Below, piece by piece: positions 1 through 60,158 of a DNA stretch of 60,158 bases (positions are counted from its first letter, which is position 1; every line of letters begins with the position of its first letter). The notes below the pieces were generated by a model that worked only from the letters and a program-made list of their open reading frames with translations, did no database searches and was not told where the DNA came from. Position numbers and translations under genes: made by a program. The stretch covers positions 1 to 60,158 of the forward strand of contig JAKFXL010000021.1 of assembly GCA_021731365.1 (NCBI GenBank), read 5' to 3'. Origin of the DNA: Gammaproteobacteria bacterium (GTDB lineage: Bacteria; Pseudomonadota; Gammaproteobacteria; Tenderiales; Tenderiaceae).

Positions 1-79
1 GAAACATATTTACGCCAAATAGAGCCAGGCTATACCGGAGGTATATTTATGCAATACCCGCCACGCTTGCTAGGCACCA

Positions 80-823
80 CTATTTTTTCAACGGCAGAAA
101 TGGCTGGAACACCTCCATCTCCCACGGGCGCAAGGCCAGCATAAAACCGATGCTGTGCCGTTTTTCCAGTGGCATACAGGCATCCTGGCGGTGTAGATCG
201 TGAAACTCACGGGCCAATGCCTGTAATTTATTGATGGCTGTTTGTATTGATGCATCAGATAACAGCCCAAACAGAAACAGATTCTGCTCCAGCGCGCCCT
301 CAAATCTTGATTTTAAAAACTGACCCTGAACCTGCCTTTCAAAAAAATGCTTAATCGGGCCATTGGGTATCCAGCGAAACCCCTCATCGATACGTAACTT
401 AATCCGGTTTCCTGGCAGCAGGTCTATGATCTTAAGTTTGTCCAGCGCTGCCAATGCCCGTACACACTCACTGCTGGTGATCTGATAATGGTCCACTATC
501 TCATCAAAGCTGAGCCTGTTACGCACACAGACGGCGACAAACAGCAGTTTTGCGTCACGGACCAGCGCCTCCTCCTGCACCAAGGTCAACTCTGTAATGC
601 GTTGCCGTGATTCATCATAGAGTTGAAAAAGGTCGCTTAACTCCATCTGCATCAATTGACACACCTCTTCCAGCCGATCCAATGTAAAACGTCGCGAAGA
701 GAACATACGCTTTACATTGGCCTCACTCATCCCCAGTCTGCTGGCAACATCGGCATAGGTAAGCTGATGACTCTTTAATGCCTGTTTTAACGTATCAACC
801 AATGTGGTTACCTGTGCCACCAT
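80..823 (-). CDS. XRE-family HTH transcriptional regulator
   Basis: A 247-residue protein whose first ~65 residues form a Cro/C1-type helix-turn-helix (ASRLGMSEANVKRMFSS), the usual DNA-binding fold of XRE regulators. The rest (~70-247) is a helical region with a possible second winged-helix-like stretch around residues 95-150 (SFDEIVDHYQITSSECVRAL), which I cannot assign to a named effector domain. It is transcribed divergently from the YebB-like gene that starts 48-144 bases away, so it may control that gene, but no operator was recognised. The HTH call is firm; ligand and targets are unknown. Confidence 0.8.
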   Translation of the reverse strand: MVAQVTTLVDTLKQALKSHQLTYADVASRLGMSEANVKRMFSSRRFTLDRLEEVCQLMQMELSDLFQLYDESRQRITELTLVQEEALVRDAKLLFVAVCVRNRLSFDEIVDHYQITSSECVRALAALDKLKIIDLLPGNRIKLRIDEGFRWIPNGPIKHFFERQVQGQFLKSRFEGALEQNLFLFGLLSDASIQTAINKLQALAREFHDLHRQDACMPLEKRHSIGFMLALRPWEMEVFQPFLPLKK

Positions 824-967
824 CCATCTCCATCAAAAAAAACCAGGGCAAAGTATAGCCTTTTTATACCCATGGAGTTCTATTCAGATACATCAAAAAC
901 ACTATTTTGTTTATCTCTTCTCTCAGACAATACTCATCCCTACATTAAAACCGTGAGGCCTGACAAT

Positions 968-1603
968 ATGAGTTACACAATCCATACAGCAGCAAAAGAT
1001 GACAGCATTATTCTGTCCAAAATAGAGCTGAGCACACTCGCTCAACAGCTGAAGGTGGGGGATATCATCTTTATCGATGTCCCTGCACTTCCATTCCAGA
1101 AAATATCCATCGCCACTGCGTGTTGGTCCAACCATGTTGGCATAGTGACTGGATTTCGAAATGGCGAACCCATCATCTCAGAAAGCAGATTCCCCCTCTC
1201 TGGGGCAACAACATTAAGCAGCTTCATTTCCCGCTCAAAAGGGAACCGAATCATGGCAAAGAGACTTAACATGCCGCTATCATCAGATCATAAAAAGAGT
1301 ATTAACGCTGCTGCAAAACAGCGCACAGGGATATTATATGACACGGGATTTAACATGCATTCGAAACGGCAGTTTTGCTCACGTTTTGTCCAAGAAGTGT
1401 TACACGATGCAACCGGGACAACACTGGGCACTGTTGAAAGCCTTGAAACCCTATTCAAAAACAATCCATCAACCAGCCTCATATTTTGGCGTTTATGGTA
1501 TTTCAAAGGCATACCCTGGCAGCGACTTACCATCACCCCCGCCAGCTTATTAAACTGCAAAAGCACATCTGTTGTATTCAACGGAACGGCCACAACCCAA
1601 TAA
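968..1603 (+). CDS. yebB: YebB-family permuted papain-fold protein (YiiX/YebB-like)
   Basis: A close relative of E. coli YebB, a NlpC/P60-related circularly permuted papain-like protein. The match runs through the whole length: KVGDIIF near the N-terminus, then CWSNHVGIV carrying the candidate catalytic His, then RQFCSRFVQEVL carrying the candidate Cys, then FWRLWYFKGIPWQR and VTPASL-like ITPASLL near the C-terminus. Such proteins are thought to act on lipids or amide bonds; the exact substrate is not known. The frame stays open upstream to an ATG at 872. I prefer ATG 968 because homology starts just after it and the resulting 211 residues fit the family length of about 200. There is no signal peptide, so it is likely cytoplasmic. 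Confidence 0.8.
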   Translation: MSYTIHTAAKDDSIILSKIELSTLAQQLKVGDIIFIDVPALPFQKISIATACWSNHVGIVTGFRNGEPIISESRFPLSGATTLSSFISRSKGNRIMAKRLNMPLSSDHKKSINAAAKQRTGILYDTGFNMHSKRQFCSRFVQEVLHDATGTTLGTVESLETLFKNNPSTSLIFWRLWYFKGIPWQRLTITPASLLNCKSTSVVFNGTATTQ

Positions 1604-1647
1604 ACAGATAAAAACAGCCATTTTATTGTGAAGGGTGCGTGATACTT

Positions 1648-1677
1648 TTGTGACTATTCATAGCTACGATTTATACT
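1648..1677 (+). promoter_or_regulatory. Putative sigma-70 promoter for the HAF/DUF11 protein
   Basis: TTGTGA (1648-1653) and TATACT (1672-1677) are separated by 18 bases, and lie about 70 bases before the start codon of the secreted HAF protein. A strong ribosome binding site (AAGGAGAG) follows at about 1733. Pattern match only. Confidence 0.4.
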
Positions 1678-1744
1678 GCTCAGGAATCCATTTCAACCCA
1701 CTGGGCAAGGCATAAAAACCATCATCATAGTCTAAGGAGAGCCC

Positions 1745-3460
1745 ATGAAAACCCACCGTTACGCCTCAAGCATGGCCTGTATTGCCATGTTGCTATCAGG
1801 AATGATAACGCCTGCTGTAGCCGCAGTATATAAAGTAGAACCCCTCGAACCTGTAGCGGGTGACCAGGGATTTACAGTCCCCTCTGACATTAATGTTTAT
1901 GGTGCAGTGGCAGGTGACTCAAGCCATGGCGAATACTCTTTGCGTTCAGTGTACTGGGACTCAACCGGTCAGCTTTTTAATTTAACGCCCGGAGATACCA
2001 GGAATACCAATACAGCAGGCATCACCGATGATGGCACAGTTATCTATGCAGAACTTGATCGTTTTTACAGCTCGAATGGTGTCACCACGATAGACCTTGG
2101 TGCAGGTTATCCAAGCGCCGTCAATGGCAAGGGACAACTGGTTGGCAGATTTTCAGGGACATTTGGAATCTGGACCAATGGTACTGTCACGCCCCTACCC
2201 ACACCATTATCCACCACCAACAGTTACGCCAATGACCTCAACAACAACGCGGTTGCCGTAGGGGCCGCCTATTTTCCCGATACCAAATCATATCGCGCCA
2301 TTATCTGGAAAAATGGTACTGCACAAGAGATAGGCACACTGCCCGGTGACATTGGAAGTATTGCCTATGCAGTTAACGATCTTAATCAAACTGTTGGTTA
2401 CTCGATAAGCAGCACCGGCAATTGGCGCGCCTTTGTATGGGAGAATGGTGTAATACGCGATCTCGGATTTCCCGCAGACTCAAGATCCTACGCCTATGGG
2501 ATTAACAACTCCGGACAGATTGTTGGCGGATTTTTCATACCCAACACCCCATATGGTCGTGCCTTCATTTGGGAAAATGGTGTCATCAGAGATTTGGCAG
2601 CAGTACTGGGGGCGGGCAATTGTGCCGCGTACGACATTAACAATGCGGGGCAAATGACAGCTGCATGTACAAATTTTGACTATACCTACCTTAGGCCATT
2701 CCGCCTGACACCAGTCGCAGCAGCGGTCGATTTAAGTACATCATTAAGAGCCACGCCATTGCCGGCCATTGTAGGTTTACCCCTGACCTACACAACCACT
2801 GTTACTAATCTAGGCAACATCACTGCCAACAATGCCACCCTGATGCAAACCTTGCCAGCCACTGGATTTACCAACACCTCACTTATATCAACAAAAGGGA
2901 GTTGCAGTGGAACTAGCAACATCACCTGCACCTTTGGCAATCTTGCTACGGGTGAAAGTGTTGTTATCACCACCACAACTACACCTCTCTCTACGGGGAG
3001 CATCACCGCCTATTACAGTAGCAACGCTGTTGTCACCTCTTCAAACAGTGACATCAACCCTGGCAACAACACAGCAAAGATCATTTTCACGGTTGTCGAA
3101 AACAATGCTGCTATCAGCATTTATTCCGTTAATAGCCAGGCAACAGCGACACGTGGGGGTACGATTACCTACACCTGGAGCATCTCAAACCGCGGACCAT
3201 TAAACGCACGTAATGTCACATTAAATGACACCTTGCCCAATGGTTTGTCACTGCTATCAGCCAAAACCACAGCTGGCACCTGCTCTGGAACAGTCACAAT
3301 AACCTGTGCCCTGGGTGATCTACGCGGTAGTGCCACGGTAACTATTACAGCCAAGGCCAATGTACGCGGCACTTTTATCAACACTGCAACAGTCACCAGC
3401 GCCACACCTGATAGTTATACGGGTGACAATAGCGCCACAGTCACCACCAAGGTCAGGTAA
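1745..3460 (+). CDS. Secreted HAF-repeat and DUF11-domain protein
   Basis: A 571-residue exported protein with a clear Sec signal peptide (cleavage near ITPAVAA, residue ~27). Residues ~60-320 hold HAF-type repeats: units of about 50-60 residues with AYAVNDLNQTVGYS, RAFVWENGVIRDLG and YGINNSGQIVGGF, which in this family form a beta-propeller-like fold. Two DUF11 (Ig-like conserved repeat) domains follow at ~325-440 and ~450-571, each with the NxGxxxAxNxT pattern and paired cysteines (SCSGTSNITC; CSGTVTITC). It ends in VTTKVR with no PEP-CTERM, LPXTG or other sorting tail, so it is probably released or loosely surface-bound. Function unknown; adhesion or an extracellular matrix role is a guess from architecture. 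RBS AAGGAGAG precedes ATG 1745. Confidence 0.8.
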   Translation: MKTHRYASSMACIAMLLSGMITPAVAAVYKVEPLEPVAGDQGFTVPSDINVYGAVAGDSSHGEYSLRSVYWDSTGQLFNLTPGDTRNTNTAGITDDGTVIYAELDRFYSSNGVTTIDLGAGYPSAVNGKGQLVGRFSGTFGIWTNGTVTPLPTPLSTTNSYANDLNNNAVAVGAAYFPDTKSYRAIIWKNGTAQEIGTLPGDIGSIAYAVNDLNQTVGYSISSTGNWRAFVWENGVIRDLGFPADSRSYAYGINNSGQIVGGFFIPNTPYGRAFIWENGVIRDLAAVLGAGNCAAYDINNAGQMTAACTNFDYTYLRPFRLTPVAAAVDLSTSLRATPLPAIVGLPLTYTTTVTNLGNITANNATLMQTLPATGFTNTSLISTKGSCSGTSNITCTFGNLATGESVVITTTTTPLSTGSITAYYSSNAVVTSSNSDINPGNNTAKIIFTVVENNAAISIYSVNSQATATRGGTITYTWSISNRGPLNARNVTLNDTLPNGLSLLSAKTTAGTCSGTVTITCALGDLRGSATVTITAKANVRGTFINTATVTSATPDSYTGDNSATVTTKVR

Positions 3461-3465
3461 TAGGC

Positions 3466-3502
3466 ATAAAAAGACAACGGCACATTCATGTGCCGTTGTC
3501 TT
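3466..3502 (-). terminator. Intrinsic terminator, diguanylate cyclase gene (possibly bidirectional)
   Basis: Perfect 14-bp stem (3471-3484 with 3489-3502) and a 4-base loop. Read on the minus strand the stem is followed by TTTTT, fitting the end of the GGDEF gene. On the plus strand, where the HAF gene ends 10 bases before it, there is no T run, so termination there would be weaker. Confidence 0.75.
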
Positions 3503-3529
3503 ATAACTGAAATTTTTAACCCATTAAAA

Positions 3530-5269
3530 CTACGTTGCTTCCATGAACTTATTACGCCCACTGTTCTTTGCGCGATAAAGCGCCCTATCAGCACGCTGGT
3601 AAACAGCATCAACTGTATCACCTTGCTGAAACTCAGAAAACCCACCTGAAATTGTGACGGGCACAGGCTGTCCTTGATAGACAAACTCACTCATCTGCAC
3701 ACTTTTACGCAACTTATCGGCCACATTTTTAGCCGCTTCCTGAGTCGTCTCAGCAAGTAGAATGACAAATTCCTCACCGCCAACACGGGCAATAAAATCG
3801 GTCTCACGAAGATGGAACTCAATCGTCTTCACAATCGCTATCAGGGCACGATCCCCAGCTTTATGGCCATAGGTATCATTAATTTTTTTGAAGTGATCAA
3901 CATCACAGATCAGCATGGTTAAAGGGTTTTTATACCGTTGCCAACGGGCAAACTCCTGTGCCACACGTCTTTCATATGCTAAACGGTTGGGGGCACCTGT
4001 TAATGGATCGGTCAACGCCTCAATCCTCTCCTTGGCAAGCCGCTCTTTTAACTGGAGACTCTCTTGCTCCATTTTTTGCAGCTTCTGGGTCAACCCTTTT
4101 AACTCACTGTCGATACACTCCTGGTTCAGATCCTCATGACTCTTCTGCTCCGCAAGGTGTTTACGTATTTTTTCAAGACTGACCTGGATTGCGCTCTTCA
4201 TCTGATGGAGATCGGTTGAGGTTTGTACCGTATTTTCTATATCATTCACCTCTGCCTTCACCACCTCATCCAGTTGTCGTCCACCCACCAATGAGGAGAG
4301 CCGATGTGAATCCACACCACTCACCATCGCCTCCAATTCTGTTAAACGTTGAGTCAGTTGTTGAAGAAAGGTCTCAAGCTCGGCCTTTTCACGCTCTAGT
4401 GCACTGCGCATATCCACAACAAGTGCAACCACGTTCTCTGTCATGCTTTTAACAGCAGCCAAAGTCAAACCTTTAGTTAGCTGCTCTTTTAGTGTCTGTA
4501 CACGCTCACTAAAATCGGCAGGCAATCCCAATGACTCAAGGATCTCAAGAAAGACATCTTCAACCGATTTATTTGCTGGGGTAGCATCAATGACGGCCTG
4601 AAAATCTATATCAGCCGGTGGTGTTAGAGAAGTTGAAGAGTAAGTGGAGGGTGTTTGTTCAGCATCAAGTGCTCCATTTTTAATTCCGGCCCGCAGCCCT
4701 CGGCCATCATCTTTTTTGTCATCCCTGCTAAAAACCCGCTGCAGCCAGCTCTGCTTCTCTGACACCTTATTATCAACCAACACAGTATCTGCATCAGACT
4801 CAACGCCGTAAAAAGCCGATGCAATCAGCCGCGCAAACTCGTCAACAAGTGGCTGGATATGGTCCACCGCACTCCTTCTGACCAAGCGTGCCTTCAATGC
4901 CACCACATCCGTCAATACTGATTGTGGAAAACTTATCGCCTCAACCACCTGTAAAAGAATAGCTGCAGGGTCAGGCAGTTTACTGCTGACATCACGTTGC
5001 TCATCCAATATTTTCATATAACTGGATATTTTGTCGACACTTTCACTGATGATATCGACATTGGCACCATTCTGTAGCGCCTTACGGAGTTTCTTCAAGT
5101 GATTATCGAGGGTGACATCCACCCCATGGGAGATTAAAGCCATGCGGCTTAGGCCATGACGCAACAACTGATCCGCCTCGCGCCAGTTCTCCTCTTTTTT
5201 TTCAAAATCCTCTAAAGATTCAAGATACTTAAACTTCCACTTATCCTGTTCTGACCGACTATCAGCCAT
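3530..5269 (-). CDS. GGDEF diguanylate cyclase with long helical N-terminal region
   Basis: Makes cyclic di-GMP from two GTP. The C-terminal ~165 residues are a GGDEF domain starting at DPLTGAPNRLAYERR, with the active-site motif GGEEF at residues 497-501 and an RxxD inhibitory site (RETD, 488-491) exactly five residues before it, so feedback inhibition by c-di-GMP is expected. Residues 1-~410 contain no recognisable PAS, GAF, REC or membrane segment. They look mostly alpha-helical with a strong coiled coil at ~340-410 next to the cyclase, plus a low-complexity linker near residues 185-220. The protein should be cytosolic and probably dimerises through the coiled coil. The signal it senses cannot be read from sequence. 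Possible outputs are the polysaccharide genes elsewhere in the window. Confidence 0.88.
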   Translation of the reverse strand: MADSRSEQDKWKFKYLESLEDFEKKEENWREADQLLRHGLSRMALISHGVDVTLDNHLKKLRKALQNGANVDIISESVDKISSYMKILDEQRDVSSKLPDPAAILLQVVEAISFPQSVLTDVVALKARLVRRSAVDHIQPLVDEFARLIASAFYGVESDADTVLVDNKVSEKQSWLQRVFSRDDKKDDGRGLRAGIKNGALDAEQTPSTYSSTSLTPPADIDFQAVIDATPANKSVEDVFLEILESLGLPADFSERVQTLKEQLTKGLTLAAVKSMTENVVALVVDMRSALEREKAELETFLQQLTQRLTELEAMVSGVDSHRLSSLVGGRQLDEVVKAEVNDIENTVQTSTDLHQMKSAIQVSLEKIRKHLAEQKSHEDLNQECIDSELKGLTQKLQKMEQESLQLKERLAKERIEALTDPLTGAPNRLAYERRVAQEFARWQRYKNPLTMLICDVDHFKKINDTYGHKAGDRALIAIVKTIEFHLRETDFIARVGGEEFVILLAETTQEAAKNVADKLRKSVQMSEFVYQGQPVPVTISGGFSEFQQGDTVDAVYQRADRALYRAKNSGRNKFMEAT

Positions 5270-5332
5270 TGTGGCCGCTCCTCATGCATACCGACATGTC
5301 CTGTATCGACCAGCCTCACCGTTTATAAACCT

Positions 5333-6214
5333 CTATTTGCGCCCCTCTCTAACCTCCTGTAACTGTTCACACATCTGTGCCGCACCCTTCAGGATCCGGG
5401 GTGAATGGCGGTTAATAATATCGGGGTGTATCACATAGATGCTGTTGCTCTTCACTGCAGCCAACTGTGGCCAACGCCGCCACTCATCCAGCCAGGCAGG
5501 TCTCTCGTAGCCCATGCCACTGGCAATAATCACCTCTGGATTGGCGAGTAATACTGCCTCAAGACCAACCTGAGGGGCCAGTGTTGGCAAAGTGGCAAAC
5601 ACATTCTCTCCGCCACACAAATCGATCACATGACCGATCAGGTGTTGCCCATTGATGGTCATCAGCGGGCTATTCCAGATCTGGTAAAAGACACTGACCT
5701 TCGACTGGCCCTCATAGCGTCGCTGCAATCGCGCCAGTTCGTCACGATAACTGCGTGCCGCCGTCTGTCCGGCCACAGGATTACCTGTTAACAGGCTAAG
5801 CCGTTCCAGGTTTGTGGCCACATCATTCAGCATCCGTGGCTCGGAGAAATAGACTTTAAGCCCCATCTTTTTTAATTTTTCAACAGTGGCTGCACCATTA
5901 CCACTGTGCCACGCTACCACCAGATCAGGCTTCAACATCACCACCTTTTCTAAATCAAAACCACTATAACCCCCAACACGTGGAATCGATTTTGCCGCCT
6001 CCGGGTAGTCACTATACTCAACAGCGCCCACAATTTTATTGCCCGCCCCCACTGCAAACAGCATCTCCGTCGCATGGGGTGCCAGACTGACAATACGTTG
6101 CGCGGGCTGTGCCAATGTAACCCTGACACCTGTATCATCAACCACCGCTATCTCCGCATAGGTGGTGGAACAGGATAACAACCATATACAACCCAACACT
6201 CTTCGTAACACCAT
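5333..6214 (-). CDS. btuF: Vitamin B12 ABC transporter substrate-binding protein BtuF
   Basis: A 293-residue periplasmic binding protein of the BtuF/FecB class (TroA-like fold). A signal peptide ends near SCSTTYA (residue ~20). Family hallmarks seen: RIVSLAPHATEMLFAVGAG, VVGAVEYSDYP-like GAVEYSDYPEAA, PDLVVAWHSGN and YQIWNSPLMTINGQHLIGHVIDLCGGENVF. It captures cobalamin or cobinamide for a BtuCD importer that is not in this window. It is divergent from cobQ with 83 bases between start codons, so the pair forms a small B12 locus. I searched that gap for a cobalamin riboswitch and found none. Confidence 0.9.
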   Translation of the reverse strand: MVLRRVLGCIWLLSCSTTYAEIAVVDDTGVRVTLAQPAQRIVSLAPHATEMLFAVGAGNKIVGAVEYSDYPEAAKSIPRVGGYSGFDLEKVVMLKPDLVVAWHSGNGAATVEKLKKMGLKVYFSEPRMLNDVATNLERLSLLTGNPVAGQTAARSYRDELARLQRRYEGQSKVSVFYQIWNSPLMTINGQHLIGHVIDLCGGENVFATLPTLAPQVGLEAVLLANPEVIIASGMGYERPAWLDEWRRWPQLAAVKSNSIYVIHPDIINRHSPRILKGAAQMCEQLQEVREGRK

Positions 6215-6297
6215 GTATCAATCCCAGCTAAACATATTCCAATTAAGAAGTGTAACGCAGACAACCCTTTGATCACCTGCTATGTCAAAATAGCACC

Positions 6298-7749
6298 ATG
6301 AACAAACCAACACTCATGATTCAAGGCTGCACCTCTGATGCAGGAAAAAGCACTCTGGTCACCGGACTCTGCCGCCTGTTTCACCGACGGGGCATTCATG
6401 TCGCCCCCTTCAAACCCCAAAATATGGCACTTAACAGCGCCGTCACCATTGACGGTGGAGAGATTGGTCGTGCACAAGCCTTGCAGGCACAGGCAGCCGG
6501 ATTGCAGCCACACAGCGACATGAACCCAGTGCTACTCAAACCCAACAGTGATACCGGCGCACAGGTGATCATTCACGGCCATGCCATTCATGACATGCAG
6601 GCCAATGAGTACCACAACTACAAATCCATCGCGATGAGAGCAGTGCTCGAATCTTACAACCGGCTGCAACAGCAGTACGATCTCATCCTGGTAGAAGGTG
6701 CGGGCAGCCCTGCAGAGATCAATCTGCGCGACCGCGACATTGCCAACATGGGGTTTGCAGAGGCCGTGGATTGTCCAGTTATTCTCATTGCCGATATCGA
6801 TCGTGGTGGTGTTTTTGCCCATCTACACGGTACATTGGCGCTATTATCCACATCAGAACAGAGACGGATCAAGGGATTTGTCATCAACCGCTTTCGTGGT
6901 GATATACAACTCCTGCAATCCGGTCTTGACTGGCTGGAGGACGATACACAAAAACCGGTCCTTGGTGTTCTTCCCTATTTGCACGGCCTCCATCTTGATG
7001 CTGAGGATGCCATACAGTCACAACAAACAATCGGTGATGGGCAACAGCTGAAAATAGTTGTACCCGTAGTGCCTCGTATCAGCAACCATACCGACTTTGA
7101 CCCACTACGTTACCACCCTCAGGTTGATATACAGTTCATCGGTCCCAATCAAACCATTCCAGCCGCCGACCTCATCATACTGCCTGGCAGTAAAAATGTA
7201 CGCGATGACCTCCATTGGTTACATCAGCAAGGATGGGCAAGTGCCATTCAACGTCATCTACGCTACGGTGGAAAGCTATTAGGCATCTGTGGCGGGCTAC
7301 AGATGCTTGGCAATGCCATCCACGACCCAGAAGGTGTTGAAGGCACAGCAGGCAGCACACCTGGCCTTAGCCTTCTGAACTTCAACACCACACTGCAACA
7401 GAAAAAACAGCTACGTAATGTCAGTGGCAAACTGTTACTGAACAACGTTGAGATACACGGTTACGAAATCCACGCTGGCATCAGCCACGGCCCTGCACTT
7501 AATACCCCGTTAGTTACCCTGAATGGGCAAAATGATGGCGCGATATCTGATGACAAACAGATCATTGCCACTTACCTGCATGGGCTGTTCGAGTCCCCCA
7601 GCGCCTGCCAGTCATTACTGGAATGGGCAGGCCTTCTAAATACTGAACAGGTCGATTATCACGGACTGCGCGAAGCGGGCATAAATCGAATAGCAGATGC
7701 CATTGAAGACAGTCTCTGCCCTCACTTCATCAACAACATAATCAAATAA
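6298..7749 (+). CDS. cobQ: Cobyric acid synthase CobQ (CbiP)
   Basis: Amidates carboxyl groups b, d, e and g of adenosylcobyrinate a,c-diamide using glutamine and ATP, a late step of B12 synthesis. The N-terminal dethiobiotin-synthetase-like ATPase domain begins with [17 protein letters not shown], followed by [11 protein letters not shown] and [13 protein letters not shown]. The C-terminal class I glutaminase domain has the nucleophile Cys331 in [12 protein letters not shown] and His428 in YLHGLFE. Length (483) is normal for the family. The start ATG is supported by homology from residue 4 onward. Other cob genes are not in the window, so it is either detached from the main cluster or part of a salvage route with btuF. 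Confidence 0.95.
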
Positions 7750-7972
7750 AAAGATGTTACTTTAATATTCAAACATCACGACCATACACAAACCATAGTC
7801 ACCACCTCATCACAAACGCCACAGCATCTTATTAAGATTATTTAATAAAATTATTGGACTTTCACTCTGTCAAAACGGCCAATCACTGCTATAGTTTACA
7901 GCGTTTGCTTATATTCGCGGAATTGAATATAGGCGGCATGTAGCCCACATCAATTATATGGAGATACCTTTT

Positions 7973-8558
7973 ATGCTGAAAAACAGACAGATCATCATGC
8001 TCGGGTTATTAGCTTGCGTTAGCACTGCCACCCTGGCGGACTCCAGCTTTAAGAAATTAAAAGACTCAACCTGTCCTGAAGTTGTCACCACCAGTGCAGA
8101 CGCACTATTTGGTGTAGGCATCTGGTGATGCAACCTTGTGCATAGCTAAACGTGAAGATTTAAAAATCGTTATCGCAATGAACAATAGCGACTTAAATCC
8201 AAGAAATGGGCGGAGCCAACAAACATTAAACGTCAACAACATCTATAACGATTACACCAGCAACTATGACATGGTGTCAGGAAAAGATTTTAAAGCTGTT
8301 ATTGTTGGTTACGGCGCAGGTGCCCGCTGGTTGCTTAATGATGCCGCCTATACTGCAACCTATGGTGTTGCCAACCCCAGTGATGACATGATATCCGCAC
8401 TGATGGCCAAAGGCATAAAGGTCTATATGTGCCAAAATACCATGCGTGGCAGTGGCTGGGTCAGCAGCGATCTAATTCCGGGCGTAGAGATGGTTCCAGC
8501 AGGAGTAACTGCCGTTATCGATTTCCAGAATCGCGACTACACCTACATCGTTCCATAA
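7973..8558 (+). pseudogene. DsrE-like periplasmic protein, frameshifted
   Basis: An exported DsrE/DsrF-like protein split between two frames. ATG 7973 opens a 51-codon frame with a signal peptide (LACVSTATLA^DSS) and the start of the mature protein (CPEVVTTSADALFGVGIW) that hits TGA at 8126-8128. From 8127 the +1 frame continues without a break as GDATLCIAKREDLKIVIAMNN to the stop at 8558, through VGYGAGARWLLND and KVYMCQNTM, a layout typical of DsrE-like sulfur-carrier relatives. Skipping one base near 8118-8126 restores a protein of about 194 residues. The second frame has a stop at 8115-8117, so the shift lies within about ten bases. A sequencing error, a recent mutation or, less likely, programmed frameshifting would explain it. 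A hairpin (7910-7931) precedes the start codon. Confidence 0.7.
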
Positions 8559-8577
8559 CATATCAACAATAGGCACC

Positions 8578-8613
8578 CTCTCCACAAACGGAACGTATAC
8601 CGTTCGTGGAGAG
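8578..8613. terminator. Strong hairpin between convergent genes
   Basis: A 14-bp stem with one mismatch (8578-8591 with 8600-8613) around an 8-base loop, 20 bases after the DsrE-like stop and 33 before the end of the barrel gene on the other strand. No clear T run on either side, so it may act as a stabilising or convergent terminator hairpin. Confidence 0.5.
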
Positions 8614-8645
8614 AGTCAAATATCTTCCAATCTAAAAGGCCACAG

Positions 8646-10160
8646 TTAAAAGAAAAGAGAGACACCAACAGTAGCCATATAGTAATAATAACCATCGGGG
8701 ACGCCCAGGGCGTAATCCCCTCCTTCCAATGAACCATTAATACTCAACGTCTGACTCACGCTGTAATTCAGATTCAATGTCAACCCTGCCACATTGTCCA
8801 GCTGCTTAAAGTTCTGCATTGACGTCTTCTGACGCCCGTAAAAAAACTCGCCGGAGATATAAACCTGTTCACTTGAACCATTAAAGCCTAATGTTAACTG
8901 CCCTAAACCACTTTTATCGGGTGAATAATAGTCATATTTCTGATATTGAAAACCCTGTTCAAAATATTTATAACCAACCTCAATACGGGGCTTCAGCAAA
9001 CGCAATGCATAACGAAAGTGAATACTCCCCTCATAAGAGCGATTAACATCCGAGTAAGTCGTCGCTTGCAAGTCGCCATTCATCCTTAACCAGTCATTAA
9101 ACGTATATTGAACGTCCGAGTAAACATACTGGCGTTGAATATTTTTAGCAAGAATGGCAGCACTGCTATCAAAGAGTTCACTGCGTAGTGTCACATTCCA
9201 GAGCCAGCGGTTCATCTGCAATAAACTTCCTATCTCAGCATTTAAATGGCGCTCATTTTGAGTTGTAGCAACAACCCGTCCCAGCTCTCCATATACCTTC
9301 CAGCCACTGCTTAATCGCCAGTTTCCCTCCACCTCTATTTCATCCAGCGCCTGCACATCCGCAACCCAAGGCGCTGAGGTTTGCTGATGACGAAGAGTGA
9401 CTGACAAGTTAGAAAAATTGAAGGGAACATTAAACGACAGCCGCTGATTCAAACGTCGACTATCTCCCTGCTCCGCCAGATATTCAGTTTGCCAGGAGAT
9501 GCTCTCTTTAGACTGGTCAATAAGCGCCTGATTGACATCAAATACTGTATGTTTGTTTGATTTACTACCCGCATATAACCACCAGTGGCTAATTTTAGCT
9601 TCATGATAATCGGCAGTCGCCAGCAACGCATAGGTGTAATTCAAACGGGCATCAAAATTCTCTTTTTCACTCAAAACACCTCTATAGAGCGGCAGTGCAC
9701 TCGCGTAATCACCACGCCAATTAGCCGCGTTTGCCCATACCAGTCGCGCCTCATAATGTTTTGGAGAGTAGGAAAGAATGTTTTTTGCTACAGCCTCTGC
9801 CTCTAAAAGATACCCATTCCAGGAGAGCAGCTTGGCCAATAGCAGCTCTGCCTCAACAACCTGTGGCTCCGTTTTCAAGAGTCGTTTCAGCTCGTCAATG
9901 GCTAACAACGGCCTATCACACTCAGCCAATACTTTAATTAGATTAAAGCGTTCCATGGGTAACAAGCCGGCCAGTTTTTCATTTAACAATTTAATGTATA
10001 TTTCAGACCCTGATGAGTAGTCACCCTTATCACAAAGGTCGGCGGCTTTTTTAACCTCGCTGTCAACATCATACGTCAGACCATCTGCCAGAGAGGCATT
10101 AGAAATGGCTGTAGCGAAAAATAGTACAGAACAAAACCTGTATACCTTCATGCATCTCAT
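8646..10160 (-). CDS. TPR-containing outer-membrane beta-barrel protein (YaiO-like)
   Basis: A 504-residue exported protein; signal peptide ends near ISNASLA (residue ~25; ATG at codon 4, MKVYRF, is an equally good start). Residues ~30-190 contain tetratricopeptide-like helical pairs (LCDKGDYSSGSEIYIKLL, VVEAELLLAKLLSWNGYLLEA, YEARLVWANAANWRGDYASA). Residues ~215-504 alternate polar and hydrophobic residues and end in aromatic F (TVGVSLFF), the outer-membrane barrel signature seen in YaiO. TPR-plus-barrel proteins such as PgaA, BcsC and PelB export polysaccharide. It sits 74 bases after a cellulose-synthase-like glycosyltransferase, so export of its product is a reasonable inference. Final strand count and pore role are not proven. 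Confidence 0.75.
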   Translation of the reverse strand: MRCMKVYRFCSVLFFATAISNASLADGLTYDVDSEVKKAADLCDKGDYSSGSEIYIKLLNEKLAGLLPMERFNLIKVLAECDRPLLAIDELKRLLKTEPQVVEAELLLAKLLSWNGYLLEAEAVAKNILSYSPKHYEARLVWANAANWRGDYASALPLYRGVLSEKENFDARLNYTYALLATADYHEAKISHWWLYAGSKSNKHTVFDVNQALIDQSKESISWQTEYLAEQGDSRRLNQRLSFNVPFNFSNLSVTLRHQQTSAPWVADVQALDEIEVEGNWRLSSGWKVYGELGRVVATTQNERHLNAEIGSLLQMNRWLWNVTLRSELFDSSAAILAKNIQRQYVYSDVQYTFNDWLRMNGDLQATTYSDVNRSYEGSIHFRYALRLLKPRIEVGYKYFEQGFQYQKYDYYSPDKSGLGQLTLGFNGSSEQVYISGEFFYGRQKTSMQNFKQLDNVAGLTLNLNYSVSQTLSINGSLEGGDYALGVPDGYYYYMATVGVSLFF

Positions 10161-10234
10161 CTTGAGAGCAGCCCATTCGCTAAACAGGCCATGTAGAATT
10201 CATCCCTTCTTAACACAGCAATCATTACTCTGTA

Positions 10235-11446
10235 TCAGCCATTGTTTGAAGCCACTCTTACATTACCAGTCGCCTCATTAACGGCCCTGCTATCAAGATT
10301 CACATCAACAACCGAGACATCATGAGCTTGAGACAGCTGAATGATCGGCGCTGTCGATGATGATACTTTTAGTCTGGCGGAAAATAGATCCTGGCAGCTC
10401 TCTTTATAGCCAATAAATACACGAATGCCATACAAAAGCAGTGCTGCATTTAGTGCAGCAAAAATCGCCTGTGCAATATGCCCTTCATAAACATCAAATG
10501 CAGCGCCCGTAACCCACTGTGCAAAAAGCAGATACGCGGTGAGAACGTATAGTGGTGCCGCTGCCGTACGTCCTTCAACCTTAGGCGTACGCCCAAAGGG
10601 GATCTGTTTTCCGGTAATGGCTTGTTGAATCGATTTCAGGACGCCGCCCAGATTAACGGGAATCATCAATAGATTAAGTGCATACACCCGTAATAAATCA
10701 GATTTTTTATAACCACATAACACCATATCGCGACCATAAAGAAAGAAGTAGGGCAATGCACTCAGTGGTAACCAGATACTGTTAATGCTACTGGAGAAGG
10801 GGAATGCCAACAGAATAAGCAGCCCAATATTTACCGCCGCTATCGAGATCAGGTAGTGAACTCGCAACAGCCCCTCTGTTATTTTACGATGAGGTGCTTT
10901 TGCTAAATAACGCAATAGTTTTGGCAATATAATCAAGCCGCCATTAGCCCAGCGCCGCCGCTGAATAAGCAGCGAACCAAAGTCAGGGGGAGTAGCGCTA
11001 TATGCCAAACGCTCTGGGTAGTTGTACAACGTCCAACCACACATGGCCAGATCAACACTGGATTCAGTATCTTCTATTACTGTACGGTCCTGAATAAAAC
11101 GCTGTACTGGATAACCACGTTCTTCCGTAGTTATCACAATCTCCTGTAGCGCCTCATAACGCAACAACGCGTTAGCACCCACCCAATAGGTTGCGTTGTG
11201 GTGGGTAAATCCCTGATGAATAATATACTGCATGTCAGTCGTCGCGCCGGCAATACGCTCAAGCTCAGAAGGAGAGCCGGGGATGGCGCTATACGGTGTT
11301 TGTGCCACGGCAATACGTTCATTACCTGGCTGTTCCATAACGTGAATCAGGCGTAACGCATACTCCGGCAATAAAATACTATCCGCATCCAGAGTGACAA
11401 AATAGCTACAACTGGGGAATATCAGCTCAGCCTTCTCTTTCACCAT
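10235..11446 (-). CDS. GT2 glycosyltransferase, C-terminal part after in-frame stop
   Basis: Second part of a cellulose-synthase-like family 2 glycosyltransferase. It begins directly after the amber codon that ends the preceding part, in the same frame, and opens with MVKEKAEL. It carries the acceptor/UDP-sugar motifs VTLDADS (DxD), IEDTES (TED-like catalytic base) and QRRRW (QxxRW), so the catalytic half is complete. Five to six hydrophobic helices follow (~residues 190-350), as in BcsA/PgaC-type synthases that thread polymer through the inner membrane. On its own it lacks the first UDP-binding Asp and the N-terminal helices, so it is unlikely to work unless the stop is read through. Confidence 0.75.
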   Translation of the reverse strand: MVKEKAELIFPSCSYFVTLDADSILLPEYALRLIHVMEQPGNERIAVAQTPYSAIPGSPSELERIAGATTDMQYIIHQGFTHHNATYWVGANALLRYEALQEIVITTEERGYPVQRFIQDRTVIEDTESSVDLAMCGWTLYNYPERLAYSATPPDFGSLLIQRRRWANGGLIILPKLLRYLAKAPHRKITEGLLRVHYLISIAAVNIGLLILLAFPFSSSINSIWLPLSALPYFFLYGRDMVLCGYKKSDLLRVYALNLLMIPVNLGGVLKSIQQAITGKQIPFGRTPKVEGRTAAAPLYVLTAYLLFAQWVTGAAFDVYEGHIAQAIFAALNAALLLYGIRVFIGYKESCQDLFSARLKVSSSTAPIIQLSQAHDVSVVDVNLDSRAVNEATGNVRVASNNG

Positions 11447-12469
11447 CTAGTCAAGAAATGGTGCCTGTTCCGTTTTTCGTTCACTAAAACATCGTCCTAC
11501 CAACCCTATATAGCTATTGAGATTCATCGCTTTATTCGGTTCGTGTGATAGATTTTCATAGCGCTTACGCTCAAAACTGCTTACTTCGCAATCAAACAGA
11601 GCGACCAGCTTGTAATAATGGCTGGTGATAACCGCTTCTGATAGAGGATGGCTATTGTCAAAACTCTCCCGCAGATATTGCGCCTGCTGCCTGTGGCTGA
11701 CAGCACGCCCCTTCAGCACTTTGTCTACATACAAAAAATCCGTATGGTCATTGATGTCATATTCACGTGCCTGCACTTCAAACCAGTCAGCGGCCCGACA
11801 CCATAGCTGCACTAGAACTGTCACCTCTGCTGAAAAATTCAGGGGACCATCCGCTTTACGCACCAGAAAATCAACCAGCGCTGTTTGATAACACGCCCCT
11901 GCCTTTTTCAACATGGTAGTGATCTGTTGCGGCAGCGCCCGTGCTTCAGCCAATAACGCTATATCAGCCATATCTTTGGGCATGGGTGGATTATCAATCA
12001 ACAATACAACTCGACGATTGGGGTACTCCTGAAGTGCTGCCGACATTAATGTTTGGAAAATAATACGGCGCTCTTCCTTATATGAAGGCACCAGAAGAAC
12101 CAGTGGTTCAACACTGTTACGCTCCATAAAAGTGGAGTTAAGCCGATCATCGTGAACGGGGCGGTGCTGCTGACGACGTTTCAGATATCCCAAACGGGTC
12201 ACCTGATAAACCAGGCTGCCATATATCAACACAACAACAATTAGCGCAAATAACAGATGCATCATCACATCCCCCCAGCGCGCACTATCAATCTGCTGAT
12301 TAATTAGGACAGACTGCTCCCAAACAACCACAGTACTGGCAATGAGGGTAAAAACCATGCCGCACCAGCTAAAAATAATCTCCCGCCCTGGTTTCCAGCG
12401 GGTTTCATTAATGGTGGCGGGCGCAACAGCAGGAGGGGCACTAATAACGGACTTAACAGCTTTACTCAT
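11447..12469 (-). CDS. GT2 glycosyltransferase, N-terminal part ending at in-frame amber
   Basis: First part of the interrupted glycosyltransferase. ATG 12469 (MSKAVKSV) is preferred over an in-frame GTG at 12484. Two membrane helices (~residues 30-50 and ~66-90) precede the start of the GT-A domain: LVLLVPSYKEERRIIFQTL and VVLLIDNPP with the first UDP-binding Asp. It ends TEQAPFLD followed by TAG, and the next codon ATG continues the same protein. The two parts together would give about 745 residues, a normal size for membrane-embedded GT2 synthases. TAG ends other intact genes here (dgc, coaD, ggt, ahcY), so it is a normal stop in this genome and the interruption is probably a nonsense mutation or sequencing error. 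Confidence 0.75.
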   Translation of the reverse strand: MSKAVKSVISAPPAVAPATINETRWKPGREIIFSWCGMVFTLIASTVVVWEQSVLINQQIDSARWGDVMMHLLFALIVVVLIYGSLVYQVTRLGYLKRRQQHRPVHDDRLNSTFMERNSVEPLVLLVPSYKEERRIIFQTLMSAALQEYPNRRVVLLIDNPPMPKDMADIALLAEARALPQQITTMLKKAGACYQTALVDFLVRKADGPLNFSAEVTVLVQLWCRAADWFEVQAREYDINDHTDFLYVDKVLKGRAVSHRQQAQYLRESFDNSHPLSEAVITSHYYKLVALFDCEVSSFERKRYENLSHEPNKAMNLNSYIGLVGRCFSERKTEQAPFLD

Positions 12470-12718
12470 TATGATAGGACTCACTTCACAGAACAGAGCT
12501 TGTCACTTAACCAAACAAGAAACAATGCTTACATCCCTGACTGAGCATTCTGAATTTTTAGGGCTGCTATTGTACCTATAAACAGCAGGTTATTTTAAGA
12601 AATGTAACAAACCGACCCTCTCCACATCTGAGTTCCATTAACCATCATGGACAAAGGAGAGCTACTTCAAGCAGAAACACACCTATAGCTCTGCCACCTG
12701 AAACGACAGAATATACAG

Positions 12719-13123
12719 ATGATTTATTACAATCATGTCTCTTCACCCCTAAAAATGGGCTTAATGTTTTGGCCTGACTGGACGAAACAGGTGATTAACC
12801 ACTTCACTACTGATCTCTACTCAGAAAAGGATATGCCCGTGGAATTTGAGCCTATTATCACAAACGATTTCACCACCTTCACCCCTGGGCGCATCGCCCC
12901 CCACATCAAGTTAGAGCAGTTTTTAACCGCGCTCGGCGGTGGCAGTACACTGGGCAGCAACTACAAACATCATGTTCTGAAACTGGCCGGATGGAAATAT
13001 GATTCTATAATTGGCTACGCCAAACACCCCGATCTTGCCAGCGAAGCATTTAATAAGGTCCGCAGCGTTCTCATAGAAACACAAGACAAGGACGAAATTG
13101 TAAAACGACTCTCCAATACATAA
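12719..13123 (+). CDS. Uncharacterised small protein
   Basis: Open frame of 134 codons that I do not recognise. Later in-frame starts at 12755 and 12833 are possible; the last has a better ribosome binding site (AGAAAAGG) and would give about 96 residues beginning MPVEFEP. The protein is soluble-looking, with no signal peptide or membrane helix, and contains FLTALGGGSTLGSNYKHHVL, a glycine-rich turn, followed by a helical C-terminus (ASEAFNKVRSVLIETQDKDE). It stands alone between the divergent GT2 gene and the convergent EamA gene. No unrelated longer frame competes on either strand. Confidence 0.5.
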   Translation: MIYYNHVSSPLKMGLMFWPDWTKQVINHFTTDLYSEKDMPVEFEPIITNDFTTFTPGRIAPHIKLEQFLTALGGGSTLGSNYKHHVLKLAGWKYDSIIGYAKHPDLASEAFNKVRSVLIETQDKDEIVKRLSNT

Positions 13124-13145
13124 CACCACACTAATCACAAATACG

Positions 13146-13997
13146 TTAACGCTCCATCCTGATCAGCCATATACCGCTGACAATAATCACCACTGCACCT
13201 ATGGCCGTCCAGAAATCGATCATCTCGCCAAAGATAAAGTAACCTAACCCCACCCCCCAAAGCATCTGCACGTAGTGAAACGAGGCCGCTGTCGCAGTAT
13301 TGGCATATGCGAAGGCACGGGCCAGACAGATTCCACCCAGTGCCGAAACAGTCCCCATGAACAGTAAGTACCCAACATCTACCTGACGCAGCCACTGCAG
13401 CTCTGAATTAAAAATCAGTAACGATATGGCAATAATGACCAGATGAGGATAAAACGACCACGACATTAACGTATGAGTACTGCTACGCATGTGGCGCGCA
13501 GTAATGTTAACCAATGAGAAAAACAGTGCCGATAGCAGTGCCGCAATAGAGGCCAGCTCCATAGGTATAATGCCCGGACGCAAAACAGTAAGCACACCCA
13601 AAAAACCTACCCCCATGCCTATCACATGGTGCCAGCCAAGACGGTCCCTTAACAACGGAATCGCCAGCAATGCAGAAAATAGTGGCGCAACAAATGCGAT
13701 GGCATACGCCTTAGCCAAGGGTAGATGGCTGAAGCTGTAAACAATCAGCGACAGCTGCACAAAGACCAACGCACCACGCAACAAGTGCCACGTGATACGG
13801 CTATCTTTAAGCGTGTTTTTAATACCCCCCAACCACGGCGACAGCAGTAATAGCACCAGCAACCCAAACAGGGAGTTATAGAGCACCAGCGAATAGGTGG
13901 TGTAGTAACTGCTTAGATACTTAATAGTGGCATCGCCAAAGGAGAGCAAGCTGAAGCCTAACAGGGAGAGAATAATGCCTTTATGGCTATCGACCAT
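13146..13997 (-). CDS. EamA/DMT-family transporter
   Basis: A 283-residue inner-membrane protein with about ten hydrophobic helices arranged as two EamA repeats of five (residues ~8-140 and ~147-280), typical of the drug/metabolite transporter superfamily. Seen: GFSLLSFGDATIKYLSS at the start, LPLAKAYAIAFVAPLFSALLA in repeat 1 and ARAFAYANTATAASFHYVQMLWGVGLGYFIFGE in repeat 2, the usual conserved segments. The substrate (amino acids, nucleosides, SAM or lipids in relatives) cannot be told. It lies 42 bases downstream of jetD on the same strand, but its role seems unrelated to Wadjet; it may only share read-through transcription. Confidence 0.9.
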   Translation of the reverse strand: MVDSHKGIILSLLGFSLLSFGDATIKYLSSYYTTYSLVLYNSLFGLLVLLLLSPWLGGIKNTLKDSRITWHLLRGALVFVQLSLIVYSFSHLPLAKAYAIAFVAPLFSALLAIPLLRDRLGWHHVIGMGVGFLGVLTVLRPGIIPMELASIAALLSALFFSLVNITARHMRSSTHTLMSWSFYPHLVIIAISLLIFNSELQWLRQVDVGYLLFMGTVSALGGICLARAFAYANTATAASFHYVQMLWGVGLGYFIFGEMIDFWTAIGAVVIIVSGIWLIRMER

Positions 13998-14039
13998 TGC
14001 ATGCCTTTACCCAGTGAATATTGGACAGGTCTGCCAATA

Positions 14040-15167
14040 TCAAAATACAGTCTCCTGGTCCACAAACAGATCAGCCGAGCGTAATACCGGCAGCAGAGTG
14101 GTATCCGCATAATCATCCCCTGTTTCACGCGGATCGATCTGCTCCTCCTTATTGCTCTGCAGCGCAGTGTGGCCATGTCCTTCGTGCAGCTGTTGCAACA
14201 TCGGCTCATAGCCCGGCTGCCACGCCATTATCGTTTCAAAACGTTGTCGCAGTGCCTTAAGAATCGCCATGCCACTGTAGTCAAGATCACCCCAGAAGTA
14301 GATTGGCGAGCTGCTCAACGCTTCACCAAACCACCACTCCTCAAATTCAGACTGGCGACTGCATTCACCTTGATAGTGAAAACTGACCCCCTCACGGTTG
14401 CGGATGCGCTGGGCACTACCACGAAAACCGGCACAGTAGACGAGCGCCAGATCACCCGCTACCGCCGGCCGGCCATGCATGGCACTGCAATAACTGTCCT
14501 GATTTTCGATCATCAATACACCATCGATCCGCGCCGGCAGATAGACATTGATGATAATCGGACGTGGTGTAAGCTGAATATCGGGATAGAGTGCCGTGAT
14601 CAAATCTTCTCTGCCATCAAGAAATTTTGATTGCCCCCAGAAACAGCGGGCGCTCAGCTGTGTCAGCGTCAGCCGTTGTGATTGATATTGCGAGATAGCC
14701 ACAAACCCTTCAAGGATCTCCACCTCCGAGCGGCCGGAAACCATAATAGGGCGTATCTGCAGCAGCAACACCTCACCCGGGAAATGATGGGCGCGTTGTA
14801 TCACAGTCTCCTGCCATTCACGCTGCAATGATGGTTTGTGTGGTCGCTGCAACCACTCCCGCAGCGTCTCTTCAAAATCAAGATTAAACAGCAGACGTGC
14901 ATCTTTATATTCGGGATCAAACGGGGCCCGTCTGGGTTTGGTGATGATCAGCAAACAGCCAAGCGGATCAAGCTGTTTAAGCAATGCCCAACTTCTATCC
15001 GCTGCCTCATCCTGCCTGAATAGCTTTGGACAGAGCAGCGCCGTTAGTTTTAACTCCGGCACCTCTTTCCAGCGCTCAGCAGGCTTTCTATCGAGTTTAC
15101 CGATAAATGCATGCAACAGCGCTGCAATCTCTGGCTCATCATCCAGCCAGCGTGGCTTTTCAATCAC
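14040..15167 (-). CDS. jetD: Wadjet protein JetD, TOPRIM-like nuclease subunit
   Basis: A 375-residue protein of the DUF3322-DUF2220 class. In type I Wadjet systems JetD is the nuclease that cuts plasmid DNA once JetABC has extruded it. The C-terminal DUF2220 part carries a TOPRIM-like acidic motif in YFWGDLDYSGMAIL (~residues 293-306), and an upstream segment DLALVYCAGFRGSAQ. The start is GTG at 15167, three bases after the jetC stop, so the two are translationally close. It is the last gene of jetABCD. Family assignment is supported by gene order and size as well as the motif. Confidence 0.9.
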   Translation of the reverse strand: MIEKPRWLDDEPEIAALLHAFIGKLDRKPAERWKEVPELKLTALLCPKLFRQDEAADRSWALLKQLDPLGCLLIITKPRRAPFDPEYKDARLLFNLDFEETLREWLQRPHKPSLQREWQETVIQRAHHFPGEVLLLQIRPIMVSGRSEVEILEGFVAISQYQSQRLTLTQLSARCFWGQSKFLDGREDLITALYPDIQLTPRPIIINVYLPARIDGVLMIENQDSYCSAMHGRPAVAGDLALVYCAGFRGSAQRIRNREGVSFHYQGECSRQSEFEEWWFGEALSSSPIYFWGDLDYSGMAILKALRQRFETIMAWQPGYEPMLQQLHEGHGHTALQSNKEEQIDPRETGDDYADTTLLPVLRSADLFVDQETVF

Positions 15168-15170
15168 TGT

Positions 15171-18100
15171 TTACACCATATCCATAAAATCAAGTTCGGC
15201 CTGTTGATAAACCATGCGCCGATGGTTGGCCCAAAGGGTTTTTATCTTCTCTTCGTTACATTTTTTGCGATCGACAAAGACACGTGTCAGCAGCTGACCG
15301 CGTGGTTTTTCACTCGGGCATTTAGCAAAGATAAACTCATTGCTTATAAGGTCCATAAAGGGACCGCATTTACTGGTGGGCATAATAAAGAGCAGCTGTA
15401 GGCCAAGGCTATTGGTGAGGTAGTGAATCACCTCCCGTGAGCGGGTCTCGTCCATTTTAGAAAAGGCCTCATCCACCAGCACCATACGCAGATGGCTGCT
15501 GCCTTCAGAAAACCTGAATGCCGAGGTGATCGCTGCCGAACGAATGATATAGGCCGGTGTTTCGAGCTGCCCGCCTGAGCCTGTCCCATATTCACTCAAT
15601 GCAATGGGCGGTTTACCTTCAACCTCTTTATAGATCTCGTAGAGACGGTAGTTACGGTAATCAGCTATGCGTTCAAGATCTGCAAAAGCCTTGATCTCAT
15701 CCTCAGCCAGCAGCATGGTCATCACCTGATCGCGCACTGTTTTTGATTTTGCTGACAGCTCTGCATCAAACAGGCTGACATCATCACCCAGCGCTGGGAA
15801 CTTCACTACCTCTTCAAAGAAGCGGGCGTAGTCGCGATACTCCGGTATCCAGTCACTGGCAAAACGGAAGGTCTCGCGATCGGCACCAAACTTGTGATGT
15901 TGCAGCTCTTTGTTGAGCAGTTCGACCTGACGTTTACCATCGTTAATCGCCTGATGAATGGAGTGGCAAAGATTGGTGACAAAGGCACTGTTAAAGCTAT
16001 CCTTCAACAACATCAACTGTTCGTGCTTCTCCACCAGGATGTTGTTCTTGAGGATGTTATAGACACGATCGATATCAAGTTGCAGGCCACAGATTGTCTT
16101 GAAAAGTCGGCTGTCGTAATTACCGTCAAAGCCGTAGTAGACAACCGAGTCACCGGGACGACATTGCTGATTGTGCGCCTGCAACGCATCACCCATGCGC
16201 CGTTCGCTGCTATGAAGTTGACTCTCAATCTCTTTGCGCTGCTGCGTGGCAAATTCAAGATTCAACTCACGCGCCTCGTAGTCAGCGTGATTGAGTCGGA
16301 TATCAACCTCAAAATCGGGCCAGACTGCCGCAAGGGTACGTAACGTATTTTCCCACTCATCCACCGCAGCGCGATTTTTCTCCTGTTTTTCACTCAGATC
16401 ATGACAACGTCTGTCGGTATCGCTCAATTTTTCTGTGAATTGCCCCATGGATAAAATCAGCTCGTGCTCACGATTGCGCCACTTTTTCTCGTCATCACGC
16501 AGCTGTGTAAGTCGCTCCTCAAGGGCCTCAAATTCGGTAAGGTCGAGCTGTGCCAAAAGTGCTTCGAGGGTTTGCAGCTCACGCCGTGTTGCCAGCAGGG
16601 TGGTGATAACATCGGCATAACGTAGTGGTACCAGACCATCTACCGCCTTGATCAATACCGCACCACGCTGCATCCGTTCACTGGCACTGTTACGTTTGAC
16701 CTGAATAGTCTCCAGCTCTTGCAGTTTTGCCTTAAGCGCCCGTTCACGGGCGGCAATACCAAATACCAGTTCACTGTCGGGCAGATCGCAGCGCCACATG
16801 CTGTAGTTGCCAGAGGCCATGCCGTCAGCCGTCAACCCACGACGGGTATGGCGCAACTGCTCAGCATCCTTCACCCGCAAAACAGTACCGTAACTGGCCA
16901 TCACATAGTGACGGGCAACGGCGTGGCTGAACTCCAACACATGAAGGATAGAGTCACTATCAACACTCATGCGCTCGGCATCTTGCCGCGCCTTTTCACC
17001 CTGGATGATACGTGCTTTATTATCGCGCCCGGGCATTCGCCTGACGATACGAATCGCCTCAGCCTCATGGGCCGCTTCAACAAGAATAGAGAAACGTGCC
17101 CCCCCCAGATAACCTTCGATAGCCGACTGCCACTGTGCATCTTTCACTTCGATGTGATCACAGAGCACGCGTGGATCGGCCTGTGGGCAGTGGCGTCTGA
17201 TCTCGGCAATAGCACGCTCAACATACCCCGGATAACTGACCTGATGAGACTCGAGCCGTTCGATCTCGCGACGTTTACTGCGGTACTGTTCATCAAGGTC
17301 GCTGTAGCTGCGCTCACGGCTGTGCGCCAGGCGTGCCAGCTGATCACGCAGTGTCACACCGCCCTGCAAATCAGCACTGTGCCAGTGGTCATGCCACTGG
17401 TTGTGCAGCTGCTGAATGGTACGGGCCTGATCGAGATGGAGCTCCAGCGCGGCAAGATCGTTGGTCATATCACGCTGCAACATAGACTGAAAGTTGATCT
17501 CGCCACGTTTCCCCTGCTCCAGCAGCTGTTTGCAGAGTGATGCCGTTTTAAGATCGGCGACTTGTGGCAGATCTTCGATCAAGTCAGCAGCGAGCAGATC
17601 ACTTTTAATCTGACTGCTAAACTGAATATTATTTTGTAATGTGTTGTCTTGAATCAGCAATAGTTTGGCCTGTTCGACCAACACCCCGTCCTCTTTCCGC
17701 AACCGTGTCTCCAGCTCATCCTTCTGCTGCAAGGCCGGCACACCGATACGCTGCGCCTCCAGTGTCACCAGCTGATCGTGCACCTGTTCACTACGCTGTT
17801 TGCTGAGAGCCAGCTCCTCATCGCTATCCTTGAGATTGCGACGCAACTCCTCCTGCAATTTTTTGGCACTCAGATACTCCTGCTGGCGCTGCTGATAACC
17901 GTGTTGCGCCAAGGTATAATCAAGGGTATTGAGATCGATCCACTGCTCGATGTAGCGCTGACTCTGCTGCCGCGCCTGTTCAAGAATGGTGATTGAATCT
18001 TTCAGCTTCGCCGCATCACGCTCCATGGCGTGAATGGTTTTAAGCTGACTGGAGATGGAGCGAATGGCCTCACCCAGATCTTTACGTTCCAGGATCTCTT

Positions 18101-18803
18101 CAGAGACAAACTTGTTAATACTCTGCACCGGCTTGTAGGCCATGAAGCGTGAGAAGGCCCGTGCTGCGGCCATCGCCTCCTGCTCCGCCACCGCATCGCG
18201 CAAGCCACGCAAGGCTCCATAAAGACGACGCAGATAGGCGCGTTTGGTATCGTATTTTTCAACGGCACGTTTACCAAACTCTGCGATCAACAGCGTCTGT
18301 AGCTCATCAAGTGGCGTTACATATTTACCCACTTTGTCTTCACGCACAAAATGTTTCAGCGACAGCTGTTCACCGGGCAGAATAAAAAAGATTGCATCGT
18401 CCTGACGCGCCACGCTGTTACTACCGGAGAGATCGAGCCAGGCACGTACGGCAATAATGGCAGTGAAAGGATCCGCCGTCTCATCTTCAGTAGGATGAAA
18501 TACCGCCACCAGATAACCATCCGTAGGATCAAGCCGCGCATAGCTGCCATCGTCACAACCCAGTACGTATGAAGAGAGTGTACGTACCCGTTTACCACCA
18601 CGACCACGCTGGGTTGTTTCATCTTGCCCGGGGTTGTACTGAAACAGATTTTCGTGCGCGGCGGTCATGATGGTCTGAATCGCATCCGCCGCAGTGGTCT
18701 TGCCTGAACCGTTACCACCAGAGAAAAGATTTACCGGACCGAACTCAAATTCCAGACTGGGAATATTGCCCCAATTGACGAAGATAAAACGTTTAAGAAA
18801 CAT
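15171..18803 (-). CDS. jetC: Wadjet protein JetC, SMC/MukB-like ATPase
   Basis: A 1210-residue SMC-like ATPase, the loop-extruding motor of Wadjet. Walker A is GGNGSGKTT near the N-terminus (~residue 30). A very long coiled coil runs through the middle (~240-520 and ~690-900), broken by a hinge-like globular region (~530-680). The head re-forms at the C-terminus with the ABC signature region [12 protein letters not shown] and Walker [12 protein letters not shown] (~1100-1112). ATG 18803 is chosen over 18818 because GGAG sits at the right distance and [14 protein letters not shown] fits the usual SMC start. It overlaps the end of jetB by 11 bases, suggesting coupled translation. Confidence 0.93.
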
Positions 18804-19467
18804 CCTCTCCCACCTCATTGCTCTCCTCGTTTATGGCCACACCCCCCTGCTCTAGCGCCAGCAGTGCCTCATCATCCACAAAACTAACAATCATGGGATG
18901 GATCCTCAGCCACCCTTCGCCGCTCTCCAGTGCCTCATCCTGATTGTATTGCACGAGACGCAGTTGGCGCAGGCGCTGAAAGAGACGGCGGCGCTCCATA
19001 ATTTTGTCGGGCAGGGTACGGCCCAGCAGGTTTTTTAGCGCAATGCTGATCGACTCCATCGACTCAGCGACATAGCCATGTTCATCAACCTTGCCTTCAC
19101 GCAGCGCCTTATCGTATTGGCTACGCAATACCAGAATCAGCGCCACCTCGTTTTGCGTAAGACGTGCACGCAGGCTGCCACTGAAGGCGTTATCACCCGC
19201 CTCGTCCATACCGGGTATACGGCTGCTCGGCGGATAGAGACGAATATATTCAAAACGACGATCATGATGAACACGGATCCCGAGCAGGCTGAGATACTCA
19301 TCCACCCATTCAGTGCTACGCAGATAACGGTCATACAGCTGCTGTTCGGTCTGACTCTCCTGACGACTCAAAACACCGTAATTCATCAGCCGGATAAGCA
19401 GTTCCTGAAACTCTTCAAGGCTTATATTTTCACGCGCCAGTCTGTCGCGCAGCGCTTCACTCAGCAT
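18793..19467 (-). CDS. jetB: Wadjet protein JetB (DUF4194, MukE-like)
   Basis: A DUF4194 protein of about 224 residues, the MukE-like accessory (kite) subunit that bridges JetA and JetC. It starts [16 protein letters not shown] at ATG 19467; the open frame extends further upstream into jetA but homology and the overlap pattern favour this start. Winged-helix character: [26 protein letters not shown] and [26 protein letters not shown]. It overlaps jetA by 11 bases and jetC by 11 bases, an identical arrangement at both junctions. Confidence 0.9.
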
Positions 19468-20908
19468 GGCTATCCTGCCCTTGTTCTTTAAGTTCGATGA
19501 CAAACTCGTCACACGTCTCAAAATAGTCGGTGCTCACCAACTGCCCGGTCGCCTCGACCTGAAAACGGTATTCACTGGAGTTACCGGCAGCACCCAACTC
19601 AATCACATGGGCACTCATCAACAACTCTTTAGCATTATGCACCGGTAAATTTTGGCTACGCAGGCGGTGGCCGCCACTCAATGCCGCCACCACGTACTCA
19701 CGCTGCGCCTGGCTATTCACAGCAAAGGCACTCTCCACCGCCTGATGCAGGAAGAGTCTCTTGCGCGACTCGCGATCCACTTCACCATGGCTTTCAACCG
19801 TAGTATTTACCACACGCCGCACGCGGCCAGTGTGTATACGCAGTGCGCCAGGATCGACCATCGCAACATTCAGCGATGACAGCACCTCACCAGCGGCGAC
19901 AAGTCGCTGCGCCTGCTCCTCTGCGGGCAGTTCGCAGAGCTGCTGGCAGATCTCCAGCAATCTGTTCTGATGACCTGCGGTGGAATAACTGAGCTGGCGA
20001 ATAATGATGTCAGCACGACGGGTGAAGCTGTTAAGCGCATGACGCAGTGCTGGCAGCATAGTCTCGGCGGCGCTGTGCATACGGCTCTCAATGCCATCAA
20101 GCACGGTGAGGTAGAGCGAGCGTTTCGGGTCACCAATCAGCTCCGGTGCCACCTTACGCAATTCACGCTCGGCATCGGCCTTAAACTCTTTACGCTTGCG
20201 GCGGGCATTATTGATAAGCGTTTGAATCTCATCACGATACTTTTCGACACTGTCGGCAGAGAGCCGCACCGCCAGATCAGGCATGAAGCGTTTCTCCATA
20301 AAGTCGAAGAACTCATCACTGGCGTGCTGTACGATCTGCTGCGCCTCCACCTCTCTCACCAACTGTCGTTTACGCTCGTCGAGTTCAGCGATCACATCGC
20401 TGAAGTCACTGATGATCCGCTCTGAATACTCAAAGGCATCAAGCAGGTCGTAGACCTCGCCCTTATCAAGAAACGATTGCATGGCATTGCGGGTATTGCG
20501 GGTATTACGATGACGGGTACGAAAACGTCCCCCTGCAGTCTCTACCATCGGCTGGGTGAAGAGGCGGCCAACGCGGGTAAAGGCGTAGCTGCTTTGCAAG
20601 GTCGCCTCATCAACAAGCCGTTCGAGCCAACCGTAGTCGAGCAATTGATTCAGTATCCAGTTGGCCTGCTCACGTTCGCTACGTGCTGGAGCTGTGTGTT
20701 CGTTGGCAACATCTTCGTCGAGCAGCGGCGCACGCACCAACGCCTCCTGAAAAATCTCAACCAGCTGTTCACGATTTAAGGCACGGCGATAATCGGCCAC
20801 CGAACTATAGAGACAGGCGTAAAGCTCTCGCAGACACTCCACGATCTGTTCGCGGTATTTGCTATTGAGGGGGCGAAAAAAATGTTTACGGTCGTCACTA
20901 AAAAACAT
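19457..20908 (-). CDS. jetA: Wadjet protein JetA (DUF3375, MukF-like kleisin)
   Basis: A 483-residue DUF3375 protein, the MukF-like kleisin of type I Wadjet. It begins [20 protein letters not shown], with an N-terminal winged-helix region ([29 protein letters not shown], ~residues 85-115), a helical middle (~145-330) and a C-terminal winged-helix segment that contacts the JetC head. It is the first gene of the operon, starting 56 bases after the rpoH terminator hairpin, so the promoter must lie in a short AT-rich gap. The complete jetABCD set with no stop or frameshift indicates an intact system. Confidence 0.9.
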
Positions 20909-20956
20909 TCAGCGATTTTAACCGGATTTATCCCCAGTGTCGCTGGCTGTTAACCC

Positions 20957-20990
20957 CTAAAACAGAACCGGGCCACTTGGGGCCCGGTTC
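20957..20990 (-). terminator. Intrinsic terminator after rpoH
   Basis: Perfect 10-bp GC-rich stem (20965-20974 with 20981-20990), 6-base loop; on the minus strand followed by TGTTTTAG. It lies 23 bases past the rpoH stop and separates rpoH from jetABCD. Confidence 0.8.
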
Positions 20991-21013
20991 CTGACTGACA
21001 GAATCAACCACTA

Positions 21014-21865
21014 TCAGGCAACAAATGCCGCCTTCAGCTTTTTAATGGCGTTACCCTCAAGCTGACGGACCCGCTCAGCAGAGACCCCATACTTATCCGC
21101 CAACTCATGCAATGTTGCCTTATCATCCGCCAGCCAGCGGCTATGCAGGATATCGAGGCTGCGCTCATCAAGCTGCGCCATCGCGTTTTTAAGCTGCACC
21201 TCATTCTGCTCTGCCCACTGCTCCTCCTCAAGCTCCATGGCAGGGTCAAGACGCTGATCGGTAAGATAGCCAGCAGGGGCACCAAAATGGTCATCATCAC
21301 CCTCCCCCACATACGGATCAAACGAGGCGTCGTGAGAGTTGAGACGCGCCTCCATCTCCATCACATTTTCAGTGGTCACCCCTAGATCACTGGCAACCGT
21401 CTCAATCTCCTCCTGCGTCATCCAGCCAAGGCGTGAACGGGCTTTACGCAGATTGAAAAAGAGCTTGCGCTGGGCTTTAGTGGTCGCCACCTTGACGATG
21501 CGCCAGTTCCTCAACACATATTCGTGAATCTCTGCCTTGATCCAATGCACAGCAAACGAGGCCAGACGCACGTTCATGGTCGGGTCAAACCGTTTAACCG
21601 CCTTCATCAGGCCAATGCTGCCCTCCTGAATCAGGTCTGCCTCCGGCAGGCCATAACCGCGATAGCCACGGGCAATATAGGCCACAAAACGGAGGTGGGA
21701 GAGGACCAGCCGACGGGCTGCGTCCAGATCATTATCGCGGTGTAACCGGGTGGCGAGTTCCAGCTCCTCCTCGGCGCTCAGCACCGCAATACGGGAGACG
21801 GCAGCCTGATAGGCTTCCAGGCTGCCCGTGGGGAGAACCAGTTCCAAATCCATACCTTTACTCAT
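21014..21865 (-). CDS. rpoH: Heat-shock sigma factor sigma-32 RpoH
   Basis: The alternative sigma factor that directs RNA polymerase to chaperone and protease genes. Diagnostic RpoH box QRKLFFNLR is present (residues ~132-140), along with region 2 ([26 protein letters not shown] split over two helices, [18 protein letters not shown]) and region 4 ([19 protein letters not shown]). Length 283 is normal. It follows ftsYEX, the usual gammaproteobacterial order, with a 198-base gap that carries a CIRCE operator and promoter-like AT-rich sequence, so it has its own regulated promoter. Confidence 0.97.
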
Positions 21866-21993
21866 TGTCAGCGTACCCTTCTATTCCCGAAAGTATTTTT
21901 AGGTGTAGACGTTCAAGTGTTTTTTCTCAACCTCGGCGGCGCTCTTAGCGGCAACGGACGAAGTCTTTTAACAGTGTTTTACTATACGACATT

Positions 21994-22020
21994 TTAGCAC
22001 TCAGCTTCTAGGAGTGCGAA
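21994..22020. promoter_or_regulatory. CIRCE element (HrcA operator) upstream of rpoH
   Basis: TTAGCACTC, nine bases, then GAGTGCGAA: the CIRCE consensus TTAGCACTC-N9-GAGTGCTAA with one mismatch in 18. Centre is about 142 bases before the rpoH start. On the rpoH strand TAAAAT and TATAGT (-10-like) lie at or just after its downstream arm, and TTCGCA (-35-like) is its upstream arm, so bound HrcA would block a promoter here. Confidence 0.8.
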
Positions 22021-22063
22021 TCTGGGACAAAAGTTCAGCACATTCTGACAAACACCCCCCTGC

Positions 22064-23041
22064 TCAGACAGGCTCAATCGTCCGTATGCGCCGCCCAGCC
22101 ACCAGCCAGGCCCCCATTAAACCCAGCAGAGGTCCGGCCAGCAACAACAACAATGTGGTATCCAAGCCAATCAATCCAAGGGCAAAATCGCTGCCGTACA
22201 GGGCCGCCAACTGCTGCACCGGACCATCCAGCAGCAGCAGCAACACATTCACCAGCAGCCACGCAACCAATCCGCCAAACAGGCCGTACCAGACGCCACT
22301 ATAAAGGAATGGGCGACGTACAAAGGCGTTGCTCCCCCCTATCAGCTTGATCACCTCAATCTCATCACGACGGTTCTGGATCGCCATACGGATGGTATTG
22401 CCAATCACAAACAGCACCGCCAGTGCCAGCAGCAGACCAAATACCAGCACCGCACGGTTAGCCAGATCGATTAGTCCATGCAGCCGCTGCACCCATTCCA
22501 GATCGAGCTGGGCCTGCTCCACTTCTGGGCGGGCGCGCAGCTTGCTCAACAGCACCTCAGTATCCAGCGTTGTGCTCTGATCGAGCTTGGGGTAGACCAC
22601 CAATACCGCAGGCAAGGGGTTTTTATCCAGCATCTGGATCACATCGCCCAGGCCTGAGCCCTGACGAAACTCTTCCAGCGCCTGCTCAGCACTAATATAT
22701 TTAACGCTGCTGATCTCAGACCAGCCCTTCACCTCTGACTGCAGTGCCAGCGCGCCATTTTCTGAAGTGGTATCGCGTAGAAACAGGGAGATCTGAGCTG
22801 ACTCCTGCCACGCCGCCCCCAGGCTCTGTACCTTACTGAGCGATACGTGGAGCATGGTGGGCAGCGCCAGGGCGACACCTATCACCATCGCTGCCATGAA
22901 CGTTGAGAGCGGCATCCGCCCCAGCAACCCAAGACTGCTGGTCAATACATGGAAATGGAGGGCGAGATAGTTCTGTAGCCGCGCCTTGAGGCTTGGGCGG
23001 TTACGCCGCACACTGGGCGGACGGCGTTCACTGCTACTCAT
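22064..23041 (-). CDS. ftsX: Cell division protein FtsX
   Basis: Membrane subunit of the FtsEX complex, which couples ATP hydrolysis in the divisome to activation of cell-wall amidases through EnvC-like partners. Four helices: one at ~44-66 and three at ~205-320, with a periplasmic loop (~67-200) carrying the extracellular domain (SLFLRDTTSENGALALQSEV). The cytosolic N-terminus is basic. Its ATGA overlap of 4 bases with ftsE shows tight coupling. Confidence 0.95.
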   Translation of the reverse strand: MSSSERRPPSVRRNRPSLKARLQNYLALHFHVLTSSLGLLGRMPLSTFMAAMVIGVALALPTMLHVSLSKVQSLGAAWQESAQISLFLRDTTSENGALALQSEVKGWSEISSVKYISAEQALEEFRQGSGLGDVIQMLDKNPLPAVLVVYPKLDQSTTLDTEVLLSKLRARPEVEQAQLDLEWVQRLHGLIDLANRAVLVFGLLLALAVLFVIGNTIRMAIQNRRDEIEVIKLIGGSNAFVRRPFLYSGVWYGLFGGLVAWLLVNVLLLLLDGPVQQLAALYGSDFALGLIGLDTTLLLLLAGPLLGLMGAWLVAGRRIRTIEPV

Positions 23042-23715
23042 AAAGACTCCTCCGCCTGAAACTCCACCAACTGCCCATGGTCCAGCGCCAAAATTCGCTT
23101 GTTCATACGACCAATCAACCCAAGGTCGTGAGAGGCGATCAACACCGTCACCCCTACCTGCTGGAACTGCTCAAAGAGTGTCATGATCTCTTGCGACAGT
23201 GCCGGATCAAGATTCCCCGTAGGTTCGTCGGCAATCAGCACCTTGGGGCGGTTCACCACCGCCCGGGCGATGCCCACCCGCTGGCGCTCTCCGCCGGAGA
23301 GGGCCACCGTTGACTCCTGTTCACGCTCCAGCAACCCCACCTTATCCAGTGCGGCCCGCACTCGCCGTCCGATTTCACGCGGATGGTGGTCGCCCGAAAT
23401 CAGCAGTGGCAGCGCCACGTTATCAAAGACATTCCGGTCGTTCAGCAGCTTGCTGTCCTGAAAGATAATGCCAATATCACGACGCAACGCCGGAATATAA
23501 CGACGTTTGATGTCACTCAGCGCCTTGTTATCGATAACAATCTGTCCCTCGCTCTGGCGCTCCAGTAGTGGAATCATCTTCAAGACAGTGCTCTTGCCAG
23601 CCCCCGAATGGCCGGTGAGAAACACCATTTCACCACGCTCGACCTGGAAACTAACGTTGTTCAGCGCCACAAACCCATTGGTGTAGCGCTTGCTGACATT
23701 GGTAAATTGAATCAT
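23038..23715 (-). CDS. ftsE: Cell division ATP-binding protein FtsE
   Basis: ABC ATPase of FtsEX, 225 residues. Walker A GHSGAGKSTV (~35-44), signature ALSGGERQRVGIARA (~138-152), Walker B VLIADEPTGNLD (~160-171) and switch His in ASHDLGLI are all intact. Second gene of ftsY-ftsE-ftsX, beginning 24 bases after the ftsY stop. Confidence 0.97.
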   Translation of the reverse strand: MIQFTNVSKRYTNGFVALNNVSFQVERGEMVFLTGHSGAGKSTVLKMIPLLERQSEGQIVIDNKALSDIKRRYIPALRRDIGIIFQDSKLLNDRNVFDNVALPLLISGDHHPREIGRRVRAALDKVGLLEREQESTVALSGGERQRVGIARAVVNRPKVLIADEPTGNLDPALSQEIMTLFEQFQQVGVTVLIASHDLGLIGRMNKRILALDHGQLVEFQAEESL

Positions 23716-23739
23716 GTTCGAAGTGTACTGCCCTGAAAG

Positions 23740-24777
23740 TTACTGCTCTGGTCTTGCCAACAGTGCGTCGACAAACTCTTCTGGATTAAAATCACGTAGA
23801 TCATCAATCCCCTCCCCAACACCGATAAAACGGATCGGCAGCCCCAGTTTTTTGGCAATGGCAAAGATCACGCCACCTTTGGCGGTACCATCCAGCTTAG
23901 TCAGCACCAGCCCCGTCACACCTACCGCCTGATAGAACTGCTCAGCCTGGACTACCGCATTCTGGCCAATCCCGCCATCCAGAACCAGTAACACCTCATG
24001 AGGGGTCTGGGGGTCAACCTTGCCCATCACCCGTTTGATCTTTTTCAACTCTTCCATCAGGTTAGACTGGGTATGGAGACGCCCGGCGGTATCGGCAATC
24101 AAAACATCAATACCCCGCGCCCTGGCGGCCTGCACCGCATCAAACATCACCGCGGCAGGATCGGCCGCGCGCTGCTGAGCAATAACGTGCACCCCATTGC
24201 GCTCACCCCAGACCTGCAACTGCTCAACCGCAGCAGCACGAAAGGTATCACCCGCCGCCAGCATCACCGCCTTGTTCTCACCCTGGAAACGTTTGGCCAA
24301 CTTGCCAATAGTGGTGGTCTTGCCCGCGCCGTTAATGCCCACCATCAGGATCACAAAAGGCCCCCCCTCCACCGTCGCCTGCAACGGCCGACTCACCGGC
24401 CTGAGGATCTGCAACATGCTCTCGCGTAACGCCGCAAACAGGGCATCAACATCACTTAGCTGTTTACGCTGCATACGCGCTGTCAGATCGGCAATGATCG
24501 TCTGTGTTGCCTCCACCCCCACATCGGAGGTGAGTAGCTGGGTCTCCAGCGCCTCAAGCACTTCGGCGTCAATCGCCTTTTTGCCCAGTACCAGTGCCGC
24601 CACCCCATCAGTGATGTTATTACTGGTACGGCTTAAACGCTCCTTCAGGCGACCAAAAAACCCCGCCTTATCCACAGGGGGTGAACTCTGAGGCAATACA
24701 ACAGGTGTCTCAGACGTCGTCTGATCAAGCTTTTCAGGCGTCGCGCCCGCGTCTTTTTTCTTTAAAAAGCCGAACAT
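23740..24777 (-). CDS. ftsY: Signal recognition particle receptor FtsY
   Basis: GTPase that docks ribosome-SRP complexes at the inner membrane. N-terminal ~45 residues are a short lysine/proline-rich A region, much shorter than in E. coli. The NG domain follows: GINGAGKTTTIGKLA (G1, ~142-156), DTFRAAAVEQLQ, LIADTAGRLHTQ (G3), LTKLDGTAKGG (G4) and FIGVGEGIDDLRDF at the C-terminus. First gene of the ftsYEX operon; divergent from the M16 peptidase genes. Confidence 0.96.
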   Translation of the reverse strand: MFGFLKKKDAGATPEKLDQTTSETPVVLPQSSPPVDKAGFFGRLKERLSRTSNNITDGVAALVLGKKAIDAEVLEALETQLLTSDVGVEATQTIIADLTARMQRKQLSDVDALFAALRESMLQILRPVSRPLQATVEGGPFVILMVGINGAGKTTTIGKLAKRFQGENKAVMLAAGDTFRAAAVEQLQVWGERNGVHVIAQQRAADPAAVMFDAVQAARARGIDVLIADTAGRLHTQSNLMEELKKIKRVMGKVDPQTPHEVLLVLDGGIGQNAVVQAEQFYQAVGVTGLVLTKLDGTAKGGVIFAIAKKLGLPIRFIGVGEGIDDLRDFNPEEFVDALLARPEQ

Positions 24778-24904
24778 AATCTTGTGACCGCTATGTGGTT
24801 ATAAAAATTGAATTTTCCGTTGATGATACAGTCGAACCGTCGACCATAATCGGGTAGGCTATGCTACCACATTCAGGCATTAATCCTCAGCCAGGGAATC
24901 ATCC

Positions 24905-26272
24905 ATGAAGCAGAGAAACACCCTTGTCGCCCTTTTTGGCGCACTATTAATAGTACAACCTGTCATCGCCAGCGAAGTTCACGAATACAGTCTCGATAAT
25001 GGGATGAAAATTTTTGTCAAAGAGGACCACCGCGCACCAGTTGTCGCCTCCATGGTCTGGTACAAGGTAGGCAGCAGCTACGAACAGAACGGCACCACCG
25101 GCATCGCCCATGTCCTTGAGCATATGATGTTCAAGGGGACTGACAAACATGCCCCCGGGGAGTTTTCACGCATTATCGCTGCCAACGGCGGCCAGGATAA
25201 CGCCTTCACCAGCCGCGACTACACCGCCTACTTCCAGCGTCTGCACAAGGACCGTCTGCCGATCAGCCTGGAGCTGGAGTCTGACCGGATGCGCAACATG
25301 AAGGTACTGGACGAGGAGTTTGCCAAAGAGGTGCAGGTGGTGATGGAGGAGCGCCGGATGCGTACCGACGACGATCCCGAAGCGCTCACCAGCGAGGCGT
25401 TCAACGCCGTTGCCTTCGTCAACAGCCCCTACCGCTGGCCCGTGATCGGCTGGATGAATGACCTGGAGAATATGACCGCCAACGACATTCGCGCCTGGTA
25501 CAAAACCTGGTATGCCCCCAATAACGCCACGCTGGTAGTGGTAGGGGACGTCAAACCCGAAGAGGTCTTTGAGCTGGCAAAGAGGTACTTTGGCCCACTC
25601 CAGCCCGATACCATCACCCCGCCCAAACCGGTTAAAGAGGTCACCCAGATGGGTGAGCGCCGCATTACGGTCAAGGCACCAGCGGAACTTCCCTATCTCT
25701 TAATGGGCTACAAAACACCGGTTGCCAAAGGCAACGATGATGAGTGGGAACCGTATGCCCTGGCGGTACTCTCCTCCGTTCTTGATGATGGCAACAGCGC
25801 CCGCTTTGCCAAACGGCTGATCCGCGACCAGCAGATTGCCACCAGTGCCGGCGCGGGTTACAGCCCGTTTGCCCGGCTGGACGGACTGTTTATGTTTGAT
25901 GGCCAACCCGCCAAAGGGCACACCATTGCCGAGCTGGAAAAGGCGATTCGCGCCGAGATTAACATTGTAAAAGAGGAGCTGGTCAGCAGTGACGAACTGG
26001 CACGCATCAAGGCCCAGGTGATCGCCTCTGAAGTATACGAAAAAGATTCTGTCTTCTATCAAGCGATGCAGATTGGCTCACTGGAGACCATGGGGCTCAG
26101 CTGGCGCGTCGGCCAACAATATGCCGACAAGATCCGACAGGTAACGGCGCAACAGATACGTGACGTGGCACGTAAATACCTGATCGATGACCGCCTGACC
26201 GTCGCCGTGCTCGAACCACTGCCGCTGGATCAAAAAAAGCCACGCCTCCCCAGCAGCGGCATAAAGCATTAA
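24905..26272 (+). CDS. M16 family zinc metallopeptidase (active subunit)
   Basis: Pitrilysin-type peptidase of 455 residues with a signal peptide (LLIVQPVIA^SEV). The inverted zinc motif HVLEH (residues 69-73) is intact and a Glu cluster at 142-149 (KEVQVVMEE) supplies the third ligand at the usual distance. The second half (~190-440) is the M16 C-terminal domain. It is followed after 36 bases by a second M16 gene without the zinc motif. In M16B pairs the two subunits form a chamber that degrades small peptides; here periplasmic. The substrate is unknown. Confidence 0.92.
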   Translation: MKQRNTLVALFGALLIVQPVIASEVHEYSLDNGMKIFVKEDHRAPVVASMVWYKVGSSYEQNGTTGIAHVLEHMMFKGTDKHAPGEFSRIIAANGGQDNAFTSRDYTAYFQRLHKDRLPISLELESDRMRNMKVLDEEFAKEVQVVMEERRMRTDDDPEALTSEAFNAVAFVNSPYRWPVIGWMNDLENMTANDIRAWYKTWYAPNNATLVVVGDVKPEEVFELAKRYFGPLQPDTITPPKPVKEVTQMGERRITVKAPAELPYLLMGYKTPVAKGNDDEWEPYALAVLSSVLDDGNSARFAKRLIRDQQIATSAGAGYSPFARLDGLFMFDGQPAKGHTIAELEKAIRAEINIVKEELVSSDELARIKAQVIASEVYEKDSVFYQAMQIGSLETMGLSWRVGQQYADKIRQVTAQQIRDVARKYLIDDRLTVAVLEPLPLDQKKPRLPSSGIKH

Positions 26273-26308
26273 TAATTGATATATAACCAGAAACAGGACT
26301 ATATACAG

Positions 26309-27649
26309 ATGAATAATTGGATTAAATACAGCGCTCAGTGGCTACTGGCCACCTGCCTGATCATGGCCAACCCACTGGCAAATGCCACCCCTGACATCCA
26401 GCAGTGGCAGACCAGCAACGGTGCCCGTGTCTATTTTGTCAACGCCCCAGAGCTGCCGATGGTCGATCTGCGGATCATTTTTGACGCCGCCGGGGCACGG
26501 GACGGCAAGCTGCCTGGGCTGGCGCTGTTGACCAACGGCCTGCTGGAAGAGGGGGCGGGCAAACTCAACGCTGACCAGATCGCCGACCGCTTTGCCGCCG
26601 TCGGTGCCAACTTCGGGGCCAGCTCGCACCGCGATATGTCAGTCATCAGTATGCGCAGCCTGACACAAACTGACCTGCTGGAACGCGCCACCAGCACACT
26701 CGCCACTGTTGTCACCCAACCCACCTTCCCGCAAAAGGCACTGGACCGGGAGCGCAACCGTCTGCTGATCGCCCTTCAATCCAAGAAACAGTCCCCTGAC
26801 GCACTCACCAGCGACGCCTTTTTCCAGTCCGTTTATGGCAACCACCCCTATGCCAACGACGCCTCCGGCAATGAAACCTCCGTCAAACAGATTAAACGTC
26901 AGGATCTGCTCAACCACTACAAACGCTACTACGTTGGCAAAAACGCCATCATCGCCATCGTAGGTGCCGTGGATCGCCCACAGGCCGAGGCACTGGCCGA
27001 ACGAGTAATAGGCAAACTGCCCGCCGGCGAAGCTGCCCCCGCCATTCCGGAGGTGGTCCCACTAACAAAACCACAGCTGGTAAAACAATCGTTCCCCGCC
27101 AGCCAGACCCACATCCAGGTTGGGCAGCCGGCCCTGAGCCGCAACGATCCAGACTACTTTGCGCTCCATGTTGGCAACTACATCCTGGGCGGCGGCGGCT
27201 TTGTCTCACGGCTCACTACTGAAATCCGCGAAAAACGTGGACTCTCCTACAGCACCTTCAGCTACTTTGCACCGATGCGCCAGAATGGCCCGTTTATCAT
27301 GGGGTTACAGACGCGCAACGACCAGGCCGATGAAGCCCTCAAGTTGCTTAACGAAACCCTTAAAGAGTTCATCGACAACGGTCCAACAGCCGATGAGCTG
27401 AAAGCCGCCACGCAGAACATCACTGGTGGCTTTGCACTGGGGCTCGACAGCAACGCCAAGATCATCGACAACATTGCTGCCATCGGCTTCTACCAGCTGC
27501 CACTCGACTACCTCGACAGCTACACCAGCAAGGTAGACGCAGTCACCATCGAGCAGATCCGCGACGCCTTCAAACGCCGTCTACAACCTGACAACATGGT
27601 CACCATTATGGTGGGCGGCTCAAGCGATACGGCGGCACAGCAGGAGTGA
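26309..27649 (+). CDS. M16 family peptidase-like protein (zinc motif lost)
   Basis: Partner of the preceding peptidase. ATG 26309 (MNNWIKYSAQWL) gives a proper signal peptide (ANPLANA^TPD); an earlier in-frame start at 26276 would bury it. At the position of HxxEH it has TNGLLEEG, so zinc cannot bind, while the C-terminal substrate-binding Arg/Tyr region is kept (TTEIREKRGLSYSTFSYF). This is the standard inactive subunit of an M16B heterodimer. Its final codons overlap rsmD by 4 bases (GTGA), so the peptidase pair and rsmD are probably co-transcribed. Confidence 0.9.
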   Translation: MNNWIKYSAQWLLATCLIMANPLANATPDIQQWQTSNGARVYFVNAPELPMVDLRIIFDAAGARDGKLPGLALLTNGLLEEGAGKLNADQIADRFAAVGANFGASSHRDMSVISMRSLTQTDLLERATSTLATVVTQPTFPQKALDRERNRLLIALQSKKQSPDALTSDAFFQSVYGNHPYANDASGNETSVKQIKRQDLLNHYKRYYVGKNAIIAIVGAVDRPQAEALAERVIGKLPAGEAAPAIPEVVPLTKPQLVKQSFPASQTHIQVGQPALSRNDPDYFALHVGNYILGGGGFVSRLTTEIREKRGLSYSTFSYFAPMRQNGPFIMGLQTRNDQADEALKLLNETLKEFIDNGPTADELKAATQNITGGFALGLDSNAKIIDNIAAIGFYQLPLDYLDSYTSKVDAVTIEQIRDAFKRRLQPDNMVTIMVGGSSDTAAQQE

Positions 27650-28239
27650 AGCCTTTCGCCAGCAACCCGCCCCAAACCGGGCAGCTCCGCATCATCGGTG
27701 GTGAATGGCGTGGCCGCAAATTGCTATTCCCCGCCGTTGCCGACCTGCGCCCAACCCCCGACCGGGTGCGGGAAACACTCTTTAACTGGCTACAGATGCA
27801 GATTGCCGACAGCCGCTGCCTCGACCTCTTTGCCGGCAGCGGCGCGTTGGGGCTGGAAGCACTCTCACGCGGTGCCCGCGAAGTGGTCATGGTAGAACAG
27901 GAGCGCAGCGCCGCTGCCCAGATCCGCCAACACCTGCAAACCTTAAACTGCACCAATGGCCGGGTAGAAAGCAGCGACGTCCTCCGCTTCCTGCAATCGG
28001 CGGGCACACCACACAGCGTGGTATTTATCGACCCACCCTACCGCCTCAACCTGCTGGCCCCCTGTTGCCAACTACTGGAACAGAACGGCTGGCTGACAGA
28101 ACACGCCTATATCTATCTCGAGGATAACGCCAAAAACGGCACGCCTGAACTGCCCGACCACTGGCAGCTGATCCGCAGCAAAAAAGCCGGGGATGTGGGA
28201 TACCATCTTGCCCAACGTCAAGCTGTCGCAACGGCGTAA
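27646..28239 (+). CDS. rsmD: 16S rRNA (guanine-966-N2)-methyltransferase RsmD
   Basis: SAM-dependent enzyme that methylates G966 of 16S rRNA. Seen: GGEWRGRKLLFP and RPTPDRVRETLFNWL at the N-terminus, SAM motif LDLFAGSGALGLEALSRGA and the catalytic DPPY (residues 129-132). 197 residues, normal. Starts with GTG overlapping the M16 stop; RBS AGGAG is inside the M16 gene. Confidence 0.95.
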   Translation: MKPFASNPPQTGQLRIIGGEWRGRKLLFPAVADLRPTPDRVRETLFNWLQMQIADSRCLDLFAGSGALGLEALSRGAREVVMVEQERSAAAQIRQHLQTLNCTNGRVESSDVLRFLQSAGTPHSVVFIDPPYRLNLLAPCCQLLEQNGWLTEHAYIYLEDNAKNGTPELPDHWQLIRSKKAGDVGYHLAQRQAVATA

Positions 28240-28305
28240 AATGGGGCTTCGTGGTATGATGCGCGCCAGTTTTTGTTTTTTGACATTAGGAAGGAGGAGG
28301 AGGAG

Positions 28306-28791
28306 GTGAAAGGGGTTGCAATCTATCCAGGCACCTTTGATCCCATCACCAGCGGTCACACCGATCTGGTTCAGCGTGCCCGGCCACTTTTTGACAAAGT
28401 GATCGTTGCCATCGCCGCCAGCAGTGGCAAAGCGCCGCTTTTTTCGCTGGCAGAGCGGATTGAACTGGCCAAAGCAGCCCTGGCGGGCATGGATAATGTT
28501 GAGATCTGCGGCTTCGACATACTGCTGGTCAAGTTTGCCCAACAGTGCAATGCCGGTGTCATCCTGCGCGGACTGCGGGCCGTCTCCGACTTTGAGTATG
28601 AGTTCCAGCTGACCGGCATGAACCGCAAACTGGCCCCCGGCATTGAGACCCTGTTCCTGATGCCCGCTGAACAGTACGGCTATATCTCATCCAGCCTCGT
28701 TAAAGAGGTGGCACGCCTCGGCGGAGACGTCAGGGACTCGGTGCACCCACAGGTTTATCGCGCCCTGCAGCAGAAGTTTGCGCTAAAATAG
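28306..28791 (+). CDS. coaD: Phosphopantetheine adenylyltransferase CoaD
   Basis: Fourth step of coenzyme A synthesis: 4'-phosphopantetheine + ATP to dephospho-CoA. Nucleotidyltransferase motif [14 protein letters not shown] at the N-terminus and [18 protein letters not shown] near the end. The GTG at 28306 is the likely start: it follows an exceptionally long purine Shine-Dalgarno run (AAGGAGGAGGAGGAG, 28291-28305) and gives 161 residues as in E. coli. The frame is open upstream to 28273 but that extension would encode the Shine-Dalgarno itself. Confidence 0.95.
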
Positions 28792-28823
28792 TATTCACTT
28801 TGTCATTTATTTAGGAAAGGTAA

Positions 28824-30823
<2,000 letters not shown>

Positions 30824-30867
30824 CCGTAAGTTTTGTATAGACTCAGGCACCCAAATTTGTTAGTTTA

Positions 30868-30892
30868 TTACTGCTATTTTGCAGTAACCTTT
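30868..30892 (+). terminator. Hairpin after ggt
   Basis: Perfect 7-bp stem (30868-30874 with 30881-30887) followed by CCTTTTAA, 45 bases after the ggt stop and just before the small membrane peptide. Weak by length; might also be in the leader of that peptide. Confidence 0.45.
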
Positions 30893-30909
30893 TAAGGGGA
30901 GGGAAAACA

Positions 30910-31020
30910 ATGGGTATTTTAGTTCCAATAGGGATCTTTTTTGGCATAACCGTTCTTTTCGGTTTGGTTTTAGCCGGTTCTGCCATCAAAAACATCGAAC
31001 ACAGACGTCAACCTGACTAA
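30910..31020 (+). CDS. 36-residue single-helix membrane peptide
   Basis: Short frame with a strong ribosome binding site (AAGGGGAGGG just before ATG) and a following Rho-independent terminator. It encodes one hydrophobic helix of about 25 residues (MGILVPIGIFFGITVLF through LAG) and a short polar cytosolic-type tail KNIEHRRQPD. No family recognised. Its size recalls accessory peptides of respiratory complexes such as CcoQ/CydX, and it lies just before an oxidase-like gene, but a terminator separates the two, so that link is only a suggestion. Confidence 0.6.
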   Translation: MGILVPIGIFFGITVLFGLVLAGSAIKNIEHRRQPD

Positions 31021-31043
31021 CCTCAGGCAAACGTCCATACAAT

Positions 31044-31074
31044 GAAAAAAGCCCGGTCCTACCGGGCTTTTTTC
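31044..31074. terminator. Intrinsic terminator (bidirectional) after the small membrane peptide
   Basis: GC-rich stem GCCCGGT/ACCGGGC (31051-31057, 31061-31067) flanked by A6 on the left and T6 on the right, so the stem can extend by A-T pairs. Classical strong terminator. Confidence 0.9.
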
Positions 31075-31130
31075 ATGTAAAATAACCACACTATAATCAG
31101 CATTGTAAGATGTAGCAGCAGGAATACCCC

Positions 31131-31640
31131 ATGCCAGAACAAAGCAATAGACATCTAATTAAATTTCTCGCTGCCTCACTCATCTTCTTTTTTGTTGGCA
31201 GTATGCATGGCGTCGTACAGCTCATCCCCTCCGTACGTGCCTGGCTCGACTCCATAGGCAGCCCCTACGGTGGCCCTGGCCATCTCATCGACCCACTTGC
31301 ACATGCGCATATCAACCTGATTGGCGGAGTCATGTTTCTGGTCATGGCAGTGTCCTATTACCTGATCCCCATCCTGACGGGGAAAGAGATCTGGTCAAAA
31401 AAATTGATGGATTTCTCTTTTTGGGGTACCACTATCGGTGTTATCTGTTTCTATTCAACGCTTATGATTTTTGGTGCATGGATGGGGGAGCTGCTACTTG
31501 CTAGCGACCCTAAGATTGATGAGGTCAAGGCGATATACGGGCCAACAGTAGCTGTTGCGGCGACAATTATGGGGTTAGGACTCTGGTCCTTCCTGCTGAA
31601 TGGTCTGATGTCGCTGAAACAGGCCTGCTGCAAGTCATGA
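31131..31640 (+). CDS. Small four-helix protein related to haem-copper oxidase subunit I (NorB/CcoN-like fragment)
   Basis: A 169-residue membrane protein with four helices (~9-32, ~58-85, ~94-123, ~138-162). The segment HAHINLIGGVMFLVMAVSYYLIP matches helices of NorB/CcoN-type subunit I that carry conserved His, but a normal subunit I has 12 or more helices and about 450-500 residues, and the Cu-site histidine set is not complete. So this is not a working oxidase on its own. Small single-gene relatives of this type are found in other proteobacteria as 'cbb3-type subunit I'; their function is not established. The stop overlaps the next gene (ATGA). Confidence 0.65.
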   Translation: MPEQSNRHLIKFLAASLIFFFVGSMHGVVQLIPSVRAWLDSIGSPYGGPGHLIDPLAHAHINLIGGVMFLVMAVSYYLIPILTGKEIWSKKLMDFSFWGTTIGVICFYSTLMIFGAWMGELLLASDPKIDEVKAIYGPTVAVAATIMGLGLWSFLLNGLMSLKQACCKS

Positions 31641-32152
31641 CGCTGCCCTGCGGCTGCCCCGAGCAGCTCCCACCGTGGGATGGTAAAGATGTTGAGTTGG
31701 GCGGTGAACCGATGTTCAACTTCTCCATCGCCACCTTCATGCACATGCCTATGGGCTATGAGGTCTACTTGGGGCGAGTTCGTCATCTGATCACACAGCT
31801 GGAGCTCAATACACGCTGGCCCGGCTTTTACCTGACACGCACGGGTTGGATGCGCGGTCAGATTCTCGCCCCGCTCCAGCAAGGAGACTCACCATCACGC
31901 CATGTTATTCACCTGCCCAGCCCTTTCAAGTTGCGAGTCAAGTTGCATCAAGGTGACATCAGCAGCATCAAAAACAGCGTACGAGAGGTGCAATCCTCGC
32001 TTCTCGATGCTGGGCACATGCCAAAAGAACTTTATCTCAGCTACCTTACTTGCACAAACTGCGCTGAAAAACAGGGCGGGGCCAAGATCATGTTACTGCG
32101 GCGCTGGGAAGAGAGTTCACGGCTAAAAAAACGTATAAAAACAGAATCTTAG
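31637..32152 (+). CDS. Uncharacterised Cys-containing protein coupled to the mini oxidase-like gene
   Basis: A 171-residue protein I do not recognise. It starts MTLPCGCPEQLPPWDGKD with a CxC motif and has a second pair, TCTNC, near residue 145, so a metal or disulfide site is possible. No signal peptide or membrane helix; cytosolic by prediction. A central part PGFYLTRTGWMRGQILAPLQQGDSPSRHVIHLP looks like beta-strand. Overlaps the preceding gene by 4 bases, so the two proteins are probably made together. Confidence 0.6.
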   Translation: MTLPCGCPEQLPPWDGKDVELGGEPMFNFSIATFMHMPMGYEVYLGRVRHLITQLELNTRWPGFYLTRTGWMRGQILAPLQQGDSPSRHVIHLPSPFKLRVKLHQGDISSIKNSVREVQSSLLDAGHMPKELYLSYLTCTNCAEKQGGAKIMLLRRWEESSRLKKRIKTES

Positions 32153-32238
32153 AACAAAATTACTAACACCGCGTGTGAAAAGACAAACAACCACAAAAGA
32201 TACTGCGGTACCAACCACCACTTAACAAAATAGCAACG

Positions 32239-32634
32239 TTACTGGAGAGCTGGCCGCCCTGAAAAAAGCGGAAAATAGAGCGTGCGCTCATCGTCCTCTC
32301 CCTTCCTGCGCAACTGAACCTGCAGCGTATCAACACCTGGGGGGACAACAACCGCTTTGCGATAGACGCCACTATGGCCATCCTGGATTGCCTGCTGCCA
32401 TGGCTGTTCGTCGCCAGTACGCAAAGAGATGATCAAGTCATGTACTGGTTTGCCGCGCTCCAAGGTCGCCAGCACCAAAAACTCATTCATACCAACAGTC
32501 ACTACAGTCGGGCGACTCTGAATCAGCACAACTACGTCCTCCCACTTTTGGGCAGGAATCTGGTATTCATTCTCTGGAGCGCTGCATGCACTTAACAGTA
32601 GCAGTGGTAACAGCAAAGCAATAAGGTGTCTCAT
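32239..32634 (-). CDS. Lipoprotein with FixH/YtkA-like domain
   Basis: A 131-residue lipoprotein (start MRHLIALLLPLLLLSAC, lipobox LSAC; an upstream extension of the frame is not used). The mature part (VTVGMNEFLVLATLERGKPVHDLIISLRT and GHSGVYRKAVVVPPGVDTLQVQLRR) has the Ig-like spacing of YtkA/FixH domains, found in cytochrome oxidase assembly and copper proteins. It is last of a four-gene run headed by a CcoG-like gene, consistent with a FixG-FixH relation. The domain call is moderate. Confidence 0.6.
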   Translation of the reverse strand: MRHLIALLLPLLLLSACSAPENEYQIPAQKWEDVVVLIQSRPTVVTVGMNEFLVLATLERGKPVHDLIISLRTGDEQPWQQAIQDGHSGVYRKAVVVPPGVDTLQVQLRRKGEDDERTLYFPLFSGRPALQ

Positions 32635-32635
32635 C

Positions 32636-32944
32636 TTAACCTTTAGAATGGCGTTGCAGATAGTCCAGCAGCGGCTCAAGCTCCTCAGGTGCAATCAACG
32701 TATAACCTGTCATACGGCGATGTTCCTGCATCCGATAGATGACATTTGGCCACTCTTCTGCGGTGTGAACCCCCGGGCTGGGGGCCGCGTGACAGCTGGA
32801 ACAGTTCTCCTTCATCACCAACGCCCCGCGCGACTCAGGCTCCGGCAGCAGCACCTTGCCAACACCGCCGGAAGGGATGTCACACCCTGTAAACAATACC
32901 AATAGTGCAACCGAACTAACCACATTACGGTTTAGCATCAACAT
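32636..32944 (-). CDS. Monohaem cytochrome c lipoprotein
   Basis: About 103 residues, starting MLMLNRNVVSSVALLVLFTGC (ATG 32944, or 32938), with a lipobox FTGC. One haem c site CSSCH, then a likely distal Met in MTGYTLI. It overlaps the end of the upstream membrane-protein gene by about 20 bases and lies one base before the FixH/YtkA-like gene. Probable small periplasmic electron carrier or sensor tethered to the membrane. Confidence 0.75.
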   Translation of the reverse strand: MLMLNRNVVSSVALLVLFTGCDIPSGGVGKVLLPEPESRGALVMKENCSSCHAAPSPGVHTAEEWPNVIYRMQEHRRMTGYTLIAPEELEPLLDYLQRHSKG

Positions 32945-33356
32945 CCTTATCTTTATCGTAATCACTTTTATCCAGATCAAGCTGGCCACCAAGTTTTGAT
33001 CCATAAAGCCGAACCATAAACCAGACAAAGGTAGATGCCACCGCCAGATAAAGTATCGCTATGCCAAAGCCCCAGTCGATCCATTCCCGCTCATAACCTG
33101 GCCGGTCACCCCAAAAAGGGAAACTCAAACCAATGGCAACCAACAACACCATCAACACCACGCCAATGAACCACTTCGGTACGCCATTCTGAGAGTCAGG
33201 AATCGCCTCCAGCATCTCCCAATCTTCCATGCCCCGTTTAGCCAAACGCTCCTCAGCAGATGCGTAACCAAAATGGTCATTGGGCGTCTCACCCCAGTGG
33301 CTATCAATGGATGTCAATTTATCCTTGGGTAACGGCTTATTACGTTCGTCGCTCAT
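32925..33356 (-). CDS. Two-helix membrane protein, unknown
   Basis: A 143-residue protein with a polar N-terminus (~60 residues, conserved-looking SIDSHWGETPNDHFGYASAEE) and two helices (~62-80 and ~92-115), then an acidic tail (DLDKSDYDKDKDVD). No signal peptide. Coupled to ccoG-like by a 4-base ATGA overlap. I do not recognise the family; context points to a role with the neighbouring redox proteins. Confidence 0.65.
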   Translation of the reverse strand: MSDERNKPLPKDKLTSIDSHWGETPNDHFGYASAEERLAKRGMEDWEMLEAIPDSQNGVPKWFIGVVLMVLLVAIGLSFPFWGDRPGYEREWIDWGFGIAILYLAVASTFVWFMVRLYGSKLGGQLDLDKSDYDKDKDVDAKP

Positions 33357-34669
33357 ATCGTACCTGCTGAAAAATGTTGTAGACGGAAACTATCTTGCCA
33401 GCCATCTTCGGAGGTTACCCGCACCAGCACTGGATATAACCCCTTTGCCAGGCCGGGGCTAATCTTCAACTCAACATTAATCCGCCCGGCCGTCTGAAAG
33501 TCTACCTCTTTTGTCGCCAACGTATACTGCTCATCACTTAACCCCTCCACCTCAACGTGCAAACGGGTGGGTTCATAAAGCTTATTTGCCAGTGAGATGC
33601 GATAGTCAAGAATCTGCCCCCCCTGTGCGATGTCAGCACGATAAGCACTCATATGGTAACGCTCATAACTCCAAAGCCCCCATACAAACATACCCAGGCC
33701 AAGCAGTAAAATGGGGAACGACCAAGTAACCCGAGAGAAAAGATCACTCATATTGGTTTTAAACTCTACCGCCCCTGCACTCTTACGCTCGCCCATGGCA
33801 AAACGCAACAGACTATCACCTTCGCCCTTCCGGGCATGCAGATTGTCACATGCCGTGACACATTCACCACAGTTAATGCAGGTGTCATAGAGATCCGTTT
33901 TACGTGGGTCGATCGCAAGAAAACAGGAGGTAACACAATAGTTACACTTCTCACACTCGCTGGCACGGCTCTCATCGTAAGCAATATGCAAAGTCTGCTT
34001 AGTCTTAAAGGTGTGCTGCCACACCTTGTAAACACACATAAAACGGCACATAAAGTGACGAATCATGGTGATATCTACCAGAATCACCAGAAAAAATATC
34101 GTATAAATCCAGTGTAATGAAGGTGCCAACCCTGAATCATGCTGGAAGGTAACAAACTTCCATATTAAAAACGGCTCGTAAAAATAGAACAGCGGAATTA
34201 ACGCCACCGCTGCTGCAACTCCGGCACTAAGGGCAATCAAAACCAGCCAATTCAAAGGCTTGTTTTTAATCTGGGAGAGCTGCATTGGCGAGCCATCCAA
34301 ACTCACCTCCGCACGTTTACCCAATAGCTTAAAGGTCAAGTTATTAGCCCATTCCGACAGGGTATTCTGGGGGCAGGCCCAACCACAAAAGACAGTCCCC
34401 ATCAACGAATATAACATCGCTAACAGGCAAGCCATGATGGCCCAAAAGCCAAAGACAATACTGAAATCAGAAAACCAGATCTGCCGGCCCAAGACAACAA
34501 AAGCGCCCTGAATGGGGTCAATACGAAATAACCCGGTGACAGGAACCAACACCAGCAGCAACAACACCCCATACTGAAAGGCACGCCGCTGCCAGTGGAG
34601 TTTTTGACTCGGTTTACGCCCCTCAACAACAACGGGGATACCACCCAAAGAGTTCTGAATGCTCATCAC
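33353..34669 (-). CDS. ccoG: CcoG/RdxA/FixG-like polyferredoxin
   Basis: A 438-residue integral membrane ferredoxin. About five helices in the N-terminal half, FCGWACPQNTLSEW (the conserved CxxxCP redox motif), two 4Fe-4S motifs CEKCNYCVTSCF and CINCGECVTACD (~235-275), a further helix, and a C-terminal Ig-like FixG domain from ~345. CcoG reduces Cu(II) for delivery to cbb3 oxidase in some bacteria. No cbb3 subunits are here, so it may serve another system or be detached. First of four genes on this strand. Confidence 0.85.
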   Translation of the reverse strand: MMSIQNSLGGIPVVVEGRKPSQKLHWQRRAFQYGVLLLLVLVPVTGLFRIDPIQGAFVVLGRQIWFSDFSIVFGFWAIMACLLAMLYSLMGTVFCGWACPQNTLSEWANNLTFKLLGKRAEVSLDGSPMQLSQIKNKPLNWLVLIALSAGVAAAVALIPLFYFYEPFLIWKFVTFQHDSGLAPSLHWIYTIFFLVILVDITMIRHFMCRFMCVYKVWQHTFKTKQTLHIAYDESRASECEKCNYCVTSCFLAIDPRKTDLYDTCINCGECVTACDNLHARKGEGDSLLRFAMGERKSAGAVEFKTNMSDLFSRVTWSFPILLLGLGMFVWGLWSYERYHMSAYRADIAQGGQILDYRISLANKLYEPTRLHVEVEGLSDEQYTLATKEVDFQTAGRINVELKISPGLAKGLYPVLVRVTSEDGWQDSFRLQHFSAGTI

Positions 34670-34791
34670 GCTAATTTACCACATCAACATAAACAGGCAC
34701 AGTACGTTCCAGGCCGTTTCAAATACAGCAGGCAGGATCACCAGTCGTCACTGGCTCACTCCAGACTGGGAAGTCTGTGTAGACACTCCCT

Positions 34792-37401
34792 CTAATTATC
34801 CTGCCTTTTTTTAAGATCTAACAAGGTATCATTGACTGCACTATCATTCGGAGATAGCTCTTTGGCCTTTTCAGCATACTTTCTCGCCTGAGACAGATCG
34901 CTCTCGCGCAGCAACCACGCCAGATTATTAAGCGCCGCAACGTTCTTTTCATCTAACTGTATTGCCGCCTTGTAAGCATCTATAGCACGCTTTAGATCAC
35001 CCACCTCTTGATAGGCTGTTGCCAATGCATATTGTGCTTTTGTACTCTTTGGGTAAGCAACAACAGCCTCACCCAACAGTGCTAGTGCTGCCTTTTTGTC
35101 ACCATTAGCCCAATACGCTTGCCCAAGTTTTTGCGCCAGATCAACATTGGGAGCGCGTTTATACAGGTCAGAGTAAAATGTTGCTGCTTGTAAAAACTTT
35201 TTCTCACTCATCGCCAAATCGCCCTTGAGCGCTATAACCAGGTCACCGCCAGGCATCAAAGTCTGCAGTTTCTTCAGCCCATCTTTAGCTGTTACCAGGT
35301 CCCCGCTATTTATACCCATTGTTATCCCCGCCACCAAAGAGGGCAGATGTTTGTCGTCGTGCTGCAATGCTATCTTTAATGCACTTCTTGCCTCTTTGAT
35401 TTCCCGCAACGCAACATGTGAGGTATAAAGAAGATAGTGTGTCAATGCCGAATTCGGCTCAAGCTCCGCGAGCTTTTTATATGAACTCTTGGCATTTACA
35501 TACTCCTTTAGCATCATCTGGGCATTACCCATCTCAGCCCATACCGCAACATTTTTCGAACCACCCAGATTGCGCAGTTCTGACAAAGCACCCGAGGGAT
35601 TGCCCTGTCTCAGGTTAAGCCTAGCCAGCAACACCGTAGCTTTCTCCTTATTTTTATCAAGTGTCTGGACTTTTTTAAGCAGCACTTCAGCATTCTTAAA
35701 CTCCCCCGCCATCATCTCTATCTGAGCATAGTCGTAGAGCACACCCAGCTCTTCCGGCGACACCTTTAAAGCACTTTGATAAATATGCTTGGCAGCATCA
35801 ACATTACCAGAGCGAACCTCATACAACGCCAAGTTTCTAGAAGCTGGCCCATATCCAGGTTTTATTTTCAGCGCACGCTCAAACTCAGTCTTAGCTCTGC
35901 CAGCATCGCCCATCAAAGAGTAAACAGTACCCTGCAGGCTCACAGGCAACGGGTTGGAAGCATCACTCTTCTCAAGTTTTTTCAGGCTCTCAAGCGCGGC
36001 CGGATAGTTCTTTTCAGCGATACGGGCTTCAGCAATAGCCAAATCAGTTGCCAACACTTTGGCATCGTCACCCTTAATATTATTAAGCTCGGCGACCCCC
36101 TTTTCAAACTCCCCCATCCCCAGGTAACTCTGGGCCAGCCCGGCACGAAACTCATTGTTATCGCCGTTCATATTCAAAGCCTGGCGATAATACTCCACGC
36201 TCTTTCTAGGATCACCTGCCCTGAGAGAAGCCCCGGCAATCAAAGCGAGCGTTTCAGCATCAGGCATCCTGTTTTTGACGATAGGTGTCAGCGTATCCAC
36301 CGCTGCAGCAGAGTGGCCACTGTTCATCTGAACGTGCGCCAATAACTTGCGGGCCATTATATTATTAGGGACCTGAGCCAGAAATTTACTCAATTGCGCC
36401 TCGGCCTGCTCATTGCGCCCCTGGATTGTAGCAATAGCCCCCATTAACAACATTGCCCCCAGGTGATGCTCATCCTCCTTGAGTACCTTGCCAATCAGTT
36501 CCGCTGCAACGTCATACTGTTTTTGCTCATAGGCAAGAGCCCCACGAATCTGATTAAGCTCTACATCATCAGGAAACTGCTCTTTATAGTAAGATTTTTT
36601 AAGTGTTTCCAGTGCCGCTTTTGCTTTCTCCGGATTGTTCTGTTGCAAATATTCAGCACTCAATCCACGCATCGCCACATAATAAAAATAGTCCTGTTTA
36701 CTCTTTGAGAGCTGTGCCGCCTGCTGATAGGCAGCGATAATTTCCTCCTGGCTATTCTGGGCGCGTTTTAAATCAACAAGCGTCAACCACGCACGCTGAC
36801 TCTGCTTTCCATCACCACCAACAACGGAGTTAATCAATGATTGCGCACGATTGTAATCATGTTCCACAATAGCTAATCTCGCCAACCCCAGGATAACGCG
36901 CTCATTATCAGCCGCATACATATGCGCCTTGTTAAACCACTCCTTTGCCGCCACATAATCACCCTTCTGAAAATAGGCTTCGGCAAGCACTACACTGGTA
37001 TTTAAACTTATGGGAGAAGGGTCATTTTCGTTAATTTTATAACTCTTGATCACCTCGTCGATTTTACCCTGCTGCAGCAACGCTTCTCCCATCAACAGAG
37101 AGACAGCAACATCGGCCACGCCAAGCTCACGGGCACGTTTTAACTCTTTTTCAGCATCAGCACCACTTCCCATCTTGACATAGAGATCTCCCAGCAAATA
37201 GCGCCCTTCCATGCTATCAGGATTTGTTTTTACAGCGTTTTTCAAAGCAATTATCGCCGTATTGTAAGAACCCTGCTCAAGAGCAGTTTTAGCTTGCTCA
37301 ATATACTCACCCTCAGAGAGCACAGGATCCGTACCCTTACATCCAACAAGCAACACCGCACAAAACCCAACTGCCAAAACCAAACGCTTTCCCATCTCCA
37401 T
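34792..37401 (-). CDS. prsT: XrtA/PEP-CTERM-system TPR lipoprotein PrsT (copy 1)
   Basis: An 869-residue exported protein made almost wholly of tetratricopeptide repeats (about 20 units, e.g. ALEQGSYNTAIIALKNAVKTNP, VLYDYAQIEMMAGEF). Signal with lipobox VGC (residue ~21) in MEMGKRLVLAVGFCAVLLVGC, so a lipoprotein. The PrsT family (PEP-CTERM system TPR protein) accompanies PrsK/PrsR and EpsH-type exosortase loci. It is 15 bases downstream of a second, longer PrsT-like gene. Likely an envelope scaffold in polysaccharide assembly or PEP-CTERM protein handling; exact role unknown. Confidence 0.85.
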   Translation of the reverse strand: MEMGKRLVLAVGFCAVLLVGCKGTDPVLSEGEYIEQAKTALEQGSYNTAIIALKNAVKTNPDSMEGRYLLGDLYVKMGSGADAEKELKRARELGVADVAVSLLMGEALLQQGKIDEVIKSYKINENDPSPISLNTSVVLAEAYFQKGDYVAAKEWFNKAHMYAADNERVILGLARLAIVEHDYNRAQSLINSVVGGDGKQSQRAWLTLVDLKRAQNSQEEIIAAYQQAAQLSKSKQDYFYYVAMRGLSAEYLQQNNPEKAKAALETLKKSYYKEQFPDDVELNQIRGALAYEQKQYDVAAELIGKVLKEDEHHLGAMLLMGAIATIQGRNEQAEAQLSKFLAQVPNNIMARKLLAHVQMNSGHSAAAVDTLTPIVKNRMPDAETLALIAGASLRAGDPRKSVEYYRQALNMNGDNNEFRAGLAQSYLGMGEFEKGVAELNNIKGDDAKVLATDLAIAEARIAEKNYPAALESLKKLEKSDASNPLPVSLQGTVYSLMGDAGRAKTEFERALKIKPGYGPASRNLALYEVRSGNVDAAKHIYQSALKVSPEELGVLYDYAQIEMMAGEFKNAEVLLKKVQTLDKNKEKATVLLARLNLRQGNPSGALSELRNLGGSKNVAVWAEMGNAQMMLKEYVNAKSSYKKLAELEPNSALTHYLLYTSHVALREIKEARSALKIALQHDDKHLPSLVAGITMGINSGDLVTAKDGLKKLQTLMPGGDLVIALKGDLAMSEKKFLQAATFYSDLYKRAPNVDLAQKLGQAYWANGDKKAALALLGEAVVAYPKSTKAQYALATAYQEVGDLKRAIDAYKAAIQLDEKNVAALNNLAWLLRESDLSQARKYAEKAKELSPNDSAVNDTLLDLKKRQDN

Positions 37402-37416
37402 CCCCTAGTAATCACT

Positions 37417-40194
37417 TCAACGCTGAGCTTTATCCAACTCGACCTTCAGTGCTTCGACCTGTTGTCTGTCTGTCAATGCCGGATTCTCCAGTAACGACTT
37501 TACTTCCCTTTTTGCTGCCGCAATATCGCCACTCTTAAAATAGCCATAAGCAAGATGATATTTAATATCCAGCAAATGAGGAGCCTTGACACCTGCCTCT
37601 TTTAGAATATCAACGCCACGTTTTACCTCACCAGTTTTCACCAGCGCCCACCCATAGGTATCCATAACAGCAGGGGTCTGTTGAGCCATATCGTAAGCCT
37701 TCTTGCCATATGTCAACGCCTGTTTGTCACCCTTTTCGGCGTAGATCCAGGCGAGATTATTCAGCGCTGCCACATTATTTGGTTGTGACTGCAACACCTT
37801 GCTGTACTGCTCAACAGCCTTATCAAGGCGATTCTCAGTCTGGTGATCCACCGCCAACACCATACGCACGGTGACGTCGTCCGGCTCTTTCGCCAGCCAT
37901 TTCTCCAAGGGTTCCAATGCCCCTGCCTGCTTTTGCTGTTGCCGTAAACGATAGAGCTTTAAGGCCAGGGAACTACTCAGCCCATTGTTAAAAGCTGTGT
38001 TATACGCCTTTTCCGCCCCGGCATTATTTGCTTGTGCAACGTAAATATCACCAGCAACCTCAAAGCCTATTCCCTGTTTGGGATATTGCGATTGCAACTC
38101 CCTTGCTGTCTGATGTGCCTTATCATATTGCTTCAATTCACTCTGCAGCTTTGCCAGCAGCACTTGGGCTGGGACAAACCCTTTTTGGATTTTCAACGCG
38201 GAGTTAACACTATCAACAGCCGCTTGCAGCTGTTTATTGACCGCCTGGGATTCCGCCAACATCACCAATGCTTGTGGCGATTTAGGTTGCAGCTCCACAA
38301 GTTTACGTAATGCGGCCGTTGCATTGCTCGAGTCATCATTTGCCAGATACACCTTACTCAACGTAACCAGCGCCATAGGGTGTTCAGGATGAGCGTTAGC
38401 AACTTCACGTGCCATATTTAACGCCTTCATTTTATCGCCCTGCATAAGATAGGCGTTCACCAGCAACAGTGGAGGCTCAATTGAACTAGGATTGGCTTTT
38501 TTAGCTTTTTCTATCCACCCCAAAGCTGCCTGGCGGTCCCCATCAACCTCTGCCAGTCGCCCCATCGCCAACATTGCACCCAAATGGTTAGCATCCACTT
38601 TCAGTGCCTGCTGATAATTTTGTTTGGCCAGCGTCTGATTTTTCTCCTGCAATGCCAGCTGTGCCAACTCCATATAAGCCGTTACAAATTTGGGATCAAC
38701 CTTAAGCGCCTTTTCAAACTGTTTCCGCGCTGCAACAAGGTCCCCTTTCTGCACATAAACTATTCCGAGCAAATTGACAGCCACTGCATTGGCTGACTGT
38801 TTTTTCTCAAGTGCCTGTGCTGCATCAATTGCCTTGTTGATATTCTTCTGGCGCAAGTGTGCATAGACCAACAACATATCCGCCTGCAACAGATCTTCGT
38901 CCATGGCCACCGCACGTTCCAAATCGATAGCTGCAGCACCCGCATCACCCGCAGCAAGTTTGCTTAACCCCAACTGAGCACGGATCGAACCTGCATCAGG
39001 CGCAATCTCAACAGCCCGCTGCAGGTACTCTTCACCTCTTTTGCTCTCACCTGCCTGCATATAAGCACTGCCCAAAAGCGCTAATAACTGAGCGTCTTTA
39101 GCATTTTTTTCCACCACGACATCAAGCGTCTCTATCGCCTGCTGTGGTTTTTTTAATTTCAGATATGTTCCTGCCAATACTTTACGCGCGGGTATATGGT
39201 TAGGAACAGACTTGGCAAATCCCGAGAGGTAAAACTCAGCCTGTTCCAGATCACCCAACGTATAATGAATAACACCCAACAGCAGTTTGGATTGAAGATG
39301 GTTGGGTGATACTCTCAACACCTGACTTAACGTGTTCTTGGCTAAATCGTACTCTTGGCGCTTAAAATGAATTTCAGATTTAATGTAGCCTGCCATGGGA
39401 TGGTTGGGCACACTTTTCAAAATTCTCGTGATATCCGCATATGCCACATCAAGGTTCTGATTGATCACCTCAATCCCGGCCTTACCCAACAGGGCCTGAA
39501 GGTTTGTCGGGGCAATTTTCAGCGCTTTAACAAACGCCTGCAACGCCTTATCGTTCTCACCTTTTTGCTGCAAAACAATACCATTTAATACGAGAGCATC
39601 CGCGCTACTGGGATGCTGGCGCAGTGCCTTGTCAACAATATCTGCCGCCCCATTTACGTCACCTTTCAGCAACGTTGCCCGCGCCGAACCCAGCAGGGCA
39701 CCTTCCGCTTGTGGATCACGCTTCAGCGCCTCCTGATAGCTTTTTTCAGCCTCTGCTGTGGCGCCGTCCATCAGATGCGCATCCCCTTGCAGAGCCATGA
39801 TCTCTGCCTGTTTTTTAGGGGAATCATTTGCACTCACAGTAATCTCTTTCAACAGCTGTTTAGCTTTGCCTTGCATAAGGTATGACTGTGCCAGTAAAGG
39901 GTTAACGTCACTCTTCGGTGCACCCTGCTGTATTGCTTTTTTAAATTCATGCTCCGCTGCTGGTGCATCCAGCAGCTTTAAATATGACTGCCCCATTAAC
40001 AATCGCGCTTCCGCTGTTTGCGGCGATTGTTGCAATATATTTTTCAGATGAATAATTGTCGTACGATAATCACCACTGTTATACGTTGCATTAGCCTTTG
40101 CCAATAGTGCCGCAACATCATCCGCCGCCAGCACCACAGAACTCAAGCAGAGCGTAACAACAGGCAGCCATAAAAACCGTCTTGTAAATTTCAT
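37417..40194 (-). CDS. prsT: XrtA/PEP-CTERM-system TPR protein PrsT (copy 2)
   Basis: A ~925-residue TPR protein; start MKFTRRFLWLPVVTLCLSSVVLA (ATG 40194; the longer frame from 40233 would hide the signal peptide). The signal peptide appears to be a normal Sec type (VVLA^ADD) with no lipobox, unlike copy 1. Roughly 22 TPR units run to the end (NSGDYRTTIIHLKNILQQSPQTAEARLLMGQSYL). Both copies share the same opening repeat, so they look like an old tandem duplication. It lies 89 bases downstream of prsR. Confidence 0.85.
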   Translation of the reverse strand: MKFTRRFLWLPVVTLCLSSVVLAADDVAALLAKANATYNSGDYRTTIIHLKNILQQSPQTAEARLLMGQSYLKLLDAPAAEHEFKKAIQQGAPKSDVNPLLAQSYLMQGKAKQLLKEITVSANDSPKKQAEIMALQGDAHLMDGATAEAEKSYQEALKRDPQAEGALLGSARATLLKGDVNGAADIVDKALRQHPSSADALVLNGIVLQQKGENDKALQAFVKALKIAPTNLQALLGKAGIEVINQNLDVAYADITRILKSVPNHPMAGYIKSEIHFKRQEYDLAKNTLSQVLRVSPNHLQSKLLLGVIHYTLGDLEQAEFYLSGFAKSVPNHIPARKVLAGTYLKLKKPQQAIETLDVVVEKNAKDAQLLALLGSAYMQAGESKRGEEYLQRAVEIAPDAGSIRAQLGLSKLAAGDAGAAAIDLERAVAMDEDLLQADMLLVYAHLRQKNINKAIDAAQALEKKQSANAVAVNLLGIVYVQKGDLVAARKQFEKALKVDPKFVTAYMELAQLALQEKNQTLAKQNYQQALKVDANHLGAMLAMGRLAEVDGDRQAALGWIEKAKKANPSSIEPPLLLVNAYLMQGDKMKALNMAREVANAHPEHPMALVTLSKVYLANDDSSNATAALRKLVELQPKSPQALVMLAESQAVNKQLQAAVDSVNSALKIQKGFVPAQVLLAKLQSELKQYDKAHQTARELQSQYPKQGIGFEVAGDIYVAQANNAGAEKAYNTAFNNGLSSSLALKLYRLRQQQKQAGALEPLEKWLAKEPDDVTVRMVLAVDHQTENRLDKAVEQYSKVLQSQPNNVAALNNLAWIYAEKGDKQALTYGKKAYDMAQQTPAVMDTYGWALVKTGEVKRGVDILKEAGVKAPHLLDIKYHLAYGYFKSGDIAAAKREVKSLLENPALTDRQQVEALKVELDKAQR

Positions 40195-40283
40195 GATCCA
40201 TGCATCCCCTATTTTTTGCCATCTACGTTTCATGTATTAAGGCGTAATGCTGTACCACCTCAGGACATTTGACTGAGCTGATA

Positions 40284-41648
40284 TTATTTGAAGCCGTATT
40301 TATTCATCAGGTCATATAACGTCGGTCGGCTCACCCCAAGCATTTCAGCGGCCTGAGATATATTGCCATCACTCAGACCTAAAACACGTCTGATAGCAAC
40401 GCTCTCTGCCGCCTCTCTGACTTCACGCAGATTCAGAGGCATAACTTCCTGCTCTGACACAACCTCCAACTCAAGCTCTTCAGCACTTACACAGCTATCT
40501 TCAGCCATAATGACGGCGCGTTTAATCCTGTTTTCCATCTCACGAACATTGCCAGGCCAAGTATGGTTAGCAATAGCACATGTGCCATCATCAGTAAATC
40601 CACGTAAATTACGCCCATGCTCACGGGAGAATCTATCTAGAAACACCTTTGCCAACAGCAACGCGTCACCTTCACGTTCACGCAGTGGAGGAATATTGAT
40701 GGTAATTTCACTGATTCGGTAGTATAGATCTTCACGGAACATTCCCTGCTTGACCTGATTGGTCAGGTTTTGATTGGTAGCACACACCACACGCACATCA
40801 ACGGGGATCTCGGCACGCCCACCCAAACGCTCTATCACGCGCTCCTGTAAAAACCGTAACAACTTAACTTGAAGCAATCCAGGAATATCACCAATCTCGT
40901 CCAGAAATAGCGTGCCCCCATCAGCATATTCTATTTTGCCTTTGGTCTGTTTGGCTGCCCCCGTGAACGCCCCTTTTTCATAACCAAAAAGCTCACTTTC
41001 GAGTAATGTTTCTGGAATGGCACCACAATTAATGGCCACAAATGGCTTTTTAACACGCGGGCTTAAGTCATGCAGTGCCCGGGCTAATAACTCTTTACCC
41101 GTGCCACTTTCACCCAGCAACAACGTGGTGGCGTTGGTTGGGGCTACCTTTTCAACCGTACGACAGACCTTGATCATCTGCGGGCTGGTGGCCAGAATAC
41201 CATCGATTGCGGATGTTGCAATCCGTTGAATCAGCTGTCGATTCTCCTGCTCAAGCTCATGCAGGTTGTAAGCACGTTGAACTATCAAACCCAGTACCTC
41301 CGGATCAACGGGCTTTTGATAAAAATCATATGCGCCTCTGGCAATCGCCTTCACCGCATTTTCACGCTCATCATTCCCGGTAACAACAATTACTTTGGTC
41401 GACGGCGTCAGTGTCAATATCTCCTCAAGCGCTGCCAATCCTTCACTGGCATTGTCCGGATCGGGTGGCAGTCCCAGATCCAACAACACCACCGCAGGCT
41501 CATGTCGACGCAACAGCATAATGGCTTCTTCACGATGGCTGGCAATTAACACCTCATACCCATCAAAACACCAGCGCATCTGGCTCTGCAGACCGGGATC
41601 ATCCTCAACCACCAGGATTTTCTGTTGTATCTGTTTTGACCGACTCAA
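40284..41648 (-). CDS. prsR: PEP-CTERM-box response regulator PrsR (sigma-54 activator)
   Basis: NtrC-type activator of 454 residues: receiver domain with phospho-Asp57 in VVLLDLGLPPD, AAA+ domain with Walker A GESGTGKE and the sigma-54 contact loop GAFTGAA intact, and a Fis-like HTH at the end (NISQAAEMLGVSRPTLYDLMNK). PrsR with PrsK controls PEP-CTERM/exopolysaccharide genes from -24/-12 promoters. I found no convincing sigma-54 promoter in the intergenic regions searched. Nine bases follow the prsK stop. Confidence 0.92.
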   Translation of the reverse strand: MSRSKQIQQKILVVEDDPGLQSQMRWCFDGYEVLIASHREEAIMLLRRHEPAVVLLDLGLPPDPDNASEGLAALEEILTLTPSTKVIVVTGNDERENAVKAIARGAYDFYQKPVDPEVLGLIVQRAYNLHELEQENRQLIQRIATSAIDGILATSPQMIKVCRTVEKVAPTNATTLLLGESGTGKELLARALHDLSPRVKKPFVAINCGAIPETLLESELFGYEKGAFTGAAKQTKGKIEYADGGTLFLDEIGDIPGLLQVKLLRFLQERVIERLGGRAEIPVDVRVVCATNQNLTNQVKQGMFREDLYYRISEITINIPPLREREGDALLLAKVFLDRFSREHGRNLRGFTDDGTCAIANHTWPGNVREMENRIKRAVIMAEDSCVSAEELELEVVSEQEVMPLNLREVREAAESVAIRRVLGLSDGNISQAAEMLGVSRPTLYDLMNKYGFK

Positions 41649-41657
41649 GCCATCACC

Positions 41658-43787
41658 TCATCTTGCCTCTAACTGTCGTGACCCAATAACATGTTGGCTC
41701 AACCGCGGAATGTATAATTGGAATAACGTCCCAACCATGGGCGTACTGGTAACACGTACATCACCACCAATACCGCGCAAAAACTCACGGCACTCATACG
41801 CACCAATCCCCATGCCAGTGTTTCCCTTGGTCGTATCAAACGGCTTAAAAAGCCGCTCACGAATAAATTTTTCATCCATGCCGCAGCCATTATCCTCTAT
41901 TTCAACGATAACATTCCGTTCGGCTAATTTCAGACGAACCTTAAGCCAGCCCTCCTTTGCTGTGGCCTCTTGCGCATTTTGCACCACATGCTCAACAACT
42001 GCCGCCAATCGATCACGCTCGGCAACAACCATCACATCACCCACATCATCACCGACATGCAACTCCGGCAGAGGATATGCTGCTGCACGATGCTCAACCA
42101 CCTCTTGCAGAAGTGGCAACAGTTTAATTGCAACGGCGCTCTGTTGAACCGGCCGCCCCTGGCGCAGCTGAGCCAGCATTTTTTGCATTTTAGACACTGC
42201 ATGATCAACCGTCACCATCGCATCAGCCATAAACGCCGGATTATGGCCAAAGCGCTTTGCATTTGCCGTCACCAACGAGAGCTGACCAACCACATTTTTC
42301 AAATCATGGACCACATAAGCAGACAACCGGTTGAATGCCTCAAACTGCCTCGCAGATGCCAATGCTGTACTCGCCTCCGCCAATGCCAGATAACTAGCCG
42401 CTTGGCTCGCCGCCGTTTTGAGCAAATCACGATCTTCCCAGTTAATCTGCCGTGGCGCACGCGGCTGCTGCAGGAGTAACAGGGCACACAGACAATTCTC
42501 CTGGAATAACGGTATTAACAACCACACTTTGGGAATCTGCTCAACCCAGTCAGGCGTTTGCAGATCCGCGTATACCTCAGGGGTGTCACGATACTCATTC
42601 ATATCGATCAACCATCTTTTTTCCTCCATAAATACTACCAGAGCATCATCCGCCATCACACCCTGAGGCAGCGAGGCATTCCAGTTCACCGCAACCGTAT
42701 AACCGGCCGTGCCATCTTTTACCCATAAAACTCCGCCTGGACTATCCACCATATTGGCCATGGCCCGTACCACCCGTTCACGGACATCTGGCCCGGACAT
42801 ATCGCTTGCCAAAGCGGCGGTAAAATTCAGCCACTGGTCACGGTAATCATATTTGTAACTAAAAAAATGTTTGCTCAGAAAAACTTTAAACCGGGAGCGG
42901 ATCTGACCAGAAAAGAGAAGTACCAGCAACACCAACCCGGCGCCAAAGAAAAAGATAAGCTGCGCTACAGCACCCCACTCTCCGCCCCAATAACGGATAA
43001 AATAGCCACCCGCCGCCATAACAAGCAGATATCCACCTGCTGCCAATATGGCCACGCTATGGAAGACCACCCCACGAGATACAAACAGGTCGAGCGACCA
43101 GACCGGATTACGGGCGGCCGCTATCGCAATCAGGGGCACAGTTAATAGCTGAACAAAGCCACTTGCATCCCAAATGTAGATATCAAGCCGCCCCAGCAGC
43201 ACTGCATCAGCATACATATAAAAGTCATAGGCAAAACCGCCGCCCAACCCCAGACAAAGATATTTTATTGCCCAGCGCTGCTCAGGACGGGCATTGCGAA
43301 ACAGCTGCTCAACCAGCGCCAAACCGACAATTGCCAGCAATAGATGTCCCGACAAACGCAGATCATATCCGGCCACACGAACCAGCACTCCCGGCCAGAA
43401 CCACTCAACAACATGTAATACCACCAGGCCGCCACACAACAACAGTAACCCGTTAGCAATCCAGCGTAACCGCGATGAGAGACGCCATGACGTTGGCTGA
43501 TCCTCCAGCCCTGAAACCAGCAGCCGCAACAAAAACCAGAACCAGAGGCCATCACGCAGCACTTTGAGAAGAAAAACCAATAACAGGAAGGGATAATCAT
43601 AGATTGATTGAACGGCAAGTGTGCCCGCCCAGAGCATGGTGGTACTGACGGAGGCTAAAAACAGACCGCCTTGCAAGCGACCACGCCAGCTGGTGACAAG
43701 CAGCAACACCAGCGCCAAATTGGCCAGTGCGGCCAGGCCGTAAGCAACCACGCCAATATTAATGGATCCGTCATTCAACAGCCCCAT
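41658..43787 (-). CDS. prsK: Membrane sensor histidine kinase PrsK
   Basis: A 709-residue kinase. Eight to nine membrane helices fill residues ~8-300, then a GAF-like domain (~335-475), a phosphoacceptor His494 in VVHDLKNVVGQ and an ATPase domain with N box (VVQNAQEAT), G1 (EDNGCGMDE) and G2 (GNTGMGIGAY). Pairs with prsR directly downstream. The sensed signal is unknown, but membrane or envelope cues are likely from the multi-helix N-terminus. Confidence 0.92.
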   Translation of the reverse strand: MGLLNDGSINIGVVAYGLAALANLALVLLLVTSWRGRLQGGLFLASVSTTMLWAGTLAVQSIYDYPFLLLVFLLKVLRDGLWFWFLLRLLVSGLEDQPTSWRLSSRLRWIANGLLLLCGGLVVLHVVEWFWPGVLVRVAGYDLRLSGHLLLAIVGLALVEQLFRNARPEQRWAIKYLCLGLGGGFAYDFYMYADAVLLGRLDIYIWDASGFVQLLTVPLIAIAAARNPVWSLDLFVSRGVVFHSVAILAAGGYLLVMAAGGYFIRYWGGEWGAVAQLIFFFGAGLVLLVLLFSGQIRSRFKVFLSKHFFSYKYDYRDQWLNFTAALASDMSGPDVRERVVRAMANMVDSPGGVLWVKDGTAGYTVAVNWNASLPQGVMADDALVVFMEEKRWLIDMNEYRDTPEVYADLQTPDWVEQIPKVWLLIPLFQENCLCALLLLQQPRAPRQINWEDRDLLKTAASQAASYLALAEASTALASARQFEAFNRLSAYVVHDLKNVVGQLSLVTANAKRFGHNPAFMADAMVTVDHAVSKMQKMLAQLRQGRPVQQSAVAIKLLPLLQEVVEHRAAAYPLPELHVGDDVGDVMVVAERDRLAAVVEHVVQNAQEATAKEGWLKVRLKLAERNVIVEIEDNGCGMDEKFIRERLFKPFDTTKGNTGMGIGAYECREFLRGIGGDVRVTSTPMVGTLFQLYIPRLSQHVIGSRQLEAR

Positions 43788-43840
43788 CCCCCTCTACTCA
43801 CACCCTGTTCCGCAGGTTCTGGCCAGAACAACACCAAATG

Positions 43841-45232
43841 CTAACGGGCACCCTGCCCCCACAACACAACCTCAACGGTTTGAAAGAGAATAAGGCAATC
43901 GAGGAAAAGGCTATAATTTTTAACGTAATAGAGATCATATTGTAATTTTTCCACAGCATCCTGTTCCGAGGCCCCATAAGGGTAACGGATCTGCGCCCAC
44001 CCGGTAATCCCCGGTTTTACGCGATGCCGCTCAGCGTAGTAAGGAATCTTCTCGGTCAATTTCTCAACAAACTCCGGGCGTTCAGGGCGTGGGCCGATAA
44101 AACTCATATCCCCCTTCAATACATTCAATATCTGCGGCAGCTCATCAATTCGGGTCCGGCGAATAAACTTTCCGACACGGGTGACACGGGCATCATTCTT
44201 TTTAGCCCACTGGGGTGCCCCCCCCTTTTCTGCATCTACCACCATGCTTCTGAGCTTGAGCACTTGAAACAGCCGCCAGTTCTGCCCCACCCGCACCTGA
44301 CGATAAAGAATAGGGCCGCGACAACCACTCTCCAGCCAGATAGCAATGGTTGCCAGCACGATCAACGGCAGTGCCAATAACAGCAACATCAGACTGGCTG
44401 CAATATCAAAACTACGCTTTGCAACTAACTGCATGCCCGCCTGACGAAAACCATCGGAAAAGATAAGCCAACTGGGGTGGAGCGTTTCAAGACGTACCTT
44501 GCCGGTCTCCCGCTCAAAAAATGTCTGGGCATCCACCACATCAATACCACTCATTTTACAATCCAGCAGATCCTCCACTGGAAAGGATTTACGCCGATCC
44601 TCCACCGCCACTACAATCTCATCAATCAAATTGCGTTGTACATAATCGAGCAGTGGCACATCAAGATGAATCACACACTCCTCCGGCATAGCATCATGCT
44701 CACCGGCCACATGCACAAAACCAACAATGGTATACCCCAGATAATCAACCTTGCGCCGCAGCTGTTTAAACTGCTCCGCACGCACACCTGCCCCCAGCAC
44801 CAATACCCGCCGTTTCAGATTTTCATGACCCACCAAACGGAAAAAGACAATACGTGTCACCACAATCGCCGCAATAGCAATCGCAAACGACCAGGCAAAG
44901 ACACCCCGTCCTACTGACAGATAAGGAAACAGATAAAAAGCGACACTCATACCGGCCAATGCCAGCAACATGCTCAACACAAGCCTGAGCACCACTCCGT
45001 TAACCCCTTCGCGAAAGAGGTTCTTATATAACCCCATCATGGTCAGGGCTATAAACATGATCGATGTAAAAAGTAAGGCCTTGGGCCAGAGTGGCTCCAG
45101 CCCTGCGGTTGGCTCCCCCCCTAAAAAGCGTATCTCCATACCAATATAGATAGAGAGCCATAACAGCAGCAGCTCAATGCCTATCAACATAATTAACAAC
45201 GAGGGAACATAGTGTCTAAATATTCTGAACAT
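43841..45232 (-). CDS. TIGR03013-type sugar transferase (XrtA/PEP-CTERM system)
   Basis: Polyprenyl-phosphate sugar-1-phosphate transferase that starts exopolysaccharide units. An N-terminal group of four to five helices (~8-145), a CoA-binding-like Rossmann part (RRVLVLGAGVRAEQF, ~150-240) and the C-terminal bacterial sugar transferase domain (KRSFDIAASLMLL, RQVRVGQNWRLFQVLKLRSM, RRTRIDELPQILNVLKGDMSFIGPRPERPEF split over three segments). ATG 45241 or 45232 are both possible. It is the head gene of the minus-strand prsK-prsR-prsT series. Confidence 0.9.
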   Translation of the reverse strand: MFRIFRHYVPSLLIMLIGIELLLLWLSIYIGMEIRFLGGEPTAGLEPLWPKALLFTSIMFIALTMMGLYKNLFREGVNGVVLRLVLSMLLALAGMSVAFYLFPYLSVGRGVFAWSFAIAIAAIVVTRIVFFRLVGHENLKRRVLVLGAGVRAEQFKQLRRKVDYLGYTIVGFVHVAGEHDAMPEECVIHLDVPLLDYVQRNLIDEIVVAVEDRRKSFPVEDLLDCKMSGIDVVDAQTFFERETGKVRLETLHPSWLIFSDGFRQAGMQLVAKRSFDIAASLMLLLLALPLIVLATIAIWLESGCRGPILYRQVRVGQNWRLFQVLKLRSMVVDAEKGGAPQWAKKNDARVTRVGKFIRRTRIDELPQILNVLKGDMSFIGPRPERPEFVEKLTEKIPYYAERHRVKPGITGWAQIRYPYGASEQDAVEKLQYDLYYVKNYSLFLDCLILFQTVEVVLWGQGAR

Positions 45233-45351
45233 GGGGGTCAAAATCCAATTTCAAACCAGAAATCTATATCACTGCAAACACAGCACTTATCGTCTGACCG
45301 GCAAAAGTAGATCACGTTAAAACCAGAAAAACAACGTGGGTTTGCCACCAC

Positions 45352-45825
45352 TTATAAACATTCATCAATACCACTATTCTTCAAACCCCATGCAAACAGC
45401 GAGAACACCCGCTGATTGGCCTTGCGTAAACGCACCACCAGCGTTGTCATCAACTCTTTGATAATCGGGTAACCGATTTCCGGATGGGTATCCAAAAACT
45501 GCAATAACGCCTCACCATTAAATACCGCCAACTCAACATCCGTCACGGCAATAACCGTTGCAGAACGGGGCTCATCGTCAAACAGCGCCAGCTCACCAAA
45601 CAGCTCGCCTTCTGCCAACTCACTAAATCCGGGCCTTATGCGACGCTGCTCATCCAGACCAACACTGCCTACCACCCTAACGGATCCGGCAAGGATAAGG
45701 TAAATATCACGCCCCTTCTCACCCTCATGAAAAACAACACAATTAGCGTCAACACGGTGCCGGTGCCAGTATACACCCTCCTTTGCTTTAGAATTTTCTA
45801 ATAAACTAAATAGCAGAGATCGCAT
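45352..45825 (-). CDS. Cyclic-nucleotide-binding domain protein (CAP-like)
   Basis: A 157-residue protein that is essentially one cNMP-binding domain (VVFHEGEKGRDIYLILAGSVRVVG, FGELALFDDEPRSATVIAV with the ligand-loop Arg). After it comes a short helical tail (ELMTTLVVRLRKANQR) with no HTH, so it is not a CRP-type regulator. It may modulate a partner protein. Divergent from ugd and upstream of the sugar transferase; c-AMP or c-di-GMP binding is not settled by the sequence. Confidence 0.8.
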   Translation of the reverse strand: MRSLLFSLLENSKAKEGVYWHRHRVDANCVVFHEGEKGRDIYLILAGSVRVVGSVGLDEQRRIRPGFSELAEGELFGELALFDDEPRSATVIAVTDVELAVFNGEALLQFLDTHPEIGYPIIKELMTTLVVRLRKANQRVFSLFAWGLKNSGIDECL

Positions 45826-45977
45826 AAAGCCCCCTTTAACAATACGTTAGTATCACCGTTAACCCTATTCAACGACAGTAAAAAGAGCGCTAAACACCAA
45901 AAGAAGGCTGACGAACAGAGAGCACTTTGGTATGTTTGGAACACTTAGTTAAGACCAACCTATTAATAAGGAAACCT

Positions 45978-47303
45978 ATGAAAATAACAGTCTTTGGTTC
46001 AGGTTATGTTGGACTGGTAACAGGTGCCTGCCTTGCAGATGTTGGCAACGATGTTATGTGTATCGACATTGATGCCGAGAAGATAAACAAACTTAACCAA
46101 GGACTCATCCCCATATACGAACCTGGGCTGGAGGGCATCGTTCACGCCAATACCAAAGCGGGGCGGCTCAAATTTGGCACGGATATCGCCGCAGGTGTCC
46201 AGCACGGACTGTTCCAGTTCATTGCCGTGGGCACCCCCCCGGACGAAGATGGCTCCGCCGACCTGCAATATGTGCTGGCCGTGGCCAAAAGCATTGGCGA
46301 ACACATGAACGAATACAAGGTCATCATCGACAAATCCACCGTACCGGTGGGAACCGCCGACAGGGTCAGGGCCCAGGTGGAGGCGACACAAAAAAGCTTT
46401 AACAAACAGGTCGACTTTGACGTTGTCTCCAACCCCGAATTCCTTAAAGAGGGGGCGGCAATAGAAGATTTCATGAAACCGGACCGGATTGTGATCGGCA
46501 CCGACAACCCACGGACCACAGAGCTGCTGCGTGTCCTCTACGCCCCTTTCAACCGCAGTCATGACCGCATAGTTGCCATGGATATTCGCTCCGCCGAGCT
46601 CACCAAATACGCCGCCAACGCCATGCTGGCCACCAAAATCAGCTTCATGAACGAACTCGCCAATATGGCAGAGCTGCTGGGTGCCGACATCGAAAAGGTC
46701 CGCATCGGCATCGGTTCTGACCCACGGATTGGCTACCACTTCATCTATCCCGGCTGTGGTTATGGTGGATCCTGTTTTCCTAAAGATGTACAGGCACTGG
46801 AGCGCACCGCCCGTACCACCGGCTATGAGGCCGGGCTGTTACAGGCCGTAGAGGCGGTCAATGACCGGCAGAAACATCGCCTGTTCCAGAAGATAGAAAA
46901 ACATTTTGGCGGCGACCTTAAAGGCAAAACCATCGCCCTCTGGGGCCTCGCCTTCAAACCCAATACCGATGATATGCGCGAAGCCCCCAGCCGCGTGCTG
47001 CTGGAAGCCCTCTGGGCCAAAGGGGCCAACGTCCGTGCCCACGACCCGGCAGCCATGCATGAAACAGCGCGGATTTATGGCCAACGTGCCGACCTCACAC
47101 TCTGCGACCATCCCGATGAGGCGCTTGAAGGGGCTGACGCCCTGGCCATTGTCACGGAGTGGAAGGCGTTCCGCAGCCCCGATTTTGACGTTATCAAAGA
47201 AAAACTGAGCCAACCCGCTATATTTGATGGACGCAATCTGTATGACCCGGCGGCAATGAAAGAGCGTGGGTTCAGTTACTACGCCATCGGTCGTGGGCAA
47301 TAA
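45978..47303 (+). CDS. ugd: UDP-glucose 6-dehydrogenase
   Basis: Oxidises UDP-glucose to UDP-glucuronate for exopolysaccharide. The GxGxxG motif [18 protein letters not shown] opens the protein, so ATG 45978 is the start (441 residues; RBS AAGGAAA). Catalytic Cys in [16 protein letters not shown]-terminal UDP-binding domain from ~315. First of three sugar-nucleotide genes. Confidence 0.95.
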
Positions 47304-47355
47304 TCAAACCCGGTCGCAACACATCAAACCTATAGCGCTAAAGAGAGTTTTGAGA

Positions 47356-48630
47356 ATGGATCTAAACAACATAAAAATCGGCATGATCGGCCTGGGCTAT
47401 GTCGGTCTGCCGCTGGCCGTTGAATTTGGTAAAAAAATCACCACTGTCGGCCTCGACATCAACAAACAGCGCATTGATGAACTCAAATCGGGCAAAGATA
47501 GCTCGCTGGAAGTCTCCGCCGAAGAGCTGCCACAGGCAACCAAGCTAAGCTACACCTGTGAACCGGCTGATCTCGCCGACTGCAACGTCTACATCGTCAC
47601 CGTGCCCACCCCTATTGACGCGTTTAACCGCCCCGACCTCTCGCCCCTTGTCGGGGCCAGCACCACCATTGGCAAACTGCTCAAAAAAGATGATGTGGTC
47701 ATCTATGAATCCACCGTCTACCCCGGTGCCACTGAAGAGGTCTGCATCCCCATTCTGGAAAAGCTCTCTGGCCTCACCTACAACCAGGATTTTTATGCGG
47801 GTTACAGCCCTGAGCGTATCAACCCAGGCGACAAAGAGCACCGTGTCACCAACATCCTTAAGGTCACCTCCGGCTCGACACCCGAAATTGCAGACTTTGT
47901 CGATACACTCTACCGCCAGATCATCACCGCCGGTACCCACAAGGCCAGCAGCATTCGTGTTGCCGAAGCCGCCAAGGTCATTGAAAATACCCAGCGTGAC
48001 GTCAACATTGCCCTCATCAACGAACTGGCCCTGATATTCAACCGCCTCGGCATCGACACCGAAGAGGTGCTGATTGCCGCCGGCACCAAATGGAACTTCC
48101 TGCCCTTTCGCCCCGGCCTGGTGGGTGGCCACTGCATCGGCGTCGACCCCTACTACCTGACCCATAAAGCACAGGAGATCGGCTACCACCCGGAGATGAT
48201 CCTGGCAGGACGCCGTGTCAATGATGGCATGGGGGCCTACGTTGCCGAACGTGTTGTTAAGCTGATGACCAAAAAGCGTATCACCGTTGTCGACTCCAAA
48301 ATTCTGATCATGGGTTTCACCTTTAAAGAGAACTGCCCCGACCTGCGCAATACCCGTGTGATCGACATCCTTGAAGAGTTCAAGGATTACCACGCCCAGG
48401 TCGATGTCTACGACCCCTGGATCAACCCGGACGAAGCCCAGCACGAATATGGCATCACACCAGTCAGCAACGTTACACCCAACAGCTACGATGCCATCAT
48501 CCTGGCCGTTAGCCACAAACAGTTCGTCGAAATGGGGCTGGAAAAGATTCGTGCCCTGGGCAAAACCAACTCCGTTCTATTTGATGTCAAATACCTCTTC
48601 CCGGCAGACGCCGTGGATGGCAGGTTATAA
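47356..48630 (+). CDS. tviB: UDP-N-acetylglucosamine/galactosamine dehydrogenase, TviB-like
   Basis: NAD-dependent nucleotide-sugar dehydrogenase, 424 residues, close to TviB/WbpO that makes UDP-GalNAcA for Vi-type polysaccharide. NAD motif [20 protein letters not shown], active-site [18 protein letters not shown], and [20 protein letters not shown] in the C-terminal domain. ATG 47356 is used because the upstream frame overlaps the end of ugd. Second gene of the operon. Confidence 0.92.
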
Positions 48631-48651
48631 AACCACAAGGCAATCCTGTAA

Positions 48652-49659
48652 ATGAAAGTATTAATCACCGGCACCGCCGGCTTTATCGGCTCCAACGTTG
48701 CTCGCCACCTGCTCAACCGGGGCGACGAAGTGATCGGACTCGATAACCTCAATGACTACTATGACGTTAACTTAAAAAAGTCACGGCTAGCCAAACTCAC
48801 CCCCGAGAGTGGTTTTACCGACATACGAATGGACCTGGAAGACCGTGCCGGCATTGCCCAGCTATTTGCCGACCACAAACCAGACCGTGTTGTACATCTT
48901 GCCGCTCAGGCCGGTGTCCGCTACTCACTGGTCAACCCACTGGCCTACATCGACAGCAACATTGTTGGCACCACCAATATTCTCGAAGGGTGTCGCCATA
49001 ACAGTGTTGAACATCTGGTATACGCCTCCAGCAGCTCCGTCTACGGTGCCAATACCAAAATGCCCTTCTCGGTCCACGACAACGTTGACCACCCGGTCAG
49101 CCTCTACGCCGCCTCCAAAAAGGCCAACGAACTGATGGCCCACACCTATAGCCATCTATTTCAACTGCCAACCACTGGGCTACGCTTCTTCACCGTCTAC
49201 GGCCCCTGGGGACGACCCGACATGGCGCTCTTCCTCTTCACCAAAGCGATACTGGAAGGCAAGCCCATCGATGTCTTTAACTACGGAAAATGTCGTCGCG
49301 ACTTCACCTATATCGACGACATCGTCGAAGGTGTCGTCAGAACACTCGACCGGATCCCCACTGCCAACCCTAACTGGAGAGGGGATGACCCCGACTGTGG
49401 CACCAGCTACGCCCCCTACCGCATCTACAACATCGGCAATAACCAACCCGTAGAGCTGTTGCGCTTTATCGAGATCATCGAAGAGTGCCTGGGACAAAAA
49501 GCGGAAAAGAACCTGCTGCCACTACAACCTGGCGATGTGCCCGCCACCTACGCCAACGTCGATGACTTAATAAACGAAGTTGGTTTCAAACCCGCCACCA
49601 AGATCGAGACAGGCATCAGCAATTTTGTAAACTGGTATCGCGACTACTATAAAGTCTAA
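48652..49659 (+). CDS. UDP-glucuronate 4-epimerase-like NAD-dependent epimerase
   Basis: Short-chain dehydrogenase/epimerase, 335 residues: [14 protein letters not shown] nucleotide motif, [17 protein letters not shown] typical of UDP-GlcA 4-epimerases (CapI/LpsL), SSSSVYG, catalytic Tyr/Lys in [28 protein letters not shown]. With ugd it would supply UDP-galacturonate; with TviB, other uronates. A terminator follows, closing the three-gene operon. Confidence 0.9.
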
Positions 49660-49680
49660 ACAACACTGTCCACACAGACA

Positions 49681-49709
49681 AAAAACCACGCCTTAGCGTG
49701 GTTTTTTGT
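49681..49709 (+). terminator. Intrinsic terminator of the sugar-nucleotide operon
   Basis: A-run, stem AACCACGC/GCGTGGTT around 4 bases, then T6. It begins about 20 bases past the epimerase stop. Confidence 0.88.
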
Positions 49710-49723
49710 TATCCAGGGGCAAT

Positions 49724-49754
49724 AAAAAGGGCGGGATAAACCCGCCCTTTTTTT
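49724..49754 (-). terminator. Intrinsic terminator of the tkt-fba operon (bidirectional)
   Basis: 10-bp stem AAAGGGCGGG/CCCGCCCTTT with a 5-base loop and T or A runs on both sides. Just after the fba stop; on the plus strand it backs up the previous terminator. Confidence 0.88.
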
Positions 49755-49768
49755 ACACCCAATCAGAC

Positions 49769-50833
49769 TTACTTAACCTTTGGGGTCAGCTCGCCTTTGT
49801 CATAACGCTTCTGCATTGTCTCCAATGAGAGCGCAACAATCTTGGACGCATGTCCGGCAGAACCAAACGCCTCATAACGGGCCTGACAGATAGCTGCCAT
49901 CGCCTTGGTAGACTCTTTGATAAACTTGCGTGGATCAAAGTTAGAAGGGTTTTCAGCCAGATGTTTACGCACCGCACCCGTAGAAGCCATACGCAGGTCA
50001 GTATCGATATTGACCTTACGTACGCCATTCTTGATGCCTTCCACAATTTCAGACACAGGCACGCCATAGGTCTGGCCCATGTCACCACCGTAGTTATTGA
50101 TGATTGTCAGCCACTCTTCAGGCACTGAAGATGAACCGTGCATAACCAGATGAACATCAGGAATGCGCTGATGAATCTCTTTTACACGGTCAATACGCAG
50201 TACGCTACCGGTAGGTTTGCTGGTGAACTTGTAAGCACCATGAGAGGTACCAATGGCGATAGCCAAAGCATCTACGCCAGTCTTCTTAACAAAGTCAGCC
50301 GCCTCTTCCGGATCGGTCAGCAGCATAGCGTGGTCAAGTTCACCTTCAGCGCCATGACCATCCTCTTCACCCATCTTGCCGGTCTCAAGTGAACCCAGGC
50401 AACCCAACTCACCCTCAACAGAGACGCCACAGGCGTGGGCCAACTCAGCAACCTTGCGGGTCACATCAACGTTGTACTCATATGACGCAGGTGTCTTGGC
50501 ATCTGACATCAATGAACCATCCATCATCACCGAGGTGAAGCCCGACTGAATGGAACGGAAGCAGACGTCAGGCGAAGCCCCATGATCCTGATGCATACAG
50601 ATAGGAATATGTGGGTACATCTCAACAGCCGCTGTAATCAGGTGGCGCAAAAACGGCTCGCCGGCATAAGAACGAGCGCCCGCAGAGCCCTGCATAATTA
50701 CAGGCGAATTAGCTGCATCCGCAGCCTGCATAATTGCGTGAACCTGTTCCATGTTGTTGACGTTAAAGGCTGGCAGACCAAAGCTATGCTCGGCGGCATA
50801 ATCCAGCAGTTGACGTAATGAAATTAGAGCCAT
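49769..50833 (-). CDS. fba: Class II fructose-bisphosphate aldolase (Calvin-cycle type)
   Basis: Zinc aldolase, 354 residues, matching the CbbA/Calvin-cycle subtype in length and opening [27 protein letters not shown]. Zinc ligands are visible in [12 protein letters not shown] and [10 protein letters not shown]. Last gene of tkt-gap-pgk-pyk-fba. Works in both glycolysis/gluconeogenesis and the Calvin cycle (sedoheptulose bisphosphate as well). Confidence 0.95.
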
Positions 50834-50889
50834 CTCTATCTCCTCAATTATCGTTACACAAAGTTAAAAACAAAAAAACCAGTCAGGTA

Positions 50890-52344
50890 TTAAGATTCGC
50901 TGGATGTAGGCTCATGCATATCACCAACGCGTACAATCTTCATCGCATTGGTACCGCCCATCACACCCACCAGATCACCCTTAGTAATAATCACCAGATC
51001 ACCATCACGCACTGCACCGCGGCGCTTCAACTCATCCACCGACTCCATGTTCACCACTGCGTGGTCAGTGCTTGTCACGGCAAAGCTGACCGGGCAGACA
51101 CCACGGTAGAGTGTCACCTTACGGCGAGTCTCTACGTGCGGGGTCATGGCGTAAATAGGAATCCCTGAGCTGATACGGGACATCCAGAGCGGCGTAGCAC
51201 CGGACTCGGTCAAGCAGGCAATCGCCTTCACACCCAGGTGGTTTGCGGTATACATCGCCGACATGGCAATCGCCTCATCGATACGGGTAAACTGGCTATG
51301 GATACGATGATCAGAGGTCATCGCCATCTCCTGTTTCTCAGCGCTGATGCAGATACGCCCCATCGCCGCAACCGCCTTGGCTGGGTATTTACCCGCCGCA
51401 GTCTCCGCAGACAACATCACCGCATCCGTACCATCCAGCACCGCGTTAGCCACATCAAACACTTCAGCGCGGGTTGGAATCGGATTTTCAATCATGCTCT
51501 CCATCATCTGGGTAGCAGTGATCACCACACGGTTCATGGCACGGGCCAGTTTGATAATGCGCTTTTGCACCGCAGGCAGCTCAGCATCACCTATTTCAAC
51601 ACCCAGATCACCACGGGCAATCATCACGGCATCAGAAGCGGCAATAATCTCTTCCAGATTTTCAATCGCCTCAGCACGTTCGATCTTGGCTACAATACCA
51701 CCATGACCACCCGCTGCACGCAGCAGCTCACGCGCCTCGTTTACATCCGCGGCAGTACGTGGGAAAGAGATAGCAACATAATCAGCGCGCATCTGCGCCG
51801 CTGTCACAATGTCCTCTTTATCCTTCTCCGTCAGGGCCGCGGCAGAGAGCCCGCCACCCATACGGTTGATACCTTTATTATTTGAAAGAATCCCGGCAAC
51901 CTGAACCTTGCAGATAATCTCTGCGCCTTTAACCTCTTCAACCCACAACACAATACGACCATCATCCAGCAGCAACGTATCGCCACGGTTGACATCATTC
52001 GGCAGCTGTTTATAAGTAAGGCCCACCCGCTCTTTATCACCGTCGGTGATAGACATGGCCGCATCCAGGATAAATCGGTCACCCTCGACGAGCAGCACCT
52101 TACCCTCTTTGAAACGGGCGGTACGAATCTTGGGCCCTTGCAGATCGGCCAATACGCCAACCTGTCGGCCATGGGCACGGGCGCGATCACGGACCAATTC
52201 GGCACGGTTTATATGGTCTTCTGCTGATCCATGAGAAAAGTTGGCGCGCACTACATCCACGCCCGCCTGAATCAGATCATCCAGCACCTTGGGGTCATCG
52301 GTTGCCGGCCCGAGGGTGGCAACAATCTTTGTGCGTCTAAACAT
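50890..52344 (-). CDS. pyk: Pyruvate kinase
   Basis: 484 residues. [16 protein letters not shown] at the start, [10 protein letters not shown], the substrate-loop [38 protein letters not shown] and a C-terminal allosteric domain ([16 protein letters not shown]). Fourth in the operon, an arrangement known from Allochromatium-type autotrophs. Confidence 0.96.
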
Positions 52345-52433
52345 ATATTTGGCTTAATACCTGAGTAATTGTTGTCTTTATCAAATGGGAGCGACCGACA
52401 CATCGGTGCCGGACGACGCTACCACGCTTTAAT

Positions 52434-53609
52434 CTACTTGGCACGCTCTTCTAGAATTGCAACCGCTGGCAAAACCTTGCCCTCCAAAAACTCCAGGAAG
52501 GCACCACCACCGGTAGAGATGTAGGAGACCTTATCAGCAATGCCATATTTATCTACTGCCGCCAATGTATCACCACCACCGGCAATGGAAAAGGCCGCGC
52601 TATCGGCAATGGCCAGTGCCAGGGTCTTGGTTCCCTCACCAAACTGATCAAATTCAAAAACACCGACGGGGCCATTCCAGACAATCGTACCGGCGCTCTT
52701 CAGCTTATCAGCCAGCATCTTGGCGGTTTTTGGACCAATATCAAAGATCATGTCATCATCTTCCACATCTTTGACATCTTTGACAGTCGCCACCGCGGTC
52801 GGGGAAAACTCTTTACCACACACCACATCAATCGGGATGGGCACTTCAGCGCCACGGGCAGCCATCTTATCCATAATCTTGCGGGCCTCGGCCACCAGAT
52901 CAGCCTCCGCCAGTGACTTGCCTATCTTCAAACCCGCTGCAAGCATGAACGTATTGGCAATACCGCCACCCACAATCATGTTGTCCACTTTATCTGCCAT
53001 GGAATCAAGAATTGTCAGTTTAGTCGAGACCTTAGAACCAGCAACAATCGCCGCCAGTGGCGGAGCTGGGGCCTTCAAGGCCTTGCCCAGCGCATCCAGC
53101 TCACCCGCCAGCAGCGGACCAGCGCAAGCGATCTTGGCAAACTTGGCCACACCGTGGGTAGAACCTTCCGCACGATGTGCGGTACCAAAGGCATCCATCA
53201 CAAATACATCACACAACGCAGCATATTTATGGGCTAGCTCATCACTGTTTTTCTTCTCGCCCTTGTTAAAACGGACGTTTTCAAACAGGACAACTTCGCC
53301 AGCAGCAACCTCAACCCCATCCAGATAGTTTTCAATCAGGCGTACAGGGCTGCCCAGCAGCTTCCCCAGATGTGCCGCCACGGGCTTCATTGAATTCTCT
53401 TCGCTGTAAACACCCTCTTCCGGGCGCCCCAGGTGAGACATCACCATCACTTTGGCCCCTGCCTTCACGGCCCGCTCAATGGTCGGCAGCGTGGCACGAA
53501 TACGTGCGTCACTGGTGACCTGGCCATCTTTTACAGGCACGTTCAGATCCGCACGGATCAAGACACGTTTGCCAGCCAGGTCAAGGTCTATCATCTTGAT
53601 TACAGACAT
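52434..53609 (-). CDS. pgk: Phosphoglycerate kinase
   Basis: 391 residues from ATG 53609 ([29 protein letters not shown], read as two parts); the frame is open further upstream but runs through a palindrome and is not coding. Hinge and nucleotide motifs [22 protein letters not shown] and [13 protein letters not shown] present. Third gene of the operon, after a strong hairpin. Confidence 0.96.
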
Positions 53610-53683
53610 GGGTACAACTCCTGATGTTTTCGAAAAAAATTTGGCGAAAGCGGTCTCTCGGCAAATCACTCTCTGTTTTATGA

Positions 53684-53715
53684 GTTGGGCATGGGGGTTA
53701 ACCCCCATGCCCAAC
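53684..53715. repeat. Perfect 32-bp palindrome between gap and pgk
   Basis: Every base of GTTGGGCATGGGGGTT pairs with its complement through 53715, centre GTTAAC. It lies 27 bases after the gap stop. A transcript of the operon would form a very stable hairpin here with no T run, so mRNA processing or 3'-end protection of gap is more likely than full termination. Confidence 0.85.
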
Positions 53716-53741
53716 GGCCAACCCTAACTCACCCACAAATG

Positions 53742-54806
<1,065 letters not shown>

Positions 54807-56795
54807 TTATTTACCCAGAACCTTGTTGGCGGTTGCAACAACGTTCTCTACGGTGAAGCCAAACTCTTTAAACAGCTCACCTGCGGGCGCGGACTCACCG
54901 AAGCTCTTCATGGCCACGATGCCGCCGTCCAGACCAACATATTTATACCAGGATTCAGCCACACCCGCTTCAACGGCAACACGCTTAACGCCGGGGATCA
55001 GGACAGAGTCTTTGTACGCCTGATCCTGAGTATCATATGCACAAGTAGAAGGCATGGAGACAACGCGAACCTTCACGTCCATCGCTGCTGCCGCACTTAC
55101 CGCCAAACCAACTTCAGAGCCGGATGCGATAAAGATAATATCTGGTGTGCCTGCACAATCTTTCAGGACATAACCACCCTTCTCAATATTTTTGACCTGT
55201 TCAGGAGTACGCTCCATGGGTGTCAGGTTTTGACGTGAGAAGACCAAGGCAGTGGGTGCATTGCTACGCAACATTGCCAATTTCCAGGAGACCGCAGACT
55301 CAACGGCGTCACAACCACGCCATGTCTGGAAGTTTGGAATCACACGCATGGTTGCCATCTGCTCAACGGGCTGATGGGTAGGACCATCTTCCCCCAGACC
55401 GATAGAGTCATGGGTGTAGACATAGATAGTGCCAATCTTCATCAGCGCAGACATACGCAGTGCGTTACGCATGAACTCCATAAACATAAAGAAGGTTGCG
55501 CCATATATCTTAAAACCACCATGCAGAACCATACCGTTCATCATGTGGGCCATACCAAACTCACGTACCCCCCAGGAGAGGTAGTTACCGTTGGCATTTT
55601 CTCTGTTCACTTTCACGGTACCGGACCAGTTGGTCAGGTTGGAACCTGTCAGGTCAGCAGAACCACCGAACATCTCTGGCAGCAGCGGGCCCATTGCTTC
55701 AATAGCGTTTTGAGACGCTTTACGTGAAGCAATGTTGGGCATATCGACTTGAGTCTTGGCGATGAACTTATCCATTTCAACGACAAAGTTGGCTGGCAGC
55801 TCGCCTGCCATACGACGCAGAAACTCAGCAGCTTCCGCAGGGAAGGCGGCGCGATAGGCCTCAAACTTCTTGTTCCAGGCCGCTTCATCGGCAGCGCCCT
55901 GCTCTTTGTGATCCCAGCCAGCAGCGATATCGGCAGGGATTTCAAAGGGGGCGGCAGTCCAGCCAAGCACATCACGGGTAGCCGCAATTTCGGCATCGCC
56001 CAGTGGTGCACCGTGGCAGTCGTGACTGCCCGCCAGATTTGGCGAACCAAAACCGATAGTAGTACGGGCACAGATCAGAGAGGGCTTGTCAGTAACAGAC
56101 TTCGCCTCTGCGATAGCCGCATTGAGCGCATCAGCATCGTGGCCGTCAACATCAGGAATTACGTGCCAGTCATAGGATTTGAAGCGGGCAGGCACACCCT
56201 TCTCCATCCAGTCACCGATGTGACCATCAATAGAGATATCGTTATCGTCCCAGAAGGCGATCAGCTTGCCCAGACCCAAAGTACCGGCCATGGCGCAGGA
56301 CTCATGGGAGAGACCTTCCATCAAACAGCCGTCACCCATGAATACATAGGTGTGGTGATCAACGATCTCGTGGCCAGGCTTATTGAATTGTGCCGCCAAG
56401 GTACGCTCGGCGATCGCCATACCCACTGCATTGGTAATACCTTGTCCCAAAGGACCGGTCGTTGTCTCAATACCGGCCGCATAACCGTATTCAGGATGAC
56501 CCGCGGTTTTGGAGTGCAGCTGACGGAAGTTTTTAATGTCGTCTATAGTCAGACCAAAACCCGTCAGGTGCAGTAACGAGTAAAGCAGCATTGAGCCGTG
56601 GCCATTTGAAAGCACAAAGCGGTCACGATCAACCCACTTGGCATTGGTTGGGTTGTACTTCATGTGGCTATTCCACAAAACTTCAGCAATATCGGCCATA
56701 CCCATGGGCGCACCCGGGTGGCCCGATTTTGCTTTTTGTACCGCATCCATGCTCAAAGCGCGGATTGCATTCGCTAGATCTCTGCGAGAGGGCAT
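54807..56795 (-). CDS. tkt: Transketolase
   Basis: 662 residues from ATG 56795 ([20 protein letters not shown]), chosen because GAGGAGAG stands at the right distance and it matches the family length. ThDP motif [38 protein letters not shown] and [11 protein letters not shown] visible as separate segments. First gene of the carbon operon; head of the regeneration phase of the Calvin cycle and of the pentose phosphate pathway. Confidence 0.95.
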
Positions 56796-57105
56796 AAAAC
56801 TCTCCTCAAACTCTTGGTGGATTAATAGGTTAAAAAACAAAAGATTACATAAAAAACCAGGGCGTCACCGCCAATCAGGGCGGACGCGAAAGCGGGCAAT
56901 GTTATCACATTTTGCCACTATTCAACATCATCGAACCACCCCCCCCCTCGATCACTAGCAGTTTTATACTGTGTCGCACAAATCTCTCGCTCCCCAGTGG
57001 ATATGACAGAATCGTTTTACCAAAACAGCCAATAGCTATACTATATGCAGTCTATAATTTCCGGATAAAAATCAACTTACTGCTATTCATGGGGTACATC
57101 ACATA
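56796..57105. promoter_or_regulatory. Divergent tkt/metK control region
   Basis: 310 bases without a gene. The tkt side has a terminator-like leader hairpin at 56851-56887. The metK side has two AT-rich -10-like boxes, TATACT (57037-57042) and TATAAT (57053-57058), with no good -35 box. A C9 run lies at about 56939-56947. No riboswitch fold was recognised on the metK side. Confidence 0.45.
56851..56887 (-). terminator. Terminator-like hairpin in the tkt leader
   Basis: On the minus strand a GCGTC/GACGC stem with inner CGCC/GGCG pairs and a 2-base bulge (56862-56887) is followed by CCTGG and then TTTTTT. It sits about 55 bases before the tkt start. An attenuator is possible; the five-base gap between stem and T run weakens the case. 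Confidence 0.4.
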
Positions 57106-58266
57106 ATGTCAAACCGTCACCTTTTCACCTCTGAGTCGGTCTCCGAAGGACATCCGGACAAAGTTGCCGACCAGATCTCTGATGCCATTCTGGACGCCAT
57201 TCTGGAGCAGGATAAAACGGCCCGTGTCGCCTGTGAGACACTGGTCAAGACCGGCATGGTGATTGTTGCCGGAGAGGTGACTACCTCCGCCTGGGTCGAC
57301 ATTGAGGCGCTGGTGCGCGATACCGTCAAAGAGATCGGCTACAACAGCTCCGATATGGGCTTTGACTGGGAGTCCTGTGCCGTGCTCAACGCCATCGGCA
57401 AACAGTCCCCCGATATCGCCATGGGGGTTGATGAGAGTGCCGACCACGAACAGGGTGCTGGCGACCAGGGGCTGATGTTTGGTTACGCCACTAACGAAAC
57501 CGACGTACTGATGCCCGCTCCAATCACCTACGCCCACCGGCTGGTGCAGCGCCAGGCCGAAGTACGCAAGAACGGCACCCTGTCGTGGCTGCGTCCCGAT
57601 GCCAAGAGTCAGGTGACTTTTGTGTATGAAGATGGCAAACCTGTCGCCATTGATGCCGTGGTGCTCTCCACCCAGCACAGCCCTGATATCTCACAGAAGG
57701 CGCTGCAAGAGGCGGTGATGGACGAGATCATCAAACACGTGCTGCCCGCCGAGCTGCTCTCCAGCAAGACCCGCTACTTTATCAATCCGACCGGCCGCTT
57801 TGTAATCGGTGGCCCGGTAGGTGACTGTGGCCTAACCGGCCGCAAGATCATTGTGGATACCTACGGCGGCATGGCGCGTCACGGTGGCGGCGCCTTCTCC
57901 GGCAAGGATCCCTCAAAGGTTGACCGCTCTGCCGCTTATGCGGGCCGTTATGTCGCCAAGAACATTGTTGCCGCTGGTCTGGCTGATCGCTGCGAAATCC
58001 AGGTTTCTTACGCCATCGGTGTAGCCGAACCAACTTCTATTTCTGTTGAGACCTTTGGCACCGGCAAGATCGATGACGCCCGCATCACCGAATTGGTGCG
58101 CGAACATTTCGATCTGCGCCCCAAAGGTCTGGTCACCATGCTTGACCTGCTGCGTCCAATCTATAAGGCAACGGCGGCGTATGGCCACTTTGGCCGTGAA
58201 GAGCCACAGTTCACCTGGGAGAAGACCGACAAGGCTGACGCCCTGCGTGCCGCCGCCGGCATTTAA
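57106..58266 (+). CDS. metK: S-adenosylmethionine synthetase
   Basis: 386 residues. [35 protein letters not shown] loop [16 protein letters not shown] and [19 protein letters not shown] are all present. Makes SAM from methionine and ATP. Upstream of the SAH riboswitch and ahcY, together forming the methyl cycle. Confidence 0.97.
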
Positions 58267-58321
58267 CAACTTGCGTTACGCTATTTACTAAATTCAAAGC
58301 CCTGCAGATGGGGCACTCCCC

Positions 58322-58408
58322 GCACTTCGAGGGGCGCTGCGACAGAGCCAGAACAGAGGCGCTGCCAGGCTCGAAGTACGGGTCATCTGATGATCAACGG
58401 CGCTCAAT
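58322..58408 (+). promoter_or_regulatory. SAH riboswitch upstream of ahcY
   Basis: The leader contains the conserved SAH-element segments in order: ACTTCGAGGGGCGCTGCGAC, then GCGCTGCCAGGCTCGAAGT closing the first stem, then GATCAACGGCGCTCA, whose GGCGCTC-type sequence forms the pseudoknot. It ends 31 bases before the ahcY start. Binding of S-adenosylhomocysteine would turn ahcY on. It follows metK by 55 bases and does not precede metK. Confidence 0.9.
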
Positions 58409-58438
58409 ACTCTACTGTTACTATTTGGAGGATTGACA

Positions 58439-59857
58439 ATGAACGCTGTTACTGACGGATTTACCGACTATAAGGTTGCCGACATCTCCCTCGCCTCATG
58501 GGGCCGCAAGGAGATGAATATTGCCGAAACTGAAATGCCAGGCCTGATGGCGCTGCGCGAAAAGTACGGCAAGGAGAAACCCCTCAAGGGCGCTCGTATC
58601 ATGGGCAGCCTGCACATGACCATCCAGACCGCGGTACTGATCGAAACCCTGACCGCACTGGGCGCCGAAGTCCGCTGGGTCTCCTGCAACATCTTCTCCA
58701 CCCAGGACCACGCTGCTGCTGCCATCGCCGCTGCCGGCATTCCGGTTTTTGCCTGGAAGGGTGAAACCCTGGAAGAGTACTGGTGGTGTACTGAACAAGC
58801 CTTCAAATGGCCTAACAACCAGACCGCCAACATGATTCTGGACGATGGCGGCGACGCCACCCTGCTGGTTCATAAGGGTGTTGAGTTTGAAAAAACCGGC
58901 GTGGTGCCCGGCCCAGAAACCACTGATAACGAAGAGTTCAAGTGCATCCTCGGCGTTTTGGCGCGGGTGATGAAAGAGGATTCACAGTTCTGGACCAAAC
59001 AGGCAGCCAACATCCAGGGCGTGACCGAAGAGACCACCACCGGTGTTCACCGTCTCTACGAAATGGTTAAAGCGGGTGAACTGCTCTTCCCTGCCATGAA
59101 CGTTAACGACTCTGTCACCAAATCCAAATTCGACAATCTCTACGGCTGCCGTGAATCACTGGTGGATGGCATCAAACGCGCCACAGATGTGATGATTGCT
59201 GGCAAGGTTGCCATCGTTTGTGGTTACGGCGACGTTGGCAAAGGCTCCGCCCAATCACTGAAAGGGCTGGGCGCCACCGTCATGATTACCGAGATCGATC
59301 CTATCTGCGCCCTGCAGGCAGCGATGGAAGGTTTCCGGGTTGTGACCATGGATGACGTTGCTGCGCTCGGCGACATTTTTGTCACCACCACCGGCAACAA
59401 AGACATCATCACCCATGACCACATGGTACAGATGAAAAACCAGGCGATCGTCTGCAACATCGGCCACTTTGATAACGAGATCGACATCGTCGGTATGCGT
59501 AAATATGAGTGGGAAAACATCAAACCGCAGGTTGACCACATCATCCTGCCAAGCGGCAACCGCATCATCATGCTGGCCGAAGGGCGTCTGGTGAATCTGG
59601 GTTGTGGCACAGGCCATCCAAGCTTTGTCATGTCCAACTCGTTCAGCAATCAGGTGTTGGCGCAGATCGAGTTTTTTGTCAGACCGGAGCAGTACGAAAA
59701 CAACGTCTACATCCTGCCAAAACATCTGGATGAAGAGGTGGCCCGTCTGCACCTGGAGAAGATTGGCGTCAAGCTGACCAAACTCACCAAGTCACAGGCT
59801 GACTACATCGGTGTTCCTGTGGAAGGTCCATACAAGGCCAACCACTACCGCTACTAG
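58439..59857 (+). CDS. ahcY: S-adenosylhomocysteine hydrolase
   Basis: 472 residues from ATG 58439 (RBS GGAGG; a TTG two codons earlier is not needed). Converts SAH to homocysteine and adenosine, relieving product inhibition of methyltransferases. NAD motif [18 protein letters not shown], catalytic-region [19 protein letters not shown] and the C-terminal [15 protein letters not shown] and [12 protein letters not shown]. Under direct SAH control by the riboswitch. Confidence 0.97.
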
Positions 59858-59875
59858 TTAGCACAAACCAATCAA

Positions 59876-60036
59876 TGTAGGGTGGGTTAGGCGCGCTGTT
59901 TGCGCCGTAACCCACCAAGCCGTGCCGACAGGCACACATTGAAAAAAAGTTTTGTGTTGCTGCGCGAGGACCTGCCCCGCGAAGCGCATTGGGTACGCTC
60001 GGTGGGTTACAGCAAAAAACGCTTAACCCACCCTTG
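59876..60036. repeat. MITE-like inverted-repeat element
   Basis: About 160 bases bounded by imperfect terminal inverted repeats: GTAGGGTGGGTTAGGCG on the left, and on the right the reverse complement TACAAGGGTGGGTTAAGCG. Inside are further inverted copies: GGTGGGTTA...TAACCCACC at 59881-59916 and GGTGGGTTA...TAACCCACC at 60001-60032, plus a small GTGCC/GGCAC hairpin at 59922-59935. No transposase. Such GGTGGGTTA repeats are dispersed in many gammaproteobacterial genomes. The remaining ~120 bases to the window end carry no gene I can support. Confidence 0.7.
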
Positions 60037-60158
60037 TATCTCTCCAGATATGCTGATTAGCTATCAGCGTATCACGAGGAATGGTGATCTTGGACCCACC
60101 CTTAGGCATAAAGCCTGATACGTAGATCAAGACCCATTCCTCATTTTCTCAAACATAC

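Follow-up and report, generated by a model that had tools for sequence, protein, structure and literature searches.

The heat-shock sigma factor gene rpoH has been placed under HrcA and its operator CIRCE before. Table 8 of PMC545781 lists rpoH as a predicted member of the HrcA/CIRCE regulon of Geobacter sulfurreducens, with TTAGCACTC-N9-GAGTGCTAA upstream of the gene in a genome that contains both hrcA and sigma-32. The same type of site precedes rpoH in the gammaproteobacterial DNA studied here (the window, a stretch of 60,158 nucleotides). The two cases differ in that G. sulfurreducens is a Deltaproteobacterium and, in that table, has its site at -51 (PMC545781), whereas the assembly to which the window belongs shows no hrcA. 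The combination of CIRCE with rpoH is not new: it was predicted earlier in Geobacter, and it is common in Gammaproteobacteria and not special to the present genome. A closer relation is the CIRCE of groESL in the window genome's own family. It has the palindrome, the spacer and the presumed repressor in common with the rpoH site, but it follows a separate TTGACT-N16-TAT[CT]AT promoter, whereas at rpoH the arms themselves would be the promoter. E. coli, which served as control in the hrcA search, has no hrcA, and we know of no CIRCE at its rpoH gene. The likeness there is with the sigma-E promoter P3, which lies upstream of rpoH after ftsYEX and has a GAACTT-type -35, a TCnnA-type -10 and a similar spacing. 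Permina and Gelfand (2003) reportedly compared beta-, gamma- and epsilon-proteobacteria, and their study may list gammaproteobacterial rpoH sites. An experimentally shown link between HrcA and rpoH in Gammaproteobacteria was not found in the open-access papers searched.

Read on the rpoH strand from 22020 to 21994, the palindrome is TTCGCACTC-CTAGAAGCT-GAGTGCTAA (TTAGCACTCAGCTTCTAGGAGTGCGAA on the forward strand). It has the canonical spacer of nine bases and matches the reference consensus, TTAGCACTC-N9-GAGTGCTAA, at 17 of its 18 arm positions. Its centre and the start codon (ATG) of rpoH are 142 bp apart, and it lies inside the 198-bp gap between ftsX and rpoH, and the genes are arranged as ftsY-ftsE-ftsX-rpoH (Table 1). 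The original prediction of a 17/18 CIRCE match in a promoter-like region of rpoH was borne out: the only sigma-70-like match between 21800 and 22150, TTCGCA-N18-TAAAAT with TG, lies exactly on the palindrome. In the whole 3.4-Mb genome the rpoH palindrome was the sole match at three mismatches or fewer, so that the search for further CIRCE sites proposed with the prediction yielded none. When the window was shuffled 100 times, matches at this threshold occurred in 3 of the shuffled sequences, and the analytic expectation at one mismatch or fewer is 0.003 for a genome of this size. A looser search of the genome with the core gave 99 sites at two mismatches or fewer against 68 with the reversed control; the only mismatch-free site was that of rpoH, and no second site stood out. 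On the other side of rpoH a complete type I Wadjet plasmid-defence operon (JetA-JetB-JetC-JetD, 14040-20908, (-)) was found. Because it is on the same strand and starts 105 bp past the rpoH stop codon, it could share the transcription of rpoH.

Table 1. Features at the rpoH locus of the window and the evidence for each.
Feature	Position	Strand	Evidence or remark
CIRCE palindrome TTCGCACTC-N9-GAGTGCTAA	21994..22020	(-)	17/18 to consensus, spacer 9
Sigma-70-like -35 TTCGCA, made by the left arm	22015..22020	(-)	Promoter scan; weak by itself, 4/6
Extended -10 TGC-TAAAAT, made by the right arm plus AAT	21991..21999	(-)	Promoter scan; T at +3
Sigma-E-like -35 GAACTT, 10 nt upstream of the left arm	22031..22036	(-)	GAAC[TC] seen in 46/66 sites
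Sigma-E-like -10 TCCTA, sharing its first two bases with the end of the left arm	22009..22013	(-)	Consensus and spacing only
rpoH, sigma-32, regulated gene	21014..21865	(-)	NCBIfam TIGR02392, 400 bits, cut-off 323
ftsX, upstream neighbour, same strand as rpoH	22064..23041	(-)	Part of the ftsY-ftsE-ftsX-rpoH array

The relation between palindrome and promoter was studied in 66 rpoH sites, in which the arms are nearly invariant yet asymmetric. A T is present at the third base past the right arm in 61 of the 66 sites, as against 17 of the 66 at the mirror position (Fisher, 1e-15). The left arm varies at its position 3 in 17/66 (G in 16 of these, giving TTGGCA), whereas the mirror position 25 varies in a single site (1/66; P 5e-5). 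Each of these asymmetries agrees with a sigma-70 promoter that reads towards rpoH, TTNGCA-N18-TAAAAT preceded by TG, which would be built from the arms. The motif GAAC[TC] occurs 8-10 nt upstream of the left arm in 46 of the 66 sites, compared with 10 occurrences in 1980 positions elsewhere. It would serve as -35 to a sigma-E-like promoter, and the left arm would contribute its final two bases as the first two of the corresponding -10 (TCnnA). From the consensus we infer that these elements would be used by sigma-70 and sigma-E. In six family members the groES CIRCE lies downstream of its separate promoter, with no AAT behind it. The superposition is therefore a feature of the rpoH site: at rpoH the palindrome falls on the predicted core promoter, which it does not do at groES. 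We did not find an earlier description of this operator-on-promoter arrangement, which is the candidate new part of this work.

Fifty-six gammaproteobacterial genomes were compared for RpoH, HrcA, CIRCE and the region upstream of rpoH, and the rpoH site was scored as present at no more than three mismatches. Of the 32 hrcA-bearing genomes in which the region upstream of rpoH could be read, 29 had it (the exceptions being G023, G036 and G047). It was seen in none of the 11 genomes that come from other families and gave no hrcA in the search, the best matches there having 6-9 mismatches. The Fisher P of this co-occurrence, which still contains phylogenetic dependence although the genomes outside the window's own family were mostly one per family, is 6e-8; it becomes 2e-6 if two family members with proven loss of hrcA are added as site-bearing (2/13). 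The window genome, G002, G008, G026 and G048, in which the hrcA locus is unassembled or unexamined, are not in this count. Because the site tracks hrcA in this way, the rpoH palindrome appears to be an HrcA operator by descent. Within the family hrcA is present in six other members, and the HrcA proteins of G004 and G003 are full-length TIGR00331 equivalogs. Among 80 named rpoH loci, taken irrespective of hrcA status, the site is common and is perfect in Pseudoalteromonas; it is absent from the entries of Enterobacterales, Haemophilus, Halomonas, Legionella and Aeromonas. The inverted repeat, for which a comparison in relatives had been suggested at the outset, is conserved in them. The accompanying remark that this wiring differs from that of E. 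coli holds where the operator is concerned, but the operator is the usual state among the sampled hrcA-bearing Gammaproteobacteria. Two details were noted in single genomes: in G020 an additional half-site carrying the same tail (gagtgctaaaat) stands ahead of the perfect rpoH-CIRCE, which gives the impression of a duplicated operator-promoter, and the rpoH match of G001 contains one in-frame TAG.

HrcA (PF01628) was not found in the assembly of the window genome, which is listed as 98.8% complete, and the HrcA-type DNA-binding domain (PF03444) was found in none of its proteins. In relatives the gene is part of the array recN-nadK-hrcA-grpE-dnaK-dnaJ-dapB-carA-carB. GrpE was not found in the window genome's assembly either. 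With the DNA of the block as query no orthologues were retrieved from this assembly, and pieces of RecN, NadK, DnaK, DnaJ, DapB, CarA and CarB were matched there by paralogues only, the best being an Hsp70 paralogue of 55% identity; the same query recovered the block genes in control relatives. Because the joint loss of all these housekeeping genes is not credible, absence of the whole recN-nadK-hrcA-grpE-dnaK-dnaJ-dapB-carAB block is an assembly gap and not proof of hrcA loss. The same gap was seen in G026 (97% completeness), in which only recN was found. A true loss of hrcA from the window genome was accordingly regarded as unproven, since grpE, dnaK and the genes around them are missing too. 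According to the original prediction a genome devoid of hrcA would speak against HrcA control. No hrcA was found, but this has no force as a refutation since the hrcA-dnaK block as a whole is unassembled. A missing contig is evidently able to mimic the loss of a regulator.

It is nevertheless conceivable, with a chance that we put slightly under even, that hrcA has been lost here and that the palindrome persists as an orphaned operator through promoter selection on the -35, the -10 and the sigma-E -10 contained in its arms. Such a loss was found in two relatives. In G010 and G005 hrcA was not found and nadK adjoins grpE on one intact contig, with gaps of about 0.24 and 0.46 kb that leave no room for hrcA, which must therefore truly have been lost. 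The rpoH palindromes of these hrcA-free species, which cluster on the trees of rpoH, where the grouping is modestly supported (0.68 and 0.75), still match at 17/18 in G010 and 16/18 in G005. Moreover, TGCTA[AG]AAT is retained in the decayed sites of G002, G006 and G008, where GAG has changed. Promoter selection alone can explain the survival of most of the palindrome, as judged from these sequences.

Two features of the window genome itself bear on this question. The one groES found in it (contig C12) has no CIRCE (8 mismatches at best), and upstream of this gene stands CTTGAAA...CCCCATATA, by eye a sigma-32-like promoter; a groESL CIRCE is present in six hrcA-bearing relatives of the family (G001, G003, G004, G006, G007 and G009). 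In addition, its rpoH palindrome carries at left-arm position 3 a C that only G002 shares and that occurs in no sampled hrcA-bearing genome. G002, the site of which has decayed, groups with the window genome with a support of 0.99 on the rpoH DNA tree and 0.17 on the protein tree. Together, the groES without CIRCE and the C at position 3 lean somewhat towards weakened HrcA control or hrcA loss here. Against this stand the presence of hrcA in six other family members and the fact that the hrcA locus of the window genome is simply unassembled. Besides, the groES-groEL found may not be the ancestral copy, because its GroEL is more divergent (78-83% identity to four relatives that are 85-88% identical among themselves) and its neighbourhood is unlike that of the relatives.

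We consider it very improbable that some other regulator takes the place of HrcA at the palindrome in the hrcA-free genomes, with all 18 arm positions under selection, in which case the rpoH CIRCE, doubling as core promoter, would outlive HrcA in the service of a different protein in HrcA-free family members. The arms of G010 are indeed identical to those of the hrcA-bearing G004, although 15 of 33 neighbouring bases differ. However, the predicted promoter elements account for most arm positions, the excess of arm conservation between the two hrcA-free species G005 and G010 falls short of significance (P 0.08), the site is not retained in the 11 genomes of other families that gave no hrcA, and the window genome's proteins are without the HrcA-type domain mentioned above. 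A role of the inverted repeat as RNA, either as terminator after ftsX or as leader hairpin or thermosensor of the rpoH mRNA, was rejected as having practically no likelihood: a short stem is possible in the predicted leader fold, but this fold is no better than that of shuffles (z 0.69), a terminator-like site was not found, the Rfam search gave no match, and the arms are near invariant with single-arm changes that are uncompensated.

The element is thus very probably, on the strength of its sequence and distribution, an HrcA operator (CIRCE) by descent that is situated on the rpoH promoter. This judgement concerns the identity of the element, whereas that on the loss of hrcA concerns the present state of the organism and assumes the same descent; the two are not to be added up. 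The palindrome would have been inherited as an HrcA operator from the ancestor of this gammaproteobacterial family. Its arms would supply the -35 and the extended -10 for sigma-70, and the left arm would start the -10 of the sigma-E-like promoter. Bound to the core promoter, HrcA would deny RNA polymerase access to rpoH. Unfolded protein that engages GroEL would render HrcA inactive, whereupon rpoH would be derepressed and the level of sigma-32 would rise; the sigma-E-like start would add an envelope-stress input to rpoH. Binding, repression and GroEL dependence are ascribed to HrcA here by analogy with HrcA in other bacteria. As to the proposal that HrcA stands above the sigma-32 gene, a CIRCE-type operator that is conserved, tracks hrcA and lies over the predicted rpoH promoter agrees with it. 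For the window organism, in whose assembly hrcA was not found, we regard the chances of a live link between HrcA and rpoH as about evenly balanced.

The heat-shock sigma factor of hrcA-bearing Gammaproteobacteria is most likely subject to a GroEL-dependent repressor, and the control of rpoH known from E. coli would therefore not be the rule for the class. The placement of the operator on the promoter may explain in a simple way how the site can survive the loss of its repressor.
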